DNA of 64,000 nt from Arthrobacter sp. ERGS1:01 (lineage in GTDB: Bacteria > Actinomycetota > Actinomycetes > Actinomycetales > Micrococcaceae). The notes under the pieces are model-generated. The model worked only from the letters and a program-made list of their open reading frames with translations. It was not told the origin of the DNA and did no database searches. Every line of letters starts with the position of its first letter. The first letter of the stretch is position 1. Below, in pieces: positions 1 to 64,000 of the stretch. The translations under genes and the position numbers were made by a program. Location: NCBI RefSeq assembly GCF_001281315.1, contig NZ_CP012478.1, forward strand, positions 1 to 64,000, in the 5' to 3' direction.

Positions 1-394
1 CCATGGTCCGGCCATCTATTCTGGACAGCTGTCGAAGCCGCAACGCTGGGCGGCGCACGTGGACTCGGGCGCGAAGACATCGGCCGCATCGCCGTGGGAG
101 CCAAGGCGGACCTCACCAGCGTCGATGTCAGTGGCCTGCTCGTCGGTGTTGGAACTGTTCCCCGCGAACCCTTGAACCACCTCATGTATGCCAACGGCCT
201 CTCCGTCAGAAACGTCATGACTGATGGCCAATGGCAGGTGGCGCAACGGCGCGCTAACAATCGTCGACGAGGCGCGCCTGGTGCGCGACGCTGGCAAGGT
301 CGTCCAGAGAATCTGGGACCAGATGGACGCGGACGGGGTTTTTGTAGACGAGCCCCGGAGCGACCTCGTGCCCGCTGCATCCGGTCACGTGTAG
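1..394 (+). pseudogene. Amidohydrolase (chlorohydrolase/deaminase family), 3' end only, frame broken
   Basis: The reading frame open from base 1 gives the C-terminal part of a metal-dependent amidohydrolase: an EAATLGGARGLG stretch, IGRIAVGAKADL and a final MTDGQWQV strand typical of the composite beta-sandwich domain. The frame is lost near 235-250, where homology moves to the frame that reads ALTIVDEARLVRDAGKVVQ and stops at 394. One indel therefore separates the two parts. The 5' end, with the metal ligands, lies outside the window, so the substrate cannot be named; deamination or dechlorination of a heterocycle is the family's usual role. It lies just upstream of an amino-acid-type ABC transporter and may act on the imported compound. 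The indel may be true decay or a sequencing error, because neighbouring genes show the same kind of defect. Confidence 0.7.
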
Positions 395-502
395 GGCACG
401 GATACGCCCTGGTTTCGCGGCGTGAGCCACCGAGTCGACCGTTCGCCTATTTTTTCTTTTTGCTCATCCTCTGTACCATTCAACGAATTTGGAGTCATAT
501 CA

Positions 503-1423
503 ATGAAGAACAATGCTCCCCGGGTACCAACCCTCTGGCGCAAGCTCATGGCGGCCGCAGTGCTGAGCACCGTGATAGCCGGCACAGCAGCGTGCGGAGG
601 ACCGGCACAGACGGCGTCCCACTCCGGCATCAAACGGCAACGCTCCCTTGGCCGCCCTGGTGCCGGCCAGCATCAGAGCCAAGGCACGATCGTCGTGGAA
701 CCCAACCCGATTTTGAACCGGCCGATTTCACACCCATCGGCGAAAACGGTGTCAAGGGTTTCAATATTGACCTCATGGATGCGATGGCCGCCAAACTGGG
801 GTTGAAAGTCACCTACCAGAAAGTGCCATTCGACCAACTACTCGTCGGTGTACAGACCGGCAAATTCGACGCTTCGATTGCCGGCATGACGGACCGCAAG
901 CAACGCCAGGCAAATGTTGACTTTGTCGACTACCAGGTTGCCGGAACGGTCTTCATGGTGGCCAAAGGTAACCCAAAGAACATCACCGGAGACGCCAATG
1001 GTGGCTGCGGTATTAAGATCGGCGGCGTTAAAGGCAACGATGACGAGCGACTGGTCGGCCTGATGGCAGCGGCGTGCACCGCGGAGGGCAAGCCGGCCCC
1101 GGAGTTGGTCACGTTCCCCACAGGCAGCGACAAGAACCTGGCGCTCACCTCCGGCCGTGTTGATGCCATTTTCTGGCCTGATATGGCGGTCCTCGGTGAT
1201 CCAACGCGAGACCGGTGGAAAGCTTGAATCCGTGCCCGTGAATTTCGAGCCGAAGGTTTACCTCGGGATGATCTTCGACAAGAAGAATGCTCAGCTGCGC
1301 GATGCGTTCCTGAAGGCAACGGAGGCAATGCATGCCGACGGCAGCTACGACGCAATCCTGAAGAAGTGGGACGTCGCAGTCATCAACCTGCCCAAGCCCG
1401 GCGTCAATCTGGCCACGTCATAA
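503..1423 (+). pseudogene. ABC transporter substrate-binding lipoprotein (amino-acid type), several frameshifts
   Basis: The start ATG at 503 follows a GGAG site and opens a lipoprotein signal peptide with charged MKNN, a hydrophobic core and a lipobox ending in AAC. The mature part is a solute-binding protein family 3 domain: GFNIDLMDAMAAKLGL, FDASIAGMTDRKQRQ, VDFVDYQ and a C-terminal LRDAFLKATEAMHADGSY. These pieces lie in different frames. I infer changes near 630, at 683-686 (AAGGC where AAGGGC is expected), at 697-700 (GTGGAA where GTGGGAA is expected) and near 1200. Most read as one base lost from a short homopolymer. It would bind an amino acid or related cation outside the membrane and feed the permease and ATPase that follow. 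It is non-functional as read, unless the indels are sequencing errors. Confidence 0.8.
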
Positions 1424-1539
1424 TCCATCCGGAGGGCGGGCGGCTATACAAACCAGCAAGCCCTCCGGATTCCCAATCGCAAAATAGGACAGGTTCATGA
1501 TAATTTTCTCGAACGATATTTCCTGGGGTGGCATCCGAC

Positions 1540-2513
1540 ATGACAGTTAAGAGCATCCGCATCCGACAGGAGCCGGGAATTGCAGGAGAGACCCCGGAAT
1601 TTATTTCCCCCGGCCCGGCTTTGGGCAGCCCAGTCCCCGGCATCAAGGCCAGACGCCGGAAGCCATATGGGCAATGGGCTTCAGGGGTCCTGATCCTGGC
1701 CGTTGCCGGAGCCTTTGTTTGGTCCCAGGCGGGAAACCAGAACCTGGACTGGGCAAGCGTCGGACAGTTCATGTTCCACCCGCAATACTCAGCGGAGTCG
1801 TCGTCACACTCGAGCTATCCGTCTTTTCGATGGTGATTTCCGTAGTGCTGGCGTTCGGTATTGCACTGATGTGCCAGAGCAGGAACCGGTTCACAGCGGC
1901 AGTGGGTCAGATCTACGTGTGGTTCTTTCGTGGAGTCCCACTTCTGGTCCAGATACTCATTTGGTTCAATCTGGCCGTTCTTTACCCCACCATTCTGGGA
2001 ACGGACACTAATCAGCTGATCTCGGGGTTCACGGCAGGTCTATTTGCACTGTCGCTGGCCGAGTCGGGGTATATGGCCGAAATCATCCGTGGTGGCATAC
2101 TCTCCGTCAACAAGGGGCAAACCGACGCCGGTCTCAGCATCGGACTCACCCGCGGGCAGACACTGCGACGCATCGTCATCCCACAGACCATTCGCGTCAT
2201 TATTCCACCGACGGGCAACCAATTCATTGGGTTACTCAAGGCCAGCTCCTTGGTTTCGGCCATCGGGGGAAGCGATTTGCTCACTCAAACCCAGCTCATT
2301 TATGGCCAGAATTTCAAGATAGTGCCGCTGCTCATTGTGGCCACCGCCTGGTACCTCATCCTCGTCAGTGTCGCCAGTGTGGGCCAGTACTTCCTCGAGC
2401 GCCGGTTCAACCCCGACGGTGCCGCGTCAGGACGGTCCGTTCGGCAGCTGCTCAAAAGAAACGTCCTGTTGCAGAAATTCTCCCCTTCCCCTCGAAAGGC
2501 GGTCCGGCCATGA
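1540..2513 (+). pseudogene. Amino-acid ABC transporter permease (HisM/GlnP type), one frameshift
   Basis: From ATG 1540 (a GTG at 1528 is also in frame) the product begins with a cytoplasmic tail and one hydrophobic segment, then loses frame at about 1780, where CCACCCGC would need one more C. The continuation reads ILSGVVVTLELSVFSMVIS and the complete His/Glu/Gln/Arg-type permease domain, including the EAA-like loop [18 protein letters not shown] and [18 protein letters not shown]. It forms the membrane channel of the importer. Its stop overlaps the ATPase start (ATGA at 2510-2513), so the two were translationally coupled. The only defect I see is the single missing base, so a sequencing artefact is quite possible. 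Confidence 0.8.
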
Positions 2514-3288
2514 CGCCTTCCGCAACGAAGCAACCCCTGATGGTTGCTCACGACGTCCACAAATGGCTCGGCGGAAACCACATCCTGCGCGGCGTCGACA
2601 TGACGGTCCAGCCGGGCGAAATCGTCTGTGTCCTGGGCCCCTCGGGTTCAGGAAAGAGCACGCTCCTTCGCTGCATCAATCACCTTGAGCGCATCGACTC
2701 CGGCACGGTGGAGGTCGGTGGCGAGCGTGTGGGCTACAGCCACCATAAGGGCGAATTATTCGAACACACCGAACGGGAGGCCGCCCGGATGCGACGCCAG
2801 ATCGGGATGGTCTTCCAGCATTTCAATCTCTTCACGCATATGACCGTGCTGGAGAACGTCACTTACGGGCCCCGCCGCGTCCTCGGGCTGTCCAAGGCCG
2901 AGGCCATCACCCAGGGACGTGATTCATTGTCCAAGGTGGGACTGGCGGAGAAGGCCAAGGCGTACCCCGCGCAGCTCTCCGGCGGGCAACAACAACGCGT
3001 GGCCATTGCCCGGTCCCTGGCCATGAAACCAAAGCTGATGCTCTTCGACGAGCCCACCAGTGCTCTTGACCCGGAACTCGTTGGCGATGTTCTCACCGTC
3101 ATGAAGCACGTCGCCGAAGAAGGCATGACCATGATTGTCGTCACCCATGAGATCGGGTTCGCCCGTGAGGTTGCCGACCGGGTCGTGTTCATGGATGAGG
3201 GGCGGGTTATTGAACACGGCCCGCAGCAACCGTGCTTGACAGCCCGCAACACGAGCGGACCGCGAACTTCCTCCGCCATGTCAAATGA
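2510..3288 (+). pseudogene. Amino-acid ABC transporter ATPase (GlnQ/HisP type), late frameshift
   Basis: Nearly the whole polar amino acid ABC ATPase is intact: Walker [11 protein letters not shown]-loop VFQHFNLF, signature [15 protein letters not shown], Walker [13 protein letters not shown] and the switch histidine in [11 protein letters not shown]. Near 3222 the frame slips. CAC GGC CCG CAG should be CAC GGC CCG GCA, after which the expected tail ([18 protein letters not shown]) runs to TGA at 3286-3288. In the unshifted frame the protein instead continues with an unrelated tail to 3415. All catalytic motifs precede the break, so a protein with an altered tail could still work. It powers uptake through the preceding permease. 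Confidence 0.82.
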
Positions 3289-3472
3289 GCGTTCATGGAT
3301 GGCGTACGCCGGTCCATACATGAGAACCGAGGGGCCTGACTCGTCAGGAGGCGCTCCGGACTGCAACGGTAGGGCGGACTACCGCCTCGCCCGGTGCCTA
3401 TACATCAGCCGATAGTCTGAGGACTCCGGGCCCAGCCCGTCCCGTCAGACCAGCAAAGAGGAGCCTTCAAGA

Positions 3473-4249
3473 GTGTCCACCTTGGAAACACCGCCCACCG
3501 CCGTTACCCCACAAAGTCGGCTAGAGATCCCGGGAACCCAGCCGGTGCCAGCTGCCCCTGCTGCCCGGTCCCTGACCATTTCGGCCTATACCAAGATCCG
3601 GGACCGGATCATCAGCGGAGAGCTGGCTCCGGGGACCTGGCTCCGGGAAAGGGAACTGTCCGCCGAGCTGAAGGTTTCACGGGTTCCCGTGAGGGAGGCT
3701 CTCTTTCAACTCGAAACGAACGGATTCACCACCACCGGACCCCGTCACGGAGCCGTCGTGAAGCAACTCACGATCCAGGACGTCAACGAAATCTTTGACA
3801 TTCGCCTAAGCATTGAAGTATCAGCGGCAAGCCTCGCTGCCAGGCAGGTCGTCTCCGGTGCATGTACAGACAGTCTTCTAGAGGCACTGGCACTGGCGGA
3901 GGCCCTCGCATCCAGCGATGACGAGCACGGCAAGGCTCAAGCGAATGTGGCCATTCACGACGAGATATTCAAGCTGACCGGCAATGAGCTTCTGGTGTCG
4001 ATGATCCGTCCGGTGGCCAATCGAATGCGGTGGCTCTTTGGGAACGCCGTACATCAGGATTCCGGACAACTTTGCCTGGAGCACAGGCAGCTTTGTGAAG
4101 CCATTTGTGAGGGGCAAGCCGAGCTCGCCTCAGCACTGGCCACGGCGCACATTGAACACAGCAGGAGGCCAGCCATATCCCAACTCGAAGGGAAGCTGCC
4201 GGCCCGGCGTTCGACCGAACCCCGGGAAACCCGGTGGGAGGGCAACTAG
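3473..4249 (+). CDS. GntR-family transcriptional regulator (FCD domain)
   Basis: This 258-residue regulator starts at GTG 3473, which follows AAAGAGGAG. Residues about 35-100 form the winged helix of the GntR family (YTKIRDRIISGELAPG, LREREL, VSRVPVREAL, GAVVKQL). The remainder is a helical FCD ligand-binding domain starting at IQDVNEIFDIRLSIEV and with potential metal-binding histidines in AIHDEIFKLTGN and LEHRQLC. Such proteins usually repress the adjacent catabolic operon until its substrate or a product binds. It sits between the ABC transporter and the cyclodeaminase gene, and unlike most of its neighbours it is intact. The effector is unknown. Confidence 0.85.
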   Translation: MSTLETPPTAVTPQSRLEIPGTQPVPAAPAARSLTISAYTKIRDRIISGELAPGTWLRERELSAELKVSRVPVREALFQLETNGFTTTGPRHGAVVKQLTIQDVNEIFDIRLSIEVSAASLAARQVVSGACTDSLLEALALAEALASSDDEHGKAQANVAIHDEIFKLTGNELLVSMIRPVANRMRWLFGNAVHQDSGQLCLEHRQLCEAICEGQAELASALATAHIEHSRRPAISQLEGKLPARRSTEPRETRWEGN

Positions 4250-4428
4250 GCGGAGGTTTCCACCCTAAATGAGCCACGTCTGCTCCTCTACCTAACCCGA
4301 TACCCCGCGCGGATGGCGACCAACGGCGCCCTTCCCCGGTACGCGCGCAACGATATCCCGCGATTTGACGTGCCAACGGACCACCGGCGTTGTTTGACCG
4401 CCGATCCCACCAACTACAAGAGGTGCCC

Positions 4429-5408
4429 ATGACGCCCACTCTCACTGCTTCCATACTTGAAACATTGGTGGATTTGTGGTCGACCATCGCGGCCGTCGAA
4501 CAGCGCCTCGGTGACATTGCGAGGGGTACCACCCACCAGCCAGGGCGCACCTCCCTCCATTTGCCGTCCTCCGATACCCGCTACCTCGTGATGTCCGGGC
4601 TGGCAGATGCCCGGACCCTGACGGCCGTAAAGCTCCTATTGGTCCTTCCCACGCACGTGACGGCAAGACTGCCGACTGAGCGTTCGAGCATTCTACACGC
4701 CGACCAATACACGGGTGAGACCCTGGCCCTGCTCGACGGCAGGGTGCCCACACGCATGCGCACTGCTGCGGCAAGCGCCGTCGCCAGCAAATATTTGGCC
4801 CGCCCAGCAAGCTCCACTCACGGCCTCCTTGGGGCCGGCGCCTTGGCCATCGCTCACGTGAAGGTAATGCTCCAGGTGCGTTCCATTGACACCGTGGTCC
4901 TGTGGTTCCATAGCGCCGCCGTGGAGTCTTTCAGTGCAAAAACCGCTCACAACTCCGTCAACGCCAGTTCGGCGTCGACTATCCAGGAGGTAGTGAAGTC
5001 GGCCGATGTGCTCTGCGCTCTGACCCCATCTGTGGAGCCTTTAGGCCGCGGCAAGTGGTTCCGACCAGGGCTCCACATCAACGCCGTCGGAGCCCGTCCC
5101 CGTCCAATCCACCGCGAAATCGACTCCGCTGGTATGGGCAGTTCCCAAGTGTTCGTAGACAGCATGGAAACAGCCGTGGAAAAACCCGGTGATATGACGA
5201 AGCCGCAGTCTCGATCAGAGACGTCCGCGGAGAACTCGGAGCGGTCGTCGCCGGCCAGCCGGCGGGGCGCAGCATCGACAAGGACATCACGCTGTCTAAT
5301 TCCGTGGGCCTCGGCCTGCTCGACTTGGCCATCGGCCACGTGCTGTTCGATACCGCCGTCCGCCACAACTACAGACCCCACATCAACATGGCACAGCGAG
5401 GAGACTAA
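4429..5408 (+). pseudogene. Ornithine cyclodeaminase / mu-crystallin family protein, frame broken near its end
   Basis: From ATG 4429 (after an AGAGG site) the product follows the ornithine cyclodeaminase/mu-crystallin family: a substrate-side domain with LPTERSSILHADQYTGETLALLDG and VPTRMRTAAASAVASKYLARP, then a Rossmann fold (GLLGAGALAIAHV, SADVLCALTPS, HINAVGARPRP). Near 5190-5197 homology moves to another frame that reads DEAAVSIRDVRGELGAVVAGQ and ends NMAQRGD with TAA at 5406-5408, two bases before the next gene. Without the shift, a nonsense tail runs to 5418. The family covers NAD(P)-dependent cyclodeaminases, imine reductases and amino acid dehydrogenases, so the exact reaction is unknown. 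It fits a cluster that imports and breaks down an amino-acid-like compound. Confidence 0.8.
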
Positions 5409-5410
5409 CC

Positions 5411-6685
5411 GTGCGTGACAGGCACCGAGGTCGCAGAGGTCTGCCCGCCCCCAGCAAACGATCAACTACGGTGTGGGTCCTACTTGCCTTAGCGCTCGTT
5501 TCGATCAACCTGCGCCCGGCAATCACCACCGTCGCAGGCGTCATGGGGCAGCTCCACACCAGCTTCGGAATGGATCCCAACGTGCTGTCCGTGCTGGGTG
5601 CCCTGCCCGTGCTAGCTTTTGGAATCTCGGCGCCGTGCGGGCCCTGGCTCGCTCGCCGGCTTGGCGCCGGCCGGGCGGTGGCCGTGGCACTGCTGGTGCT
5701 CGCCGCTGCGCTTATCGTCCGTAGCCTGGTGCCTGTCCTGCTGCTCCCAGGAACCTTCCTGGCCGGTGCGGCAATCATGACTGCCAGCGTGCTGGTGCCG
5801 CAGATCGTCAAGGCCAACCGGGGGACCGGTTGGTGGATAGGGCTGTGCACCATGGGGTTCGGGCTGGGCGCCGCCTTGGGTGCTGGACTGGTGCAGCCCC
5901 TGCAGGACCTGATGGGTGGAAGCCTCGCCTGGGCGCTGGCCATCTGGGCAGTGCCGGCCCTGCTGGGTGCCGGGCTGATCCACCGCGCCGGTGGCGGACG
6001 ACCGGACGCGGCCGGACCCGTACCGGCGGCGGGGGTCCACCCTGCAGGGGCGGGCGCGGTGCCGCTCCGGAGGCAGCGAACGGCGTGGGCTGTGACCACG
6101 TTCTTCGGGCTTCAGGCGCTGCTCTACTTCGCCATCACGTCGTGGCTTGCCGTTTTCCTCGTCTCGAAAGGCCTGGGGCCGGGCGGTGCAGCAGCGCTGC
6201 TGGCCTGGTTTAGTCTGGCTGGCTTGCCCGCAAGCCTGCTGGCCCCCGTGCTGGCTGGCCGGCCGGCCGTCTTGCGGATCATGGCGCCCGGGCTGGGCAT
6301 GCTGGTGGCCCTCGCCCTCTTGGGCGTCCTCCTGGCCCCAGCAGAGCTGCAGCTGCCCATGGTGGGCATCCTGGGGGTTGTGCAGAGTGCCGGCTTCGGC
6401 CTGGCTATGGCGCTTGTTGTCATCCGCTCGGCGGGGCCGCAGACAGCGGGCAGACTATCTGCGATGAGCCAGGGGCTCGGCTTCGCCCTGGCCTCCCTGG
6501 GCCCACTGGGGGCCGGGCTGCTGCACGAAGCTACGGGCGGCTGGGAGGCCACGTTCTTCGCGTTGGCCGGGGTAGCCTTGCTCCTCGCGAGTGCCGGGTA
6601 CTTTGCCGTGAGCGGGGCCTTGGTGTCCATGGAATCCGACGAGCCGGACTCTCGGATTCTGCCGGCCTACATCGGAAGTCGCTAG
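5411..6685 (+). CDS. MFS transporter of the CynX/NimT type
   Basis: The product is 424 residues with about twelve hydrophobic segments. It starts at GTG 5411, two bases after the repaired stop of the cyclodeaminase gene, which implies translational coupling. The first segment (VWVLLALALVSINLRPAITTVAGV) with its SINLRPAIT motif is characteristic of the CynX/NimT (cyanate and 2-nitroimidazole) branch of the major facilitator superfamily. The loop after segment 2 (GPWLARRLGAGRAV) is the usual MFS motif A position. The frame is intact throughout. It probably moves a small anion or a product of the cluster; direction and substrate cannot be read from sequence. Confidence 0.82.
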   Translation: MRDRHRGRRGLPAPSKRSTTVWVLLALALVSINLRPAITTVAGVMGQLHTSFGMDPNVLSVLGALPVLAFGISAPCGPWLARRLGAGRAVAVALLVLAAALIVRSLVPVLLLPGTFLAGAAIMTASVLVPQIVKANRGTGWWIGLCTMGFGLGAALGAGLVQPLQDLMGGSLAWALAIWAVPALLGAGLIHRAGGGRPDAAGPVPAAGVHPAGAGAVPLRRQRTAWAVTTFFGLQALLYFAITSWLAVFLVSKGLGPGGAAALLAWFSLAGLPASLLAPVLAGRPAVLRIMAPGLGMLVALALLGVLLAPAELQLPMVGILGVVQSAGFGLAMALVVIRSAGPQTAGRLSAMSQGLGFALASLGPLGAGLLHEATGGWEATFFALAGVALLLASAGYFAVSGALVSMESDEPDSRILPAYIGSR

Positions 6686-7580
6686 ATGTACTTGCCAAGG
6701 GACATTAGCAACATGCGGCGCGGCTGAGCGACATGAACAAGACCACTGGGCGAGATAGAACTTGTGTAGAGGTCCATCGATTCAACCCAGAGGTGTTCTT
6801 CAGTTCTACGCAATTCAGTCGGGCAAATCTCAGTGCTGGTTGAAATGCGAGCCGTTTTGTGGGGGGAATACTTCGCCACGTTGATGGGACTATTTTGGCT
6901 CTTCAGAATCCACGGTGTAATTTCTGTCTGAATCCGCCGGATTCCAGTAATGATCTGGCGACGTAGTTGGTGAGGTTCCGGAGGCCTAGGGCTGAGCCTC
7001 GGTGGTGCTCTAGCCTCCCGTCAATTGTCTCGCTTGGGCCGCTGGAGGTACCGGGTCGGTCGAAGTAGGCGAGCACGTCCGTTGCCCGGCGTTTGAGTGT
7101 CCGCCCCAACGTTTTGAGTTCCGTGGGCCGGACTCCGGTGCTGAGGGGTCCAATCTCGGCCTGCATCTGTTTCTTTCCTTGGGCTCGGTCTAGTTCGCGG
7201 TCGGCGATGGTCATGCGTTGGTAGATGCCCCAGGTGGCTGCCACTTCACCATATGTACCCAGAGCTAAATGGTTTTTCAGTCGCTTTTGTTTTTTCTCGG
7301 TAAGCAACCCTCCGCCGCTATGAAGGGTTCGTCTGGCTTTGTAGAGCGGGTCGCCGGCACGTCCACGGTGCCCGGACGTTGTCTGTTGAACCCTGCGCCG
7401 GCACACATCCAGTGCGTCCCCGGCCAGGCGAGGCCGTCCCGCAAGCCGTTGGCGGATTCAACCGGTCGTTGCACCACCACCTTTGTTGTGAGGTGTGGTG
7501 CATGCATTCGAGGATGAATTCATCAAGAGGTCTTCTCTTTGTCACTCAGCCACGCCGCATGTCCCTAACGTCCCTGGGTA
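6685..7580. repeat. Imperfect inverted repeat (~50 bp arms) around a transposase remnant
   Basis: The reverse complement of about 6685-6735 matches about 7530-7580 at roughly three quarters of positions. The shared core reads like CTCAGCCRCGCCGCATGT followed by CTAAYGTCCCT. The arms enclose the ISL3 transposase remnant at 6903-7420. They are too diverged to be the ends of a young insertion, so they may be decayed ends or two copies of an older interspersed repeat. I see nothing else recognisable in 6686-6902. Confidence 0.45.
6903..7420 (-). pseudogene. ISL3-family transposase, C-terminal remnant
   Basis: Read leftward, this encodes the last ~165 residues of an ISL3-type DDE transposase: a CRRRVQQTTSGHRGRAGDPLYKARRTLH block, then WGIYQRM, LKTLGRTLKRRATDVLAYFD, RPGTSSGPSETIDGRLEH, RGSALGLRNLTNYVARSLLE and SGGFRQKLH before a stop at 6903. 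The E in SETIDGRLEH is probably the last catalytic acid. Upstream (7420-7545) fragments such as VVQRPVESA appear in other frames, so the first two catalytic aspartates are lost to indels or deletion. The copy is clearly inactive. It marks past insertion between the catabolic cluster and the urate operon. Confidence 0.7.
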
Positions 7581-7945
7581 ATACACCTAGTCCGTCCCTC
7601 TGCCGGATACGGTGAGAAGTCGTCCTCGCTCCTTGCTGCAGGCCACGTTGGGATTGATCGTGGAAACCGATTCTCCTGCCGGTGCCCGAGATTGGCATGG
7701 GTAGTGGCATCACCTTGGTGTGGTGCCACTACCCATGGATCGGACGTCTCTGTCGGCGGGTTCCGGTCCTGTGTTTCCCAGGGTTTCCGGGAGTTCGTTG
7801 AGAGAAGGATCCGGGTGGAGCAAGTGGCGATGAGCTCGTGATCTCACGTGAACGGGGTAATTCTTTTCGCTGGAGCACGATTCTCATCGTCGACGTTCGA
7901 GATGGGCTGTCGCTGACCACTTAGCTACTTGGTCTGCGCGACTTC
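7421..7945. other. Intergenic stretch with transposase debris and one long hairpin
   Basis: About 525 bases with no intact gene. The left part holds frame-broken transposase fragments. The right part, downstream of the urate permease, has a strong hairpin (7696-7737) and otherwise nothing I can assign. Confidence 0.5.
7696..7737. terminator. Perfect 14-bp inverted repeat, possible terminator
   Basis: Arms CATGGGTAGTGGCA (7696-7709) and its exact complement (7724-7737) flank a 14-base loop that itself contains CACC-TT-GGTG. It lies about 210 bases past the stop of the leftward permease gene and could end that transcript. There is no clear U-tract, so it may instead be a mobile-element footprint. 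Confidence 0.5.
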
Positions 7946-9427
7946 TTAGTGGCCTGTGGCGGGTTTGTTCACGAGGGGGATTTCGCGGCCGTCGGCATCG
8001 AGGATCTTTCCATCTTCGCACCGGTCGCCGTCTTTGAGATGGGTCAGGATGGAGATATCGATTTGGCGGTCCGTGCCGGCGGCAAAGACCGACGGGTTCT
8101 CGGAGTTGCCGCGTTTGAGGTGGTTGAAGAGTAGGTTCAACAGGATCGCCATGAGGGCGGCGGAGCTGATGCCGGAGTGGAAGATCGTGGAGAACCAGGT
8201 GGGGAAGTCGTCGTAGAAGGTCGGTGAGGCGATCGGGAGCATTCCAAATCCGAGGGCGACCGCCACGATGATCAGGTTCATGTTGTTCTTGTAGTCGACA
8301 GTGGCGAGGGTGCGGATGCCGCTGGCGGCTACGGTGGCGAACAAAACGATGCCGGCGCCGCCCAGGACGGACATGGGAACCGCCGCGACGATCCGGCCCA
8401 CGATCGGCAGCAGTCCCAGGGCAACCAGAATCACGCCGCCAGCCGAAACCACGAAACGGCTCTTAATGCCGGTAACGGCCACGAGCCCCACGTTTTGGGC
8501 GAAGGCGCTTTGGGTGAATGATCCAAAAATGGGAGAGACGATGCTGGAGGCCATGTCGGCGCGAAGGCCGGCGGCGATGCGCTTTGAGTCCACCTTGGTT
8601 CCAACGATCTCACCCACCGCTAAAATATCCGCCGTGGTTTCGGTCAGGATCACAAGCACGACAATGACCATGGAAATGATCCCAGCGATCTGGAACGTGG
8701 GCATCCCCAGATGGAACGGTGTTGGGAACGCGAAGAACGGACCGACGCCGACCTTGGAGAAGTCTGCCTTGCCAAGGATAACGGCCACAACCGTGCCAAT
8801 GATCATGGCCAGCAGGATCGAGAGCCGGGAGATCGTGGCGTTACCCAGCTTGCTCAGCAACAACACGATGGCCAGTGTCCCAAAAGCGAGCAAGATATTG
8901 GAGGTGCTGCCATAGCCGGGAGCTTTGGCATTGCCACCCATCGCCCAGTTCGCTGCGACCGGCATGAGGGTCAGCCCGATCGTGGTGATGACGGTTCCGG
9001 TGACCACGGGTGGGAAGAATTTGACGATCTTTGAAAAGATGGGGGCGATCAGCAATCCTATTGCCGCGGAAACGATGACGGCACCGAAGACGGCCTGGAT
9101 TCCACCGCCGCCGTTGACGATCGCCACCATCGTGGCCACCGACGCGAACGAGACCCCCTGGACCAGGGGGAGCTGGGAGCCGAAGAACGGCACGCCGAGC
9201 GTCTGCAGGAGCGTGGCAAGCCCGCCCATGAAAAGGGCTGCTGCGATGAGCAAACCAATGTCCTGCCTGTTCATCCCGGCGGCCTGGCCGATGATCAGGG
9301 GGACGGCGATGATGCCGCCGTACATGGTCAAAACATGCTGGAGGCCGTAGATGAAACTTGGCCCGATTCCGAGCCTCTTGTCCTCGGGACGAATGATTTC
9401 GGTGGATGGAGCTTGGATCTTGGTCAT
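7946..9427 (-). CDS. Nucleobase:cation symporter-2 family permease (xanthine/urate type)
   Basis: This 493-residue protein has 12-14 hydrophobic segments and starts at ATG 9427, directly behind AAGGAGGTCC, a near-perfect ribosome site. It carries the NCS2 signature QNVGLVAVTGIKSR after FGSFTQSAFA, and the ETTADILAVGEIVG helix seen in the xanthine/urate branch. It lies downstream of uricase, hydroxyisourate hydrolase and UraD genes in the same direction, so proton-coupled import of urate or xanthine is the best guess. The short polar C-terminus (LTHLKDGDRCEDGKILDADG) is outside the transport core. A GC-rich hairpin upstream may tune its expression relative to the enzymes. Confidence 0.88.
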   Translation of the reverse strand: MTKIQAPSTEIIRPEDKRLGIGPSFIYGLQHVLTMYGGIIAVPLIIGQAAGMNRQDIGLLIAAALFMGGLATLLQTLGVPFFGSQLPLVQGVSFASVATMVAIVNGGGGIQAVFGAVIVSAAIGLLIAPIFSKIVKFFPPVVTGTVITTIGLTLMPVAANWAMGGNAKAPGYGSTSNILLAFGTLAIVLLLSKLGNATISRLSILLAMIIGTVVAVILGKADFSKVGVGPFFAFPTPFHLGMPTFQIAGIISMVIVVLVILTETTADILAVGEIVGTKVDSKRIAAGLRADMASSIVSPIFGSFTQSAFAQNVGLVAVTGIKSRFVVSAGGVILVALGLLPIVGRIVAAVPMSVLGGAGIVLFATVAASGIRTLATVDYKNNMNLIIVAVALGFGMLPIASPTFYDDFPTWFSTIFHSGISSAALMAILLNLLFNHLKRGNSENPSVFAAGTDRQIDISILTHLKDGDRCEDGKILDADGREIPLVNKPATGH

Positions 9428-9490
9428 AGCGGACCTCCTTGTCTGCTTACCCTTGGTATGCGTGCAGCCCGCTTTGGGAGCTGCCGCCTC

Positions 9491-9523
9491 GGGTGGGTGG
9501 GGGTTGCGGCCCCCGACCCACCC
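9491..9523 (-). terminator. GC-rich hairpin between uricase and permease genes
   Basis: GGGTGGGT-GGGGG pairs with CCCCCGACCCACCC around a small loop, with one bulge. It sits in the 107-base gap between the uricase stop (9535) and the permease start (9427). It probably stabilises or partly terminates the upstream message. Confidence 0.5.
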
Positions 9524-9534
9524 ACTGATGACTT

Positions 9535-10446
9535 CTAGCAGAAGCCGGCTATGCCGTCCCAGGCGTTGCCGGCGTCGCTGCCGTTTTCGCGGGCCACGGT
9601 TGCCTCGATCAGCCCGTAGGGGCGGTCAGCGGCGAAGAACACCTCGCCCGGGTTGTCCTGGCCAAACGGGGACAGGTCGACCACGAAGTGGTGCTTGTTC
9701 GGCATCGAGAACTTGATCTCGTCGATTTCCTCGTGTGCGGCCATGACCTTCTTGCCCATGTCGAACAAGGTCTGCTGGAGGGCGTGGGAATAGCTCTCGG
9801 TGAAGCCTTCGAGCAGCAGGGCCTTGACGTCGTCGTAGGCCTTGTTGAAGTCAAGGGCGCCGACGGCGTCGGGGTTGTAGCGCCAGCGGGCGGCAACGTC
9901 GGTGGCCAGGACCCGGTCGGTGGTCTCGGCCAGGGTGGTGTACTTGTCCTTTGGGTAGCCGACGAATCCGGACTCGGTGGACTTGAGCACCGTCAGGCCC
10001 TTCAGCCCGCCCAGCACGTGCGCGGTGTCCCCGTCCCGGACGACGACGGCGGTGCGCACCTCCTGGCCGCTGCGCACGAACGAGTGGTTGTGCCCGGTGC
10101 CGTTGGCCTGGATCCGGTCCCAGGCGTAGGACTCGGCTGCCCAGCGGCCGCCGGTCACCCAGTCGAAGGATTCGGTGAAGTGCGTGGCCAGGCGCAGCAG
10201 GAACGCCTCGGGGGAGCCGACGCCGTCGCGGGCAAAGGAGTAGATGGTGTTCTTCTGGGTGTCGGTGGCCACCACGTGGGAGTTGTCCCCGTGCAGGTGG
10301 GCGTCGGCAAAGTCGCCGCGCAGCTGTGAGGTGACGTTGAGGTCCTCGATGCTGTGGCGTTCGGTGTCGCGGGTGATCTTGACCAGGCGCACCTCGGCCT
10401 TGCCGTACTGGTTGGCGCCCAGGATGATGTTGTGGTTCGTTGACAT
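9535..10446 (-). CDS. Urate oxidase (uricase)
   Basis: A 303-residue uricase that converts urate, O2 and water to 5-hydroxyisourate and H2O2 without a cofactor. The start ATG at 10446 gives MSTNHNIILGANQYGKAEVR; the Lys16 of YGK matches the catalytic lysine of the family, and Thr61 in VVATDTQKNTIY the catalytic threonine. The C-terminal NKHHFVVDLSPFGQDNPGEVF carries the expected histidine. Both T-fold halves are present and length is normal. The open frame extends further upstream, but that part overlaps the hydrolase gene in another frame and is not coding. It is the middle gene of the urate operon. Confidence 0.93.
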   Translation of the reverse strand: MSTNHNIILGANQYGKAEVRLVKITRDTERHSIEDLNVTSQLRGDFADAHLHGDNSHVVATDTQKNTIYSFARDGVGSPEAFLLRLATHFTESFDWVTGGRWAAESYAWDRIQANGTGHNHSFVRSGQEVRTAVVVRDGDTAHVLGGLKGLTVLKSTESGFVGYPKDKYTTLAETTDRVLATDVAARWRYNPDAVGALDFNKAYDDVKALLLEGFTESYSHALQQTLFDMGKKVMAAHEEIDEIKFSMPNKHHFVVDLSPFGQDNPGEVFFAADRPYGLIEATVARENGSDAGNAWDGIAGFC

Positions 10447-10448
10447 GA

Positions 10449-10787
10449 TTAGTTTCCTCTGTACGTTGAGTAGGCGAACGGGCTCAGCAGCAGGGGCACG
10501 TGATAGTGCGCCTGGCCCTCCCGGACCGCGAAAGTGAGTGAAACCTCGGGGAAGAAGGTTTCGGTGTTGGTGGTGGCGAAGTAGGCGCCGGTGTCGAAAC
10601 GCAGCTGATAGTTCCCGGCCGGCAGCGCTGCCGGCCCCAGGTCCTTCACCCGTCCCTGCGCATCGGTGGTGCCCGAGGCGATCTGCGCCCATGCCGCGCC
10701 GTTGCGGGCATGGAGTTCGACGGCGACACCCTCGGCGGGTTGCCCGGCCGCGGTGTCCAGGATGTGGGTGGTGATCAGTGAGCTCAT
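10449..10787 (-). CDS. 5-hydroxyisourate hydrolase (transthyretin-like)
   Basis: A 112-residue transthyretin-related protein that opens the ring of 5-hydroxyisourate to give OHCU. The hallmarks are present: the N-terminal THILDT with its catalytic histidine, a central FDTGAYF, EVSLTFAV, and YHVPLLLSPFAYSTYRG at the end. The final residue after YRG is Asn instead of the usual Ser, a small departure from the YRGS signature. The start at 10787 overlaps the end of the UraD gene by four bases (ATGA), and the stop lies two bases before the uricase start, so the genes are co-translated. Confidence 0.92.
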   Translation of the reverse strand: MSSLITTHILDTAAGQPAEGVAVELHARNGAAWAQIASGTTDAQGRVKDLGPAALPAGNYQLRFDTGAYFATTNTETFFPEVSLTFAVREGQAHYHVPLLLSPFAYSTYRGN

Positions 10788-11281
10788 GGCTGTAGCACTC
10801 CTTGGAGGCGCAGGACAGCGATTTCACGCAGATGTTGAGCCACGATAGGAGCCTCTTGCTCGGGAGTATTGATGAGGCGTCGCTGCAACGCTGCGAGAAT
10901 TTCCTGCGGCGTCCGGCCGGCGGCCCTGATCAGGAACACCTGGCCAAACTTTTCCTCGTAGGCGCGGTTGCCTTCGGCCAATGCCCGGGCAAGCTCCCGG
11001 TCGGCAGGATCGACGCCGGATTGTTCCCTGCGCGAATGTTCCGCCTCGGCGCTGTTGCCGGCCGGCCGTTCACCGATCCGCGGATGGTGCGCCATGGCGG
11101 CGGCGATCTCTTCAGCCGTGAACGGGACGGCGGCGGCCCAAGCCTGGCTAAACAATTGGCTCAAGTCGGGGAACGGGCGGGAATCGAGCATCGCATCGAT
11201 CCACCGTTGGATATCGATGCAGGGACGAAGGATCTCATCCAGCTGCGCCCTGGATGCTTCGTTAAATTGTTGCAGCAACAT
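10784..11281 (-). CDS. uraD: 2-oxo-4-hydroxy-4-carboxy-5-ureidoimidazoline decarboxylase
   Basis: This 165-residue all-helical protein is the OHCU decarboxylase that makes S-allantoin, the third step from urate. The active-site histidine lies in MAHHPRIGER, and the following SRREQSGV segment is conserved in the family. Length is typical. It is the first gene of the leftward operon, so its upstream region should carry the operon promoter. An inverted repeat (11365-11383) lies about 85 bases upstream. Nothing is missing from the sequence. Confidence 0.92.
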   Translation of the reverse strand: MLLQQFNEASRAQLDEILRPCIDIQRWIDAMLDSRPFPDLSQLFSQAWAAAVPFTAEEIAAAMAHHPRIGERPAGNSAEAEHSRREQSGVDPADRELARALAEGNRAYEEKFGQVFLIRAAGRTPQEILAALQRRLINTPEQEAPIVAQHLREIAVLRLQGVLQP

Positions 11282-11364
11282 GTTTGCTGTCCTTGGAACT
11301 CAAATGCTGGCATCCACGGCGTAGGCTATACGAACTTTTGTAGATTTTCGTATCGTGGAACTGT

Positions 11365-11383
11365 TATTTCAGCATATGAAATA
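11365..11383. promoter_or_regulatory. Candidate operator upstream of the urate operon
   Basis: TATTTCA-GCATA-TGAAATA is a perfect 7-bp inverted repeat with a 5-base spacer, about 85 bases before the UraD start. It has the size and symmetry of a binding site for a dimeric repressor. No regulator gene of a matching family lies nearby, so the regulator is unknown. Confidence 0.4.
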
Positions 11384-11534
11384 GTGAACAGCATCACAAG
11401 GATATTGTCAATTTGGTTGGTGTTTCAATTGTTTCGAGTGTCATCGCGGAGTCGTCTCGGCGGATGACCCATGACCCAAAATGGATCGCATTCGGACGGG
11501 CTCCTACCTCTTTAGGCGGAGCCAGGGTCCTAGG

Positions 11535-11759
11535 TCATTTCTGGGTCTCGTGCAATTCATGGGTTTGCCCGTAGGGGACTTCGTTGCTGAGGGCGACGGT
11601 GTATCTCGTGTGGTCGTGTCGGGTCACGAGGATACCGTGCAGCCGTTCTTCCATGGCGAATCCGCGGGCGATAGCCTCGGCGGCATTGAGGTCGTCTTCT
11701 AGGCTGACCGGATCATGGGCAACAATCTCCAAGTATCGGTCGGAATGGTGGGTGATCAT
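11535..11759 (-). CDS. Small hypothetical protein
   Basis: A 74-residue acidic protein (MITHHSDRYLEIVAHDP...) starting at ATG 11759 behind GGAG with good spacing. The sequence is of ordinary soluble composition, with an alternating strand/helix pattern (SLEDDLNAAEAIARGFAMEE, GILVTRHDHTRYTVALS), and no membrane segment. I do not recognise a family. The upstream direction and spacing suggest it is transcribed alone. The ribosome site and codon pattern support a real gene; its function is unknown. Confidence 0.55.
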   Translation of the reverse strand: MITHHSDRYLEIVAHDPVSLEDDLNAAEAIARGFAMEERLHGILVTRHDHTRYTVALSNEVPYGQTHELHETQK

Positions 11760-12424
11760 TAAAGGACTCCAAAATTGTGCTGTCTGGGTGCTGGCGTGGA
11801 ACGTACCAGATCGACAGGGCCGGGAAGAAGGTACTGGGCCAGGGGTCGCACGCGACGGGATCGTTCGGGGGATTATCTGGCCTAAGTAGTGTGCAAACGG
11901 GGTCGGGACGGGGTGTTTCCCGGCTGGTCCACATCAAGTGTGGAGTGCCGTAGTCCCGGAGGCAAACTTGGTCCACTCCTGACTCGGTAACTGTGCCCGG
12001 ACCCTAGTAGTATCTCCTTGGATTTCCCCGAGGCGCGGCTGCCCTGGGACTGGCCGCCGCAGCCGACCTGTTCATCGCCAATGCCCAGACTCAGGCGCTC
12101 AAAAGCGCCCGCACCTCTAGGGTGTCCTCAGGGAGAGCCGAGGATTCCTTGCTGCCAGAATTGGATATTGCCTGTGAACGCAGGAGCGAGTCCACCGAAA
12201 CGCACTCGTCCGCACTTTGCCACTTCCGCGGCACTAACAGAGCGGATCATCGCCCAGCCCCTTGAGCGGATCGTACATCCGCCCTCTTCCGAGTTTTTCG
12301 CAACTTAGGGCATACTCGTATTAAACGAATATCATTCGCTTTATGGAAGTCCCGCTCGGGCCCTGTCGAAGACACTCCGGTCAGGCTAAGCCTTCCACCC
12401 GTCCGGTTCCAATGGAGGAACAGC
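11760..12424. other. Intergenic region upstream of the NylB-like gene, possible gene debris
   Basis: No intact gene is visible in about 660 bases. From about 12031 one frame reads GAAALGLAAAADLFIANAQ, which has protein-like composition but no start and no partner, so it may be the remnant of a lost gene. The last 100 bases should hold the promoter of the hydrolase; AATGGAGGAACAGC just before its ATG is a clear ribosome site. Confidence 0.4.
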
Positions 12425-13627
12425 ATGTCACGCATTACTGCCAGCCAAGATAAGGTCACCGTTGAGAATTGGCAGGAGCCTGGCAGTTTATCCTGGTCCT
12501 TTCTCCATATGGATGAGCTGTTCCCCAGTGCCGGGATTCGCGCCGTAGCCGCGGCCGCCGACAACGCAGGTTCCCCCGAATTGCCCGAAGATTCATTTGG
12601 ACTTCGGGGGCTGGCTGTCCAATTGCCGGACGGTTCGGACAGTACGGTTGCCGAGATTCTGGCTACCACCAACACCGATGCCTGGATGGTCCTGCACGGC
12701 ACCGAAGTGCTCGTTGAGGAGTATTTCGGCGGGATGGGCCCTGGGACCAGGCACCTGCTGATGTCCGTTAGCAAGTCAATCGTGTCTTCGGTGGTTGGCG
12801 CCTTGGTAGCCCAGGGGAAGATCGATACCGCACAGCGGATCGACCACTACATTCCGGAGTTGCGCTGTAGCGGCTACGAGGGCGCCACTGTGCGGGACCT
12901 GTTGGATATGCGCAGCGGTATCAAGTTCTCCGAGGAATACCTGAACCCCGAGTCCGAGGTGCGGAAACTGGACGAGTCCGTGGGATGGGCACCCCCTGCC
13001 GGGGGAGCGGACACCCTCAAGTCGTTCCTGTTGACACTGGAACAGGCCCGCGACCACGGCGGCTATTTCGAATACCGCAGTTGCGAGACAGACGTCCTCG
13101 GCTGGCTTTGTGAGGCTATGGGCGGAAAGCCGTTCGCTGAGCTTGCCTCCGAGGTCCTGTGGTCGCCGATGGGTGCCCGCCACGACGCCTATATCACCCT
13201 GGACGTGGCCGGTACTGGCATGTTTGACGGCGGCATCTGTGCCACGCTTACGGATATGGCCCGCTTTGGGGCGATGATCCGTGACGGGGGTGTTTCGCCG
13301 GCCGGCCGACGGATCCTTGCGCCTGAATGGGTTGAGGATATCTTCAACGGCGGCCCTGACTCTACCGAGGCGTTTGCGGCGGGCGACCATGCGGAAGAGA
13401 TGCCGGGCGGAAGTTACCGCAGTCAGTTCTGGTTCCTTTCGGAGAATCGGAACGTGGCCTATTGTTTGGGTATCCATGGTCAGATGGTCTATATCAACCG
13501 AAGTTCCGGCGTTGTTGGAGTCAAGTTCTCCTCAACAGCGTTGCCCGTTGATCCTTTCGAGGGTCCTGCCGCGGCGGCGATGTTTGAGGCTATCAACAGG
13601 CGGTTGACCCTTTCCCCGGCCAGATGA
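12425..13627 (+). CDS. Serine hydrolase of the beta-lactamase/NylB family
   Basis: A 400-residue penicillin-binding-like hydrolase. RHLLMSVSK places the nucleophile Ser114 and general base Lys117 (SxxK), and Tyr217 in YRSCETD is the second catalytic motif (YxS). From memory, the order and wording of motifs (RHLLMSVSKS, VVGAL, DLLDM, EDY/EEY, NPxSEV) follow NylB, the 6-aminohexanoate-dimer hydrolase of Arthrobacter nylon-oligomer plasmids, more closely than class C beta-lactamases. The substrate could be an amide, a linear peptide-like oligomer or an ester. There is no signal peptide, so it is cytoplasmic like NylB. The start is ATG 12425 with a GGAGG site. A short GGCC-AAAAA-GGCC hairpin plus A-run follows the stop. 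Confidence 0.85.
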   Translation: MSRITASQDKVTVENWQEPGSLSWSFLHMDELFPSAGIRAVAAAADNAGSPELPEDSFGLRGLAVQLPDGSDSTVAEILATTNTDAWMVLHGTEVLVEEYFGGMGPGTRHLLMSVSKSIVSSVVGALVAQGKIDTAQRIDHYIPELRCSGYEGATVRDLLDMRSGIKFSEEYLNPESEVRKLDESVGWAPPAGGADTLKSFLLTLEQARDHGGYFEYRSCETDVLGWLCEAMGGKPFAELASEVLWSPMGARHDAYITLDVAGTGMFDGGICATLTDMARFGAMIRDGGVSPAGRRILAPEWVEDIFNGGPDSTEAFAAGDHAEEMPGGSYRSQFWFLSENRNVAYCLGIHGQMVYINRSSGVVGVKFSSTALPVDPFEGPAAAAMFEAINRRLTLSPAR

Positions 13628-13764
13628 GGGGGCGGCCAAAAAGGCCTAAAAAAGAGTCGAATCGCCTGAACCGCGTACAGAGGTCTTTGACACACGGGAG
13701 TGGCCACAAGTCATGTTTTGCTCGAACAACGCAGCTGGCCCACGCCGAACATGGCACTTGCCGG

Positions 13765-13836
13765 CAGCCTATCTACTCCTAAATCCCAAACCCCTAATCT
13801 TTCGGTGCCGCTTGGCATTTAGGAGTAGATAGGCTG
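13765..13836. repeat. Perfect 20-bp inverted repeat overlapping the leader of the YdcF-like gene
   Basis: CAGCCTATCTACTCCTAAAT at 13765-13784 is repeated as its exact complement at 13817-13836, with a 32-base loop. The right arm ends six bases before the GTG start at 13843, so in RNA it would pair away the translation start region. No U-tract follows, so it is not a typical terminator. It could be an operator, a translational control hairpin or a footprint of a small mobile element. Confidence 0.7.
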
Positions 13837-13842
13837 GATGAT

Positions 13843-14853
13843 GTGACTTCGCTTATCTTTGCCGTGATCCTTGGCTGCGTCTATTGCTACCTCCGCTGGA
13901 AGGATCGGCGGATGCTTCGCAACGGGATCGTGTTGGTGGCGGCATGCTGGTTTGCGCTGTTGGGAGTGGCCGAGATTCTGGCCCAATGGTTTCCCTGGAC
14001 GAGTTGGATTGCCCTGGGTTTTGTGGCCTTGACGCCGCTGGCCGTGCTGGTTCTCGCAGGCTTTCTGATCGCCAATGGTGTCACGATGCTCCGCCACGAG
14101 GGGCGTAGCCTGGGTAACCTGCTCTCGCTGGTAACTGGGGTAGCGTTGTTGGTCTTGCCCCTCCTGGCTGTTCTGTTGGTTCTTAGCATGAACCCGTTGG
14201 CGATCGGTTTGGCCGCACTCCTTTTCTTTCTCTGCAGCTATTTCGGCGTGGTCTTTGTCGTGTTTCTCGCCTATGCCCTGGCCTACGGACGGATGAAGCA
14301 ACGCACAGACCCGGACGCCGTCGTCGTCCTGGGATCCCAAATTATCAACGGGAAGGTGCCGCCCCTGTTGCAATCTCGCCTAGACAAGGGACTGGACATT
14401 TACCAGGGCGCGCCCATCGGTGCGACTCCTCTCCTGATCCCGTCCGGCGGGCAAGGGCCCGATGAATCCGTCGCCGAGGGGGTGGCGATGGCCAGGTATC
14501 TTGTGGATGCCGGCGTGCCCGCGCATGACGTGGTCGCAGAGGACAAGGCCGTGAACACCGCCCAAAACCTGCAGTTCTCCGCGGCCTTGGCACGTGACCA
14601 CAGCCGGGGAGATGCCCTGGTGGTCGTCACCAACAACTATCACGTGCTTCGCGCGGCACTGCTGTCCCGCAAGCTTGGCCTTGATGCCGAAGTAGTGGGC
14701 TCTCCGACCGCAAGGTATTTCCTGCCCAGCGCCTTTTTGCGCGAGTTCGCCGCGATTCTGGTCGAACACAAAACCCTTCATGCGATCATGTGCTTGCCGT
14801 TCCTTGGCATTACCGGGCTGCTGGTCATCGGGGTCCTGGCCGCCTCGCATTGA
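13843..14853 (+). CDS. YdcF/SanA-like (DUF218) membrane protein
   Basis: A 336-residue protein starting at GTG 13843. The first ~160 residues hold about five hydrophobic segments. The rest is the DUF218 fold: PDAVVVLGSQIINGKVPPLL, LIPSGGQGPDESVAEGVAMARYL, DVVAEDKAVNTAQNL and VVTNNYHVLRAALLSRKLG. A final hydrophobic segment (MCLPFLGITGLLVIGVLAA) closes the protein. Proteins of this kind are linked to envelope integrity and peptidoglycan precursor recycling in other bacteria; the biochemical activity is not settled. The gene stands alone behind the unusual inverted repeat at 13765-13836, which could control its expression. Confidence 0.8.
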   Translation: MTSLIFAVILGCVYCYLRWKDRRMLRNGIVLVAACWFALLGVAEILAQWFPWTSWIALGFVALTPLAVLVLAGFLIANGVTMLRHEGRSLGNLLSLVTGVALLVLPLLAVLLVLSMNPLAIGLAALLFFLCSYFGVVFVVFLAYALAYGRMKQRTDPDAVVVLGSQIINGKVPPLLQSRLDKGLDIYQGAPIGATPLLIPSGGQGPDESVAEGVAMARYLVDAGVPAHDVVAEDKAVNTAQNLQFSAALARDHSRGDALVVVTNNYHVLRAALLSRKLGLDAEVVGSPTARYFLPSAFLREFAAILVEHKTLHAIMCLPFLGITGLLVIGVLAASH

Positions 14854-15047
14854 GGGCAATCCCTGGGTTTCTTGGCGGCCGTCGGCGTCGAGGAGCTTTC
14901 TGGTGGGGTGGCGGTTCCTGCTATATCGGCGTCAATGTGGCCGGACTTAGCCCTTGGAACTCTTATCTGACCGATGGCCACTATTGTGATCCAGAAACGT
15001 CCCTTCCACCGTTCATGATAGTGATCTCGTTTGTCTCCATGCGGTGA

Positions 15048-16415
15048 TTAGGCGTTGATGGGCTCGCTTTCTGGTTCTGGTTCTGTGGGAAGTTGTTCGT
15101 CGAGTCCTGGTTCGGGGGTTGGGCGGCGGAATCCTCTAGTGATCCAGGTGAGGTATCCGACGCCGGCTACGAGCCAGCAGCCGCCGATCATGAGCGCTAC
15201 TGGGCTGAGCTGGGTCAGCATGTAGGCCGTTACGCATGCGCCGAGTCCGGGGATGATCACGTAACCGATTACTCCTACCGGGCGGGTCTTCCGGTTCCGG
15301 ACGAAGTATGCGATGACGCAGATATTGACTACGGTGAAGGCGCTGAATGCGCCGAAGTTGATGAAGGCGCTAGCTGTTTCCAGGGACAGATTGAGCCCTA
15401 CTATGCACATCAGAAGTGTGGCGAGGATGCAGTAGATCGGTGTTCGTGTGCGGGCATTTAGTTTTCCAAAGATTCGTTTGGGGAACACGCCGTCCCGGCC
15501 CATGATGAACAGCATTCGGCTTGACCCGAGTTGGACGGCGAGGCCGGCGGCAAAGCCTGCAATGATGCCCGCTAGGTTGGTCCAGTCGGCAAACGCTTGT
15601 CCACCAACTTGGATTGACAGGCTGTATCCGGCAATTTGGGGGTCATCGAACACGCCGCCGGGATGGACGAGCTGCATCAGGTAGGCGACGCCGGAGAAGA
15701 GGACGCCACCGATTCCTACGACGAGAAGGACGGCGCGAGGAATGGTTTTCCTGGCGTTGTGGGTTTCCTCCGAGAGGGTTGTAACGGCATCAAAGCCCAG
15801 GAAGGAGTATGCGGCTATTGCCGCGGCACCGGAAATTCCGATGAGAGTGGTGTCGTGGTTCCACAGGGGTGCGGTGTAGGACACCGGGTGGGTGTGGGTG
15901 AGGTAGGCCACGCAGTAGCCGGCGAAGAGAAGGACCAACAGCAATGCCCCGGTGGTGAAGACTTTGTTGACTCGGTCGCTGAGGACGACGCCGGCGATGT
16001 TGATTACCGTTGTGAGGACTGCGTTGATGAGCATCCAAACCCATATGGGGATCTGTGGGTACTGGGCGTTGAGGTAGATGCCTTGGGTGAGCCAGGCGAG
16101 CATGGGAAGGAAGAGGTAGTCGAGTAGGACGCTCCAACCGACCAGGAACCCGATAGGGGAGTTGAGGAGTTTTCTGGCGTATGAGTAGGCCGATCCCGAC
16201 GTTGGGAAGAGCCTGGCCATTTTTGCGTAGCTAAGTGCGGTCAGGAAGATTGCGATGGTGGAAACGATGAACGCTGTGGGGGCTGTTCCTGCGCTGGCTG
16301 CCGCGATGATGCCGAAAATGATCATGACAAGACTTGGCGCCATGTAGGAGAGGCCAAAGGCGACAACGGACGTGAGTCCGAGTTTCGGGACGAGGGTTAC
16401 GGGCTGGGTCGTCAT
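15048..16415 (-). CDS. APC-superfamily amino acid/amine permease
   Basis: A 455-residue transporter with about 12 hydrophobic segments, starting at ATG 16415. Segment 1 (LTSVVAFGLSYMAPSLVMIIFG) carries the helix-breaking Gly/Ser region that binds the substrate backbone in this superfamily, and SFLGFDAVTTLSEETHNARKTIPRAV is the conserved segment 6 to loop 6-7. The acidic proline-rich C-terminus (PEPGLDEQLPTEPEPESE) is cytoplasmic. It lies directly downstream of a dead nitrilase gene in the same direction, so the pair may once have imported and hydrolysed a nitrile, amide or amine. Confidence 0.85.
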   Translation of the reverse strand: MTTQPVTLVPKLGLTSVVAFGLSYMAPSLVMIIFGIIAAASAGTAPTAFIVSTIAIFLTALSYAKMARLFPTSGSAYSYARKLLNSPIGFLVGWSVLLDYLFLPMLAWLTQGIYLNAQYPQIPIWVWMLINAVLTTVINIAGVVLSDRVNKVFTTGALLLVLLFAGYCVAYLTHTHPVSYTAPLWNHDTTLIGISGAAAIAAYSFLGFDAVTTLSEETHNARKTIPRAVLLVVGIGGVLFSGVAYLMQLVHPGGVFDDPQIAGYSLSIQVGGQAFADWTNLAGIIAGFAAGLAVQLGSSRMLFIMGRDGVFPKRIFGKLNARTRTPIYCILATLLMCIVGLNLSLETASAFINFGAFSAFTVVNICVIAYFVRNRKTRPVGVIGYVIIPGLGACVTAYMLTQLSPVALMIGGCWLVAGVGYLTWITRGFRRPTPEPGLDEQLPTEPEPESEPINA

Positions 16416-16486
16416 GCCTGTACCTGGCCCTGCGTGGGGCGGTGGTGGACGGCGCCCTCATGGCGGAGGTCTTCCGGGGTGTCCGG

Positions 16487-17324
16487 TCAGATGGCCGGGC
16501 GCCAGGTGTTTGGGTCGATGTACCCGTTGTAGAGCGGTAGTTCGAGCGGGGTATCGCCGGGCTGGAAGTGGCTCCATGGCCAGGAGTCACCGCTGGTGCC
16601 GAACATCCGTGCGGCCGGGACCTGTCGAAGTCGACAACGGTGGTCAGCGTAGTGTCTTCAGAGCCGTTGGCTTCCAGCCGGAGGCTTCCTTCTGGATCGA
16701 CTAGAAGAGATTTTCCATACGCAGTCGGCGACGCACCATTGACACTAGCCACCCACACCTGATTCACGATCGCGTTCGCAACATTGATCGGAATCTCTTG
16801 GGCACGCCCTGCTGTAGGGGTCTGGACAATATTGACGATCATTTCGGCACCCATCCACGCCAGATGGCGGGAGAGCTCCGGATACTAGGCGTCATAGCAG
16901 ATGGACAACCCGATCCGACCCTTGCCAGGCATGTCAAACACTACGAAGTCTCGCCCTACGGACACGGGCTCGTAGGGTCGCCAGGTGAAGATCTTCCGGT
17001 AGGTTGCCACGAGCTCGCCAGCAGGGTTGTAGACGCTGCCATCTGATGTTCGTTCCAGGACGGTGCCGGAGATGAGCCAGATTCCGAGTTCCCTGGCAAC
17101 GTGGAAGGCCCTTGGCCGCGGGGGTCATCTAACGGTTGTGCGTACGCGTCGTAGTACTCCTCATCGCTCATTGACTCGGCGTCAATTGAACAGAGGTGAA
17201 GTTCCGGATAGACGGCCAGTTCTGCTGCGTTGGGGGATTTCATCCGTTGACGCAGCCCGTCGGCAAAGGTCAAGAACGATTCCGCCGGGGATTGAACGAG
17301 CGCTAGCCGAAGGTGACGGCCCAT
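16487..17324 (-). pseudogene. Carbon-nitrogen hydrolase (nitrilase family) with stop and frameshifts
   Basis: Starting from ATG 17324 (after AAGG) the pieces read as one nitrilase-fold enzyme: LRLALVQSPA; the catalytic Glu in AVYPELHLC; the catalytic Lys in TYRKIFTWRPYEP; then GRIGLSICYDA with the nucleophile Cys. A TAG stop follows directly where YPELSRHLAWMGAEMIVN continues in frame. Frames also change between the first and second blocks and again near the end, where the expected C-terminus YNGYIDPNTWRPAI stops at 16487. At least two indels and one nonsense codon therefore separate the parts. Both catalytic and structural regions are otherwise well preserved, so inactivation is recent. Confidence 0.8.
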
Positions 17325-17867
17325 GGGAAACCTTGCTTTCTGAACACTGTGGAACGGAGCGGGATGAATGGTTTCGATCCGCAAATGTTGCTGTCAGGAG
17401 ATCAGAAGATTCCTATTAGGCAACTCACTCGACAGTCGAATCCCTATCCTGAGAGATCGAGGAGAAGGGTAACGAAGAAGCCGTGAGGCCTTGGGGCTAC
17501 GAGTGCGAGCCGCGGTGATGGCTCACAAGACGTCAATTCACTTCGTGGTGGACTAACGGTTACCAAGGTACCCTCGTGCCATGAATATGAATCAAGTTCA
17601 TTTATTATGATCGCGATCACACTCAGACGTCAAGACCATCATTTTCAAACGATCCACCTGCAGCGGTCACCCTACGCCCACGACGGATAGTGAGGATCAT
17701 GAGGACAGCGACACGGGTGGATGCAGGGCTCAATGAGGTGATCGTCGGCTTCGATGCGGCGAGGCAGACCGGGTGCTGCAGCGGTGTGGCACTGGTCAAT
17801 TCACCTCCATTCCATGTGATCTAATTCACCATATTAATTTGATTTCATTAGGGAGAGGGGGCATGCA
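17325..17867. other. Intergenic region, nothing recognised
   Basis: About 540 bases with no convincing gene. It is more AT-rich near 17590-17640 and 17820-17850 and separates a leftward dead gene from a rightward regulator, so it should contain the regulator's promoter. GGGAGAGGGGG just before ATG 17868 is its ribosome site. Confidence 0.4.
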
Positions 17868-18533
17868 ATGACTCTGGTGACCACGGAGGAACCGGCGATG
17901 ATTCGTCTGGCGTTAGTCGGTTGTGAGTACCTCACCCGCTTGGGATTGAGTCGAATCCTGGCCGGGGCTCCGTTTCTTCAAAACGTGGGCACGGTCGAAA
18001 GAGCGCATGACGTTCTTCAGCTCCTGAGCGTTGGTACCTTGCATCTGGTGTTGGTGGATGCTGGCATGGGAAGAGTCGAGGCTATTCGGACATGCGAGGA
18101 GATTTCCGCGTTCCCGCATCCGCCCGGAGTGGTGGTGTTAGGGGATTTTGACGAGCAGACTGCCGGGGAGTTGATCGTTGCGGGGGCCGCCGCGATCCTT
18201 GCCCCTGCAGCAGTGACGGGAGATTTGCCGGCAGTATTGAGAGTGGTTCACCTGGGCGGGGTGCTAATTCCGCATCCTCGGGTCTACCTCTCGGCGGATG
18301 CCGCGGAATCGAGTGAGGCTCGGCGGTTTAAAGAATCTTGTGCCAGGCTGAATGCCCGAGAACACGCGGTGGCCAAAGGGATTGCGGACGGCCTATCCAA
18401 CGCGGACCTAGGACGCCAGCTTCTGCTGAGCGAGGCCACCATCAAACTGATGGTCTCTAAGGTCATGCTCAAGCTAGGAGCTGGCAACCGTGTCCAAATC
18501 GCCGTCATTGTGACCAAAGCCCAGTACGGCTAG
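17868..18533 (+). CDS. LuxR/NarL-type transcriptional regulator with a degenerate receiver domain
   Basis: A 221-residue protein in two parts. Residues about 11-130 have the fold pattern of a response-regulator receiver (IRLALVGCEYLTRLGLSRIL, LHLVLVDAGMG with Asp64 at the phosphorylation position). The usual pair of acidic residues after the first strand is missing (VGCEY instead of VDDHP), so phosphorylation is doubtful. Residues about 155-215 are a LuxR helix-turn-helix (LNAREHAVAKGIADGLSNADLGRQLLLSEATIKLMVSKVMLKLG). No sensor kinase gene is adjacent. It may respond to something other than phosphate, or act as an orphan regulator. Confidence 0.75.
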   Translation: MTLVTTEEPAMIRLALVGCEYLTRLGLSRILAGAPFLQNVGTVERAHDVLQLLSVGTLHLVLVDAGMGRVEAIRTCEEISAFPHPPGVVVLGDFDEQTAGELIVAGAAAILAPAAVTGDLPAVLRVVHLGGVLIPHPRVYLSADAAESSEARRFKESCARLNAREHAVAKGIADGLSNADLGRQLLLSEATIKLMVSKVMLKLGAGNRVQIAVIVTKAQYG

Positions 18534-18712
18534 CGCGTGTCTCCTAATATTGCGGGCGGAGTGCGCGGAACGCTTGGAAGGTGCCGCGTACTCCTGGTTT
18601 GGCCGGCCCGCAGTAGGCCCGTATTCAGCCATTGCTTCCATTCACAGACTTGCGGAACCGCCTCTTCCAGGACCACGGCAGGATACTGTGATGCAACCGA
18701 AAGAGGAAAACA

Positions 18713-19066
18713 GTGACTGGTTTCGATGTAAGCCTTCGACAAAAGGCAGACGCCCCGGAGAGGACAATTTCCCTGGCAGGGTGGAGTGCTTCGCACTTGG
18801 GATGGATTGGTGACCTCGTTGAGAACGGTCAGGCCGAGCTGGTGGTTGACCATGGCGGATATCCCTACATTTACGAGCTAAATGCCCGGCAAATTCTTCC
18901 GTGGTTCGCCCCCGTCGTCCGCGAGGAGCTGGCCTGGCGCCTCAACTGCAAAGCCATCCGAGGTAGTTGGAACACTCTCTTTGGTGCCGGCACTCTTCTT
19001 GAGACCGAATTAGCCGCCTGCCCAAGCGATGCGATATTGCAGGTGGAAGCCTGGGACCAAACCTAG
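18713..19066 (+). CDS. Hypothetical protein
   Basis: A 117-residue soluble protein starting at GTG 18713 behind AAAGAGG. The sequence has no recognisable motif; notable stretches are GWIGDLVENGQAELVVDHGGYPYIYELNA and WFAPVVREELAWRLNC. It has one cysteine, no signal peptide and no membrane segment. It is followed 47 bases later by a membrane-protein gene in the same direction, and the two may be co-transcribed. I cannot suggest a function. Confidence 0.6.
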   Translation: MTGFDVSLRQKADAPERTISLAGWSASHLGWIGDLVENGQAELVVDHGGYPYIYELNARQILPWFAPVVREELAWRLNCKAIRGSWNTLFGAGTLLETELAACPSDAILQVEAWDQT

Positions 19067-19113
19067 GGCACTTGTCATGGACAAGTTTTCCAGCCTCGGC
19101 CCTAGGATGAGGC

Positions 19114-19746
19114 ATGTGGATCGTAGAGGTTGTCCGTGTCTTTGGTGTGGTGCTCGGCTTGTACGGTGCGTTCCTGACAGTCCCAGGTGCCACCAGCAGA
19201 ATCCGAGACGACTACTCCGTATTGGGGCGCAATCTCCGGAAGCTGGGGCAAACGCTATGGGAGCTATTGCTAAATCGTAAGTCTGTATCGGTCCATGTGG
19301 CGGCTGCGTCCGCAACCGCCGGTGCGCATGCTCCAACCGTGTCCGGCGATACTCGTTCCCTTCAACCGCTCGAGGGCGACATTGAAGCGCGAATCGAGCA
19401 ACTATGGGCCAATGATGAATGGCTGGATCAAAGAATTAAGGACGTTCAGCAAAGTCTTTATAAGCAAGTCAGTGAGATCAATCAAACGCTGAAAGTGGCT
19501 CAAGATTCAACGGAAAATGCCCTCAGTCGATTGAGAGCTGAGGGGCAGGAAGACAAACGACTTGCCCTCGTCATTAGCGCCCGTGGGTTGCCGATGATCG
19601 GTCTCTCGATCCTGCTCCTGGGATTACCCGACGGCTGGGTTGGGAACGGGTGGGTCGGTTGGCCAATGGCAGTGGCAGCTTCTTTGCTCATCGTCGTAGA
19701 AGTCCTACGCCATACCCGACCATACCTCTTCGAAACAGAGCGGTGA
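19114..19746 (+). CDS. Hypothetical membrane protein with a coiled-coil centre
   Basis: A 210-residue protein with a hydrophobic N-terminus (VEVVRVFGVVLGLYGAFLTV), a central charged region likely to form a coiled coil (GDIEARIEQLWANDEWLDQRIKDVQQSLYKQVSEINQTLK), and two C-terminal hydrophobic segments (LPMIGLSILLLGLP and GWPMAVAASLLIVVEVL). This layout suits a membrane-anchored scaffold, but no family is recognised. It starts at ATG 19114 and follows another hypothetical gene in the same direction. Confidence 0.6.
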   Translation: MWIVEVVRVFGVVLGLYGAFLTVPGATSRIRDDYSVLGRNLRKLGQTLWELLLNRKSVSVHVAAASATAGAHAPTVSGDTRSLQPLEGDIEARIEQLWANDEWLDQRIKDVQQSLYKQVSEINQTLKVAQDSTENALSRLRAEGQEDKRLALVISARGLPMIGLSILLLGLPDGWVGNGWVGWPMAVAASLLIVVEVLRHTRPYLFETER

Positions 19747-19773
19747 TTGGAACCCCTCTGGGCGGTCCCAGTT

Positions 19774-20163
19774 CTAGATACCGTCAGGACCCTTGCCGTG
19801 AACGAGCTCATAGTTCGCCTTCCACATTTCGCTGGACTCGGGCGTTGAGAACCTCTTCGACAGTCGCTCCAAGTGGGCGCCCGGCGCGTCGAGGGCTTCG
19901 CACCATCTCTCGCGTGTTTCCCGAAGCCGATCGCCCGGGACAGGTGGGGCTTCGGCAATGATTTGGGAGATCCGCCCGGCGCTGCGCCCGGTCAGTGTGG
20001 CTAGGTCCGTTTGTTTGACCCCGTATTGGCTGGCGACCCTCACGGCCTGGCGCACATAATCCTCGACGTCCGCTAATTGCTGTGCCAGGGCAGCCCGGTG
20101 CTGGGCCAGCATCCAGGTGTAGGCGGCAAGGTTCTCCTGGTCTTCAGTACGTGGCTGTTTCAT
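19774..20163 (-). CDS. Hypothetical protein with a helix-turn-helix-like centre
   Basis: A 129-residue protein from ATG 20163 (a TTG six bases upstream is also in frame). Residues about 40-75 (VEDYVRQAVRVASQYGVKQTDLATLTGRSAGRISQII) resemble the helix-turn-helix of sigma-like or DNA-binding proteins of mobile elements. The rest (LRETRERWCEALD, LERLSKRF) is helical and charged. It lies convergent with the preceding gene and divergent from the toxin-antitoxin pair. A regulatory role is an inference from the helix pattern only. Confidence 0.6.
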   Translation of the reverse strand: MKQPRTEDQENLAAYTWMLAQHRAALAQQLADVEDYVRQAVRVASQYGVKQTDLATLTGRSAGRISQIIAEAPPVPGDRLRETRERWCEALDAPGAHLERLSKRFSTPESSEMWKANYELVHGKGPDGI

Positions 20164-20294
20164 ACACAAAATCTACCTTGCACAATTGAGTTAAGCAGTC
20201 TAAAGAAAAGTTAGCTTACATAATCGCGGTTATCGGCGTTTTGGCGGTTTCTGCTCGTATGTACATTTGAGCGATTTGGGTGGATGATTGATAC

Positions 20295-20549
20295 ATGACT
20301 GAAATGACTGTTACTGATGCCCGGAGTCGGCTCTCGGATGCTGTGGATACGGCGCGGGTGTCGCATGATCCTGTGTACTTGTTGCGGCGTGGCCGGCGGG
20401 TTGCTGCGCTTATTGATGCCGATGACCTAGATCGGCTGCTTGAGGCTGCGGAGGATCTTGCGGACATTCGAGCTGCGTCAGAGGCCCGGGCAAGTGAAGA
20501 GGTGTCTATTCCTTGGGAGTCGGTCAAGGCCGAGCTCGGTCTCGCGTGA
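20295..20549 (+). CDS. Antitoxin of the Phd/YefM family
   Basis: An 84-residue protein with the Phd/YefM pattern: MTVTDARSRLSDAVDTA at the N-terminus (DNA-binding part), VYLLRRGRRVAALIDADDLDRLL in the middle, and an acidic, flexible C-terminus (SEARASEEVSIPWESVKAEL) that would wrap the toxin. The stop overlaps the toxin start (GTGA, 20546-20549), the usual coupling for these pairs. The antitoxin should also repress its own promoter. Confidence 0.88.
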   Translation: MTEMTVTDARSRLSDAVDTARVSHDPVYLLRRGRRVAALIDADDLDRLLEAAEDLADIRAASEARASEEVSIPWESVKAELGLA

Positions 20550-20809
20550 CCTACAGTATTGAGGTCAGGCCGGCGGCCCTTCGACAGTTGCGCAAGATTG
20601 ATCCAGGCGCCCGTCGACGCATCCAAGCTGCCGTGGAAATACTTGCGGAGACTCCCCGCCCTCCGGGTGCCAAGAAGCTGGTGGGCGGGCAGGGGGAATG
20701 GCGAGTCAGAACAGGGGACTACCGGATCGTCTACGAGATCCATGACGATGTACTCGTGGTGCTCGTCGTTACTGTCGGCCATCGGCGCGAGATTTATCAA
20801 TCCCGCTAG
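20546..20809 (+). CDS. RelE/ParE-family toxin
   Basis: An 87-residue basic protein from GTG 20546: YSIEVRPAALRQLRKIDPGARRRIQAAVEIL, then RPPGAKKLVGGQGEWRVRTGDYRIVYEI and a C-terminal VVTVGHRREIY. This is the RelE/ParE fold; the GEWRVRTGDYRIVYEI and HRREIY blocks are typical of RelE-type mRNA endonucleases. It is coupled to the preceding antitoxin by a four-base overlap. The reading frame extends upstream into the antitoxin gene, but the GTG at the overlap is the better start. Confidence 0.88.
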   Translation: MTYSIEVRPAALRQLRKIDPGARRRIQAAVEILAETPRPPGAKKLVGGQGEWRVRTGDYRIVYEIHDDVLVVLVVTVGHRREIYQSR

Positions 20810-20894
20810 TCTGCCGATGAGGGGCTCTCTCTTTCGCCATTGTCCCGCTCAAGGTTGGTGTTGATTATGGCGCCTACTACAGGGCAACGGACCA

Positions 20895-22904
20895 CTAATT
20901 TTTGGAAGCGAAGACTCTTACTAGGGAGCGTAACCCGAAGACGAATCCTCCCAGGGCGAGCGTATAGCCCAGGAACTCGTACAGCCGCAGGCTTGGGGTG
21001 AGCATTGGTCCTGCTGTTGATCCCAAGAGCAGGATACTGCCGATGATTGCCGTGATGGAGATCCCGGCGACAATGACTTCGTGCACAAGGTTTCGTAGAA
21101 ATGCTCGGTCTGTTGGTTCGGCGAATTGTCGAACTTGAACCCCGAAGGTGCCCTCATCCAATCTCTCTTGAACGGAGCGCAACTGACTCGGTAGCCGCTG
21201 GAGCGATGGGATGATGCTGACAGCACTGGCCTGGATGAACGTGCCAATCGCCTCGGGTGAAATGGCCTTGCGCATAAGGAGTTGAGAGTGATTTTCTGAT
21301 TCGATGATCAGGTCAAATTTGGGGTCTACCAGCTTGAGAGTTCCGTCCAGTGTCCCGATGGCGCGTAGTGCAGCGGCCAAGTGTGGTGGGACGCCAATTG
21401 AGTGCTTCTGGAGCAATTTGAAGAGTTTGGTAAACAACGCGGCGGTGGGACCGCCCACGTAAGTTAGAAAGACGCCCATGTCGTTTTCCAACACTCGCCG
21501 ATCGAGGATCCGGGGCGGAAGCATCATTTCGAGCAATCTGTCAGTTGCCACGACATTGTCATCGGCATGGACGGCAGCAATGAATCCGGCAAGTGACAGC
21601 CGAGAACTTTTGCCCAAACGGCCCACGGAGCCGAAATCTAGCAAAGCCAGAGTCGCGCTTCGATGATCTGTCGGAGACTCGTTGGTAGGTTCGTGTGCTT
21701 GTATGAGAATGTTTCCAGGATGCAGATCCGCATGAAAGACACCGGAAACAACGACCTGATGCAAGATGCCGGCCAGAAGTTCTGAGGCCAAGTCGTGACG
21801 GGTACTGGAATCGAGACCCTCCAGGTCCGCCTCACCCAAGGGTGTTCCCTCCACATACTCCATCACCAGAATGGTGTCGGATGAAAATTCACCGAATACT
21901 TTAGGAATCTTTAGCGATGGAGCAGCGGCAGCGATGGCCCGCATATTCTCAGCTTCAATGCCGTAGTCCAATTCCTCGCGCAGAGAATCACCGAATCCGG
22001 CGGCAAGCGACTCCATACCAAGTGTGCGGCCCCACGCGGTACGGCGCTCGAGCAGCCGAGCGAAACGTTCAATGATGTCCAGATCCACCTTGACCTGATC
22101 CCTGGCGGATGGTCGCTGGACTTTCAGGACAACTGATTCACCTGTCGAAAGGACTGCGCTATGAACTTGGGCTACGGACGCTGATGCAAGTGGCGAAGTG
22201 TTGATGGATTCAAAAAGTTCCTCGAGGGGTTTCCCCATTGAGTCAACGAGGGCCGGTTCGATGTTGGCCCAGGCTTCGGGTTCAGCTCGTGTCTGCAGTT
22301 TCGAAAGCTCGTCTACGAACTCTGATGGAAGGGATTCGGCTCGAGTCGAGAGCATCTGCCCGAGCTTAATGAACGTTACTCCGCTTCTGCTCAGCGTTGC
22401 ACTGAGAGCTTGGGCAGCCCTTCGGGCCTCTGAAGAGCCTTCGCGGAGCGCTTTGCCATTCGTTGGTCTGAGAAGTCCTTCAGCAAATGCTATGCGCATG
22501 ACCTGGAGGTATCTTCGGTGTCGAGCACGCGAGGCCTTCGCGGATTTGATCATTACCCAAGGGCTTCTTATGCTGCCAGTGGGCCACAGCACTTCGGTGA
22601 CCACCAATATTCCGATTCCGAATGCGAAAGCCCAGGCAAATGAAAGCGCTCCCAGAAGTAGCGTGGCACCAAGGTTTGCGGAAACATCTTCCGGGGTAGT
22701 GATCCCTGAGGCTGCTAGGAGAACGTTTGCCAGGGGAACGCCACCGAAGCAGACGAGGAGGCCTACAGCTGTCGAGCGGGGCCACCCTACCGGAACGCCA
22801 AGAACTCGTCGAACAAAGAATGCTGCCATGAAAGCAAAAAGCGCTATCAAAGCAACGATCAAAAAGGTACTTACTGCGGCGCTAGCGATGCCGATAAGCT
22901 CCAC
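20895..22904 (-). CDS. ABC1/UbiB (AarF)-family atypical kinase with membrane segments
   Basis: I place the start at GTG 22904, seven bases after TTTGGAG, giving 669 residues; the frame extends to 22985 without a better site. The first ~130 residues contain several hydrophobic segments. The kinase-like core has all UbiB hallmarks: the KxGQ motif in TFIKLGQMLSTR, the Ala-rich loop SASVAQVH, the lysine in VVLKVQRPSA, HADLHPGNIL and LDFGSVG. Two more hydrophobic segments end the protein. UbiB proteins act on lipids and quinone-type precursors at the membrane. It has no partner gene here, and its job in this DNA is unknown. Confidence 0.88.
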   Translation of the reverse strand: MELIGIASAAVSTFLIVALIALFAFMAAFFVRRVLGVPVGWPRSTAVGLLVCFGGVPLANVLLAASGITTPEDVSANLGATLLLGALSFAWAFAFGIGILVVTEVLWPTGSIRSPWVMIKSAKASRARHRRYLQVMRIAFAEGLLRPTNGKALREGSSEARRAAQALSATLSRSGVTFIKLGQMLSTRAESLPSEFVDELSKLQTRAEPEAWANIEPALVDSMGKPLEELFESINTSPLASASVAQVHSAVLSTGESVVLKVQRPSARDQVKVDLDIIERFARLLERRTAWGRTLGMESLAAGFGDSLREELDYGIEAENMRAIAAAAPSLKIPKVFGEFSSDTILVMEYVEGTPLGEADLEGLDSSTRHDLASELLAGILHQVVVSGVFHADLHPGNILIQAHEPTNESPTDHRSATLALLDFGSVGRLGKSSRLSLAGFIAAVHADDNVVATDRLLEMMLPPRILDRRVLENDMGVFLTYVGGPTAALFTKLFKLLQKHSIGVPPHLAAALRAIGTLDGTLKLVDPKFDLIIESENHSQLLMRKAISPEAIGTFIQASAVSIIPSLQRLPSQLRSVQERLDEGTFGVQVRQFAEPTDRAFLRNLVHEVIVAGISITAIIGSILLLGSTAGPMLTPSLRLYEFLGYTLALGGFVFGLRSLVRVFASKN

Positions 22905-23693
22905 GAGCAAACTCCAAATCACTTGACGATCGGTTTGGCGAATCCGAATAATTGTGCCCACGAGAACAGTTACCCGCCGACACACTCACTCTAATCGGTT
23001 CGACATCTCCATTCTCGCCGCCTGACACTTGCACATCCTGACCGGTCTGTTCTGGCCTCACATCTCAGAAACTGTTCTGCAGGTTCCAACGGTCCTCCCA
23101 TGTTGTCTCCAACCAGAACGGCAAACCCTGTGAACCACCAGACGACCTGAAGTCGACCAGCAATATCGGTGGGACTGCAGCGCACTCCAGTGTGTGACCG
23201 TCTCTCTTTCCTGAAGGAAGCAACACACACGCAGTGGTCAGTCGCCTATCATCTCCATAACTCACTAAGTGCTTGCCACTCTCCCTTCTGTCTAGTTCCT
23301 GGCGAGTGAGTGTCGCTTCCGATAGACCATGACAAGCCAACTAACAGGGTTGCCGGGCCAGCGTCTGCGCAGGCCGTCTCCGTGCTAGAGGTTTTTGAGG
23401 GCAAAGCCGTAGCCATGTGAAGTTGGCCTGGAGTCGGAAACGGTTGTGACTTTCCTTTTACCGGACTTACTCTTCAGATGTGTCTGTCCCTGGTGGAGGA
23501 CTGGATGTTCGATTGTTTAGTGCAGGGAGACGAACCGATACGCGCGCGGGGAGGGTGTGTTCTAGGATCACGGGCTAGGCGAATTCAGGACATCGCATGG
23601 TCACGCAGCGCATGAGATTCAAGTGCTTGGATAGTGAGAAGATAACCGAAGTTGGTCAGGCATCAAGCCATGGCCGGAAAAGGAGACTGGCTG
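22905..23693. other. Intergenic region between divergent genes, nothing recognised
   Basis: About 790 bases separating the leftward UbiB gene from the rightward flavoenzyme gene. No open frame in it has a protein-like pattern or a convincing start. It must hold the two divergent promoters. Confidence 0.4.
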
Positions 23694-24800
23694 GTGGCCT
23701 TGGAAGTGGATGTTGTCGTCATTGGAGGAGGAGCTATGGGTTCTGCTGCGGCCTTGAGCGTCGCCCGACGCGGGCAATCAGTTGCCTTGTTTGAGCAGTT
23801 CGCCGCTGGTCACCACCTTGGCGCGTCTCACGGAGCTACCCGCAATTTCAATACTGCTTATCAACGCCCTGAATACTTGAAACTGGTGACCGAGGCTCGA
23901 AACTTGTGGGACGCACTTGCCTCGGAGACCGGCATTCAATTGTTGGATCTGGTCGGGGTGGTCAATCACGGAAATATGGCTGAGCTGAAGAAAATCCGTA
24001 GCGCTCAACAACGGTTCAAGATAGAAAGCTCATTCGTTGCTCCGGAAGAAGCGATGTCCCGGTGGCCCGGAATGCGCTTCGAGACTGATGTTCTCCACGT
24101 ACCGGATTCTGGACGGCTGAGGGCAGCTGACGCCCTGAAAGCCCTGCGGCTGGCGGCCGAAACTCACGGAGCCCACTTCCACTACGACGCCCCGGTAAGA
24201 AACATGACCGTACTTGGTGATGATCTGGTGCTGCTCACCACTAACCTCAACGAATACCACGCCAAACGAGTCATTGTTACCGCAGGCGCTTGGAGCAACA
24301 AAATACTCGCAGGAATAGCGACCCTTCCCAAGCTCGTGGTGACGCAGGAACAGCCTGTTCACTTTCAGCTCCGCAACCAGTCCATAGAATGGCCCAGCTT
24401 CAATCACAGCCCAAATCCGAAGGGCGCCAAAGACAACTACTGGTATAGCCCCACCTATGGAATGTTCACCCCAGGGGAAGGTGTGAAGATCGGATGGCAC
24501 GGCGTGGGTCCTGTCGTGGATCCAGATAACCGAAATTTCATGCCTGAACCCGTCCAACTGGAGGCACTGCGCCGCTACGCCCGAGACTGGTTCCCAGGCC
24601 TGGATGCAGATTCCTTCGAAACAATCAGCTGCACCTACACCTCCACAGAGTCCGGCGATTTCATCTTGGACCGGTTCGGACCAGTGGTCGTTGGTGCTGG
24701 ATTCTCTGGCCACGGATTCAAATTCACCCCGGCCGTCGGCCGCATCCTTGCCGACCTAGTCGAAGGGATCCCCGCGCCTTCGATTTTTCGCGCGGCATAA
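23694..24800 (+). CDS. FAD-dependent oxidoreductase, monomeric sarcosine oxidase / N-methyltryptophan oxidase family
   Basis: I choose GTG 23694 because AAAAGGAG lies just upstream and the protein then begins VALEVDVVVIGGGAMGS, as family members do; an ATG at 23670 is also in frame. The 368-residue product has the FAD-binding GGGAMG, the GASHGATRNFNTAY flavin loop, and Cys313 in ISCTYTSTESGDFILD, the position of the cysteine that binds FAD covalently in monomeric sarcosine oxidase. GFSGHGFKFTPAVGRILADL closes the protein. It should oxidise a secondary amine or N-methyl amino acid, releasing H2O2. The substrate is uncertain, and it stands alone. Confidence 0.87.
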   Translation: MALEVDVVVIGGGAMGSAAALSVARRGQSVALFEQFAAGHHLGASHGATRNFNTAYQRPEYLKLVTEARNLWDALASETGIQLLDLVGVVNHGNMAELKKIRSAQQRFKIESSFVAPEEAMSRWPGMRFETDVLHVPDSGRLRAADALKALRLAAETHGAHFHYDAPVRNMTVLGDDLVLLTTNLNEYHAKRVIVTAGAWSNKILAGIATLPKLVVTQEQPVHFQLRNQSIEWPSFNHSPNPKGAKDNYWYSPTYGMFTPGEGVKIGWHGVGPVVDPDNRNFMPEPVQLEALRRYARDWFPGLDADSFETISCTYTSTESGDFILDRFGPVVVGAGFSGHGFKFTPAVGRILADLVEGIPAPSIFRAA

Positions 24801-25524
24801 GACCTGCCCCTGGATTCCCTGGATGAGGGGCTCGCGATCATGACCTCTTCACATCATCTATGTTCGCCTACCTCTCCGATTCAGTCTTCAACCCATCACC
24901 AATCCCTGTTCTGGCCGGGTTTCATAGGGCACTGCAGGGGCCGCTCGCGCAATACCGAGGACTTTTGCCCGGCAGGGACAACCTAGTTACTTCGACCAGT
25001 ACGGTCAATCAGTAAGAGGGCAACCGCCGGCAACTCAGATTCAGAATTCGCGGCCAATAGGAATCGTAGTCTGCGAGATCCGCGATGAGACTCGCTACCG
25101 TGCGCAAATACAATCACTCCGCGCGTCTTCATCAACCAAGGCAGAAGCGGTATATCTGGCCCTCGTCGTTGGCTAGATGGAGACAACACTGCGTGCGCAG
25201 ATGTTCACTGAACGTTGGCATCTACGCCCGTCAAGGCAACCTCGTTCCGTACTATCAGGCGGAAAGAGGCCGCATCATCGTCCAAGTGCGGAATCAGTTC
25301 ACACCTCGGGACCAGTCTTCCTTCACAGGGATCGTCGGCTTGTTCATGGTTGCGCACCGCACCGCCCACTGACCAAAGCCGACACCCAAAGTCCTCAGGA
25401 GGAAACCACTGCCTCTTCGGTGCGGCAAGCGACTTCGGTTAGGGGCCGAGTTGCGTCCCTCGGGCATGACGTCTAGTCCTGCAGAAAAGCCGCCACTTAC
25501 TGGGGCGCCTCACACACCGAAAAC
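24801..25524. other. Gene-free stretch left of the island boundary
   Basis: About 720 bases with short open frames only, none with a familiar pattern or a good ribosome site. It ends at the 34-bp repeat that marks the presumed left boundary of the accessory island. Confidence 0.4.
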
Positions 25525-25558
25525 GACCGTTTTTGACTGGTCGGCCCGTCCATGCTGG
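25525..25558 (+). repeat. Left copy of a 34-bp direct repeat (island boundary)
   Basis: The copy begins GACCGTTTTTGACTGGTCGG and is identical at 33 of 34 positions to 42646-42679, 17.1 kb away in the same orientation. Each copy adjoins a serine recombinase gene. The first 16 bases also resemble 42754-42769. It is the expected trace of site-specific recombination between two res-like sites. Confidence 0.8.
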
Positions 25559-25566
25559 TGTCATTT

Positions 25567-25684
25567 TCAATACTCGCCTGCATAGCGTCCCGCGTGCTTC
25601 TAGGGTTGTGCAGACGAGTATTGAGCACTGAGCTTTCAGTACTCCCCTGCACTAATCGACACTCCTGCTCAGTACTCCTCTGCG
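25567..25684. repeat. Four copies of a 16-bp motif, candidate recombinase-binding (res-like) site
   Basis: TCARTACTCSYCTGCR occurs at 25567-25582, 25636-25651 and 25669-25684, and inverted at 25609-25624. Alternating direct and inverted 16-mers next to a serine recombinase gene is how resolvase res subsites are arranged. The array starts nine bases after the 34-bp repeat and ends ten bases before the recombinase stop codon, so it lies at the gene's 3' side, not the usual 5' side. Confidence 0.6.
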
Positions 25685-25693
25685 CAACTCTTC

Positions 25694-26293
25694 TCAGGAA
25701 CGTACCGGTTCGGCGGTCCTTCGTTGTCCGCGTTCAATGGCGCGGTAGACAGTGGAACGGCCGATGGAAAAAAGCTCGGCCAGCTCGGCCTTGCTGTGCT
25801 CTCCGGCGGCGTGCAGTTCAAGGAGGTGGTTTTCCTGCTTGACGGAAAGCTTGGGTTGCTTCCCTCGGAGCCGGCCCTTGGCCTTGGCGACCTTCATCCC
25901 TTCGCGGGTGCGCATCCGGATAAGGTCAGCTTCGAACTCGGAAATCATTGCCAAGACGTTGAACAGCAGTTTGCCCATTGGATCGGTGGGATCGTGGATG
26001 GAACCGCCGATGCTGAGTCTTACTTCCCGTTTAGCGAGGTCGTCTGCAATTTCATGGGCATCCCTCACGGACCGGGCCAGGCGGTCAAGCTTGGTAATAA
26101 CGAAGGTATCCCCGGCCCGGCATGCGGCCAGGGCTTCACGGAGTCCGGCGCGGTTCTTGTTGGTACCGGTAAAGCCGTGATCAACATAGATCCGTTCAGA
26201 ATCAACACCAAGAGCAGCCAGGGCATCACGCTGGGCGGTGAGGTCTTGCGCTTCGGTGGACACGCGCGCGTAGCCAATCAGAATTTTAGACAT
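25694..26293 (-). CDS. Serine recombinase (resolvase/invertase family)
   Basis: A 199-residue recombinase. The catalytic Ser12 lies in IGYARVSTEAQD. The conserved LDRLARSVRD and the E helix (MGKLLFNVLAMISEFEADLIRMRTREGM) follow, and residues ~150-195 form a C-terminal helix-turn-helix (LSVKQENHLLELHAAGEHSKAELAELFSIGRSTVYRAI). Size and order are those of Tn3-type resolvases and DNA invertases. No transposase accompanies it. Together with the array at 25567-25684 and the 34-bp repeat it forms a recombination locus at the left edge of the island. It is clearly different in sequence from the second recombinase at 42784. Confidence 0.9.
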   Translation of the reverse strand: MSKILIGYARVSTEAQDLTAQRDALAALGVDSERIYVDHGFTGTNKNRAGLREALAACRAGDTFVITKLDRLARSVRDAHEIADDLAKREVRLSIGGSIHDPTDPMGKLLFNVLAMISEFEADLIRMRTREGMKVAKAKGRLRGKQPKLSVKQENHLLELHAAGEHSKAELAELFSIGRSTVYRAIERGQRRTAEPVRS

Positions 26294-26652
26294 GAGAAAT
26301 AGTGTGTCATATAACGCCCCATCACCGGTGGCTTCACCGGACGGGTCATACGGGACGGTATCAGGCTTGACTTCACCATGATGCAGGTCAGGAGTTATCG
26401 TGCCCGGTCAAGGACCGTCATACGGGACAGTCTGCTCACGCCCATATGGGACACCCCTTTCGGGACGCCGCGACAGGCCCGGCTGCCCAGAAGGGCCCAC
26501 TCCGATTCCTCTTGCGGACGACCCCAGCGCAATGCAGACGACTTTGGGCAGCCAGTGCAGTCACGATCTGAAATTGGAAACTACCGTTTCGGATCAGCGG
26601 ACTGACAATGTGACTCGTTGCATTTCTTATCCGATATAGCTAGGTTAATCAT
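26294..26652. repeat. Upstream region with a cluster of TWYGGGAC-type motifs
   Basis: TACGGGAC occurs at about 26348 and 26418, with related TATGGGAC and TTCGGGAC at about 26445 and 26459. The same motif cluster recurs at 30230-30290 and singly elsewhere in the island. A second patch at about 26527-26562 resembles 37767-37802 (GCAGWSGACTTTGG core). The stretch contains no gene. It lies between the recombinase start and a PadR gene. Confidence 0.45.
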
Positions 26653-26970
26653 ATGGAAGAACTTCAGCGGTTAACCGCCCCCACCGTAGATGTGCTTCGC
26701 GTGCTTCTCGCGACGTCCAAGCCCATTTGGGGTCTTCTCATCATCAAGGAGAGCGGCCGTGTTGCCGGTACGGTGTATCCGGCGCTTGAAAGGCTCGAAG
26801 AGGCCGGCTGGCTGTCGTCGTATTGGGAGGCTGACTCCGACCGCAGCGGGCCGCGCCGCAGGTACTACGAGTTGACTGTGGACGGCGTAGTGGCTGCACG
26901 CCGGGCTGTTTCCAAGTTCGACGCCCGCCCCGTGCGCGTGGTGGCACGTCCGGCAGGAGCACAGGCATGA
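26653..26970 (+). CDS. PadR-family transcriptional regulator (short form)
   Basis: A 105-residue winged-helix protein: LTAPTVDVLRVLL, IWGLLIIKESGRVAGTVYPALERLEEAGWLSSYWE and RRRYYELTVDGVVAAR are the PadR recognition helix and wing. It begins at ATG 26653 and its stop overlaps the next gene by four bases (ATGA). It heads a four-gene operon with two membrane proteins and an ABC ATPase, so it very probably represses that exporter until its cargo or an inducer binds. Confidence 0.82.
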   Translation: MEELQRLTAPTVDVLRVLLATSKPIWGLLIIKESGRVAGTVYPALERLEEAGWLSSYWEADSDRSGPRRRYYELTVDGVVAARRAVSKFDARPVRVVARPAGAQA

Positions 26971-27956
26971 GCGCGACAGAAATGGTAGTCCGCGCGATTG
27001 CCTTGGCGCTGCCGACGCACCAGCGTGCACGGTACCGCGAGCAATGGCTTGCAGATGTCAGGGACGCTGCGGAGGTCGGAATTCCGCACGGCCAGATCGT
27101 GCGCGGGGCGCTGGGATTTGCCGCAGGATCATTGACGAAGTCACTGGTTCGAACGGAATTGAGGGCCTCGTTTAGCTGGATCCAGGTGGGAGTCGTAGCC
27201 GCTTTGCTAAGCATCTTCCTCTACGTGGTCTTCCCGGATTCTGCGCTGCTGGGTGGCAAAAAAGTGGCGTTGCGGGACAACTACGATGTTTTCGCAACAC
27301 TCATGAATACGCCGTTTACGATGCTGGCGCCAGTGTTCGTTGTCTTCTTGTCCTGCAGCAGGTTTGCGCAGGAGATCGGCAACCGCTTTGTGTCGAGTGC
27401 GCGATCACGGGTCAGGACGGAAAGCTATGTGTTTGCAAAACTGCTGGTTGCCTCCGGGACTGCTTTCTTAGTGTTTTTCGCGTGGACCTTCCTTGCCTTT
27501 GCCGTGGCTTTCGTGCTCTGGCCCAAACTCGGCAACCCCTCGCTTGACCCCGCTGGGTATGGATTGACAGCTTCAGGTGCGGTTCTCGATAGTTTCGGCC
27601 GCACGACCTACAGCCAGCTTCTGCAGTCGGGCACCTGGACCTATGCTCTGGCCTATTCGGCGTGGGTTGGATTCGCCGCTGCCACCTATGCCGCCCTGGG
27701 TATGGCTTCCTTGCTGGTCATCAAGCGCCGTGCGGTTGCCATGTGCGTGCCGTTCCTTGTCTTCTTCGTCCAGTCGGCCGCCGCACAACTCATCGGAGCG
27801 CCCAATCTGGGACTGAATTTCTCGATGTTCCCCTTTGGCCTCCAGCAACAATCGATCCTCATGGGGGCAGCACCGACTATCGTCCTTGCCGCAATGACGG
27901 GCCTTATTTGGCTCGTCCTGTCACGCAGGCTCGTTCGCCTTGAGAATTTGGCATGA
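26967..27956 (+). CDS. Membrane protein, probable ABC exporter subunit
   Basis: A 329-residue protein. The first ~60 residues (LALPTHQRARYREQWLADVRDAAE) are a cytoplasmic helical region also seen in PadR-linked actinobacterial membrane proteins. They are followed by six or so hydrophobic segments (WIQVGVVAALLSIFLYVVFP, MLAPVFVVFLSC, FLVFFAWTFLAFAVAFVLW, TIVLAAMTGLIWLVL). The ends overlap the regulator before it and the membrane protein after it by four bases each. With the ATPase downstream it should form an ABC-2-like exporter. The transported compound is unknown. Confidence 0.72.
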   Translation: MSATEMVVRAIALALPTHQRARYREQWLADVRDAAEVGIPHGQIVRGALGFAAGSLTKSLVRTELRASFSWIQVGVVAALLSIFLYVVFPDSALLGGKKVALRDNYDVFATLMNTPFTMLAPVFVVFLSCSRFAQEIGNRFVSSARSRVRTESYVFAKLLVASGTAFLVFFAWTFLAFAVAFVLWPKLGNPSLDPAGYGLTASGAVLDSFGRTTYSQLLQSGTWTYALAYSAWVGFAAATYAALGMASLLVIKRRAVAMCVPFLVFFVQSAAAQLIGAPNLGLNFSMFPFGLQQQSILMGAAPTIVLAAMTGLIWLVLSRRLVRLENLA

Positions 27957-28801
27957 GATTCCGCACCCCCACCCGATCCAATGTTGTCGTCTCGCTCTTC
28001 GCCGGTTTCGCTGCCGTTGCGTATGCAGTCCGAGGATTGAACCCGGAGGCCTGGGCCGGGACCGGCCCAGGGACGCTGCAGATCTTGGCCTTGGTCGTTA
28101 GTGATCCGCGCTTTACGGGCACTGTCCTACTAACGCTCGCCTTGGTCAGGGCCGTGATCACGCCGGAACCCGTGTTGACCGAACTCATTCGGTTGGGTTC
28201 ATACCGCGGTGTCCTGGCGCGGGAATTGCGTCGCACATTAGCCGCAATGGTGCTTCCCATCGTTTCAGTGCTACTCGCCGGCATCGCGGTCGCGGCCTTG
28301 GCTGGTCTGCCCGTGTCGGGCCAAGCGGTTCCGGGATCAGCAGCGGATACCTTCGAAAACGCCGGATTGCCAGTGGCCGTAGGCATTTCCGCACAGGTCT
28401 TGTTGGCGGTAGCGACACTGACCCTCGCCCAATTGGTGATTGCCGCGCTACGGATAGTTTCAGGCAGGGTTGGCCCGGCCATCATTGCCGCACTGCTGGT
28501 GTGGTCTTGGATGGGTGTTTCGGTGATGGAACTGCAGACCGTCATCGCCGCAGGGCAATCCACGAATGCGACCGCGGCCATCACCTCAACCCTTTCGGAA
28601 GACGTGATCGCGGCATTCAACAGCGGCCCCTACATCAGCCTGGTGATCGCGCTCGATGCAAATTCCGTGGGCACGGTAGTTGCCGTGTTGGCCTGTGGCC
28701 TTGCAACTCCCCTCGCGGCAATGGGTTTGCTGGACCGTCGTGTTCGTCGCGCACGTAGCCGCGATTGCCTTCCGGCACTCGTAATCGCCAGCAACCGATA
28801 G
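27953..28801 (+). CDS. Membrane protein, second probable ABC exporter subunit
   Basis: A 282-residue protein with about six hydrophobic segments (NVVVSLFAGFAAVAYAVRGL, MVLPIVSVLLAGIAVAALAG, GISAQVLLAVATLTLAQLVIAAL, IIAALLVWSWMGVSVM, GTVVAVLACGLATPLAAMGL). It starts at ATG 27953, overlapping the previous gene by four bases, and ends 23 bases before the ATPase start. No family signature stands out. Its position between one membrane subunit and the ATPase points to the second half of a heterodimeric exporter. Confidence 0.7.
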   Translation: MRFRTPTRSNVVVSLFAGFAAVAYAVRGLNPEAWAGTGPGTLQILALVVSDPRFTGTVLLTLALVRAVITPEPVLTELIRLGSYRGVLARELRRTLAAMVLPIVSVLLAGIAVAALAGLPVSGQAVPGSAADTFENAGLPVAVGISAQVLLAVATLTLAQLVIAALRIVSGRVGPAIIAALLVWSWMGVSVMELQTVIAAGQSTNATAAITSTLSEDVIAAFNSGPYISLVIALDANSVGTVVAVLACGLATPLAAMGLLDRRVRRARSRDCLPALVIASNR

Positions 28802-28824
28802 ATCGGTTCTCGGAAAGGAACCCC

Positions 28825-29469
28825 ATGTCCATCATTTCGCTTCGTAAGGTCACCAAACATTTCGGCAAGAACTCCGTGATTCGAGACGCGTCATTCGACA
28901 TCGAAGCCGGCCGCACCTATGGTCTGGTAGGGCCCAACGGTTCGGGCAAGTCGGTCCTGCTGAAGCTGATGTGCGGCTTTGCCATCCCCTCAAGCGGCGA
29001 TATCTGGGTTGATCCCAAATACCTCAGTTCCAATCGCAGTTTTCCCGAGCATTTCGGTGTGGCCATCAACGGGCCAGCCTATCTCCCACATTTGACCGGC
29101 CGAAAGAATCTCCTCGAACTTGCGGCCATTACACGTCGTGCCGGGGCGGCGGAGGTGGACAGCGCGCTGGGCCGTGTCGGCCTCGACCTCGACGTCAAAC
29201 AAAAGGTCCGCGATTACTCCCTCGGCATGAAGCAAAAGCTCTCCCTGGCCCAGGCCCTCATGGAAGAACCGAGTGTCCTCATCCTGGACGAGCCGTTCAA
29301 CGCCCTCGACGCATCGAGCGCAACAAGGTTGGGCTCGATCCTGCGTGAAGAGCAAGCCAAGGGAACGACCATTGTTTATACGAGCCACCACCGAGCCGAC
29401 ATCGATGAACACAGCGACCAATTGCTGGAGTTTGACGGCGGTATCGTCAAAACCTTGAGTATGGACTAA
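28825..29469 (+). CDS. ABC transporter ATPase (exporter type)
   Basis: From ATG 28825, after GGAAAGGAA, the product is 214 residues: Walker A GPNGSGKS, signature YSLGMKQKLSLAQAL, Walker B LILDEPFNALD and the switch histidine in VYTSHHRADI. The YSLGMKQ signature and short length are those of CcmA-like ATPases that drive drug, lantibiotic or bacteriocin export. The fourth gene of the PadR operon, it should power the two preceding membrane proteins. Confidence 0.88.
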   Translation: MSIISLRKVTKHFGKNSVIRDASFDIEAGRTYGLVGPNGSGKSVLLKLMCGFAIPSSGDIWVDPKYLSSNRSFPEHFGVAINGPAYLPHLTGRKNLLELAAITRRAGAAEVDSALGRVGLDLDVKQKVRDYSLGMKQKLSLAQALMEEPSVLILDEPFNALDASSATRLGSILREEQAKGTTIVYTSHHRADIDEHSDQLLEFDGGIVKTLSMD

Positions 29470-29715
29470 ACCTCGAAGATCGCCCTCGAGGCCACCGAAC
29501 ACCGAGCATGCGAAACACCGCTTGTTCCTGCCCTAAAACGGCCAACAGACCTGTTGAGCCAATCGGATCGCTCGGGCCGAGCTCCTAGGCATGGAATGTG
29601 CCTGCTGACGGTTCGTCTGCAGGACCCTGCCAACGGTAGGTCTCTCGGTCCTGAAGGCGGCCGGGCGCGCCGCGATCGTCCTAGACTTACGGCCTAGTAC
29701 GGACTTCCACTCGAG

Positions 29716-29976
29716 GTGATCTTTTTGTCGGCGACAGAACGAATATATACAAACCAAAGATTCATGATGCTGTTTGGCCTCATCGTCGGTTCAGTCATAA
29801 CTGTTGCCGGTGTAGTCGGCCTGCTTGTCCGGCCTAACCCAACCCTGGGCCTCCTCGGCATCATCTTCGGTTTGTGCCTGCTCGGATTGGGCATCCTCAA
29901 GGCACGCGAAAGGCGCCAGCAGATTGCATACGATAAATCTGAGCGAGCCCAGGAAGACGATCCGCACACCCTCTGA
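29716..29976 (+). CDS. Small two-segment membrane protein
   Basis: An 86-residue protein with two hydrophobic segments (FMMLFGLIVGSVITVAGVVGLLV and LGLLGIIFGLCLLGLGILKA) and a charged C-terminus (RERRQQIAYDKSERAQEDDP). The frame begins at GTG 29716; ATG 29764 is an alternative start. Neither has a strong ribosome site. The composition is that of a real small membrane protein. Function is unknown. Confidence 0.5.
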   Translation: MIFLSATERIYTNQRFMMLFGLIVGSVITVAGVVGLLVRPNPTLGLLGIIFGLCLLGLGILKARERRQQIAYDKSERAQEDDPHTL

Positions 29977-30430
29977 ACACAATTGCGACAACGATCGACA
30001 ACGACGATCTTGGCAGGGCGAACCCAGACCCGGGGCTGGTGTCCAACTTTTCCTGCACCAGTTCGTTGGCCAATTAGGCAATTGGCCGGCTGATCGTTCG
30101 CTGTGGAGTCCACCACGACCGTAAGTCAGTCGACACAAGTGCATACGGTGACCCATAGAGGGTTCCCGTGCGGCCAGCACCATTGATCTCGAAGCGACCG
30201 TTGAGCTGGGCAGTTCCACGTCCCCGAACCGGACCGACTTACGGGACTGTTTGCCATCGTCTGTACGGGACATCCCTTACGGGACGATGAACTCACAATA
30301 GGCAACGGGAGCGGCTGCCGTTCTGCCGTCTCCGACACTTCTATGTCCGTCAAGCCTGAGCACTCTTAGTGCTCAGGACTGCCCCGACTCGCGTTATGCT
30401 GTCGTTCATGGACCAACGGAGTATTGCGCC
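29977..30430. repeat. Gene-free stretch with TWYGGGAC motifs and a perfect hairpin
   Basis: Three TACGGGAC copies lie at about 30239, 30265 and 30282, spaced by 17-26 bases. A perfect hairpin, CCTGAGCACT-CTT-AGTGCTCAGG, occupies 30355-30377, just upstream of the next gene. No gene is visible. The motif cluster resembles that upstream of the recombinase at 26.3-26.5 kb. Confidence 0.5.
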
Positions 30431-30967
30431 ATGAAGAAATGGGTCCGAAAGCACCCCTACTTGGCCCTAACTGTGGGCTACATATTTTTGTTTGTGTTCG
30501 GCACCGGTATTTGGCTTGTAACGCGACACGACTTGGCTTACGCCCTTACCACCTCCTTTGCATGGACCTTGATCTACGGGCTCTTTGCGGTCTTCCAAGT
30601 ACGGCGAAGAATAAAAGCCAAAGCCCGGCTCGAAGATCACGGCCAAGTCATGATCTACCTCCGCTACCCTGACTCACGACCCGGCTCACTCAACGGCATC
30701 TGGAATCAAGGGATCGCAACGCCAAGCCCACGGGCTTTACAGTTCCAGCCAGCCGTATACGACACATTGGAGCCGTCGGGGCGTTCGACAACGATCAACA
30801 TTCAAGAACTTCTCCCCGACCGCCGAAAACTAAATGGCAATGACCGAAAATACATTCCGGCCTACGGACTCCGAGCGATGGCACTGATGACGGATAAAGG
30901 GAACGTCGAGATCGCCGCCACCTCGGAATCACTGGACAAACTAAGCGTGGTTTTGACACGCTTTTGA
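30431..30967 (+). CDS. Hypothetical membrane-anchored protein
   Basis: A 178-residue protein with two hydrophobic segments near the N-terminus (YLALTVGYIFLFVFGTGIWLV and ALTTSFAWTLIYGLFAVF) followed by a basic linker (RRRIKAKAR) and a soluble domain of mostly beta-strand pattern (VMIYLRYPDSRPGS, LQFQPAVYDTLEP, IPAYGLRAMALMTDKGNVEIAATSESL). It begins at ATG 30431. I do not recognise the family; a PH-like fold behind two membrane helices is possible. Function is unknown. Confidence 0.62.
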   Translation: MKKWVRKHPYLALTVGYIFLFVFGTGIWLVTRHDLAYALTTSFAWTLIYGLFAVFQVRRRIKAKARLEDHGQVMIYLRYPDSRPGSLNGIWNQGIATPSPRALQFQPAVYDTLEPSGRSTTINIQELLPDRRKLNGNDRKYIPAYGLRAMALMTDKGNVEIAATSESLDKLSVVLTRF

Positions 30968-31215
30968 TCTGGATCGAACGTCAGCAACAGCAGCGGCGGC
31001 TCCAGGACTCCGTGGTTTGTGCTGCAAGAGCCCTCATCGCTCTGAACGACCAACACGGCCCCCACGGGCAGAATCTTCAAATCCGCTCACGCTAAGAACG
31101 TGCCCGCATGAGGTTCCGCTAATGGAAAACTATGCGACATTGCTTCACCCGTAATGGAGGGCACCTGCGGCATTCTTATTCAAGAAGTCTGCAGCCTGTC
31201 CGGTACATTCGGCAT

Positions 31216-31521
31216 ATGAATATTGTACTGGCCAGAATTGGTGCCGTTGCCGGGAGTCTCGTAGCGCTGATAGTACTCGGAGCCTGGCTCGTCATCCGCC
31301 TTTGGATGGGTTTGGATGCTGGCATGCCGGTTCCATGGCAGGTGTTTCGGTTTTCCGTGGCGGCCCTCTTGGTGGCCCCGCCGGTCATTGTCATGATTAT
31401 TGCGACAAGAAGGAATCGAACGCAACAGCCGCGAGCGAGCCTATACTACGTCCTGCTGGCCATCTCAAGCATTGTCTGGATTTATGTGGCGGGCGTTGCA
31501 TCCGCATTCCTGGGCATGTAG
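31216..31521 (+). CDS. Small three-segment membrane protein
   Basis: From ATG 31216, 101 residues with three hydrophobic segments (IGAVAGSLVALIVLGAWLVIRL, VFRFSVAALLVAPPVIVMII and LYYVLLAISSIVWIYVAGVA). The frame is open 84 bases further upstream, but those codons are unlike a membrane protein start. No partner gene and no recognised family. It may be a small envelope protein of the island. Confidence 0.5.
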   Translation: MNIVLARIGAVAGSLVALIVLGAWLVIRLWMGLDAGMPVPWQVFRFSVAALLVAPPVIVMIIATRRNRTQQPRASLYYVLLAISSIVWIYVAGVASAFLGM

Positions 31522-31796
31522 ACCCTCCGGCAGAACCGACCGCACCGATGCTACCCGACGTGGAGAGGTATCGGGTTCATGTTCGATTTCCCAGCATCTG
31601 GCGGTCAACGCAGGACATTCGGAATGCTCGTCCCATAGACGGTTCCCATGTGGGGCAGCCGGCCTACGGGACACCTTGGAAAGGGACTGCCCCGGTTTTG
31701 CCTGTTTGGGAATCATGGGAGCCAATTTCATTGGTCGAGCGGCACCGCGTGTGCAACGATGATGCCCATCGCCGCTATCTTTGAGAGGCTCGACTC

Positions 31797-32285
31797 ATGA
31801 ACGCACTCAGGGACCTCCGCGGGTACGCCATCCGGTCGGCGCTCAATGAGACCGTCGGCGCAGACGTGTTGATAGATACTGCCGTGCGCGCACTCTTGGA
31901 AGGCGTAGACTCGCCGTCTCTCCCCCTCCTGGCCGGGCTCTTGCGCAGAGAGGAAGGCGAAGCGCAAGAACTCTTCCGCGCGGTCACCGCTGAATTGAAT
32001 CTCGCTCCCCCACCGCCCATCGACTCACAGAGTACGCGTTGGCGGTTGGTCCGTTGGCTGTGCGAGGCCATCGTCGATGGAAGTGCCCAGCCAGAAGTCG
32101 CCGGAAAGTTCATCTGGGACCGCTGGGACGAGCTGGGCTATCCGAAATCACTCCAACCCCTTGTTGGCTGGGTTAGCGAATGGGACGACTGGCACCCCTC
32201 ATGGGATGTAGAACGCGAACACTTTCAAGGGCTTATCGTCGATGAAGCCAGGACCCTCCTCAACGGGACGTGGCCACCTTGCTAG
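31797..32285 (+). CDS. Hypothetical soluble protein
   Basis: A 162-residue helical, acidic protein from ATG 31797: a first half rich in leucine repeats (LIDTAVRALLEGVDSPSLPLLAGLLRREEGEAQELFRAV) and a Trp-rich second half (WRLVRWLCEAIVDG, FIWDRWDEL, WVSEWDDWHPSWDVEREHF). The Trp-rich end is distinctive, but I know no family name for it. No membrane segment or signal peptide. It has good coding character over its full length. Confidence 0.62.
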   Translation: MNALRDLRGYAIRSALNETVGADVLIDTAVRALLEGVDSPSLPLLAGLLRREEGEAQELFRAVTAELNLAPPPPIDSQSTRWRLVRWLCEAIVDGSAQPEVAGKFIWDRWDELGYPKSLQPLVGWVSEWDDWHPSWDVEREHFQGLIVDEARTLLNGTWPPC

Positions 32286-32499
32286 AGGAACCGCCCAGAA
32301 GTCTAAGCTGGGTCCAAAACATCGGCATAATAGGCTCTTCCTCGCCCCAGTCGAGGTTCGGTTTGCGGTGCGCGGGCGACACTTTCGCGAATGTTAGCGG
32401 CCAGTTGAAGCTGCCCACTCGCGGCCATGTGAGGTGCCCGGGGTCGCGTAGCCTTGGTTGACAGTTAGGCTGAGTACGGAATTTTGGGGGAATTTGCAG

Positions 32500-32964
32500 T
32501 TGATACTTTCACGAATCGCGATTGCCGGCCTGGCGTGCTTGGCCTTCACATTGACCGGTTGTATCGGGACTCCGGCTCCTGACGACACACAATCAGCCGA
32601 TGCCGCCAGTGCGCAGGAAACGAATAGTGTGGCTTTGATGGAAGCCCTGCAAACGTCCACCGAGTCTGCTGCGGGCGCCAGGCTAGTGGCTACTGGCGGT
32701 GACATTTCAGAGGTACCGAACCGAGTAAGCTTCCCAGACGTCTCCGGCAAGGGACCCTTCACTGTCTACTTCACCTGCCAAGTCCCCGAAGGTAGCGTCA
32801 CGCTCACCCTCGATTCTGGGACAAAGACTGAAGTCGACTGCACTGCGGGGACCAAGAAGATCACCGGGGTCCAGCAAATTGCACTGGCTGGAGGCCTCAG
32901 CGTTGATGTCCAGGGCCAAGCCGAAGCGGGAATCTGGGCACTCGTCGCCAAAGGCGATGCATAG
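32500..32964 (+). CDS. Putative lipoprotein
   Basis: The best start is TTG 32500, nine bases after GGGGG (TTG 32494 is an alternative). The product, about 154 residues, begins with a signal peptide (ILSRIAIAGLACLAFTLTGC) whose LTGC is a lipobox, so the mature protein would be tethered to the outer face of the membrane by its N-terminal cysteine. The mature part is acidic, then beta-rich (PFTVYFTCQVPEGSVTLTLDSG, GGLSVDVQGQAEAGIWALV), with two cysteines that could pair. No family is recognised. Confidence 0.65.
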   Translation: MILSRIAIAGLACLAFTLTGCIGTPAPDDTQSADAASAQETNSVALMEALQTSTESAAGARLVATGGDISEVPNRVSFPDVSGKGPFTVYFTCQVPEGSVTLTLDSGTKTEVDCTAGTKKITGVQQIALAGGLSVDVQGQAEAGIWALVAKGDA

Positions 32965-33096
32965 TTTCCACCCGTTGAACTGTCGGAGATCTTGAGTGGC
33001 CGCCCCGACCCACTCAAGCCAACCTTCGGAGGTGAATGTGTCCTTTAGACGGTTCCCTAGCGACGGACTAGCCCTGCTTCCTGATTCAACAACATG

Positions 33097-33597
33097 TCAG
33101 CCGGACGTGGGCGGGCGATCGCTGCCTGTTGCCCCGCCCAGGCCAGTCGACCGCCCCTGCGCAAGCGCCGCCCCTACCCGTGCATGCGCACTGTCCCGGT
33201 CCACACCTGCATCCTCCAGTGCCCGATCCAGGCGGTCGCCATGGACACTCAGCACCCCGAACAACAGGTGCTTGATCCCGACGTGATCCGAAGGAAACTC
33301 CCGCGAGGCGCGCTGCGCGGCCTTAAGGGCCTCTAAAGCCTCGGGGGTGAACGGGAATGATGCTGAGGTGTCCAGCGGACCAGGAGAGGCGAAACGCATT
33401 ATCGCCTCACGCACGTCATCGGGCCAGACGCCCAGTGCCGTCTGCACCGCGTCCGGTTCAGCGTGCACAAGCCCCAACAGCAAATGCTCGGGACCGATGT
33501 ACGCGTCATGCATCATCACCCTTGCCTCTTCCTGGGCCAGGACCACCACCCGCACAGCCCTGTCGGTGTGGTTGCCAAACTCCGTCGAACGGCCCAT
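33097..33597 (-). CDS. Stand-alone Clp N-terminal-domain protein (copy 1)
   Basis: A 166-residue protein made of a double Clp-N repeat without any ATPase domain: FGNHTDRAVRVVVLAQEEARVMMHDAYIGPEHLLLGLV and LEALKAAQRASREFPSDHVGIKHLLFGVLSVHGDRLDRALEDAG are the two repeats. The start is ATG 33597. In ClpA/ClpC the domain binds substrates and adaptors, so free copies may deliver or shield substrates of the host ClpC. A paralogue lies 4.3 kb to the right (37851-38297) with a related upstream region. The C-terminal tail (GRSTGLGGATGSDRPPTSG) is extra. Confidence 0.82.
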   Translation of the reverse strand: MGRSTEFGNHTDRAVRVVVLAQEEARVMMHDAYIGPEHLLLGLVHAEPDAVQTALGVWPDDVREAIMRFASPGPLDTSASFPFTPEALEALKAAQRASREFPSDHVGIKHLLFGVLSVHGDRLDRALEDAGVDRDSAHARVGAALAQGRSTGLGGATGSDRPPTSG

Positions 33598-33758
33598 GCC
33601 CCTAGGGTAGTCTTCGCGGTGGGCCAGCACCACGGGCGCGCCTCCCGATGCGCGGAAGAGCGCACGTCCCGCAGGAGGTTCCCTGTCTGACGCTCGGGCG
33701 CACAAAATTAGCGTCTCGGAGCATTAGGTGTTCTGCCGAACGCCGACGGACCGTTGAG

Positions 33759-34106
33759 TCACTCGTGGACAATCGCTGCATCGAACCAAATGTCCTCGTA
33801 GCCAGGGGCAAGCAGAAACCGCGAACCCGGAGGCAGGGCCAGATAGTCAATGACTTGCGGGCACCAATCCGCCAAGTGGGCGACATGCAAAGGAACAAAG
33901 AAATCACTGTCCTCCGACACCTCCTCACCTGCCCAGATGTACCACCCCGTCGTATCCCCCACCGGAACATGTCGCAGGCCATTGATCGGCACTACGCCAT
34001 CTTGAACATTCCGCGAAATACCGACTTTCATGTCCGAAGGACTAACCAGAGGTTCAGCGTCGAAACGTAGGCAAACCTCGAGCTGCTGGCTGGATATGCC
34101 GTTCAT
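33759..34106 (-). CDS. Putative immunity-like protein (Imm33-like)
   Basis: From ATG 34106, behind AAAGGTGG, a 115-residue acidic protein: VCLRFDAEPLVSPSDMKVGISRNVQDG, GLRHVPVGDTTGWYIWAGEE, SEDSDFFVPLHVAHLADWCPQVIDYL and PPGSRFLLAPGYEDIWFD. The GWYIWAGEE and PGYEDIWFD blocks are those I associate with Imm33-like immunity proteins of contact or polymorphic toxin systems; this is from memory and not checked. No toxin gene is adjacent. The frame stays open further upstream, but the composition there is not protein-like. Confidence 0.6.
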   Translation of the reverse strand: MNGISSQQLEVCLRFDAEPLVSPSDMKVGISRNVQDGVVPINGLRHVPVGDTTGWYIWAGEEVSEDSDFFVPLHVAHLADWCPQVIDYLALPPGSRFLLAPGYEDIWFDAAIVHE

Positions 34107-34530
34107 CAGATCGCCACCTTTCGATACAAATTCTTGATTGCATTCCCCAGCTTCCCACGGGACTCTCGACATGAGGCAGACTGTGAACGATTCCGCGCAG
34201 GAAAGCAGGCTCCATACTGTGCATCGACTGTCTCCGCCATTCTGCTCGCCCGTAAGTGGACAATGCCAAATTCGACTTGATTGGTACTGCAACCCGGGCC
34301 AGACCCCCCGCCGTTCCTCTGCGGGACTAGCGATCGCTGATGCTTCACGGTCAAATTTCAATGGTTCGGTGCCACGGAATCCGACCCGTTTTACGGGACA
34401 GTTCTAAAAACCTATTCGGGCATACTCCTTGCGGGATGAGGCGACTGTTCCAGCTGTGACGCGGAACGAATGCGGGTTCGACTTAGGGAGGCAACCGCGC
34501 AACTCATGAAGCTGATGATGCAAGTTGACT
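34107..34530. other. Gene-free stretch with one TTACGGGAC-type motif
   Basis: About 420 bases without a convincing gene. TTACGGGAC followed by a related TTGCGGGAT lies at about 34388-34437. Nothing else is recognised. Confidence 0.35.
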
Positions 34531-34836
34531 TTAGTCGTCGTCCCATTCATCGCGCAGCGACTTGCGCAGCACATCCACCTGCACGATTAGGGCCCCTAGC
34601 AATTCCTCGCGACTGAGCCGATTAGTGGTTCGGTATGACCACGTTACGTCCCCGTCCCGGTCCAGAACTTTGAGGAGGACAAAGGCTTCCAGGGCCGTCT
34701 CGCCCTGTTCTAGCGGATACACTTCCAGCCCATTGAGCACTTGCTCGACCGGTACTCTTCGTTCTCCCGCAGCAGGAGCTCCTGAATGACTGCCCATGAG
34801 GAGGAACTGTACATCTGGTGAATGGAGATCTGCCAA
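34531..34836 (-). CDS. Small hypothetical protein
   Basis: A 101-residue acidic protein from TTG 34836, five bases after GGAAG. It has mixed composition (VPVEQVLNGLEVYPLEQGETALEAFVLLKVLDRDGDVTWSYRTTNRLSREELLGALIVQVDVLRKSLRDEW) with a clear strand-then-long-helix pattern and an acidic end (WDDD). That layout is like small plasmid or phage proteins, but no family is recognised. It is transcribed leftward, opposite to the sigma-factor gene. Confidence 0.5.
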   Translation of the reverse strand: MADLHSPDVQFLLMGSHSGAPAAGERRVPVEQVLNGLEVYPLEQGETALEAFVLLKVLDRDGDVTWSYRTTNRLSREELLGALIVQVDVLRKSLRDEWDDD

Positions 34837-35151
34837 CTAGCTTCCACCGCATTCAAAGAGACCACTATTCCCGCCATGCCCAGCCGCGGCCCAGTTGCGT
34901 CGAACACGGTCCCAGTACACGTTGGAAGAAGACACACTGAAGGCCATGATTCCGGGCTATTGATGTGATTCCGATCTTTGGCATGAAGTCCTCTTGCTAG
35001 GGTTGAATCGCTTCTGGACCCGGTCTGCCTCAACCTTCATTTGGCTGCCCTTCTGGCTTCAATTCGGCGCTCATTCCATCCGTTCCTGAACAATTTTCCA
35101 AGGATTTCCATTTCTTCGTGAACTTTTTTCGCCCAGTGGGCAATACATAGT
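34837..35151. other. Promoter region of the sigma-factor gene
   Basis: About 315 bases between divergent genes. No gene is seen. GTGAACTTTTTTCGC, about 30-45 bases before the GTG start at 35152, could be part of an autoregulated promoter, but I cannot define it. Confidence 0.3.
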
Positions 35152-35739
35152 GTGACTACAGACGCCGACATCATCCGCAGATCCAGTGAGAGCCCTCGGG
35201 CTTTCACTGAGCTCTACGATAAATACGCCCGCATGGTCTTCCGCTATGCCGCCCGACGCGCTGGTGATTCCGCTGCCGAGGACGTCATGGCCGAGACTTT
35301 TCTCGTTGCCTTTGAGCGGCGGGATTCCTTCGACCTCACATGGGACGATGCCCGGCCCTGGCTGTTTGGCATCGCCACGAACTTACTGCGCAAACACCAC
35401 AGGACCGAGGCGAAATTGCTGAGGGTCCTAGCCAAGTCCTCCGGCCGTGATTCCTATGCGGACAGCACGGACAGGATCGCAGAACAGGTTGATGCTGCGG
35501 CAGCCACGTCGGCCATGGCCGTTGCACTGCGCAAACTCTCTGCGGCTGACAGGGAATGTATTTTGCTCTACGCCTGGGCGGAGCTGAGCTATGAGGGTAT
35601 CGCCGAGGCAACGAAGGTGCCGATCGGCACTGTGAGGTCACGACTCAATCGAGCCCGGCGGATCCTAAAGGACGCCGCCGGCCCATTCCGACACAACACC
35701 GAGGAGGCAGACCATGGACGAGCTGAAGCTACTGCGTGA
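35152..35739 (+). CDS. ECF-type RNA polymerase sigma factor
   Basis: A 195-residue sigma factor from GTG 35152. Region 2 is AFTELYDKYARMVFRYAARRAGDSAAEDVMAETFLVAFERRDSF with DARPWLFGIATNLLRKHHR. Region 4 is LRKLSAADRECILLYAWAELSYEGIAEATKVPIGTVRSRLNRARRIL. There is no region 1 or 3, as in ECF sigma factors. Its last 26 bases overlap the next gene, a CU044_5270-family membrane-associated protein that probably serves as its regulator. Confidence 0.9.
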   Translation: MTTDADIIRRSSESPRAFTELYDKYARMVFRYAARRAGDSAAEDVMAETFLVAFERRDSFDLTWDDARPWLFGIATNLLRKHHRTEAKLLRVLAKSSGRDSYADSTDRIAEQVDAAAATSAMAVALRKLSAADRECILLYAWAELSYEGIAEATKVPIGTVRSRLNRARRILKDAAGPFRHNTEEADHGRAEATA

Positions 35740-36751
35740 AATGCGTAACGATTTTCCGATCGTCAAGGACTCAGTGATCAACGGCGGACGTGACCGGCTC
35801 CTGCAGCGGATCGCCTCGGGGGCTGGCAAGAAAAGGACCCGACGCCCGCGCAAAGCCCTGCGCATCACCTTGATGACAGCGGCAACGCTGGGGCTTGTCA
35901 CAGCCCTCGTGGCTGGAAACGTCATTGGCCTGGCAGGCTGGCGAGGAGCCGCCAGTGCCGAAGCTGCAGAAGTTTTGAACAGCGCAGCCGAACTGGCCAT
36001 CAAGACCTCAGATCCGGCACTCTTGCCCGGTCAGTACTTGAAGATCGAGAGCACCAACCTGTGGCTGACACAAACTGCTCAGGCAGTCGCGGCGGGCGAT
36101 AAGGATGTGTCAGGGGAACCGCTCTCATGGCTCGACACCGAAAAGATGTCCATGTACGTGCCAGCCAACCGTGACCACGAATGGATCTGGGACCGCTCAG
36201 GACGCATACCCACAACGTTCTTTAGCGAGCAGGCCAAGGAATTCGCCTTGCAGCAAGCCAAAAGTATGGGTGACACTTCCGAACACCTCAAGGCGGCCAA
36301 CGGCGCGTTCTATGGTTCACCCAGCAGCTTTCCCAGTGAAAAAGAACTGGCGGGCTACTCCAGGAATCCGTGGATGCTGCTGAACGGCATCTATCTGAAA
36401 ACGCTCGGCGCCGGCCAGTCCATTGACGGCGAAGCACTAGTCTGGATTGCTGATCTGCTGTGTACAGGTCTAGTGCCCGCGGACTTGCGAGCTGCGCTGT
36501 ACAAGGCTGCGGCAATGATCCCCGGGGTCACAGTAACTCAAGACCAGGCAACACTGGATGGCCAACGAGGGGTCTCCATCGGCCGGGCTGAGAAGGCATC
36601 GAACATCCGACAGGACATCATCATTGATCCGGCCACAGGTCAATTGATCGGGGAACGGCAGATTACACTCGTACCTTTGGGCACCATCCCCGCTGGGGCA
36701 ACAATCGGCTGGACGACCATCCGCACCACAGTCGTCGATTCAGCCCCGTAG
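35714..36751 (+). CDS. CU044_5270-family protein (putative sigma-factor partner)
   Basis: A 345-residue protein starting at ATG 35714 behind GAGGAGG. The N-terminus (DELKLLREMRNDFP) is the cytoplasmic portion; a single hydrophobic segment (ITLMTAATLGLVTALVAGNVIGLAG) follows a basic stretch (KKRTRRPRKALR). The rest is an outside domain (EVLNSAAELAIKTSDPALLPGQYLKIES, PWMLLNGIYLKTLGAGQSIDGEALVWIADLL). This architecture beside an ECF sigma gene is that of the actinobacterial CU044_5270 family, thought to regulate the sigma factor or respond to the envelope state. Confidence 0.82.
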   Translation: MDELKLLREMRNDFPIVKDSVINGGRDRLLQRIASGAGKKRTRRPRKALRITLMTAATLGLVTALVAGNVIGLAGWRGAASAEAAEVLNSAAELAIKTSDPALLPGQYLKIESTNLWLTQTAQAVAAGDKDVSGEPLSWLDTEKMSMYVPANRDHEWIWDRSGRIPTTFFSEQAKEFALQQAKSMGDTSEHLKAANGAFYGSPSSFPSEKELAGYSRNPWMLLNGIYLKTLGAGQSIDGEALVWIADLLCTGLVPADLRAALYKAAAMIPGVTVTQDQATLDGQRGVSIGRAEKASNIRQDIIIDPATGQLIGERQITLVPLGTIPAGATIGWTTIRTTVVDSAP

Positions 36752-37020
36752 GGAAAGGCGAGACACAAAAACTTGCTTGTGCGGGTGGTTCAACGAACGG
36801 GACCACCCGCACAAGCAGACTCACAACTACCGTTTCAGCTATCCGTCTCTGGAATCAGACGCAGCAAAGCAACCAATTCCCATAGGAGGTTCGACGAACG
36901 GGACTGGCGGTTTCTCCAATTCACCCGCCACTGCTTATTGGTATTCATATTGACACGTGCAGGGCTTCGCAGTCGCCAGGACCACCAACCATGCAACTTG
37001 TCGCGTTGTACGCTGACCCA

Positions 37021-37344
37021 ATGGGATCACTTGATGATGAGCCGCCGAATGAAGGTCCACGACAATGGCCGGCTGATTCTCTTGAGGGCATGCCGCCCAA
37101 GAAGCGTCGGCTCATCGTATGGTGGCTAGTCTTCTCTTGCCTGCTATACCCAGTCGTCGCGTTTCCATTGGAGCTCTTGGGCGTCCCCTTAGGTTTGACC
37201 ATAGCGCTTGCATTCCTTGTCTTCTTAATCGCAGCCATTCCGATCATTCGGTCTGCGCGGAAAGAGCGCCACACACTCCACAACCTAGAAGACGACCACC
37301 CGCAAGGACCTGAAAACACGAACCGTCGTGCGCCGGATCATTGA
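37021..37344 (+). CDS. Small two-segment membrane protein
   Basis: From ATG 37021 (an ATG at 36991 is an alternative) 107 residues: an acidic/proline-rich N-terminus (DDEPPNEGPRQWPADS), a basic KKRR, then two hydrophobic segments (LIVWWLVFSCLLYPVVAFPLELLG and LGLTIALAFLVFLIAAIPII) and a charged tail. Function is unknown. It precedes another tiny membrane protein. Confidence 0.5.
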   Translation: MGSLDDEPPNEGPRQWPADSLEGMPPKKRRLIVWWLVFSCLLYPVVAFPLELLGVPLGLTIALAFLVFLIAAIPIIRSARKERHTLHNLEDDHPQGPENTNRRAPDH

Positions 37345-37483
37345 CTGGTCGACAGCCGACAACCTCCCCCGCAAGCGGCTCAGACACCGCAACTTCGAAG
37401 GGTGTGACCAATCGAAGTTGACGGCCATACCAGGGCCAAGGACTAACAATTTCTCTGCATCCGTTGATCACCAAGGACACCCC

Positions 37484-37681
37484 ATGAAGAACTTCGAGCT
37501 CCCTCGAATTAGTCTAATCTGGCTGGGAATTGGAGTCGTTTTCTGGTTCATCATCGGGCTTCTCACGCTCAATGATCAAGGATTTACATGGAAAGCGATG
37601 CTCACTTTTGCTTTGGCAGCTGCATGTCTGGCCGGCGTCATCCTTGGCACACTTGCAAAGAAGCGCAACATTCGAGACTGA
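37484..37681 (+). CDS. Tiny two-segment membrane protein
   Basis: A 65-residue protein from ATG 37484 after AAGGAC: MKNFELPRISLIWLGIGVVF..., with two hydrophobic segments (LIWLGIGVVFWFIIGLLTL and MLTFALAAACLAGVILGTLA) and a basic end (KKRNIRD). The ribosome site is adequate. No family is recognised. Such short membrane proteins are common in mobile DNA. Confidence 0.5.
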   Translation: MKNFELPRISLIWLGIGVVFWFIIGLLTLNDQGFTWKAMLTFALAAACLAGVILGTLAKKRNIRD

Positions 37682-37850
37682 CGACCAGTGGGACTGACCA
37701 GCATTCGCTTTACCCAACTACAAATCGCTGGTTCCGTGCCGCAGAGCGTTCCACTTACGGGGGGCGATCGCAGTGCAGAGGACTTTGGACACTCAGCGCA
37801 GTCGTCTTTGGAAAATGACAGCTGCCTGTTGCCCAGCTTGGAGCAACCGG

Positions 37851-38297
37851 TCACCCTTGCGTAAGCGCCGCCATTATCCGCGTTTGCGCACTGTCTCGAT
37901 CCACACCCGCATCGACCAGCGCACGATCCAGGCGGTCGCCATGGACACTCAGTACCCCGAACAATAGGTGCTTGATCCCGACACGATCGGAATGCAGCTC
38001 CCGCGCGGTGCGCTGCGCCGCCTTGAGGGCCTCCAGAGACATGCGGGTGAATGGGAACTCTTCTGAGGTGTCCTCCGGACCAGGGGAGGCGAAACGCACA
38101 ATCGCAACACGTAAGTCCTCCGGCCAGACGCCCAGCGCCGTCTGCACCATGTTCGGATATGCGTGCAAAAGCCCCAATAGTAAATGCTCAGGACCGATGC
38201 ACGAGTCATGCATCCTCCACCTTGACTCTTCCTGAGCCAGGACCACCGCCCGCCGAACATTGTCGGTGTAGTTCCCTGAGAACTTCGAACCGGTCAT
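37851..38297 (-). CDS. Stand-alone Clp N-terminal-domain protein (copy 2)
   Basis: A 148-residue paralogue of the protein at 33097-33597: FSGNYTDNVRRAVVLAQEESRWRMHDSCIGPEHLLLGLL and LEALKAAQRTARELHSDRVGIKHLLFGVLSVHGDRLDRALVDAG. It lacks the glycine-rich tail of copy 1. The start is ATG 38297. The first ~60 bases upstream also match copy 1 (a TAGTCTTCGCGG core), so promoter and gene were duplicated together. No ATPase or protease gene is near, so it would have to work with the host ClpC or ClpB. Confidence 0.82.
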   Translation of the reverse strand: MTGSKFSGNYTDNVRRAVVLAQEESRWRMHDSCIGPEHLLLGLLHAYPNMVQTALGVWPEDLRVAIVRFASPGPEDTSEEFPFTRMSLEALKAAQRTARELHSDRVGIKHLLFGVLSVHGDRLDRALVDAGVDRDSAQTRIMAALTQG

Positions 38298-38715
38298 GCC
38301 CCAAAGCGTAGTCTTCGCGGCTCGCCGGCACCACGGCCGAGCCTCCCCGGAGAAGGATGTCCTGACCCGGCCGCTAATCGACCTGCGGCCGTGTCAGGCT
38401 TCCCGCTCACGGTTCCCGCTACGGACAGGCTCTGGGTGGCTTCCATTGGCAAGCTGTAGTCCAGTGGCTACCTGGCTCAAATCGCCCTTAGCGTAGGATT
38501 TTTTTAGTTTTCTGTGGTTCCCCCATGAACGCGTTCAAGGCTGCCGCGAGGCTGGCTGTGGACCAGCGTGTTGACGGGACCTCGGCGGCGAAAGGCGGCG
38601 GCTGGTCGTTCGGCGGAAGCGCCGGCCAGATGGTTGCCCCGTCGTAGCGGCAGTTGATCCCGGCACTTTTCGCCCGATACGACACGATTGGGTCTCTTGG
38701 TCCCATGGAATGGAT
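38298..38715. other. Intergenic region between the Clp-N gene and a PadR gene
   Basis: The left ~60 bases are homologous to the region upstream of the first Clp-N gene. The remainder shows no convincing gene on either strand. Confidence 0.4.
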
Positions 38716-38742
38716 CTATCTATAAACTGAGTGTATAGATAG
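38716..38742. promoter_or_regulatory. Probable PadR operator
   Basis: CTATCTATA (38716-38724) and TATAGATAG (38734-38742) form a perfect 9-bp inverted repeat with a 9-base spacer, four bases before the GTG start of the PadR gene. Its position over the start suggests autorepression of the exporter operon. The AT-rich arms stand out from the GC-rich surroundings. Confidence 0.6.
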
Positions 38743-38746
38743 TAGG

Positions 38747-39274
38747 GTGAACAAGACTCTTACCCTTCTGGGGTTGCTGAGCCGTGAACCGAGCTACGGC
38801 TATGACCTGAAGCATTCCTACGACCGCTATTTCGGCGCCCAGAAGCCGCTGGCTTTCGGGCAGGTGTATTCCACGCTGGCCCGTATGATCCGCGACGAAC
38901 TGATCAAGGCATTGGGTGAGGAAACCGGCGGTGGCCCGGACCGGAAGAAGTACGAGATCACACCAGCTGGCCGGGGCCGGGTCCGTCATTGGCTGTTCAC
39001 TCCCGATGTTCCCTCCGAAACTCTGCAGAGTGAACTGTTCGCCAAGACTGTTGTCGCCTTGCTGATCGACGACGACGCAGAACAGTTGCTGGACGTGCAG
39101 CGCGGGAAGCACATGGCGCGGATGCGTGAGCTGACCCGGCTCAAGCGCGACGCCGATCTGCTGCAGGTACTGATGTGCGACCACGGGCTGTTCCACATCG
39201 AGGCCGACCTGCGCTGGATAGATCTGACCAGTGCCCGCCTGACCCAACTCAAGATGGAGCTGCAGAGCGCATGA
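38747..39274 (+). CDS. PadR-family transcriptional regulator (long form)
   Basis: A 175-residue regulator from GTG 38747: TLLGLLSREPSYGYDLKHSYDRYF, LAFGQVYSTLARMIRDELIKAL and RKKYEITPAGRGRVRHWL give the PadR winged helix. The remaining ~90 residues (LFAKTVVALLIDDDAEQLLDVQRGKHMARMRELTRLKRD) are the helical dimerisation domain of the Vir-C type. It begins directly after the inverted repeat at 38716-38742, its likely own operator, and overlaps the ATPase gene by four bases (ATGA at 39271). It should control the MacB-like export system that follows. Confidence 0.87.
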   Translation: MNKTLTLLGLLSREPSYGYDLKHSYDRYFGAQKPLAFGQVYSTLARMIRDELIKALGEETGGGPDRKKYEITPAGRGRVRHWLFTPDVPSETLQSELFAKTVVALLIDDDAEQLLDVQRGKHMARMRELTRLKRDADLLQVLMCDHGLFHIEADLRWIDLTSARLTQLKMELQSA

Positions 39275-39984
39275 CCACGATTGACACCACTTCACCCATC
39301 CTCAGCGCCCGCGGGCTGCACCATTCATTCGGTCAGACCGAGGCACTGCGCGGGATCGACCTCGACGTTCACCCCGGAGAAGTCCTGGCCATCATGGGCC
39401 CGTCGGGATCAGGCAAGTCCACCCTTCTGCACTGCCTCGCCGGGATCCTCACCCCCGCAGCCGGCACCGTTACCTACATGCCACGCACAGGGGTTCCCCA
39501 GGACATCAGTGGCCTGGGCGAATCAGAACGGTCCCGCCTGCGGCTGACAGACTTCGGCTTCGTCTTCCAGTTCGGCCAACTACTCCCGGAGCTCACGGCC
39601 CTGGACAACGTCAGCCTGCCCCTACTGCTGGGCGGCACGAAACGCTCCGAGGCCTTGCGCCGCTCGACGGAGCTGCTGGCACGCCTCGGCTTGGACGGAT
39701 TCACGGGCAAGGTTCCCGGGGAACTCTCCGGCGGCCAGGCCCAGCGCGTTGCCATCGCCCGTGCCCTGGTTGGTGCCCCTGCCATACTGTTCGCCGATGA
39801 ACCTACCGGCTCACTAGATTCCCTGGCGGCGGAGAATGTCCTGACGCTGATGCTCGACCTTGTGCGGGAAGCGGGCACGACCGTGGTGATCATCACCCAC
39901 GACGCACGCACCGCCGCGTACGCCGACCGCGAAGTTATCGTGCGTGATGGAAGCGTCTCTGCCGGCCACAGGATCGCGGCATGA
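39271..39984 (+). CDS. ABC transporter ATPase (MacB/LolD-type)
   Basis: From ATG 39271, 237 residues: Walker [11 protein letters not shown]-loop VFQFGQLLPELTALDNV, signature LSGGQAQRVAIARAL, Walker B LFADEPTGSLD and the switch histidine in IITHDARTAAYADR. The DEPTGSLD wording and length are those of MacB/LolD/FtsE-like ATPases that pair with FtsX-like permeases, and just such a gene follows with a four-base overlap. It provides energy for a mechanical or export process at the membrane. Confidence 0.9.
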   Translation: MTTIDTTSPILSARGLHHSFGQTEALRGIDLDVHPGEVLAIMGPSGSGKSTLLHCLAGILTPAAGTVTYMPRTGVPQDISGLGESERSRLRLTDFGFVFQFGQLLPELTALDNVSLPLLLGGTKRSEALRRSTELLARLGLDGFTGKVPGELSGGQAQRVAIARALVGAPAILFADEPTGSLDSLAAENVLTLMLDLVREAGTTVVIITHDARTAAYADREVIVRDGSVSAGHRIAA

Positions 39985-42206
39985 ACCCGGCCGTCCTGAA
40001 ACTGGCATTTTTGGGCAGCCGGTCCTCGTTGGGCCGGATGGCCGGCATCGGTGGAGGGGTAGCCATCGGGGTGTGCCTGATCCTGCTCCTGTGGAGTGCG
40101 GCCAACGGGCTGGCCCAGCGCGATGCCCGCGGTGCCTGGTTAAAGGAGATGGGCCAGTCATCGGTCATCGCCCCGCCGGCAACCGACGGGCCTGTCACCA
40201 ACGCAACCCTGACACCGATACCACTGACGCCGGAAAGAATTCTGCTCGGATTCCCGGTGGACATCTTCCGGGACCAGTTCATCAACCACCGGGACATTGC
40301 CGCCGTCCCCTCCACCACCGTGAAAATTCCTGGCATCCCGGCTCCGCCAGCTCCCGGGCAGTACTACGCCTCGCCCGCCCTGCAACACCTGATTGAATCA
40401 ACCCCGGCGAACCAGCTCGGGGCCCGATATGGGCAGTTCGTGGGCACGATCAACGACTCAGCCCTTCCCGGACCCGATGCCCTGGTGGTCATCACCGGGG
40501 CCACCGAGGCACAGCTGCGTCAGGGCCCGGCAGCAATGCTCGTCACAAGCTTCACCAGCAACCCCTACGGCGAGAGCGCCAGCCTGTACCGTACAGCCCT
40601 GCTGGTTGGCGGGATTGCAGTGCTCTTCCCCGTGCTGTTGCTGGTCAGCATAGCGACCGGGCTGGGGGCAGCCCAACGCCGGGAGCGCTTTGCGACCCTG
40701 CGCCTGATCGGTGCTTCCCCGAAACTGCTCCCAGCCATCGCCGCCGTCGAGACAGCCATCCCCAGCCTGGCCGGGGCCTTGCTTGGAATCATCCTGGCCG
40801 GCGGGCTTAGACCGGCCGCAGTTCAAATACCCGTCAACGACATGAGAATGTTCCTCGCGGATTTCACCCCCGGGACTGGATTCACTGCCACTGTCGTCGC
40901 GGTCGTGGTCGCCGCGTCTGCACTAGTGGCGGCGGTCCGGACCGCCCGGACCGGCATCGGCCCGCTGGGAGTGACACGGGCCATGCACGAGAGAACACCC
41001 ACCGTGTGGCGGGCCGTTCTGCTGCTGGCGGGACTGATATGCATGGCCACCGGGACCGTGTTCACTAGGATCTATACACGAGGGAACCCGTGGACCTCGC
41101 CACTATTGATCGGCGGTTTCGTACTGACCGCTGTTGGCATCGTGACCATTGGCCCGCTGCTGACCCGGGTGGTCAGCACCATGGCTCTGCGCCGTGCGCG
41201 GAGCGCCTCAACCGTCATCGCGACGAGCCGGATCCGGGGGAACCCTGTAGCTGTGTTCCGCTCGGTGTCCGGGCTGGTCATCGCCGTGTTCATGGTCTCT
41301 GTCTTTGCCGGAGGCATCAGCGCGATCGAAACCATTAATGCACCCACGGCCCGGGCCGGACTGCTCCTGCCCGCCAGCATTTATACCATGCTCGTGCCCG
41401 GCACCGCCCCAAGCCAAGTCACCGGCGCCGCAAAGAATGCTAAGGCACTGGCCGGGATTCGCGCCGCCACCATCGGCTACGCCCCAACACCGCTGGGCCA
41501 GGGGGACAGCATGGACATCTACATTCCGACAACTGAGGCGCCAACATTAGGTTTTACGGAAACCCCAACGGCGAAGATCGCCGCCTTCGACGCGTCCTTT
41601 CTGGAGTCCTGGACCACCAAACCGGTCCCACTTACGGCTGCACCGGTCGACAGTTTGGCTGGACTAGTTCCGGTCGTGATGGTGATCAGCACCGACGGGA
41701 CCCCCGAGGCCATTGACAGGGCACGCACGTCCCTGAACACCTCCGGAGTGACCAGCATGCCCGCCACCTCCCATGCGGACCTGGCCACGATGAGCAGCAC
41801 CCGAATAATTCAGGGATTGTCGGCCCTTGCCTACATCGGCGTGTTCGTCGCCGTCGTTGTCGCAGGAATATCCCTTGCAGTATCCACAGCCGCCGCCATC
41901 CTGGACCGCAAACGCGTGCTGGGCCTGATGCGGCTGATTGGCATGCCCGTTTCCGCACTCCGCAAAGTCATCATCCAAGAAGCCATCATCCCGCTCCTGG
42001 CCGTGCTGCTGCTATCGGTCGGGCTCGGGTTCTTCGTCGCCTGGCTCATGGTCACCTCCTTCGGCGGAGGCAGAACCATCAGCTGGCCCAGCCCCGAGTA
42101 CTACGCTGCGCTGTCTCTCAGCCTGTTACTCGCCCTGGCGGCTGTGACTGCCACCTTCGGCATCATCCGCCCAAACACCGCACTCACGTCCACCCGGTTT
42201 GAGTAA
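39981..42206 (+). CDS. FtsX-like ABC transporter permease
   Basis: A 741-residue protein with ~8-10 hydrophobic segments around two FtsX-type domains: the first (VGGIAVLFPVLLLVSIATGLGAAQRRERFATLRLIGASPKLL) and the second (IGVFVAVVVAGISLAVSTAAAILDRKRVLGLMRLIGMPVSALRKVI). The conserved REREATLRxLG-like cytoplasmic loops follow each. Large extracellular parts lie after segments 1 and ~6. It starts at ATG 39981 within the ATPase end. The regulator, ATPase and permease form a self-contained PadR-controlled operon, in keeping with antimicrobial-peptide resistance or export, though the substrate is unknown. Confidence 0.88.
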   Translation: MNPAVLKLAFLGSRSSLGRMAGIGGGVAIGVCLILLLWSAANGLAQRDARGAWLKEMGQSSVIAPPATDGPVTNATLTPIPLTPERILLGFPVDIFRDQFINHRDIAAVPSTTVKIPGIPAPPAPGQYYASPALQHLIESTPANQLGARYGQFVGTINDSALPGPDALVVITGATEAQLRQGPAAMLVTSFTSNPYGESASLYRTALLVGGIAVLFPVLLLVSIATGLGAAQRRERFATLRLIGASPKLLPAIAAVETAIPSLAGALLGIILAGGLRPAAVQIPVNDMRMFLADFTPGTGFTATVVAVVVAASALVAAVRTARTGIGPLGVTRAMHERTPTVWRAVLLLAGLICMATGTVFTRIYTRGNPWTSPLLIGGFVLTAVGIVTIGPLLTRVVSTMALRRARSASTVIATSRIRGNPVAVFRSVSGLVIAVFMVSVFAGGISAIETINAPTARAGLLLPASIYTMLVPGTAPSQVTGAAKNAKALAGIRAATIGYAPTPLGQGDSMDIYIPTTEAPTLGFTETPTAKIAAFDASFLESWTTKPVPLTAAPVDSLAGLVPVVMVISTDGTPEAIDRARTSLNTSGVTSMPATSHADLATMSSTRIIQGLSALAYIGVFVAVVVAGISLAVSTAAAILDRKRVLGLMRLIGMPVSALRKVIIQEAIIPLLAVLLLSVGLGFFVAWLMVTSFGGGRTISWPSPEYYAALSLSLLLALAAVTATFGIIRPNTALTSTRFE

Positions 42207-42372
42207 AGCACCGCGGGCCCAGCGCCCGTTTGAATCGAGGGAGGTGCGCCCTCAGTGAGCACCCCGCTTCCATGCAATTAGGTGTCCCGCTGAGCGTGAC
42301 CAAATGGACGGGCGGGTCGGTTTCGATGCCGATCTTATCCACAGCACTTCACCGTTCCAGTGGAGCACAGGC
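42207..42372. terminator. Possible terminator after the FtsX-like gene
   Basis: A small hairpin, CGGGC-N5-GCCCG (42214-42228), is followed by GTTTG eight bases after the stop codon. It is short, so only a weak call; the remaining bases show nothing else. Confidence 0.3.
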
Positions 42373-42573
42373 TCACAGGCCGTCCAAAGCATCGTGGTTG
42401 ATTCGCGCGTCGCGGCGTTTGGACAAATTGCTCAATATCAGGGTGATGAGCAGCCCAAAGCCAAGGGAAAAAGCCCAACGAATTAGCATCGGAACGCCGG
42501 TGTAAACGTCCAGTGCGACATTGGCCGCGAGTGTGGCAAGGATGCTCGTGATGACGATCAGGTGATTCCTCAT
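42373..42573 (-). CDS. Tiny two-segment membrane protein
   Basis: A 66-residue protein from ATG 42573: two hydrophobic segments (LIVITSILATLAANVALDVYTG and LIRWAFSLGFGLLITLILSNL) and a basic end (KRRDARINHDALDGL). No strong ribosome site is visible. It lies just inside the right copy of the 34-bp repeat, on the opposite strand to its neighbours. Function is unknown. Confidence 0.45.
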   Translation of the reverse strand: MRNHLIVITSILATLAANVALDVYTGVPMLIRWAFSLGFGLLITLILSNLSKRRDARINHDALDGL

Positions 42574-42645
42574 ATAAGCCAGAGTGCCAGCCCAGCGGCG
42601 CCAGTAACAAGTCGAATTTGCCCGTATAAGGGTTCGGCATATGGG

Positions 42646-42679
42646 GACCGTTTTTGACTGGTCGGCCCGTCGATGCTGG
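42646..42679 (+). repeat. Right copy of the 34-bp direct repeat (island boundary)
   Basis: This copy differs from 25525-25558 at one position only. It lies 105 bases upstream of the second recombinase gene, where a res site is expected. A shorter relative of its first 16 bases (GACCGTTTTCGACTGC) occurs at 42754-42769, and TGTCAGAAC occurs twice between them, which together suggests a multi-subsite res. Confidence 0.8.
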
Positions 42680-42783
42680 ACGAGGCTGGTTTTTTAGGCT
42701 TAGATTGTGTCAGAACTCGACTGCGAAAACTAATGTTGTCAGAACCGGGTGAAGACCGTTTTCGACTGCAAGGAAGTGATGCC

Positions 42784-43353
42784 GTGAACCTCATTGGTTA
42801 TGCCAGAGTCAGTACGACTGACCAGGCATTGGATTTGCAGCTGGACGCCTTGGATAAGGCCGGCGCGTTCAAGGTCTTCGTCGACAAGGCCTCCGGGGCC
42901 ACGCAGGAGCGCCCGGGCTGGGAGGAATGTCAGTCGTACTTGCAGCCGGGCAATGTGCTGGTGGTCAACGATCTGAGCAGGCTCGGCCGCAACGCGGCTG
43001 ACCTGGCCAGTATCGTGGCTTCTCTGGCAGAACGACAGGTGGGGTTCCGTTCTTTGCAGGAGCCTTATCTGGATACCTCCACCTCTCACGGGTTGATGAT
43101 CTTCCAGATCTTCTCTGCCCTGGCGGAGTACGAGCGCAATCGACTGCGGGAACGGACCATGGACGGGCTCAGGGCCGCCAAGGCCCGAGGGCGCACTGGC
43201 GGCCGACCCACCAAAATGACACCCACCAAGGCGGCCACGGCACATCGGATGCGATCCGAAAAGTTCACTATCAAGGCAATTGCCGAGACCATCGACGTCA
43301 GTGAATCCACGGTCGTCAGAGAGCTTTCCAAGGAACGCAAGACCCTTAGATAG
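42784..43353 (+). CDS. Serine recombinase (resolvase/invertase family), second type
   Basis: From GTG 42784, after AAGGAAGTG, a 189-residue recombinase: catalytic Ser10 in IGYARVSTTDQ, the LSRLGRNAADL arginine motif, the E helix (LMIFQIFSALAEYERNRLRERTMDGL) and a C-terminal helix-turn-helix (KAATAHRMRSEKFTIKAIAETIDVSESTVVRELS). It belongs to the Hin/Tn3-resolvase group found on plasmids, where it resolves multimers. The upstream region with repeated GACCGTTTTYGACTGS motifs is its probable res. Its sequence is not close to the recombinase at 25694. Confidence 0.9.
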   Translation: MNLIGYARVSTTDQALDLQLDALDKAGAFKVFVDKASGATQERPGWEECQSYLQPGNVLVVNDLSRLGRNAADLASIVASLAERQVGFRSLQEPYLDTSTSHGLMIFQIFSALAEYERNRLRERTMDGLRAAKARGRTGGRPTKMTPTKAATAHRMRSEKFTIKAIAETIDVSESTVVRELSKERKTLR

Positions 43354-43441
43354 ACCCAGATAAATGGGGTCAAAATAGGCGTAGATTCGCGGAATTTCAG
43401 TGTTAACGTTGGAGAAATGTCCAACGATTGGAAGAACTGGC

Positions 43442-46400
43442 GTGGTACGTAAAAAAACGAAGTACGACATTGACGGCCAAATGAGTTTGGATTCATTGTG
43501 GTCAGAACCAGAGGAGACACGGAATGAACACGCACGGGCAACACGCCATGGAAACGATGAGGAATCACGACCCGAAGTCGTTCAGCGAGATCCAGGATCC
43601 CGAGACGTACTTTTCGAACTTGGGGACACAGATCGAGGACCAGATCGGGGACGTGATGGACAGCCTGATCCAACACGACACGCAAGGTCGATCAACGCTG
43701 GAAATCCTGGGAGAGCGCAACATGGCTCGGTTCAGGGCACGCGAGCTGGTGTACCAGGAGAGGATCTACGCATCCCTGCCGCCGTCGGAGGAAGAGATGG
43801 AGGAAACTCCGGCGGTGGCCCTGGACGAGGACCAGAGCTAGACCATCAGCTTGCGCCGGCTGCAGCCGCGGTACAGGACCAAGCTTTCCGGCCTGTCTCG
43901 CAGGACGACCTAGCCCCGTCGGGGCAGAAGGCCCGTTTCGCGGCGAACTATGAGGCAATTCGTGTCGTCCGCTTGCTCGAGGTCGAACAACGCACAGCAA
44001 CGATAGAAGAACAGCGCAGCTTGGCCAGGTGGTCCAGCTGGGGAGCCGTACCGCAACTCTTCGACAAGGAAGACTGGGCTGAGGAACGCGCCACGTTAAG
44101 GGCGGCATTGACGGAGAAGGAGTTCGACGCTGCCTCCCGAACGACGATCAATGCCCACTACACGGATGCGGGCATTGTCCAGGCAATGTGGGCTGCCGTG
44201 GAGCAGCTGGGGTTCACTGGCGGAGACGTTCTGGAACCGGGGTCAGGCTCGGGCACGTTCATTGGCATGGCTCCAGCGGGGGCGCGGATGACTGGTGTTG
44301 AGCTGGACCCGCTCACGGCCAGTATTTCCCAGGCCCTGTACCCGCAGGCGCGGATTCGCACCGAATCGTTTGCGGATACGCAGCTGCAGAGAAATTCCTT
44401 CGACCTGGCCGTGGGCAATGTCCCCTTCGGGAAGACTGCCCTGTACGACAAGGCGTTCAATCAGGGTCAGCATTCGATGCACAACCACTTCATCATCAAG
44501 TCCCTGGAAGCGGTCAAGCCTGGTGGCTACGTCGCGGTGCTGTCTTCTAGCTTCACTCTTGATGCGGCGAACCCGGCAGCACGCCGGGAAATGTCCGCGA
44601 TGGCTGACTTGGTGGGCGCCGTGCGCCTGCCCACGGCCGCTCACCGTCGTGCCGCCGGCACGGATGCCCTGACCGATGTCCTGTTCTTCCGCAAGCGCGA
44701 GGCAGGCCGGGAACCGGCCAACACCGACTGGGAAACCGTGGGCCCGGTCATCGTTGACGGCAAGAACATCAAGATCAACCACTACTTCGATACCCACCCG
44801 CAGAATGTCCTGGGCCAGATCACCGTGGGCACGGGCATGTACGGGGCAGAGACAGTGACCGTCAAAGCGGATGGAGACCTCTCGGCCGTACCCTCCCTGC
44901 TGGGTGAGCGACTGCGCCACATCACTACCGATGCCCTGGCCGAAGACCGTGGTCATACCCCCGCCCAGACAGTTGCCGGCAAGGAGCCGGCGGCCCTGCT
45001 GGAAGCCGGTCAGGCGGCGTGGGACGGAACGATCACCGCCGAGCGCAATGGTTCCTTTACTGTGCTCGAACACGGCCAGTCCGTACCCCTGGAAGTCCCC
45101 AAGTCCCATGCCGTTGAAATGCGCGCCCTGTTGGGGCTGCGTGACGGTGCCCGAGCATTGATGGAACTGGAAGCCGCAGACCGGGAAGACACCCCGGAAA
45201 TGGACGCCCACAGGGCCACGCTTCTGGCCGACTACAACCGGTACGCAGAGAAATTCGGACCGATCAACCGGTTCACGACGAGGGAACGGACTGATAAGGA
45301 CACCGGCGAGACCATCGTTAGTCGTATCTCGGCTCCTGCTGTGAAGAAGCTCCAAAGCCTTGATCCCTTCGGTAGCTTGCCCAGTGCCCTGGAAGACTTC
45401 AATGCGGAAACGCAGAAGGCACTACCAGCAGGGCTGTTGGTACACCGCCAGGTGCAGGTTCGCAAGCCTGTCATGGGTGCTGACACCATTGATGAGGCCT
45501 TGGCTATCTGTCTGGATAGCTATGGTGCCCCGGAGCTGGACGTCATTGCTGATCTGGTGGGCAGTAGCCCGGAGGAAGCGCGGGCGCAGTTGGGCGAGCT
45601 CGTCTTTGACGACCCCGCCACCGCTGCTCTGGTGACGGCGCCGGAGTACCTCTCCGGTAATGTCCGGGTGAAGCTGGACGCGGTCCGTGCAGCAGCCATT
45701 GAGGACCCGCGATGGAACATCAATGTCGCCGCCCTGGAGAAGGTCCAGCCCACCCCGGTGGGCATGGAGGACGTTGAAGCCCGCCTTGGAGCCGTATGGA
45801 TCAGTGTCGAAGACCACCAGAGGTTCATTCGCGAGACCCTGAATGACCCGCGAGCATCGGTGAGTAGTGTCGGTTCTGGGATTTGGCGGGTCAAGGCTGA
45901 CCGCGGCACGGTCAAGGCCACCAGCGAGTGGGGAACCCACCGCCGGCCCGCCCCGGACCTGCTCCAGAGCATCCTGGAGCAAAAGAGTATCCAGGTTGAG
46001 GACACGGACGCCGATGGCAAGAAGGTTGCCAATCTTGAAGAGACCGAGGCCGCCCAGGAATCGGCCAACGCGCTGCAGGAGCGCTTCGCGGAATGGGTGT
46101 GGGAGGAACCGGAACGGGCCACCCGGTTGATTGATGAATACAACCGCCGCTTCAACTCCATCGCGCTGCGCGATTACAGCCAGGAAGGTGCGCGCCTGAC
46201 CTTGCCCGGGCTGGCCGCATCCTTCAAGCCGCACCCGCACCAGCGCACCGCGGTTGCCCGTATCATCTCCGAACCGTCCGTGGGCCTGTTCCATGAAGTC
46301 GGTGCGGGAAAGACCGCGGAGATGGTGATGGGGGCGATGGAGCTTAAACGCCTGGGCATGGCCACCAAGCCCATGGTCGTTGTCCCCAACCACATGCTGG

Positions 46401-48985
46401 AGCAGTTCACCCGTGAGTGGTTGGAGCTCTATCCGCAGGCACGCCTGCTCTCTGCCGGCAGTGATGACATCAAGACCGTCAAGACGGACAGCAGCGCCCG
46501 CCGGCGCTTCGTTGCCCGCGTCGCTGCGAATGATTGGGACGGGATCATCATCACCCAGACCGCGTTCAAGAGCATCGGGGTGAAGGCCGAGACGATCGAG
46601 GCGTACCAGCACACCCTGATCGGTGACGTCCGGGAAACCATCACCAATGCCATGGAGAACGGCGAGGACCGGACCACGGTGAAGAAGCTGGAGACTAAGC
46701 TCCAGGCCGAAGAAGAGCGGATGAAGAAGCTCATGGACACGGCCCCGGATCCGGGCCTGACGTTCGAGGACACCGGCGTCGACTACCTGTTCGTGGATGA
46801 GGCTCACGACTTCAAGAACCTGCGCACCGTCACCAATATCAAGGGCGCCGAGATCACCGGTTCAGTCCGTGCCACTGACATGCACCTGAAGTTGGAGTAC
46901 CTGCGCTCTACCCATGGTGAGCGCGTGGCCACCATGGCCACCGGTACCCCGATTGCGAACTCTTTGACCGAGGCGCACGTCATGCAGCGCTACCTGCGCC
47001 CGGATTTGCTCCGGGATGCCGGGGTGGAGAACTTCGATATTTGGGGTGCGACGTTTGGTGAGACCGTCACGGCCATCGAGATGGACGCCGGCGGCCGGCT
47101 GAAGAACAAGTCCCGGTTCGCCAAGTTCAAGAACGTGCCGGAAATGCTGCGTACCTTTCACGTCTTCGCGGACGTGAAGCTCTCCGAGGACCTGAACCTG
47201 GCAACACCGGATTTGGTGAAGCGCCCCAGCGACGGGGAGCGGCAGCCCGAGCTGGTGTTGATCCCGCAGCCTCTGGAACTGGCCGAGTACATGCAGGGCC
47301 TGGCCGAGCGGCTGGATAGCCTCAAGGGTTGGGCCCAGAAGGGGGCGGATAACGCCCTGACGGTCTACAACGACGGCCGCAAGGCCGCCCTTGACCTGCG
47401 GATGGTGGGCATCGAGCCCCAATCCGCGACGAAGATTGACCACGTAGTGGCCAACACCTTGAAGGTGTGGGAAGCCAATCGCGAGAACCAGTACGAGACC
47501 GGGTTCAACTCCGGGACCATGTCCGCCCAGCGAGGTGCGTTGCAGATCATCTTCTGCGACATGTCTACCCCGTCCAAGGACAAGGGCCCGGACGGGCAGC
47601 CCGTCTGGACCGCTTACCAGCAGATCAAGGATCAGCTGGTAGCCGGCGGCATTCAGGCTGACCAGGTGAAGTTCATTCATGACTTCCCCAAGGCCGAGCA
47701 AAAGGCGGCCCTCTTTGAGCAGTGCCGCAGCGGCGACGTCGCGGTGCTCCTGGGGTCGACACCTATGATGGGTACCGGTACGAACGTGCAGCTGCGCGCC
47801 ATGGCCCTGCATCACGTGACCTGCCCCTGGCGCCCGGCCGACCTCACCCAGCGTGATGGCCGGATCATCCGCCAGGGCAATGCCAACGCGGAGGTCTACA
47901 ACTTCCAGTACGCCACCATGGGCAGCTACGACAGCGCGGCGTGGGACGGGATCCAGCGCAAGGCCACCATGATCAATCAGGTCTTGCGCGGGCGCCTGGA
48001 CGTGCGCGAGCTCGAAGACGTGGGAGACCTGGCCTTGAATGCCGCGCAGATCAAGGCCGCCACCAGCGGTAACCCGCTGGTGATGGAGAAGATCGAAGCC
48101 GACGCAGCGCGGACCAAGCTGGAACGACTCAAGCGTGCCTTTGAGAAGAACCAGAGTTCTCTGCAATGGTCCCGTGCCTCGGCGCAATCGACCATTGACA
48201 TGGCTGGGCAGAAGCTACCGGCCGTGCTGGCCGCCATGTCCACCATCCTGTCGACGCAAGGCGATGCCTTCACGATGACCTTCGGTTCACAGGCCGTGGA
48301 CACAAGGGCCGACGCCGTGGCCGGCATCTACGACTGGGTGAAAACCAACACCCCCGACTTCGGAAACTTCGCCCACCGCCAGCATGACTACGGCACCATG
48401 GCCGTCCTGGGCGGGCAGGAACTCGTGGTCTCTAACGCGGCCCACCAATCCCGCCTCGGCTCCTACCAAGACCTGGTGATCCAGGTGAAAGGCCTGCCGG
48501 ACACGGGAACAGTGTTTAGCCGGGGATTGATTTTGGAGGGCGGGACCGGGATGGTGACCAGATTGGAGAACCGGGTCGCCGGGATCCCCGACGTCGCAGC
48601 CAAGCTGCAACGCACCATCGCTGAGAAGCAGCTCGTTCTGGTCGACATTGACGCCCAGCTCGGCAAGCCCTTCAAATACGAGGACAAACTGGCCGGCGCC
48701 CGCGAGAAGAGCAAGGAGCTCGACGCGAAACTCAAAGCCTCGATGGAGAAGACCGAGCCGAAAACACCACAGCCTGAGGGTGGGCAACCGGGGAATACTC
48801 CCTTGAAGGATCCGCGCCTGGCAGAGGCGTTGGAGGCACAAGCCTTCGCGCAGAGTCTCTTCCGTTCCTCACGTCCCCAGCCAAGGAGGCTCGACCATGG
48901 GGATCGAAGCAACGCACCCACACCCAATCCCGCGATTCAACGCAACGGACCAACACGAGGGGGTCCCGACCGGGGAATCTCCTAA
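43442..48985 (+). CDS. Very large DNA methyltransferase-SNF2 helicase fusion protein of conjugative elements
   Basis: GTG 43442 follows GGAAGAA and gives 1847 residues starting VVRKKTKYDIDGQMSLDSLW; ATG 43481 (MSLDSLW) is the other candidate. An N6-adenine methylase part comes first: the SAM motif VLEPGSGSGTFIG at ~263 and the catalytic motif as GNVPFG at ~323. A helicase follows: Walker A HEVGAGKTAEM at ~950, DEAH box FVDEAHDF at ~1117, and helicase motif VI QRDGRIIRQG at ~1470. Residues ~20-140 are low-complexity and overlap a second gene in another frame. The C-terminus ends GGPDRGIS, like the relaxase. Such proteins are carried by conjugative plasmids and are thought to protect or remodel incoming DNA; this role is inferred. 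Confidence 0.85.
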   Translation: MVRKKTKYDIDGQMSLDSLWSEPEETRNEHARATRHGNDEESRPEVVQRDPGSRDVLFELGDTDRGPDRGRDGQPDPTRHARSINAGNPGRAQHGSVQGTRAGVPGEDLRIPAAVGGRDGGNSGGGPGRGPELDHQLAPAAAAVQDQAFRPVSQDDLAPSGQKARFAANYEAIRVVRLLEVEQRTATIEEQRSLARWSSWGAVPQLFDKEDWAEERATLRAALTEKEFDAASRTTINAHYTDAGIVQAMWAAVEQLGFTGGDVLEPGSGSGTFIGMAPAGARMTGVELDPLTASISQALYPQARIRTESFADTQLQRNSFDLAVGNVPFGKTALYDKAFNQGQHSMHNHFIIKSLEAVKPGGYVAVLSSSFTLDAANPAARREMSAMADLVGAVRLPTAAHRRAAGTDALTDVLFFRKREAGREPANTDWETVGPVIVDGKNIKINHYFDTHPQNVLGQITVGTGMYGAETVTVKADGDLSAVPSLLGERLRHITTDALAEDRGHTPAQTVAGKEPAALLEAGQAAWDGTITAERNGSFTVLEHGQSVPLEVPKSHAVEMRALLGLRDGARALMELEAADREDTPEMDAHRATLLADYNRYAEKFGPINRFTTRERTDKDTGETIVSRISAPAVKKLQSLDPFGSLPSALEDFNAETQKALPAGLLVHRQVQVRKPVMGADTIDEALAICLDSYGAPELDVIADLVGSSPEEARAQLGELVFDDPATAALVTAPEYLSGNVRVKLDAVRAAAIEDPRWNINVAALEKVQPTPVGMEDVEARLGAVWISVEDHQRFIRETLNDPRASVSSVGSGIWRVKADRGTVKATSEWGTHRRPAPDLLQSILEQKSIQVEDTDADGKKVANLEETEAAQESANALQERFAEWVWEEPERATRLIDEYNRRFNSIALRDYSQEGARLTLPGLAASFKPHPHQRTAVARIISEPSVGLFHEVGAGKTAEMVMGAMELKRLGMATKPMVVVPNHMLEQFTREWLELYPQARLLSAGSDDIKTVKTDSSARRRFVARVAANDWDGIIITQTAFKSIGVKAETIEAYQHTLIGDVRETITNAMENGEDRTTVKKLETKLQAEEERMKKLMDTAPDPGLTFEDTGVDYLFVDEAHDFKNLRTVTNIKGAEITGSVRATDMHLKLEYLRSTHGERVATMATGTPIANSLTEAHVMQRYLRPDLLRDAGVENFDIWGATFGETVTAIEMDAGGRLKNKSRFAKFKNVPEMLRTFHVFADVKLSEDLNLATPDLVKRPSDGERQPELVLIPQPLELAEYMQGLAERLDSLKGWAQKGADNALTVYNDGRKAALDLRMVGIEPQSATKIDHVVANTLKVWEANRENQYETGFNSGTMSAQRGALQIIFCDMSTPSKDKGPDGQPVWTAYQQIKDQLVAGGIQADQVKFIHDFPKAEQKAALFEQCRSGDVAVLLGSTPMMGTGTNVQLRAMALHHVTCPWRPADLTQRDGRIIRQGNANAEVYNFQYATMGSYDSAAWDGIQRKATMINQVLRGRLDVRELEDVGDLALNAAQIKAATSGNPLVMEKIEADAARTKLERLKRAFEKNQSSLQWSRASAQSTIDMAGQKLPAVLAAMSTILSTQGDAFTMTFGSQAVDTRADAVAGIYDWVKTNTPDFGNFAHRQHDYGTMAVLGGQELVVSNAAHQSRLGSYQDLVIQVKGLPDTGTVFSRGLILEGGTGMVTRLENRVAGIPDVAAKLQRTIAEKQLVLVDIDAQLGKPFKYEDKLAGAREKSKELDAKLKASMEKTEPKTPQPEGGQPGNTPLKDPRLAEALEAQAFAQSLFRSSRPQPRRLDHGDRSNAPTPNPAIQRNGPTRGGPDRGIS
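43524..43841 (+). CDS. Small acidic protein overlapping the methylase-helicase gene in another frame
   Basis: ATG 43524 has a good AGGAGA site and opens 105 residues of ordinary protein composition: METMRNHDPKSFSEIQDPETYFSNLGTQIEDQIGDVMDSLIQHD, RSTLEILGERNMARFRARELVYQERIYASLPPSEEEMEETP. The region resembles small proteins encoded next to such helicases on actinobacterial mobile elements, from memory. The large gene's translation here is arginine/glycine/proline-rich and looks like an out-of-frame shadow. Either the gene is nested inside the linker of the large protein, or the large protein is really expressed from a later start or by frameshifting. Its function is unknown. Confidence 0.65.
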   Translation: MNTHGQHAMETMRNHDPKSFSEIQDPETYFSNLGTQIEDQIGDVMDSLIQHDTQGRSTLEILGERNMARFRARELVYQERIYASLPPSEEEMEETPAVALDEDQS

Positions 48986-49013
48986 ACCCCATTCACTCTA
49001 TGTAGGGTGAACA

Positions 49014-49060
49014 AAGAAGCCCCGCAATGCGTCCCGCTATGACCCACTGTGGGGCTTCTT
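49014..49060. terminator. Hairpin after the methylase-helicase gene
   Basis: AAGAAGCCCC (49014-49023) pairs with GGGGCTTCTT (49051-49060) exactly. It lies 28 bases after the stop codon and should end the long transcript. The A/T-rich flanks would suit a bidirectional terminator. Confidence 0.65.
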
Positions 49061-49108
49061 CATGCCGCGATTGTGGGCTGGCTCCGCGGTACGACGGAGG
49101 TTTCCAAC

Positions 49109-49480
49109 GACCTGGTACTCGCGAGCTCGCACCAGGTTAGTGGGCGTCCGCTTCGCGGCCGGCTGTTGGGTGGGTGGTCCCGGCTCCGCAAGCTCCGCCG
49201 TGCCCATCCACCTGTTTCTACGCTGCGCGTTTTTGTTGGTGTCCTTCGGATTCTACGTGTCCGCTCCACACCGTCTAGCCCCTCCTTCGTCGGGGCCTTC
49301 GTCCGGTAAAAGCATGTTCCGGCGCTCGTTCCTCGCTTATTTCCTCCACATGTTTTCCCGGTCTTGCCCTGCGGGTAGACAGTGCTCCGTCGGACACAGC
49401 TACGCAAGCTTCGCCACCAAACAAAAACAACGGGGAGAAGAGAAAGAGGCTGGCCGGGTAACACCGCTCGCTCGCCCCAC
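49109..49480 (+). repeat. Conserved leader, copy A (~372 bp)
   Basis: This stretch is repeated at 50098-50475 with, by eye, about four in five bases identical over its full length. It starts with an identical 28-bp segment containing ACCTGGT...ACCAGGT around the palindrome GCGAGCTCGC (49110-49137). Further in lie a GCCCC-N9-GGGGC hairpin (49278-49296) and a shared CTGGCCGGGTAAC near the end. It leads directly to the ribosome site of the next gene. It has open frames by chance but no protein-like pattern. A long structured leader RNA or a special promoter is likely. Confidence 0.75.
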
Positions 49481-49501
49481 ACCCAACGAAGGAGACCCGC
49501 A

Positions 49502-49927
49502 ATGCTTGCTACAGCTCTGAGAACCACCTGCACGGTGGACACCCACGAAATCGTTTCCGGCGTCCGTGTCTTGACCGATGCGCACGAGGACGGCGGTTAC
49601 GAGTGGATGGAGAAGATCGAGGAAGAAGGCTGGGTTGCCTGCGGGGCATGGGGTGTTGACGGCTGGGACTTGGGCCAATGGCCTTACGTCATGGTGGCCG
49701 TGACCAAGACCGCCGACGCATCCGGGCCGTTGTTCGGGATGGCAACGTATTGCGAGGGGGACGTGAAGACGACGTTCTACCGCACACAGGCCGCGCACTG
49801 GGAGGCCATCACCGCCGAGGCATTCAACGGGTGGAAAAACCGTACTGACGGCCCGCCTAACCTGCCGGACACGGCCGACCAGCTAGCCCCGGAATACCGA
49901 CAGCCCTACAGCCTAAACCTGAGCTAG
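49502..49927 (+). CDS. Hypothetical protein of cassette A
   Basis: From ATG 49502, after GAAGGAGACCC, 141 residues of soluble, acidic, Trp-rich character: TVDTHEIVSGVRVLTDAHEDGGYEWMEKIEEEGWVACGAWGVDGWDLGQWPYVMVAV, YCEGDVKTTFYRTQAAHWEAITAEAFNGWKN. No membrane segment and no family recognised. It is the first of two genes that share the same ~375-bp leader and a matching downstream hairpin. Its place in the presumed leading region suggests a role early after DNA entry, such as countering host defences, but nothing in the sequence proves this. Confidence 0.7.
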   Translation: MLATALRTTCTVDTHEIVSGVRVLTDAHEDGGYEWMEKIEEEGWVACGAWGVDGWDLGQWPYVMVAVTKTADASGPLFGMATYCEGDVKTTFYRTQAAHWEAITAEAFNGWKNRTDGPPNLPDTADQLAPEYRQPYSLNLS

Positions 49928-49949
49928 TTCCAGCCTGAACTATGGAGCG

Positions 49950-49988
49950 GCGCGGAACCTAGATGTCAGAAGTATCTAGGTTCCGCGC
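49950..49988. terminator. Cassette hairpin A
   Basis: A perfect 15-bp inverted repeat (49950-49964 and 49974-49988) encloses the loop GTCAGAAGT. The core GGAACCTAGAT...ATCTAGG and the loop are identical to the hairpin after the ParB-like gene. It lies 22 bases after the stop codon. No U-tract follows, so it may be an RNA-stabilising or recombination element as well as a terminator. Confidence 0.7.
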
Positions 49989-50097
49989 TCAATCCCTCAC
50001 AAGTTTCAGAAGGAATCCAATGAACGCTCAGATGGCCGGCGTTGAGAAGCCGGCCCCTCATGCTGGTTCCCGTCCGCTAGCGCGGCCAGGAACCGAA

Positions 50098-50475
50098 GAC
50101 CTGGTACTCGCGAGCTCGCACCAGGTTATTGGGCGTCCGCTGCGCGTACGACTGTTGGGGGTGGCCCCGGCTCCGCAAGCTCCGCCGCGCCCACCCCTGT
50201 TTTTGAAAACCGCTGCGCGTTTTTTGGTTGCTGTCCTTCGGATTCTACGTGTCCGCTCCACCCCGTCTAGCCCCTCCTTCGTCGGGGCCTGCGCCAGGGA
50301 AAACATGTTCCGGCGCTCCTGCGTCGCTTATTTCCTCCACACGTTTTCTCAGTCTTGCCCTTACGGGTAGACAGGGCTCCGTCGGCCACAGCTACGCAAG
50401 CTTCGCTAGCAACCAAAAAACAACGGGGAGAAGAGAAAAGCAGCTGGCCGGGTAACGCCGCTCTCGCACCCCACC
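50098..50475 (+). repeat. Conserved leader, copy B (~378 bp)
   Basis: The second copy of the leader described at 49109-49480. The opening 28-bp palindromic block is identical (50099-50126). The GCCCC/GGGGC hairpin, the TTCCGGCGCTC block, the GTAGACAG block and the terminal GGCCGGGTAAC are all kept, while the spacers differ. It runs up to the ribosome site of the ParB-like gene. The sequence downstream is unrelated to the gene of cassette A, so the conservation is in the leader, not the cargo. Confidence 0.75.
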
Positions 50476-50498
50476 CTGACCAAAAAGGAAAAACCCTC

Positions 50499-51809
50499 AT
50501 GACTGCTGTATCCGAAAACCCCGTGGCCACCGCTACGGAACTGCTCGACCCGACCACGCTCACCGTAGACACGAACGTCCGCAAAGAGGCTGCCCTGACC
50601 CCCGAGTTCGTGGCCTCCATCAAGGAACACGGTGTGCTCGTCCCTGTTGTCGGCCACCGTGCTGAAGACGGAACGGTGCACGTGCAGATGGGCCAGCGCC
50701 GCACGCTGGCCGCCGTCGAAGTTGGCCTTACCGCCATTCCCGTCCATGTCGTGGCCACACGGGAAGAAGCCGACCGGCTGGCCACCCAAGTGGTGGAGAA
50801 CGAGATGCGCCGCGCCCTGACGGACGCCGACCGCGCCGACGCCTACCACCAGATGTCACTGCTCGGTGTCTCGGCAACCATGATCGCCAGAAGAACAGGA
50901 GCCAAGAAGGCCACCGTCCAGACCGCGCTGGCCGTCAAGGCCAACGAGACGGCCGCCGCCGCACTCGCCCAGGGACTGACATTGGAGCAGTCAGTTGTGA
51001 TTGCGGAGTTCAGCGCCAACCCCGAGGAAGCCAACGAACTGGAAAAGGCAGCGTTGGAAAACCCGGGCAACTTCGTCCACAAAGCCCAACGCATGAGAGA
51101 CGATCGGGCAACTGCCGCCCTGATCGCCACGGCCACCGCTGAAGCTGAAGCCAAGGGCCTGACCGTTCTGGAGGAGAACCCGAACGGATGGGACTACAAA
51201 GGCCCGGCCGCTAGCATCTATGATCTGACGACCGCCGAGGGTGAGAAGTTGACCGGTGCGGATGCCGACGCCGTGTACCTGAACACCGGCTACAGCGGAA
51301 TCAGCGAGCGGCTGTGCGTCGCGGATTGGAAAGCCCGTGGCCTGCGTAAGGGTGGCAAGCCCGCAGCCGGGGGCATGACCGAGGAAGAGAAGCTGGCCAG
51401 AAGAACGACGATCGAGAACAACAAGGCCGCTGACTCGGCCGAGGTCGTCAGACGAGAATTCTTGGTCGCCCTGCTGTCCCGGAAGACGGTACCGAAGGAC
51501 ACGGCACGGTTCATCGCCCACACCCTGACTCACTCCTCGTACCTCGTGGCCAAGGGCACCAACTATGCCGCGTTGACGGCCACGCTGCTGGGATGCGGAG
51601 CAGACCGGGGTGAACTGCAGAAGCATCTGGCCAAGGCCACGGTGAAGCCGGAAATGGTGTCGCTGGCGATCATGATCACCGCCTACGAGGCCTCGATCGA
51701 TCGCACGAGCTGGCGACACGAGGACGAGAATCACTCCTACTACTTGAAGCAGCTCGCAGTCTGGGGTTACTCCCTCAGCGACGTTGAGAAGCTGATGAGC
51801 AGCAAGTAG
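50499..51809 (+). CDS. ParB/RepB-like nuclease-domain protein
   Basis: From ATG 50499, 436 residues. The N-terminal ParB/sulfiredoxin-like domain is clear: LDPTTLTVDTNVRKEAALTPEFVASIKEHGVLVPVVGH, then HVQMGQRRTLAAVEVGLTAIPVHVV with the GxRR nucleotide-binding box. TQVVENEMRRALTDADRADAYHQMSLLGVSATMIARRTGAKKATVQTAL is the helix-turn-helix. The remaining ~230 residues are helical and specific to this type. No ParA gene accompanies it, so a classical partition role is doubtful; lone ParB-like proteins are common in plasmid leading regions. It is the second leader/gene/hairpin cassette. Confidence 0.85.
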   Translation: MTAVSENPVATATELLDPTTLTVDTNVRKEAALTPEFVASIKEHGVLVPVVGHRAEDGTVHVQMGQRRTLAAVEVGLTAIPVHVVATREEADRLATQVVENEMRRALTDADRADAYHQMSLLGVSATMIARRTGAKKATVQTALAVKANETAAAALAQGLTLEQSVVIAEFSANPEEANELEKAALENPGNFVHKAQRMRDDRATAALIATATAEAEAKGLTVLEENPNGWDYKGPAASIYDLTTAEGEKLTGADADAVYLNTGYSGISERLCVADWKARGLRKGGKPAAGGMTEEEKLARRTTIENNKAADSAEVVRREFLVALLSRKTVPKDTARFIAHTLTHSSYLVAKGTNYAALTATLLGCGADRGELQKHLAKATVKPEMVSLAIMITAYEASIDRTSWRHEDENHSYYLKQLAVWGYSLSDVEKLMSSK

Positions 51810-51820
51810 AAACAAGAAAG

Positions 51821-51869
51821 GAAAAGCACGGAACCTAGATGTCAGAAGTATCTAGGTGCCGTGCTTTTC
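51821..51869. terminator. Cassette hairpin B (bidirectional terminator)
   Basis: Arms 51821-51840 and 51850-51869 pair over 20 bases with one mismatch around the same GTCAGAAGT loop as hairpin A. AAAA on the left and TTTT on the right give it terminator ends in both directions. It lies 11 bases after the ParB-like stop codon. Confidence 0.8.
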
Positions 51870-51981
51870 ACTTCCCTCAAAGTTTAACAGCATGCAGCCC
51901 TCGGAACCAACCGCAGTGCCCGGTTTTGAAAACGCGGCCGGTGCCGGAGCCGCCACAGATAAGTGGGAATCTCACCGCCCA

Positions 51982-52009
51982 GGGCCGGTGCCGTCACCGG
52001 CACCGGCCC
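51982..52009. repeat. Perfect 12-bp GC-rich hairpin
   Basis: GGGCCGGTGCCG and its complement are separated by TCAC. It stands at the start of the 1.1-kb gene-poor region between the ParB-like gene and the mobilisation genes. Confidence 0.6.
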
Positions 52010-52118
52010 ACCGCCTCGAGCGGGTGGTTGCCTAACGTGTCGGGTAAGTGCTTTCGAGCGGAGGAAGGAGCTTGACTCGGCTCTTGTCGTAGTATGCGCA
52101 CAGGCCATCCAGTGGGAA

Positions 52119-52232
52119 ATGGACGGCAACACAAAAGACCTGGTCACTACCGCCAACGTTTACACCGAGGGAAAGAACCTCCCCGAAATCGTCGCGGCCT
52201 TCAACCTTGACTCGCTGACGAGGAGGACGTGA
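52119..52232 (+). CDS. Very small open frame of uncertain status
   Basis: MDGNTKDLVTTANVYTEGKNLPEIVAAFNLDSLTRRT (37 residues, given here by its ends MDGNTKD and LTRRT) begins at ATG 52119 behind GGGAA. The frame continues upstream with protein-like residues (LDSALVVVCAQAIQWE) to about 52070 but without a good start. It may be a short gene or the remnant of one. Confidence 0.3.
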   Translation: MDGNTKDLVTTANVYTEGKNLPEIVAAFNLDSLTRRT

Positions 52233-52279
52233 AGCTTCGGAAATAGTCATCCCTTAGTGTCGCCCAAGAATTCTCGGTC

Positions 52280-53000
52280 GTGGTGGATGTTGTGAAATGT
52301 GGCGGCCGGCTTCGCCGGCACAGGAGAGGTTGGGTGCCTGGCCAGGTTGGGTTTCCCCTCGCCCCCAGGTGCACGGCAAAACATTCTGTCCTTCGGTGTT
52401 TTCCCGCACACAGGTGGACGACGGGACCCATGGGACCGGTTGTACACAGTCATCAGGTCACGAACATTGGTGTCTCACATTGGGTGGGCCGTTGACTGGG
52501 CACAACCTCGTGGAAGGGTGGCAGCCGGCTACGCCGGCAAAAGCAGGTTTGTGTGTGGATTGGTTTGGGTTTCCCGATGTCCACAGGTGGACAGCAAAAG
52601 AGTTTGTCCTTCGGTCTTTTCCTGCCCACAGGTGGATACCGGGGCCCATACTGACCGGCTGCACACCGGTGCCAGGTCGGCTGGGGTCCCAGAGGTTTCG
52701 TTGGGTTTTCCGTCACCCGTGCACAGCCTGGTGCGGGGGTGGTGTGGTCAAGAAGGTGGGTTTGTTGCACGAAGGGAAGTGGATGGGAGGTTGTCCCGGC
52801 GTAGCCGGGACAACCTCCCATCTGCTGTTTTGGTGAGTGGCTACTTTGCAGAGGCCGTGCACATCCACCGGTCGCGGTGGTGAGGTACCTGCCCGTGGTG
52901 AGCTGGTGGTTGTGTGCGGGTGTTCGTTTGGTTCCTGCTGTCCACAGGTGTGCGGGAAAAGACCGAAGGATCAATCTTTTGCCGTGCACGTGTAGTCAGG
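52280..53000. other. Repeat-rich non-coding region, candidate origin (oriV/oriT) or RNA locus
   Basis: Two direct units (about 52280-52450 and 52507-52680) share a CCGGC-NNN-GCCGG hairpin (52303-52317; 52529-52543) followed by CCACAGGTGGAC-like quasi-palindromes around an AAAAG...TCCTTCGGT...TTTT stem. A third, inverted unit covers 52936-53000. TGTCCACAGG at ~52580 and ~52938, with variants at ~52406 and ~52630, resemble the TTGTCCACA DnaA box of high-GC actinobacteria. Open frames here are all repeat-driven and not protein-like. The region lies just upstream of the mobilisation genes. A vegetative origin, a transfer origin or structured RNAs are all possible. Confidence 0.6.
52782..52822. 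repeat. Perfect 19-bp hairpin with a 3-base loop
   Basis: GATGGGAGGTTGTCCCGGC at 52782-52800 is followed by GTA and its exact complement (52804-52822). It lies between repeat unit 2 and the inverted unit 3, and its apex (CCGGC-GTA-GCCGG) matches the smaller hairpins of those units. It would form a very stable cruciform. Confidence 0.75.
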
Positions 53001-53038
53001 AGGCCATGAACCTTGACCACCGATTCTTGAAGGAGTTT

Positions 53039-53317
53039 TTACTCGGCTGCGGGAGCAGACGTGGTCCTTTTCGGACGTCCGCCTGAGGACTTAGTTGCCT
53101 GTTCGATCCCGAAGTCCTTGAGGTCCTTCGCGGTCCACCCCTGCCGCAATGCGGCTGCGTGATTTTGGTTGTGTTCGCGCTCAGCTGCGGCCAACAACTC
53201 TCGGGCCTCAGTGAGGGCCAGGCCGCTTTCTCCGGCACGACGCACGGCCTGTATTTTCTCGTCCCGATCCTGGGACAGTCGGCGTTCGGCTTCTTCGGTG
53301 ATCTGGTCGATAGTCAT
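53039..53317 (-). CDS. Small helical plasmid protein
   Basis: A 92-residue protein from ATG 53317, read away from the mobilisation genes: TIDQITEEAERRLSQDRDEKIQAVRRAGESGLALTEARELLAAAEREHNQNHAAALRQGWTAKDLKDFGIEQA, with a basic Pro/Ser/Ala tail. It is almost entirely charged helix and may form a coiled coil. It is divergent from mobC across the candidate oriT, a place where small relaxosome or regulatory proteins often lie. Function is unknown. Confidence 0.6.
   Translation of the reverse strand: MTIDQITEEAERRLSQDRDEKIQAVRRAGESGLALTEARELLAAAEREHNQNHAAALRQGWTAKDLKDFGIEQATKSSGGRPKRTTSAPAAE
53087..53099 (+). repeat. 13-bp direct repeat near oriT, copy 1
   Basis: GGACTTAGTTGCC here (inside the small leftward gene) recurs exactly at 53511-53523, across the start of mobC. 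An exact 13-mer in so short a distance is unlikely by chance and could be a relaxosome site. Confidence 0.4.
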
Positions 53318-53329
53318 GCTTTCAGCCTA

Positions 53330-53523
53330 GGTTCCCACCGTGGCCCGCCGCAAGGCGAAAACCCAAAACCAAACCAGGAGCGGAGCAAGCTGGGCATTTA
53401 GCTATGCTAAATGGCTTACAACCTCGCTTTCGCGCTCGGTTGGTGGCAAACTGGGTTTGCGTCCCCGACGTTGTCAGGGTCGCTGCGCTGGGCCATTTGA
53501 TAGGGAAAGGGGACTTAGTTGCC
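53330..53523. other. Candidate transfer origin upstream of mobC
   Basis: The 200 bases between the small leftward gene and mobC contain CATTTAGC-TAT-GCTAAATG (53395-53413), GCAAAC-TGG-GTTTGC (53446-53460) and a second copy of GGACTTAGTTGCC (53511-53523). In mobile elements the origin of transfer normally lies directly upstream of the mobC/relaxase genes and consists of such short inverted repeats beside a nick site. I cannot locate the nick. The repeats may also be operators for MobC. Confidence 0.5.
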
Positions 53524-53893
53524 AGCTCGTATCCGTTCTGAGAACGTCAGTGGCGGCCGAAACGCTCAACCTTTCCAGGTCAAGGTTTCAGAGCACGAGC
53601 GTGCCGCTCTATTGCTGCGTGCTGATCGAGCGAAGAAATCAGTTCCCCGCCTGTTGCGAGAGTCTGCTTTGACTGACGGAGGTGCCGAAAGGCTCGCAGT
53701 TGAGGTTGAGGTTAAGGAAGAACTTGCAGGGATTCGAAACCTTGTCCGGTCCCTGAGTAACAACATCAATCAGCTCGCCAGGCACGCGAACTCCACTGGC
53801 GAATTTCCTGCCGAGGCGGCCACTGCTGTTGCCGCAGTACAACGTGCTGCGTTACGCGTGAACATGATCCTGGCGAAAATGGAACAATCATGA
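53519..53893 (+). CDS. mobC: MobC-family relaxosome accessory protein
   Basis: A 124-residue protein from TTG 53519, behind AAAGGGGAC. The N-terminus (QPFQVKVSEHERAALLLRADRAKKSVPRLLRESAL) is a ribbon-helix-helix-like DNA-binding part. The C-terminal IRNLVRSLSNNINQLARHANSTGEFPAEAA is the MobC signature (NNxNQLARxxN). It would bind oriT and help the relaxase nick. The stop overlaps the relaxase start by four bases (ATGA, 53890-53893), so the two are made together. Confidence 0.87.
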   Translation: MPARIRSENVSGGRNAQPFQVKVSEHERAALLLRADRAKKSVPRLLRESALTDGGAERLAVEVEVKEELAGIRNLVRSLSNNINQLARHANSTGEFPAEAATAVAAVQRAALRVNMILAKMEQS

Positions 53894-55740
53894 TTCCCAA
53901 CGTGGTGACCGGCAACAGAATGCAGGGATTGATCCGATACCTGGCTGGTCCTGGCAAGGTAAATGAACACACGGACATTCACCTTGTATGCGCATCAGAT
54001 CAAATCGTTTCTGTCCTTGATGGTCAGGCTTTGACCGGTGAAGCTGTTGCACTTTTGGGGCAAGAGATGAACTTCCCCAAGAGCGCCTTCCGCCCTGGTG
54101 AATTGGCCAGGGATCATGTGCTGCATGTTTCGCTCGCGCTTGATCCTTCCCAGCTGGGTGAAGCTGGTGTGCGTGATGATGAGTTCTGGGAGAAGGTTTC
54201 TCGCCGGTTCATAGCCCAGATGAGCTTGGATGGTGCAGACGGCAAGAGCCCCAACCGATGGGTTGCCATTCGCCACGGTGTGAGTACCAATGGCAACGAC
54301 CACGTACACCTTGCGGTGTCGATGATTCGTGAGGATGGCACCTGGTGGAGTGACTACAAGAGCAAGTTTAGGTCCCAGCAAGCAGCTCGTGTCATTGAGA
54401 AAGAATTCGGGCTGAGGATCCTCGGCCAGGGAGTCAAGACAAAGGGTTATGCGCCCGGTGAGTTGCTCTCCGTTGCACGACGCCGTGCCGAGGCAAAGTA
54501 CGTCCAAGAAGCGAAGTTGAACCCTCTCCAGGTGCCTTGGAAGTTGTTGGATTCTACAGCCCGCCAACACCTCATTGCCGAGCAGTCCAAGATAGAGCAA
54601 CCTCGGTTTGAACTGGCACGATTCATCCGGGCCTCGGGGGCCGGCGCACAGTCCGAGGGTGAGTATGTTCGTCGCCTGCGCGGCAATGGATTGCTGGTTC
54701 GCCCGTATTACGCCAAAGGATCAACGGAACAGGTAGCCGGCTATTCGGTGGCCCTGAAACCAGTGCATGGCGAACGTCCTATTTGGTACGGCGGAGGGAC
54801 CCTGGCCAAGGATCTTTCCTTGCCCTCGTTGCGCGCCGGATGGTCTGAGTCGGACGCCGCTCTGGCATTGCCTGAATGGAAAGCCGCAGCTAAGAACCGT
54901 GCCTTCGCTGCACCCGATGATGGGGCTGTTTCGTCTGTTGAGCTCGGCGCCTACTTCAAAGAACTCGCGGGCTACCTGGACACCGTAGTCAAGGCAGATG
55001 TGAAGGACCTGGCCCAGTACGCGCAGCTCGCACGCGACGGTGCGGGGCTATTTGCCGCCTGGTCCGTAGCGGCCGGCAAGGAGGGGGATGAGAACGCCAA
55101 GGCCCTGGGGGATGCCTCCGATTTGTTCGCACGCCATGCTCAACTTTCGGACCAGCCAAAGCGTGCCGTGCACCCACCCTCACGGCTCTACGCTGACTTG
55201 TGCACGCACATGGCCATCAGCAAATCCCGCCGTGCCGGAGCAGTGGCCATGGTCAAGGCCTGGTCAAGAGCTGGCAAGGAATTGGGCCGGTCTTTCGAGG
55301 CTATAGGGGTGGCACGAGCGTCACACCATTTGTCCACTGAGCTGCAGAAGCGACTGGATGGCGTTCACGATTCCTACCGGCTGAGCAATCCCCTGCCGGT
55401 GAAATCACCTGCGCAGGTTGGGAGAACGCCGGGGGATTCCTCTCAGAAGAAGGTCGAGTCCAGGTCAACTGTCGTTGCTGTGGTGGACCGGCCCGAGCAG
55501 GCGTCCACACCAGTCGTTAGGCCGTTGACTCAGGCTGCGCGGATGGAAGCCACGGTGGCGAAACTACGCTCCCAAGGCGTGGCCGAGGAAGCCATTGACG
55601 CGATTCGCTTTGCGGAGTCCCAACAGAAGTTCTCACCTGGTGCGCGGGGCCCTGCCGGCACTCCCCCAGGTGCGCAGAAAGTTGCTCGTAACGATCCACC
55701 ACGCAAGGGCCGCGGCCCGGATAAGGGAGTCAGCAGATGA
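53890..55740 (+). CDS. Relaxase / mobilisation nuclease (MobA/VirD2-like)
   Basis: A 616-residue relaxase. Tyr17 in MQGLIRYLAGPGKVNEH is the likely nicking tyrosine; HVLHVSLALDP is motif II-like; and WVAIRHGVSTNGNDHVHLAVSMI holds the metal-binding histidines (His138, His140). This set is that of actinobacterial MOB-P-like relaxases. The central and C-terminal parts are helical and variable. The C-terminus (IRFAESQQKF...RKGRGPDKGVSR) is rich in basic residues and matches the ends of the next protein and of the methylase-helicase. It should nick oriT, stay on the 5' end and be exported with the strand. Confidence 0.88.
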   Translation: MIPNVVTGNRMQGLIRYLAGPGKVNEHTDIHLVCASDQIVSVLDGQALTGEAVALLGQEMNFPKSAFRPGELARDHVLHVSLALDPSQLGEAGVRDDEFWEKVSRRFIAQMSLDGADGKSPNRWVAIRHGVSTNGNDHVHLAVSMIREDGTWWSDYKSKFRSQQAARVIEKEFGLRILGQGVKTKGYAPGELLSVARRRAEAKYVQEAKLNPLQVPWKLLDSTARQHLIAEQSKIEQPRFELARFIRASGAGAQSEGEYVRRLRGNGLLVRPYYAKGSTEQVAGYSVALKPVHGERPIWYGGGTLAKDLSLPSLRAGWSESDAALALPEWKAAAKNRAFAAPDDGAVSSVELGAYFKELAGYLDTVVKADVKDLAQYAQLARDGAGLFAAWSVAAGKEGDENAKALGDASDLFARHAQLSDQPKRAVHPPSRLYADLCTHMAISKSRRAGAVAMVKAWSRAGKELGRSFEAIGVARASHHLSTELQKRLDGVHDSYRLSNPLPVKSPAQVGRTPGDSSQKKVESRSTVVAVVDRPEQASTPVVRPLTQAARMEATVAKLRSQGVAEEAIDAIRFAESQQKFSPGARGPAGTPPGAQKVARNDPPRKGRGPDKGVSR

Positions 55741-56840
55741 GTGCAGCAGGAGACGGCATTGACGATGCCTTTGAGGAACTGTTCCGGCATGGGATGGTGC
55801 TCTCATCACAGATTGGTCGGGAAGTCTCCCGAGTCTGGGAACACCTGCTGAGGAACAAGGCAACGCTTTCTGAGCGCGAAGCTACTCGTCTGCAGCTGGC
55901 GTTTGATACTGAGAAGCGCACGGCCTTGTCGGTGTTGAAACCGACCTCCCAGAAAGCCTGGTGGGATCAGGCAAAGCCGTCCGAGGTAGCAGAGGCGTAC
56001 CGTATTGCTACTGCTTGGTCAGCCCACGACCCAGCAGCGGCGGACGCTGCGAAAGTGATTCAGGAACAAGCCGCTGCGCGTTTCGGCTTGGACGAGGATG
56101 CTCTGTCCCGGCTCGCTCCGGAAGCAGTGGCAGGTGCGGCAGTGCCTGCGTTGATGGAGAAGCAGCAACGGGCTGCGGACCTCGTTCACACCAAAGCCTA
56201 TTTCGCTCAGGCCAACCCGGAACGACTGAGTAAATACGAGGCCGAGGTCCGTTACTCGGATTCGGCTGAAGATACTGTTACCGAGCAAAAGCTCCTCATC
56301 AAGGAGTGGCGGGCAGCTACCGGTCAGAATGCGGAGGCCGCTGCTGATCTGGGGGCTGTTGTCAGTGAAGCGAAGACTGTCCGTGGGCAGGCTCACGGAC
56401 TGGAAGAGGTTGCAGCTGCAGAGTTTGTTGATGCGAGGGAGGGGCGCGTCGAAGCTGAGAAGGCCCTTGCCCAGGGTCCCAGCCCGGCCGAGGAAGCCTG
56501 GTACCGTGACACGTTCTTGGCAGAGTCCCCTGAAATAGATCAGGCCTATGAGAACAGTGCCAATGCCGCCAGCGCTGCGCGCAAGGATGACACTGCAGGT
56601 ACGCGGCGGCTGGGGCAGGCCGAGGCGGCTCATCTGGCCGCTGACCGGCAGGAGGAGCTCGTGGCCCGCCTGCGTGCCGGTGTTGGTGGTGAGGAAGGTG
56701 TTGCTGCCCTGGAATTCGCCCAGGGACAACAGAAATTCCCGATTGCCCACGCGGCCGCCGGCAAGGGCAGGACCGTGAACAAGGTCAAGGCCAACGCACC
56801 TCAGAAGACGGCAGCGAAGGGCAAACTAATCTCCCGATAG
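55737..56840 (+). CDS. Relaxase-companion protein, possible transferred effector
   Basis: A 367-residue acidic, alanine-rich, mostly helical protein starting four bases inside the relaxase end (ATGA). It has no catalytic motif I know. Its last ~70 residues (QEELVARLRAGVGGEEGVAALEFAQGQQKFPIAHAAAGKG...KGKLISR) follow the pattern of the relaxase tail (LRSQGVAEEAIDAIRFAESQQKF...DKGVSR), so the two share a C-terminal module. That suggests a common recognition signal for the coupling protein. The 3' end of this gene is duplicated at 57830-57988, flanking a small cargo. Confidence 0.7.
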   Translation: MSAAGDGIDDAFEELFRHGMVLSSQIGREVSRVWEHLLRNKATLSEREATRLQLAFDTEKRTALSVLKPTSQKAWWDQAKPSEVAEAYRIATAWSAHDPAAADAAKVIQEQAAARFGLDEDALSRLAPEAVAGAAVPALMEKQQRAADLVHTKAYFAQANPERLSKYEAEVRYSDSAEDTVTEQKLLIKEWRAATGQNAEAAADLGAVVSEAKTVRGQAHGLEEVAAAEFVDAREGRVEAEKALAQGPSPAEEAWYRDTFLAESPEIDQAYENSANAASAARKDDTAGTRRLGQAEAAHLAADRQEELVARLRAGVGGEEGVAALEFAQGQQKFPIAHAAAGKGRTVNKVKANAPQKTAAKGKLISR

Positions 56841-56864
56841 CGCAGCTCGGTGCACCGTGTTGCA
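56701..56864 (+). repeat. Direct repeat flanking the cargo pair, left copy
   Basis: The last ~140 coding bases of the companion gene plus ~25 bases after its stop recur at 57830-57988 (one short deletion, scattered substitutions). The 965 bases between hold two genes unlike their neighbours. The right copy has no upstream coding part, so it is the scar of an insertion that duplicated or captured the gene's end. Confidence 0.8.
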
Positions 56865-56975
56865 AGCAAAAGGGAACCTGCAGATCAGAAATACCAAAAT
56901 GCAGATATAACGATTTGGTCAAGTAATTTGTTCTACTGTTGACTCGCTTGTTCGTGGCGGGCGTACTGTGTCGCC

Positions 56976-57509
56976 ATGAGAACATTGGGGTTAAATGTGA
57001 AAAGACTTCTTGTAACTTTTGTTGCGCTTGTACTCCTTATTGGAGGTTCGCTCGTTGCAACGACGCCTGCAAATGCTGCAACGCAATATTGCAATCCACA
57101 CGCCACCTCCTTCACCGTCAAAGAAGGCAGCGTTAACCTCGTCGTTGGCAGAGTTACCGTTCATTCAAACGTATGTCTCAACGCCGCGAAAAATGGTGTT
57201 GTGTCATCCAACGCATCATTGAGTTGGGACCCCACGCCGGCGGGGACACTGGCAGGATGGCGATTTGATAGCAACGTCACTCAGCTGACGTACCAAGGTG
57301 GGACACAGGCCAGTTGGGTGTCATCTGCGGTGATGAAGATGTGCTTGCCAACTCAAGTATCACCGCTTTGTAGTTTCGGTGAGACTTTCAAGGTAAATAC
57401 AACCCATCACGGTGTAGGATTTGTTGGACCTGGGGTAGTCAACTATTCGTTCGCATGTACCAACAAATATTGTGCCTTGCACTTTGGAGGAAGTTTTGTT
57501 GTTTCCTAA
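56976..57509 (+). CDS. Secreted cysteine-containing protein (cargo)
   Basis: A 177-residue protein from ATG 56976. The first ~34 residues are a signal peptide (VKRLLVTFVALVLLIGGSLVATTPANA, cleavage after ANA). The mature ~143 residues are beta-rich, slightly basic and have six cysteines (QYCN, NVCL, KMCL, PLCS, FACT, KYCAL), enough for three disulfides. I do not know the family. AT-richer codons than the flanking transfer genes suggest separate acquisition. Its start and overlap with a small membrane protein gene look like a bacteriocin-immunity or exported-toxin arrangement, which is an inference. Confidence 0.65.
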   Translation: MRTLGLNVKRLLVTFVALVLLIGGSLVATTPANAATQYCNPHATSFTVKEGSVNLVVGRVTVHSNVCLNAAKNGVVSSNASLSWDPTPAGTLAGWRFDSNVTQLTYQGGTQASWVSSAVMKMCLPTQVSPLCSFGETFKVNTTHHGVGFVGPGVVNYSFACTNKYCALHFGGSFVVS

Positions 57510-57693
57510 TTCACGAATTCGTCAATGGGCTCCGATCTTCGTCGTCATTTGTGGATTAATTGGCTCTGGCCTTGGCGAGCTGACCGGAGAGTCAAACTCC
57601 TGGTTTTTGTTTTTCGTGGGTGCATTCGTTGGCGGCCTAATCCCTCTTCGCCAATACCTGAAAAATGGTCGACGTCAAACTTCTAACGGTTGA
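57496..57693 (+). CDS. Small membrane protein coupled to the secreted protein
   Basis: From TTG 57496 (or TTG 57499), behind TTGGAGG inside the end of the previous gene, about 65 residues: LLFPNSRIRQWAPIFVVICGLIGSGLGEL and WFLFFVGAFVGGLIPLRQYL are two hydrophobic segments, with a basic end (KNGRRQTSNG). Its start lies within the last codons of the secreted-protein gene, so the two are translationally coupled. A two-segment partner is what an immunity or export helper would look like. Confidence 0.55.
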   Translation: MLFPNSRIRQWAPIFVVICGLIGSGLGELTGESNSWFLFFVGAFVGGLIPLRQYLKNGRRQTSNG

Positions 57694-57829
57694 TCATTTG
57701 GTTGCTGACTTCAATGACTGTCAATGTCGTTGAGGTCAGTAGCTATTTAACGACACATGGGACGGCCCTGGCCTCCTAGCTTTGCGATACAGAAAGCCTG
57801 CAGAGGTCGACCCCAGATGCTTCACAACA

Positions 57830-57988
57830 TTGCTGCCCTTGAGTTTGCCCAGAGAGAACTGAAATTCCCGATTGCCCACGTGGCCGCCGGCAAGGGCAAG
57901 ACCGTGAACAAGGTCAACGCACCGTCAGAAGACGGCGGTGAAGGGCAAACTGTTCTCTCGATAACGCAGCACGGTGCACCGTGTTGCA
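57830..57988 (+). repeat. Direct repeat flanking the cargo pair, right copy
   Basis: Reads IAALEFAQRELKFPIAHVAAGKG in one frame, matching the end of the companion protein (VAALEFAQGQQKFPIAHAAAGKG), then diverges by a 6-base gap. It has no intact gene around it. It ends with CACGGTGCACCGTG, a 14-base palindrome only partly present in the left copy. Confidence 0.8.
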
Positions 57989-57993
57989 GACAC

Positions 57994-58033
57994 AATGAAG
58001 GGGCCACAGCATCCATGCTGTGGCCGCTTCATT
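57994..58033. terminator. Strong bidirectional terminator between convergent transcripts
   Basis: Arms of 19 bases (57994-58012 and 58015-58033) pair with one mismatch, from AATGAAGGGG to the matching CTTCATT. It ends one base before the stop codon of the leftward DUF4913 gene and would stop transcription from both sides. Confidence 0.75.
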
Positions 58034-59146
58034 TCAGTATCCGTGAGATTGAATCCGCTCAGGGGGCGAAGGGGGTTGGTGATCGCCTCCCGTTCCTGTG
58101 GCGGTTCCCCTCCCGACTGAAGGATGGGGAATGGGCTCCCTTTGGGTTTTCTGGGCGTAGGCTTCGGCTGCTTGTTGTTCTGGATCCTCTTGAGGTGCGA
58201 GGGGCTGGATGGTTGGATATTTTTCCAGGACCCTGTTGTGTCCGTCTTTGCATCGTCTGAAGGGGCCGTCCTCGGCCATGATTCTGTCGAAGTGCCTGTC
58301 TGCGTGTTCGAGGATCCAGGAGGACATGGCGCCTCCTCCGGATGCGTAAGAGTCTTCCCAGGCGTACCAGGCTGCTGTGACGCGGCCTAGGACTGCTTTG
58401 TGGAGCCACCACTGCTGGCACCACACCAGGACTGGTTTTTCTCGTTCTTTGACTCCTGGCTGGGTGTCGTAGAGCTCGTACAACAGGCTGAAAGTGGTAT
58501 CGAAGAATTCAAAGACATTGGCGTGCTTTGGTTGGGCTTCTTCATCACCCTCAGTTGCCGTGTTCAGGGTGGCGAGTTCCTGGCTAGCTCCGGGCACAGA
58601 TTCTCGTTCAAGGTCTTCCTTGATCCAGGAGTCCAAGGCAGCTTGTGACCACTTGGAGGTTCCCCCCGCTTGCAGGACTGCAGGAGGTGCAACACCGTCC
58701 ATGACCATGCGGCGAAACATGGCAACGGTGAACTTGTTGCTTGATTCTTCACTGACTAGGGCGGCAGCTTCAGCGGCTGAAAGGAAGAAGTCCCTTCCAT
58801 CAGGTGAGCTGTCGCTGTCAGCAATATCTGACGCTTCACGGGCAGCCTCCTCGAGGCGGTCAAGCCAGGTGTCAATGGTGTTCTGGGACCACTTGACCGT
58901 CTTACCGTCAGCACCGGCCGGCGCTGGGGCGTCGGCCTTGACGACCATGCGCCGGAAGGTGGCCGTTGTGGTTTTCTTGCCCAATCGTTCGGTCATCAGC
59001 GAGGCAACGTCGGAGGCTGTGAGGTAGAAGTCCAGGCCTTCAGCCTCCACCGGCGCTGCATTCTCTCCTAGGTCAGCCAGACCGTCGAGGTCGTCGTCAG
59101 TCTCGGAGTTTATGACTCCTGTCTCGGGATCGAAATCGAAACTCAT
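58034..59146 (-). CDS. DUF4913-containing protein with two tandem N-terminal helix-turn-helix-like repeats
   Basis: A 370-residue protein, the last gene of the leftward transfer operon. Residues ~37-100 (LDFYLTASDVASLMTERLGKKTTTATFRRMVV...VKWSQNTIDTWLDRL) and ~118-180 (RDFFLSAAEAAALVSEESSNKFTVAMFRRMVM...SKWSQAALDSWIKEDL) are two copies of the same ~65-residue module. The pattern is like an excisionase-type winged helix. The C-terminal half is DUF4913: FEFFDTTFSLLYELY, KPVLVWCQQWWLHKAVLGRVTAAWYAWEDSY and SSWILEHADRHFDRIM. DUF4913 proteins accompany TraG genes on actinobacterial elements; their role is unknown. It overlaps the TraG gene by four bases. Confidence 0.8.
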   Translation of the reverse strand: MSFDFDPETGVINSETDDDLDGLADLGENAAPVEAEGLDFYLTASDVASLMTERLGKKTTTATFRRMVVKADAPAPAGADGKTVKWSQNTIDTWLDRLEEAAREASDIADSDSSPDGRDFFLSAAEAAALVSEESSNKFTVAMFRRMVMDGVAPPAVLQAGGTSKWSQAALDSWIKEDLERESVPGASQELATLNTATEGDEEAQPKHANVFEFFDTTFSLLYELYDTQPGVKEREKPVLVWCQQWWLHKAVLGRVTAAWYAWEDSYASGGGAMSSWILEHADRHFDRIMAEDGPFRRCKDGHNRVLEKYPTIQPLAPQEDPEQQAAEAYAQKTQREPIPHPSVGRGTATGTGGDHQPPSPPERIQSHGY

Positions 59147-60987
59147 ATCCCTGACCCCGCCATCAGGTCGGGGTTGGAGCGCGAGGCCGCCAGAGACTCA
59201 TGTGCCGCGTGAATGGTTTCTTCCGCCTGCGGGTCATACTTCATCAGCGATGCTTCTACTTCGTCTTTGCGTGCTGTGGCCATCCAGGGAACGGTGCGCA
59301 CCAGGGCAGCCCGGTTGCCGGAGGAGAGCAACACGGCCCGCCCGCGCGGCATTGCGGAGAGCTCGGCGGCGTCGAAAATCTTGTCCTTGTGTTCTTGCCG
59401 GGGACCGGCCGGGGAGTTGCGGGAGCCTGGGGAGCCAGGGGTGGTGTAGTAGTAGTCGCCAATGGCGTCAGAGAACAGTTGCAGGAGGTGGCCGGGCTTG
59501 TTGCCGCCGGCGTAGACCGTCCAGTTGGCGGCCTCCATGAGGGAGTCCATGCCGGCCTTGCCCCACACGCCTTCTCCCTGGGGGTAGGACTGGAGAATGG
59601 TCACGATCAGGATCCCGCGGGAGCCGTAGTGGGAGTAGAGCTTGGGCAGTTTCGGCCATCGGCACACGTTCGCTGCCTCATCCAGAACGACCACGAGGGG
59701 TACGGCCAGCCGCCCCCCGGCCATCCGGGAGGCCTTTTGCTCGGCCGCGTCACAGACGGCAACGGTCAACGCGGTTACCAGCGCTTTGGCTGATCCAGAA
59801 CCGTCCTTGGAGAGGCTGTAGAGGGTGTTGGCGCCGTCGAGGAACCGCAGTGGGTCAAAGTGCTTGCGTCCACGCCCGGACTCTTCCCCTGGTGCGGGGT
59901 TGACCCACCGGGCGATTTGCAGGTTCGAGAGGCTGGCGGTCATGACCTGCACGGTGGAGAACACACCGGAACGTTCCTGGGGAGCTGAGGAATAGATGCC
60001 CACGAGCTCGTTGAACACTTCCTTGTAAATGGTGCCGTCGAGGATTCGCAATGAGGGCGGTTCCTCCGCGTCTGGGGCTGCAATCCAACCCTGAACGTCG
60101 CGGAGCCAGTACTGCTCCCCCACGTAATGATCCCCATCCCGCAGCGCCTGGCCCTGGCTGACGGCTGCGGCGAGGAAGAGCCCGCGCAGCAGTGTCGTGG
60201 CACGTTGTTCAAAGAAGTTGCCGTTGGCCGAGGACGATACTGACTCCATTTCGGCCTTCGCGAACACTTCGGCCAAGTCATACGCTTTGGTCTCATCGGT
60301 GACCGCTGAGAGCGGGTTCCACCACCAGCTCGGGGCCTCCCCCACGATGCCTTGGGGGTCGAAGCAAAAGACCTGCCCGATCCGTTCCCGGGAGAGGCGG
60401 GTGTGGTCGTGAAGGCCGCGCTTGTTCTCGGTGGCCAACACCGGTCCCGGTGCCGCCAGGACGTGGGGGACGCCGAAGGATGAGGTTTTGCCGGTCCTGG
60501 GGCCGGCATAGAGCAAACCTACGTCCTCGACGGAAGCGTGGAGTGATTTGCCGCTGTGCGCGTGAACACCCAAAGGCAGCCCCACGAAGTCGGTTTTTCC
60601 CCCGCCGACTTTGGCGGCCTTGGCTGCGGCCGCCTTGTATGAGAGCGGCTGCAGGTCCTTGGCGGAGGCCATGTGGATCGAGGCCGGATCCACCCAGGCC
60701 CCGGACCGGAACAGCTTCTTCCCCACCCACCAGGCAACGACCACAACGACTGCAAGGACCACGAATACGCCGCCCATTCCCCAGGCATGGGCGGCCGTGA
60801 AAGAGGCATCCCCGCGGACCCAAGAAGCGATGATGGCGACAGGGGTTTCCCACACACCGGCGGTCAACCATTGGCCGACACTAATCCCGCCAACGATTGT
60901 GACCAGCAAGGCGATGCCCACCGTCACCATCACGACGGTGAGCTTGTTCTTTTCCCGCATGTACCGTGCCCTGGTGGGTGCGCCCAT
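59143..60987 (-). CDS. Type IV coupling protein (VirD4/TraG family)
   Basis: A 614-residue ATPase from ATG 60987. The N-terminus has two membrane segments (VVMVTVGIALLVTIVGGIS and GGVFVVLAVVVVVAWWVG). Then come Walker A in LLYAGPRTGKTSSFG, Walker B as VPLVVVLDEAANVC, and the TraG-type C-terminal motif ILIVTILQSYPQGEGVWG. It would carry the relaxase-DNA complex to the transfer channel and energise the passage. The C-terminal SRNSPAGPRQEHKDKIFDAAELS is the usual end. It belongs to an operon with VirB4-like and SCO6880-like genes upstream. Confidence 0.9.
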   Translation of the reverse strand: MGAPTRARYMREKNKLTVVMVTVGIALLVTIVGGISVGQWLTAGVWETPVAIIASWVRGDASFTAAHAWGMGGVFVVLAVVVVVAWWVGKKLFRSGAWVDPASIHMASAKDLQPLSYKAAAAKAAKVGGGKTDFVGLPLGVHAHSGKSLHASVEDVGLLYAGPRTGKTSSFGVPHVLAAPGPVLATENKRGLHDHTRLSRERIGQVFCFDPQGIVGEAPSWWWNPLSAVTDETKAYDLAEVFAKAEMESVSSSANGNFFEQRATTLLRGLFLAAAVSQGQALRDGDHYVGEQYWLRDVQGWIAAPDAEEPPSLRILDGTIYKEVFNELVGIYSSAPQERSGVFSTVQVMTASLSNLQIARWVNPAPGEESGRGRKHFDPLRFLDGANTLYSLSKDGSGSAKALVTALTVAVCDAAEQKASRMAGGRLAVPLVVVLDEAANVCRWPKLPKLYSHYGSRGILIVTILQSYPQGEGVWGKAGMDSLMEAANWTVYAGGNKPGHLLQLFSDAIGDYYYTTPGSPGSRNSPAGPRQEHKDKIFDAAELSAMPRGRAVLLSSGNRAALVRTVPWMATARKDEVEASLMKYDPQAEETIHAAHESLAASRSNPDLMAGSGI

Positions 60988-61016
60988 GGTGGTTCCTTCT
61001 TTCCCTGGCTGGGTGG

Positions 61017-62534
61017 TTATTGTGTGCGGAAGCGGGTATCGGTGATGTGGACTTGTTCCTGGATGCTGGTTTGAATCATCTGCACCGGGATTCCGACCCG
61101 CCCTTCAACCTTGAGCAGGATTTTCCCTGCCCCCGGTGGTGGGGTGGCCTTGCCCGTGGCGTGTTCATGCACGGCGCGGCGACGGTTCCGACGCCCGCCC
61201 CAGGACTGGGAGGCGTTGAATGAGGCCACCAGGGCGATTTCTTCCTCCGTGAGCTTCTTGACCTTGCTCAACTCACGCAGATCTTCCTCGGTCAAAGACA
61301 TCAGCCCCAGGAGTCCGGAGCGTTCAGCGAAGCCACGGGCCGTTTCCCGGTCTGCTTTGTTCGGCAGGGAGAGGAAGTCCTTGGGTGAGTGGGTGATCTT
61401 GATTTCCGCGACACCCTTGGAACGGTTCGTGCGTGAGAGCGCATCGGCGAGGTCCACGATGCCCGGGCAGTGACGCATCGGGAACCAGAACTCATCCATC
61501 AACGTCACGTACCCGCCCCAGCGAACCTTGGGCTCATAGCCAGGCGTTTCAGCGGCCAGGCGGGCTTCGTGTTGGGCGAGCTCCCAATGAGCGTCAATGG
61601 CGTCCATGCCCAGGGACCAGGTGCCCAACATCGCAGCCGAGAGCAGACGGGTGTTCGTCGGGGAGATCCCGGAGGTATCGAAGCAGAACCCGCCGGGGTT
61701 TCCCGGGTCGAACTCGATGGAATCGGCACCGCCAAGCAGCTGCCCCATTTCACCGGCCAGCATGGAGGACAGGGTCTCCCCCAGCTCGGAGAAGCGTTTG
61801 TGGAACTTCCCCAGCGTGGATTGTCGGCTCTCGGACAGCACCAATTCCGACGGTGAATCAAAGACCCGCAGCAGGTCTGCGGTCACGGGCCGGGGATAGT
61901 TTGTTTGGGCGGTGGCCACGAGGGCGGCCAGCACGGTGTCTTCAATATCGGAGAGGCTTTTGCCACGGCAGATGCGGGCCATCAGCTGGGTCTGCTGGAC
62001 CGCTTTGGTGCGTGCCAGTTCGGCCAGTTCCTCCCCGATCTCACCGCCAATGATGTCAGCCGCTAACCCCAGAGGTCCGGGGGCGAGGATGTTCAGGCGC
62101 TGGCCGTTGGGCCCGACCCGCAACACATTCCCGCCAAGGGCATCGGTCAGGGCCGTGTGTTCACCCTTCATGGGGTCAAAGGATCCCAGGGTCATGCCAC
62201 GGCCGATCATGCCCAGGACCATGTTCTGACCAGCGGACGTTTTCCCCACGCCGTTGATACCAAAGATCATCATCGACGGTGAAGAGATGACCCCGGCACG
62301 GTACAGGGCCTCAGGGTCAGTACAGATGGCAGTATCGGCAATCATGTCCCTACCCAGTGGTGCCCCGTCCGTGGGGCGGGCCGAGCCGGCCCCGAAGGGG
62401 TAGATCCCGCACACCTGAACACTGGTGGTGTACCAGTCCGGAGGCTGCGGGACGTTGCCCCACCGGCCACCACCATGACCGGCGAAACCCTTGGCTGTCT
62501 TGCGCAGATCACGGATTACAGTCTTGGTTTTCAT
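61017..62534 (-). CDS. VirB4-like transfer ATPase
   Basis: From ATG 62534, 505 residues, overlapping the previous gene's stop by one base (TAATG). Walker A is MMIFGINGVGKTSAGQNM; the Walker B region is VTLMDEFWFPMR; GTWSLGMDAIDAH and ADALSRTNRSKGVAEIKITHS are further ATPase elements. Actinobacterial transfer operons often split the VirB4-like ATPase from its N-terminal half, and the upstream SCO6880-like gene would supply that half. It should power assembly of the mating channel. The frame stays open further upstream, but that part is a shadow of the SCO6880 gene. Confidence 0.85.
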   Translation of the reverse strand: MKTKTVIRDLRKTAKGFAGHGGGRWGNVPQPPDWYTTSVQVCGIYPFGAGSARPTDGAPLGRDMIADTAICTDPEALYRAGVISSPSMMIFGINGVGKTSAGQNMVLGMIGRGMTLGSFDPMKGEHTALTDALGGNVLRVGPNGQRLNILAPGPLGLAADIIGGEIGEELAELARTKAVQQTQLMARICRGKSLSDIEDTVLAALVATAQTNYPRPVTADLLRVFDSPSELVLSESRQSTLGKFHKRFSELGETLSSMLAGEMGQLLGGADSIEFDPGNPGGFCFDTSGISPTNTRLLSAAMLGTWSLGMDAIDAHWELAQHEARLAAETPGYEPKVRWGGYVTLMDEFWFPMRHCPGIVDLADALSRTNRSKGVAEIKITHSPKDFLSLPNKADRETARGFAERSGLLGLMSLTEEDLRELSKVKKLTEEEIALVASFNASQSWGGRRNRRRAVHEHATGKATPPPGAGKILLKVEGRVGIPVQMIQTSIQEQVHITDTRFRTQ

Positions 62535-63991
62535 TACGCTTTTCCTTCCGCCCAGAGAGCGAACGGGCCACGGTAGAGCCAGGGCAGCACACCCAAGGGC
62601 AGAGTGGAGTGGAACGCGGCCGAGCCGCCATGTTCGACAAAACGGTAGGTGAGCCCGCACTGGTCCATCAGGGACTTGATCTTCGTTTCAGCCTCACGAT
62701 GGGCTTTAGCGGTCGGTTCAAAGGTGACGGTGACCATCATCATGAACCTGGTCATCGAAGCACCCTGAACGAGCTCAGCCTCAGACTTTCTGGCTAGCTC
62801 GACCTTGTGGGTGTCGAAGGAGGAAGAGTTACCGTTTCCCGAAGACGCGGTGAAGCCAGTGTTCTTCCGCAAGGACTGGGCCTTCTTCACCGCCTGGGCG
62901 CCGGAGAGCGGACGGTAGAACACCGCCACCCGCTTCCGAAGGAACTTCTCCGCCGGCGCGAATAGCTTCTCCATGGTCTTCTCCGTGATGTGCATCCGGG
63001 GCGGGACGGTCATCATGACCGTCATCGACGCCACCCCGTCATGGAAGACGACCCGACCGGCAGTGTCGTCAAAAAACTCCGGCCCTGCCTCCCCCAGGCG
63101 AGTCCGCCAGGTGTTCACCCCCAGATCATCGGAACCATACTCAGCGGCCCGGGCCGGCTGATAGGCGACGAGCACTTCCCGGGCCAGCTCCTCGGAGGTG
63201 GCCACCTCACACAATCCGGCACCGGATGCGTAGAGGGCATCGCGTTGGGCCGGCAGTCGGGCGGCGACGTCGGCCGCGGCCTCCTCGATGTCTCCCTGCA
63301 GGGCGTTCTTGCTCCACACCACCGTGGTGAAGGACTCCACGGAGGAATATCGACCCGGCAACAGTTCCGCCGCTTCACGCAGCGCGGCCTGCGCCAGGGC
63401 AGGGGCGGCGGAGGAAACCTCCGCATGGATCTTGCGCACCAGTGGAGCCGAGGACGACAGAGACGAATCAACGACGACCGTTGCCCCCACGATCGACTCG
63501 TCCTTAGAGAGGGAGGCGATCCATCCGCCGTAGTGCGATACCTGCTGGTTCACCGTGGACTGGGGCTGCAACGCTGTCCCGTCCGGATCCCCGCAGAACG
63601 TTGCGGCCAGGACCCCGGCTGTACGGTGGTGCAACAGGGTGAAGGGGCGGCCTATGCCGTCAACACCATCAATTTCTTCCATATCGAGCAACGCTCCGGG
63701 CAGCGCCGTCAAGGACTCTGCCGGTAGTGCCGACAATGCCCCAGTGACGTACATCGACTCGCCGCGGCCCTGGCGGGCCTTGGACCCCAGAGCATCCGAG
63801 ATCCGAGAGGCAATCGTGGCGCCGGCATCCATCGGGCCAAAGCGGACGGCGAAAACCAACAACACCACCGCGGCCAGCACCAGCACCAACAACCCATTGC
63901 CCCAAGCGCCGGCGATGAAACACGCCAGCGTGGCCACCACCGCGAACGCGGCGACCACCAATCCCAAAGGAGGCAACCCCACAATGGTCAT
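62534..63991 (-). CDS. SCO6880-family transfer membrane protein
   Basis: At least 485 residues. The N-terminus has two hydrophobic segments (LGLVVAAFAVVATLACFIAGAW and LLVLVLAAVVLLVFAVRFGP); the remainder is soluble: YVTGALSALPAESLTALPGALL, FTLLHHRTAGVLAATFCGDPDG, GASMTRFMMMVTVTFEP. This is the actinobacterial SCO6880 family, related to the N-terminal half of VirB4, usually adjacent to the ATPase half. An in-frame ATG lies at 63991; the frame remains open to the window end, so the true start may be outside. Confidence 0.82.
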   Translation of the reverse strand: MTIVGLPPLGLVVAAFAVVATLACFIAGAWGNGLLVLVLAAVVLLVFAVRFGPMDAGATIASRISDALGSKARQGRGESMYVTGALSALPAESLTALPGALLDMEEIDGVDGIGRPFTLLHHRTAGVLAATFCGDPDGTALQPQSTVNQQVSHYGGWIASLSKDESIVGATVVVDSSLSSSAPLVRKIHAEVSSAAPALAQAALREAAELLPGRYSSVESFTTVVWSKNALQGDIEEAAADVAARLPAQRDALYASGAGLCEVATSEELAREVLVAYQPARAAEYGSDDLGVNTWRTRLGEAGPEFFDDTAGRVVFHDGVASMTVMMTVPPRMHITEKTMEKLFAPAEKFLRKRVAVFYRPLSGAQAVKKAQSLRKNTGFTASSGNGNSSSFDTHKVELARKSEAELVQGASMTRFMMMVTVTFEPTAKAHREAETKIKSLMDQCGLTYRFVEHGGSAAFHSTLPLGVLPWLYRGPFALWAEGKA

Positions 63992-64000
63992 GGGCGCGCT

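Follow-up and report, generated by a model that had tools for sequence, protein, structure and literature searches.

Frpo promoters and the anti-defence genes of plasmid leading regions have been described previously, including in the available portions of two recent reports (PMC11541004, PMC9849209). For Gram-positive plasmids, one structured candidate was met, namely EGeRS1 of the Bacillus plasmid pLS20. In the accessible parts of their paper, its authors left the mechanism open between ssDNA and RNA, called a function as ssDNA promoter highly unlikely, and gave the non-template strand as the one transferred (PMC8708921). Furthermore, Mihasan & Brandsch 2016 are credited in excerpts of later publications with DNA repeats located 5' of Duf4192, DprA and ParB genes on 12 Arthrobacter plasmids, and these repeats were tied to partitioning and conjugation (PMC10494377, PMC6305408). 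Within titles and abstract openings of the literature searched, with preprints and most subscription journals outside its scope, no ssDNA promoters were found for Actinobacteria.

Leader units in the window and on related plasmids

The window, i.e., the whole analyzed stretch of 64,000 nucleotides from Arthrobacter sp. ERGS1:01, contains leader 1 (49109-49480) and leader 2 (50098-50475), which are 87% identical over their full length in a pairwise alignment. Alignment with other leader copies showed that the similarity extends as far as the two start codons (49502 and 50499). Leader 1, a single-strand promoter candidate combined with a 5' UTR containing an RBS (49109-49501, plus strand), is located before a gene encoding a 141-aa protein (49502-49927, plus strand). 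This protein, referred to as family A, has no Pfam match, and 64 homologues were obtained in one search. Leader 2 (50098-50498, plus strand) precedes the gene of a ParB-like protein, referred to as family B, with a ParB_N domain match (50499-51809, plus strand). Both genes are followed by terminator-like hairpins on the plus strand, located at 49950-49989 and 51816-51874, the second having the core and loop of the first; comparison of 49950-49989 with 51826-51865 showed 93% identity, the inner stem and loop being identical. The original prediction of two leaders of approximately 375 nt with matching 3' hairpins, bracketing unrelated genes, was borne out by these results. Beyond the window, a third leader copy on the same replicon (C2:121646-122023, 93% identical) precedes another family A member. 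The 31-nt hairpin-core pattern had no exact match in the genome contigs, the only hairpin cores in the fetched plasmid loci were this plasmid's own, and a search of the 64-kb window with Rfam 15 at gathering score yielded no match. Upstream of the leaders and in the same orientation, a methyltransferase-helicase-like protein of 1861 aa is encoded (43400-48985, plus strand), whose Pfam matches were all below cut-off and which, judged by resemblance, we take to be possibly a DarB-like anti-restriction protein.

Screening of plasmids with leader 1 by means of blastn revealed relatives at 173 places in 61 plasmid records, representing the genera Arthrobacter (38), Paenarthrobacter (13), Pseudarthrobacter (9) and Citricoccus (1); a phage collection contained no leader match. 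Stretches taken from 20 of the 61 records, together with the window and an additional stretch from the same replicon, yielded 71 leader matches with an iterated nucleotide profile. All copies within one plasmid share one direction, and the lone minus-strand match (L068), fetched in record orientation, agrees with its own relaxase. The leader's 3' end was reached in 67 of the 71 matches, 63 of these 67 being followed by an open frame of at least 40 aa, and in all 63 copies with intact 3' end the frame starts 5-14 nt past the leader. The genes behind these 63 copies encode family A (19), ParB-like (16), DUF4192 (15) and DprA (10) proteins, the remaining three frames representing a 116-aa protein (twice) and a 46-aa frame (once). 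The leader cargo is a fixed gene set of essentially four families, and the suggestion that cargo is swapped between fixed ends was not supported. In contrast, the proposed modular expression unit of leader, gene and hairpin was confirmed by many occurrences outside this element, the spread over 61 plasmid records and the strong covariation described below setting the leaders apart from a single local duplication.

Mean leader identity was 0.888 within a plasmid, and between plasmids 0.759 for leaders before the same gene and 0.755 for leaders before other genes. Since identity is higher within than between plasmids, whichever gene follows, the leaders are homogenised within each plasmid. Moreover, a hairpin of at most -24 kcal/mol was detected within 130 nt after the stop codon in 56 of 62 leader units; post-stop hairpins, among whose weak representatives are those of truncated frames, reached a mean of -31.5 kcal/mol vs. 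-20.2 kcal/mol in 186 intragenic stretches. In other plasmids as well, two units can have hairpins with a common core, as seen in L010 behind its family A and ParB genes. Genes encoding SSB, glutaredoxin, DNA ligase and UmuDC, the latter on the opposite strand, are located near leader genes. A comparison of the predicted family A fold (mean pLDDT 87) with PDB and viral models yielded nothing significant; Pur-alpha, the best match (E 0.056, not significant), was not retained as a fold relative.

Predicted fold and promoter-like hexamers of the template strand

Both leader strands are able to fold. After removal of one exact duplicate, one copy whose 3' end is rearranged, and three with identical cores, 48 of 53 near-full copies were considered, whose consensus reached -216 kcal/mol for the template strand vs. 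-192 kcal/mol for the sense strand. Among single copies, the template strand was lower in energy in all 12 tested of these 48 and had the lower z-score in 10 of 12 with DNA parameters and in 9 of 12 with RNA parameters. On the template (minus) strand, the folding domain of leader 1 covers 49221-49433 and consists of the stems P1 (arms 49415-49426/49230-49241), P2 (49378-49398/49256-49275), P3 (49343-49360/49304-49322) and P4 (49292-49294/49279-49281). The domain of leader 2 covers 50212-50426 on the same strand, with P1 at 50407-50418/50222-50233, P2 at 50370-50390/50248-50267, P3 at 50334-50351/50296-50313 and P4 at 50284-50286/50271-50273.

In the 48-row alignment A1 (43 distinct rows), the structure comprises 46 pairs with 96.5% paired cells. 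Changes on both sides were observed for 23 of the 46 pairs in 193 cells, for a structure derived from the same alignment; none of 500 shuffles reached these values, and slid versions of the structure stayed at or below 14 such pairs and 45 such cells. Compensatory changes are also present among the P1 pairs, which are approximately 190 nt apart, and basal P2 occurs in several matched forms differing among plasmids. Conservation across plasmids and chromosomes is highest in a piece of 24-27 nt at the apex of P3. The covariation check proposed for the leaders uncovered a branched, covarying structure. An RNA leader had originally been assumed, whereas the results favor, on balance, a fold formed by the template strand of the DNA.

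Regarding the folding strand, whole-leader wobble counts were initially taken as strong evidence and were then lowered in weight, as unpaired columns, serving as control, were found to carry a strand substitution bias of their own. Because of this bias, strand-neutral pairs and a further copy set were used. On the template strand, the strand-neutral pairs comprised 77 G-T vs. 27 A-C, with a shuffle expectation of 140:106, and the ratio was 35:14 in 20 non-redundant rows. The 38 further copies showed 79:33, decreasing to 55:29 and 30:23 once similar ones were removed. These wobble pairs are suggestive of template-strand folding.

Each leader of the window contains the arrangement TAGACG-N16-TAGAAT on the minus strand, located at 49250-49277 in leader 1 and with the same geometry at 50242-50269 in leader 2. 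Its -35-like hexamer lies in P2, whereas the -10-like hexamer lies at the P2/P1 transition, directly beneath P2, within the junction that P1 closes and whose two sides measure 14 and 16 positions. These are the only two sigma-70-like sites detected in 48.9-53.6 kb, a number that is in itself not above chance. Of the 48 copies, 43 carry the -35/-10 pattern on the template strand, as do 20 of the 38 further copies; neither set showed it on the opposite strand. Within double-stranded DNA, the hexamer site would not serve the gene, because it points away from it. Folding of the strand redirects it, via P1, towards the gene.

Position relative to relaxase genes and occurrence on chromosomes

Downstream of the leader units, the window encodes a MobC/NikA-like relaxosome protein (53519-53893, plus strand; an open frame with approximate start) and a MOBP-type relaxase with a PF03432 domain match (53890-55740, plus strand). 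Among 21 plasmids (20 records plus the window's own), 15 have mobC or a relaxase annotated within the analyzed stretch, and in all 15 the leaders are located upstream of and co-oriented with mobC/relaxase; L007, L011, L020, L022, L023 and L071 fall outside this count, the gene in L023 being annotated only as hypothetical, and L073 was counted on mobC only. This layout holds for MOBP and MOBF relaxases alike.

A candidate oriT was located on the minus strand at 53381-53413, consisting of an inverted repeat (53395-53402/53406-53413) followed by AGCTTGCTCCG (53391-53381). A variable inverted repeat followed by AGCTTGCTCCG on the minus strand was present in all eight MOBP regions examined, L024 and L073 being MOBP regions outside this count. 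The plus strand also carries another inverted repeat, with CGCTGCGCTGG. Six MobF upstream regions were aligned with an R388-like nic, and the alignment was not significant on either strand. The plasmids F and R388 served as layout controls; their nic motifs were located in the respective sequences. In F, the genes for SSB, a ParB-family protein and PsiB are followed by the transfer genes, the nic motif being located between both groups on the strand that leads into the SSB, ParB-family and PsiB genes; R388 has the mirror image of this layout, and in both plasmids an inverted repeat is located 5' of nic on the transferred strand. By analogy, the transferred strand of the Arthrobacter plasmid would be the minus strand and thus the template strand of the leader genes, the nic site being a candidate with a competing motif on the plus strand.

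To capture the wider occurrence, covariance model R1 was used. Of 396 genomes from the order of the window (taken as Micrococcales), 20 gave a match, 10 of these 20 representing other families, with several weak matches among them. One contig of another family carries three co-oriented copies, two of which precede a ParB_N and a DprA gene, respectively; glutaredoxin genes follow two other model matches and SSB genes are located near two. The domain assignments were confirmed. Scanning of the genus yielded 28 model matches in 16 of 23 genomes. In a comparison using TrwC and MobA/VirD2-type relaxases, 19 of the 28 had a relaxase within 20 kb, always downstream and co-oriented, and nine had none.

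Diverged chromosomal copies, scoring 33-43 bits, accounted for 19 of the 28 genus matches. A co-oriented MobF relaxase was located 2.2-7.7 kb downstream in 14 of these 19 copies, and no relaxase was found within 20 kb for the other five. In this genome, the chromosomal copy (C1:662559) is followed by a DUF4192 gene and then by a TrwC relaxase, and most of the other chromosomal copies checked precede this same DUF4192 start. The chromosomal copy had been considered a captured gene, an idea that was dropped in view of the MobF relaxase 2.2 kb downstream. In 18 of the 19 chromosomal copies (L107, without anchor, was omitted), an outer stem exists at the place of P1 and is built from different sequence, and their consensus gave -201.8 for the template strand vs. 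-172.7 for the other strand.

Proposed function and comparison with known systems

Based on sequence comparison and fold prediction, the leaders are likely single-strand promoters of the plasmid leading region, Frpo-like in their working and without detectable sequence relation to Frpo. On conjugative transfer, the minus strand would serve as T-strand and, led by its 5' end at the candidate oriT around 53.4 kb, would enter the recipient and run leftward through 52-49 kb, each leader folding into a branched hairpin upon entry. Stem P2 would then provide the duplex -35/spacer and P1 the duplex below the junction. The -10-like TAGAAT at the junction's edge would already be open, because the two junction sides of 14 and 16 nt are not paired with one another; one of them may contain a hairpin of 3 bp. 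Transcription by host RNA polymerase would begin within this junction, approximately 90-100 nt before the start codon, and would use the T-strand as template for the mRNA of one gene, ending at the hairpin that follows the gene. Synthesis of the second strand would remove the fold, resulting in brief expression. Early helper genes could in this way be switched on while the plasmid is still entering its new cell, as in F of E. coli; transfer of the minus strand, in vivo folding of the template strand, initiation by the polymerase at this position and a contribution of the genes to establishment are all presumed in this scheme.

A cis-acting RNA leader comparable to EGeRS1, in which an upstream conventional double-strand promoter would produce a long, structured 5' UTR acting on the gene by attenuation or antitermination, is considered unlikely. 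As far as the available text of its description goes, EGeRS1 likewise represents long, structured, multi-copy leaders extending to the RBS with establishment genes behind (PMC8708921), and the ability of both strands to fold would suit such an element. However, the template strand folds better in the plasmid as well as in the chromosomal set, G-T pairs exceed A-C pairs on this strand in the main set, and the sole sigma-70-like sites detected in 48.9-53.6 kb belong to the template strand inside the leaders. Moreover, the genes point to the candidate oriT, unlike in pLS20 with its reported transfer of the non-template strand.

Very little probability is assigned to ssi/sso-like sites of second-strand initiation, at which a hairpin would induce primer formation by RNA polymerase or primase, with gene expression as a side effect. 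Work by Masai and Arai from 1997 reportedly ascribes both transcription and priming to Frpo itself, and several leader copies are located within the region presumed to enter first; priming alone, however, leaves unexplained why 63 of 63 copies with intact 3' end and open frame end 5-14 nt before a start codon and why 56 of 62 units possess strong terminal hairpins. Duplicated double-strand operator or promoter regions spread by gene conversion, with the inverted repeats as protein sites, would agree with the homogenisation of copies within plasmids and with the well-kept 24-27-nt piece at the P3 apex, which may bind a protein. This explanation is nevertheless regarded as very improbable, as the closing stem P1 shows compensatory changes over a span of approximately 190 nt and the chromosomal outer stem at its place pairs with another sequence.

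Taking the single-strand promoter reading further, it appears reasonably probable, as a joint interpretation, that the leaders constitute a promoter class unrelated to Frpo, occurring on conjugative plasmids of the Micrococcales and in chromosomal MobF elements, with a branched fold whose open -10 junction would exist only in transferred ssDNA. This class would run an establishment regulon of ParB-like, DprA, DUF4192 and family A genes and, in places, glutaredoxin-SSB genes, each unit having its own promoter and terminator hairpin and being kept alike by gene conversion. The finding bears on the question whether Gram-positive plasmids express genes from incoming single-stranded DNA. As a defined, covarying element of soil bacteria with named -35/-10 and start regions, the leader is directly testable, four gene families, among them family A of unknown kind, are marked as likely early establishment genes, and model R1 detects such regions beyond the family of the window as well as within chromosomal elements.

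The repeats themselves are prior art, since the leaders are very probably those of Mihasan & Brandsch 2016, with which they were matched by description on genes and plasmid group. The fold, strand, promoter, family A, terminal hairpins and copies on chromosomes or in other families are absent from the accessible parts of these descriptions (PMC10494377, PMC6305408). Regarding the functionally closest systems, neither 24 kb of F, covering its leading region, nor 33 kb of R388 contained a model R1 match scoring more than 8 bits; at E<=0.5, these stretches and 50 kb of pLS20 yielded none, nor did 50 of the 65.8 kb of pLS20 at E<=1. EGeRS1, in the portions of the paper available, resembles the leaders in its several copies (at least five are named), in being structured and conserved over approximately 325 nt directly before RBSs, and in preceding establishment genes of a Gram-positive plasmid, a role that is putative for the leader genes; it differs in that the non-template strand is transferred, whereas by analogy the template strand would be transferred for the Arthrobacter leaders (PMC8708921). 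According to the accessible parts of their descriptions, Frpo/ssi elements of F and ColIb-P9 share with the leaders multiple copies in the leading region, genes pointing to oriT, a template strand taken as the T-strand, and -35/-10-like hexamers in the folded strand (PMC9849209, PMC11541004). Furthermore, SSB and ParB-family genes are located behind or near the elements in both cases. The leaders differ from Frpo in their occurrence in Actinobacteria and in a promoter activity that is putative, and while the F Frpo2 fold is one long predicted hairpin, the Arthrobacter leaders are predicted to be branched, with an unpaired junction at the -10-like hexamer.

Conserved apex of the leader's P3 stem

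At the apex of P3, a stem of the predicted leader fold (window 50311-50337), 24-27 nt are near-identical between plasmid copies, chromosomal copies and other genera. This stretch, better conserved than the leader stems and detected with at most one mismatch in 52 of 295 family genomes, may be a protein-binding site.

Genes and repeats around the plasmid leaders

In the same orientation as the leading genes, a methyltransferase-helicase-like protein of 1861 aa, a possible anti-restriction protein, is encoded upstream (window 43400-48985). For the family A protein (window 49502-49927), 64 homologues were found, with the Arthrobacter group dominating among named ones; one homologue, P0051, contains PF12957. 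The predicted family A fold is compact, its likeness to Pur-alpha repeats being weak and below significance.

Between the ParB-like gene and mobC, degenerate direct and inverted repeats of ~70-85 nt are clustered (window 52347-52992), together with a perfect 19-bp inverted repeat (52782-52822). Resembling counterparts occupy the same interval in the fetched stretches L017, L018 and L019. In stretch L012 (12810-12890), a cold-shock-like gene and then a long near-perfect palindrome around CCAGGCCTGG were observed 3' of the third leader unit.

A diverged leader on contig C1

On the 754-kb contig C1 of the source genome, stretch L014 (G000:C1:655000-670000) comprises, in this order, a diverged leader (662559-662773), a DUF4192 gene and a MobF (TrwC) relaxase gene, an arrangement recurring across many genomes of the genus. 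This locus is a candidate integrative conjugative element of the chromosome, with the same regulatory element as the plasmid leaders.
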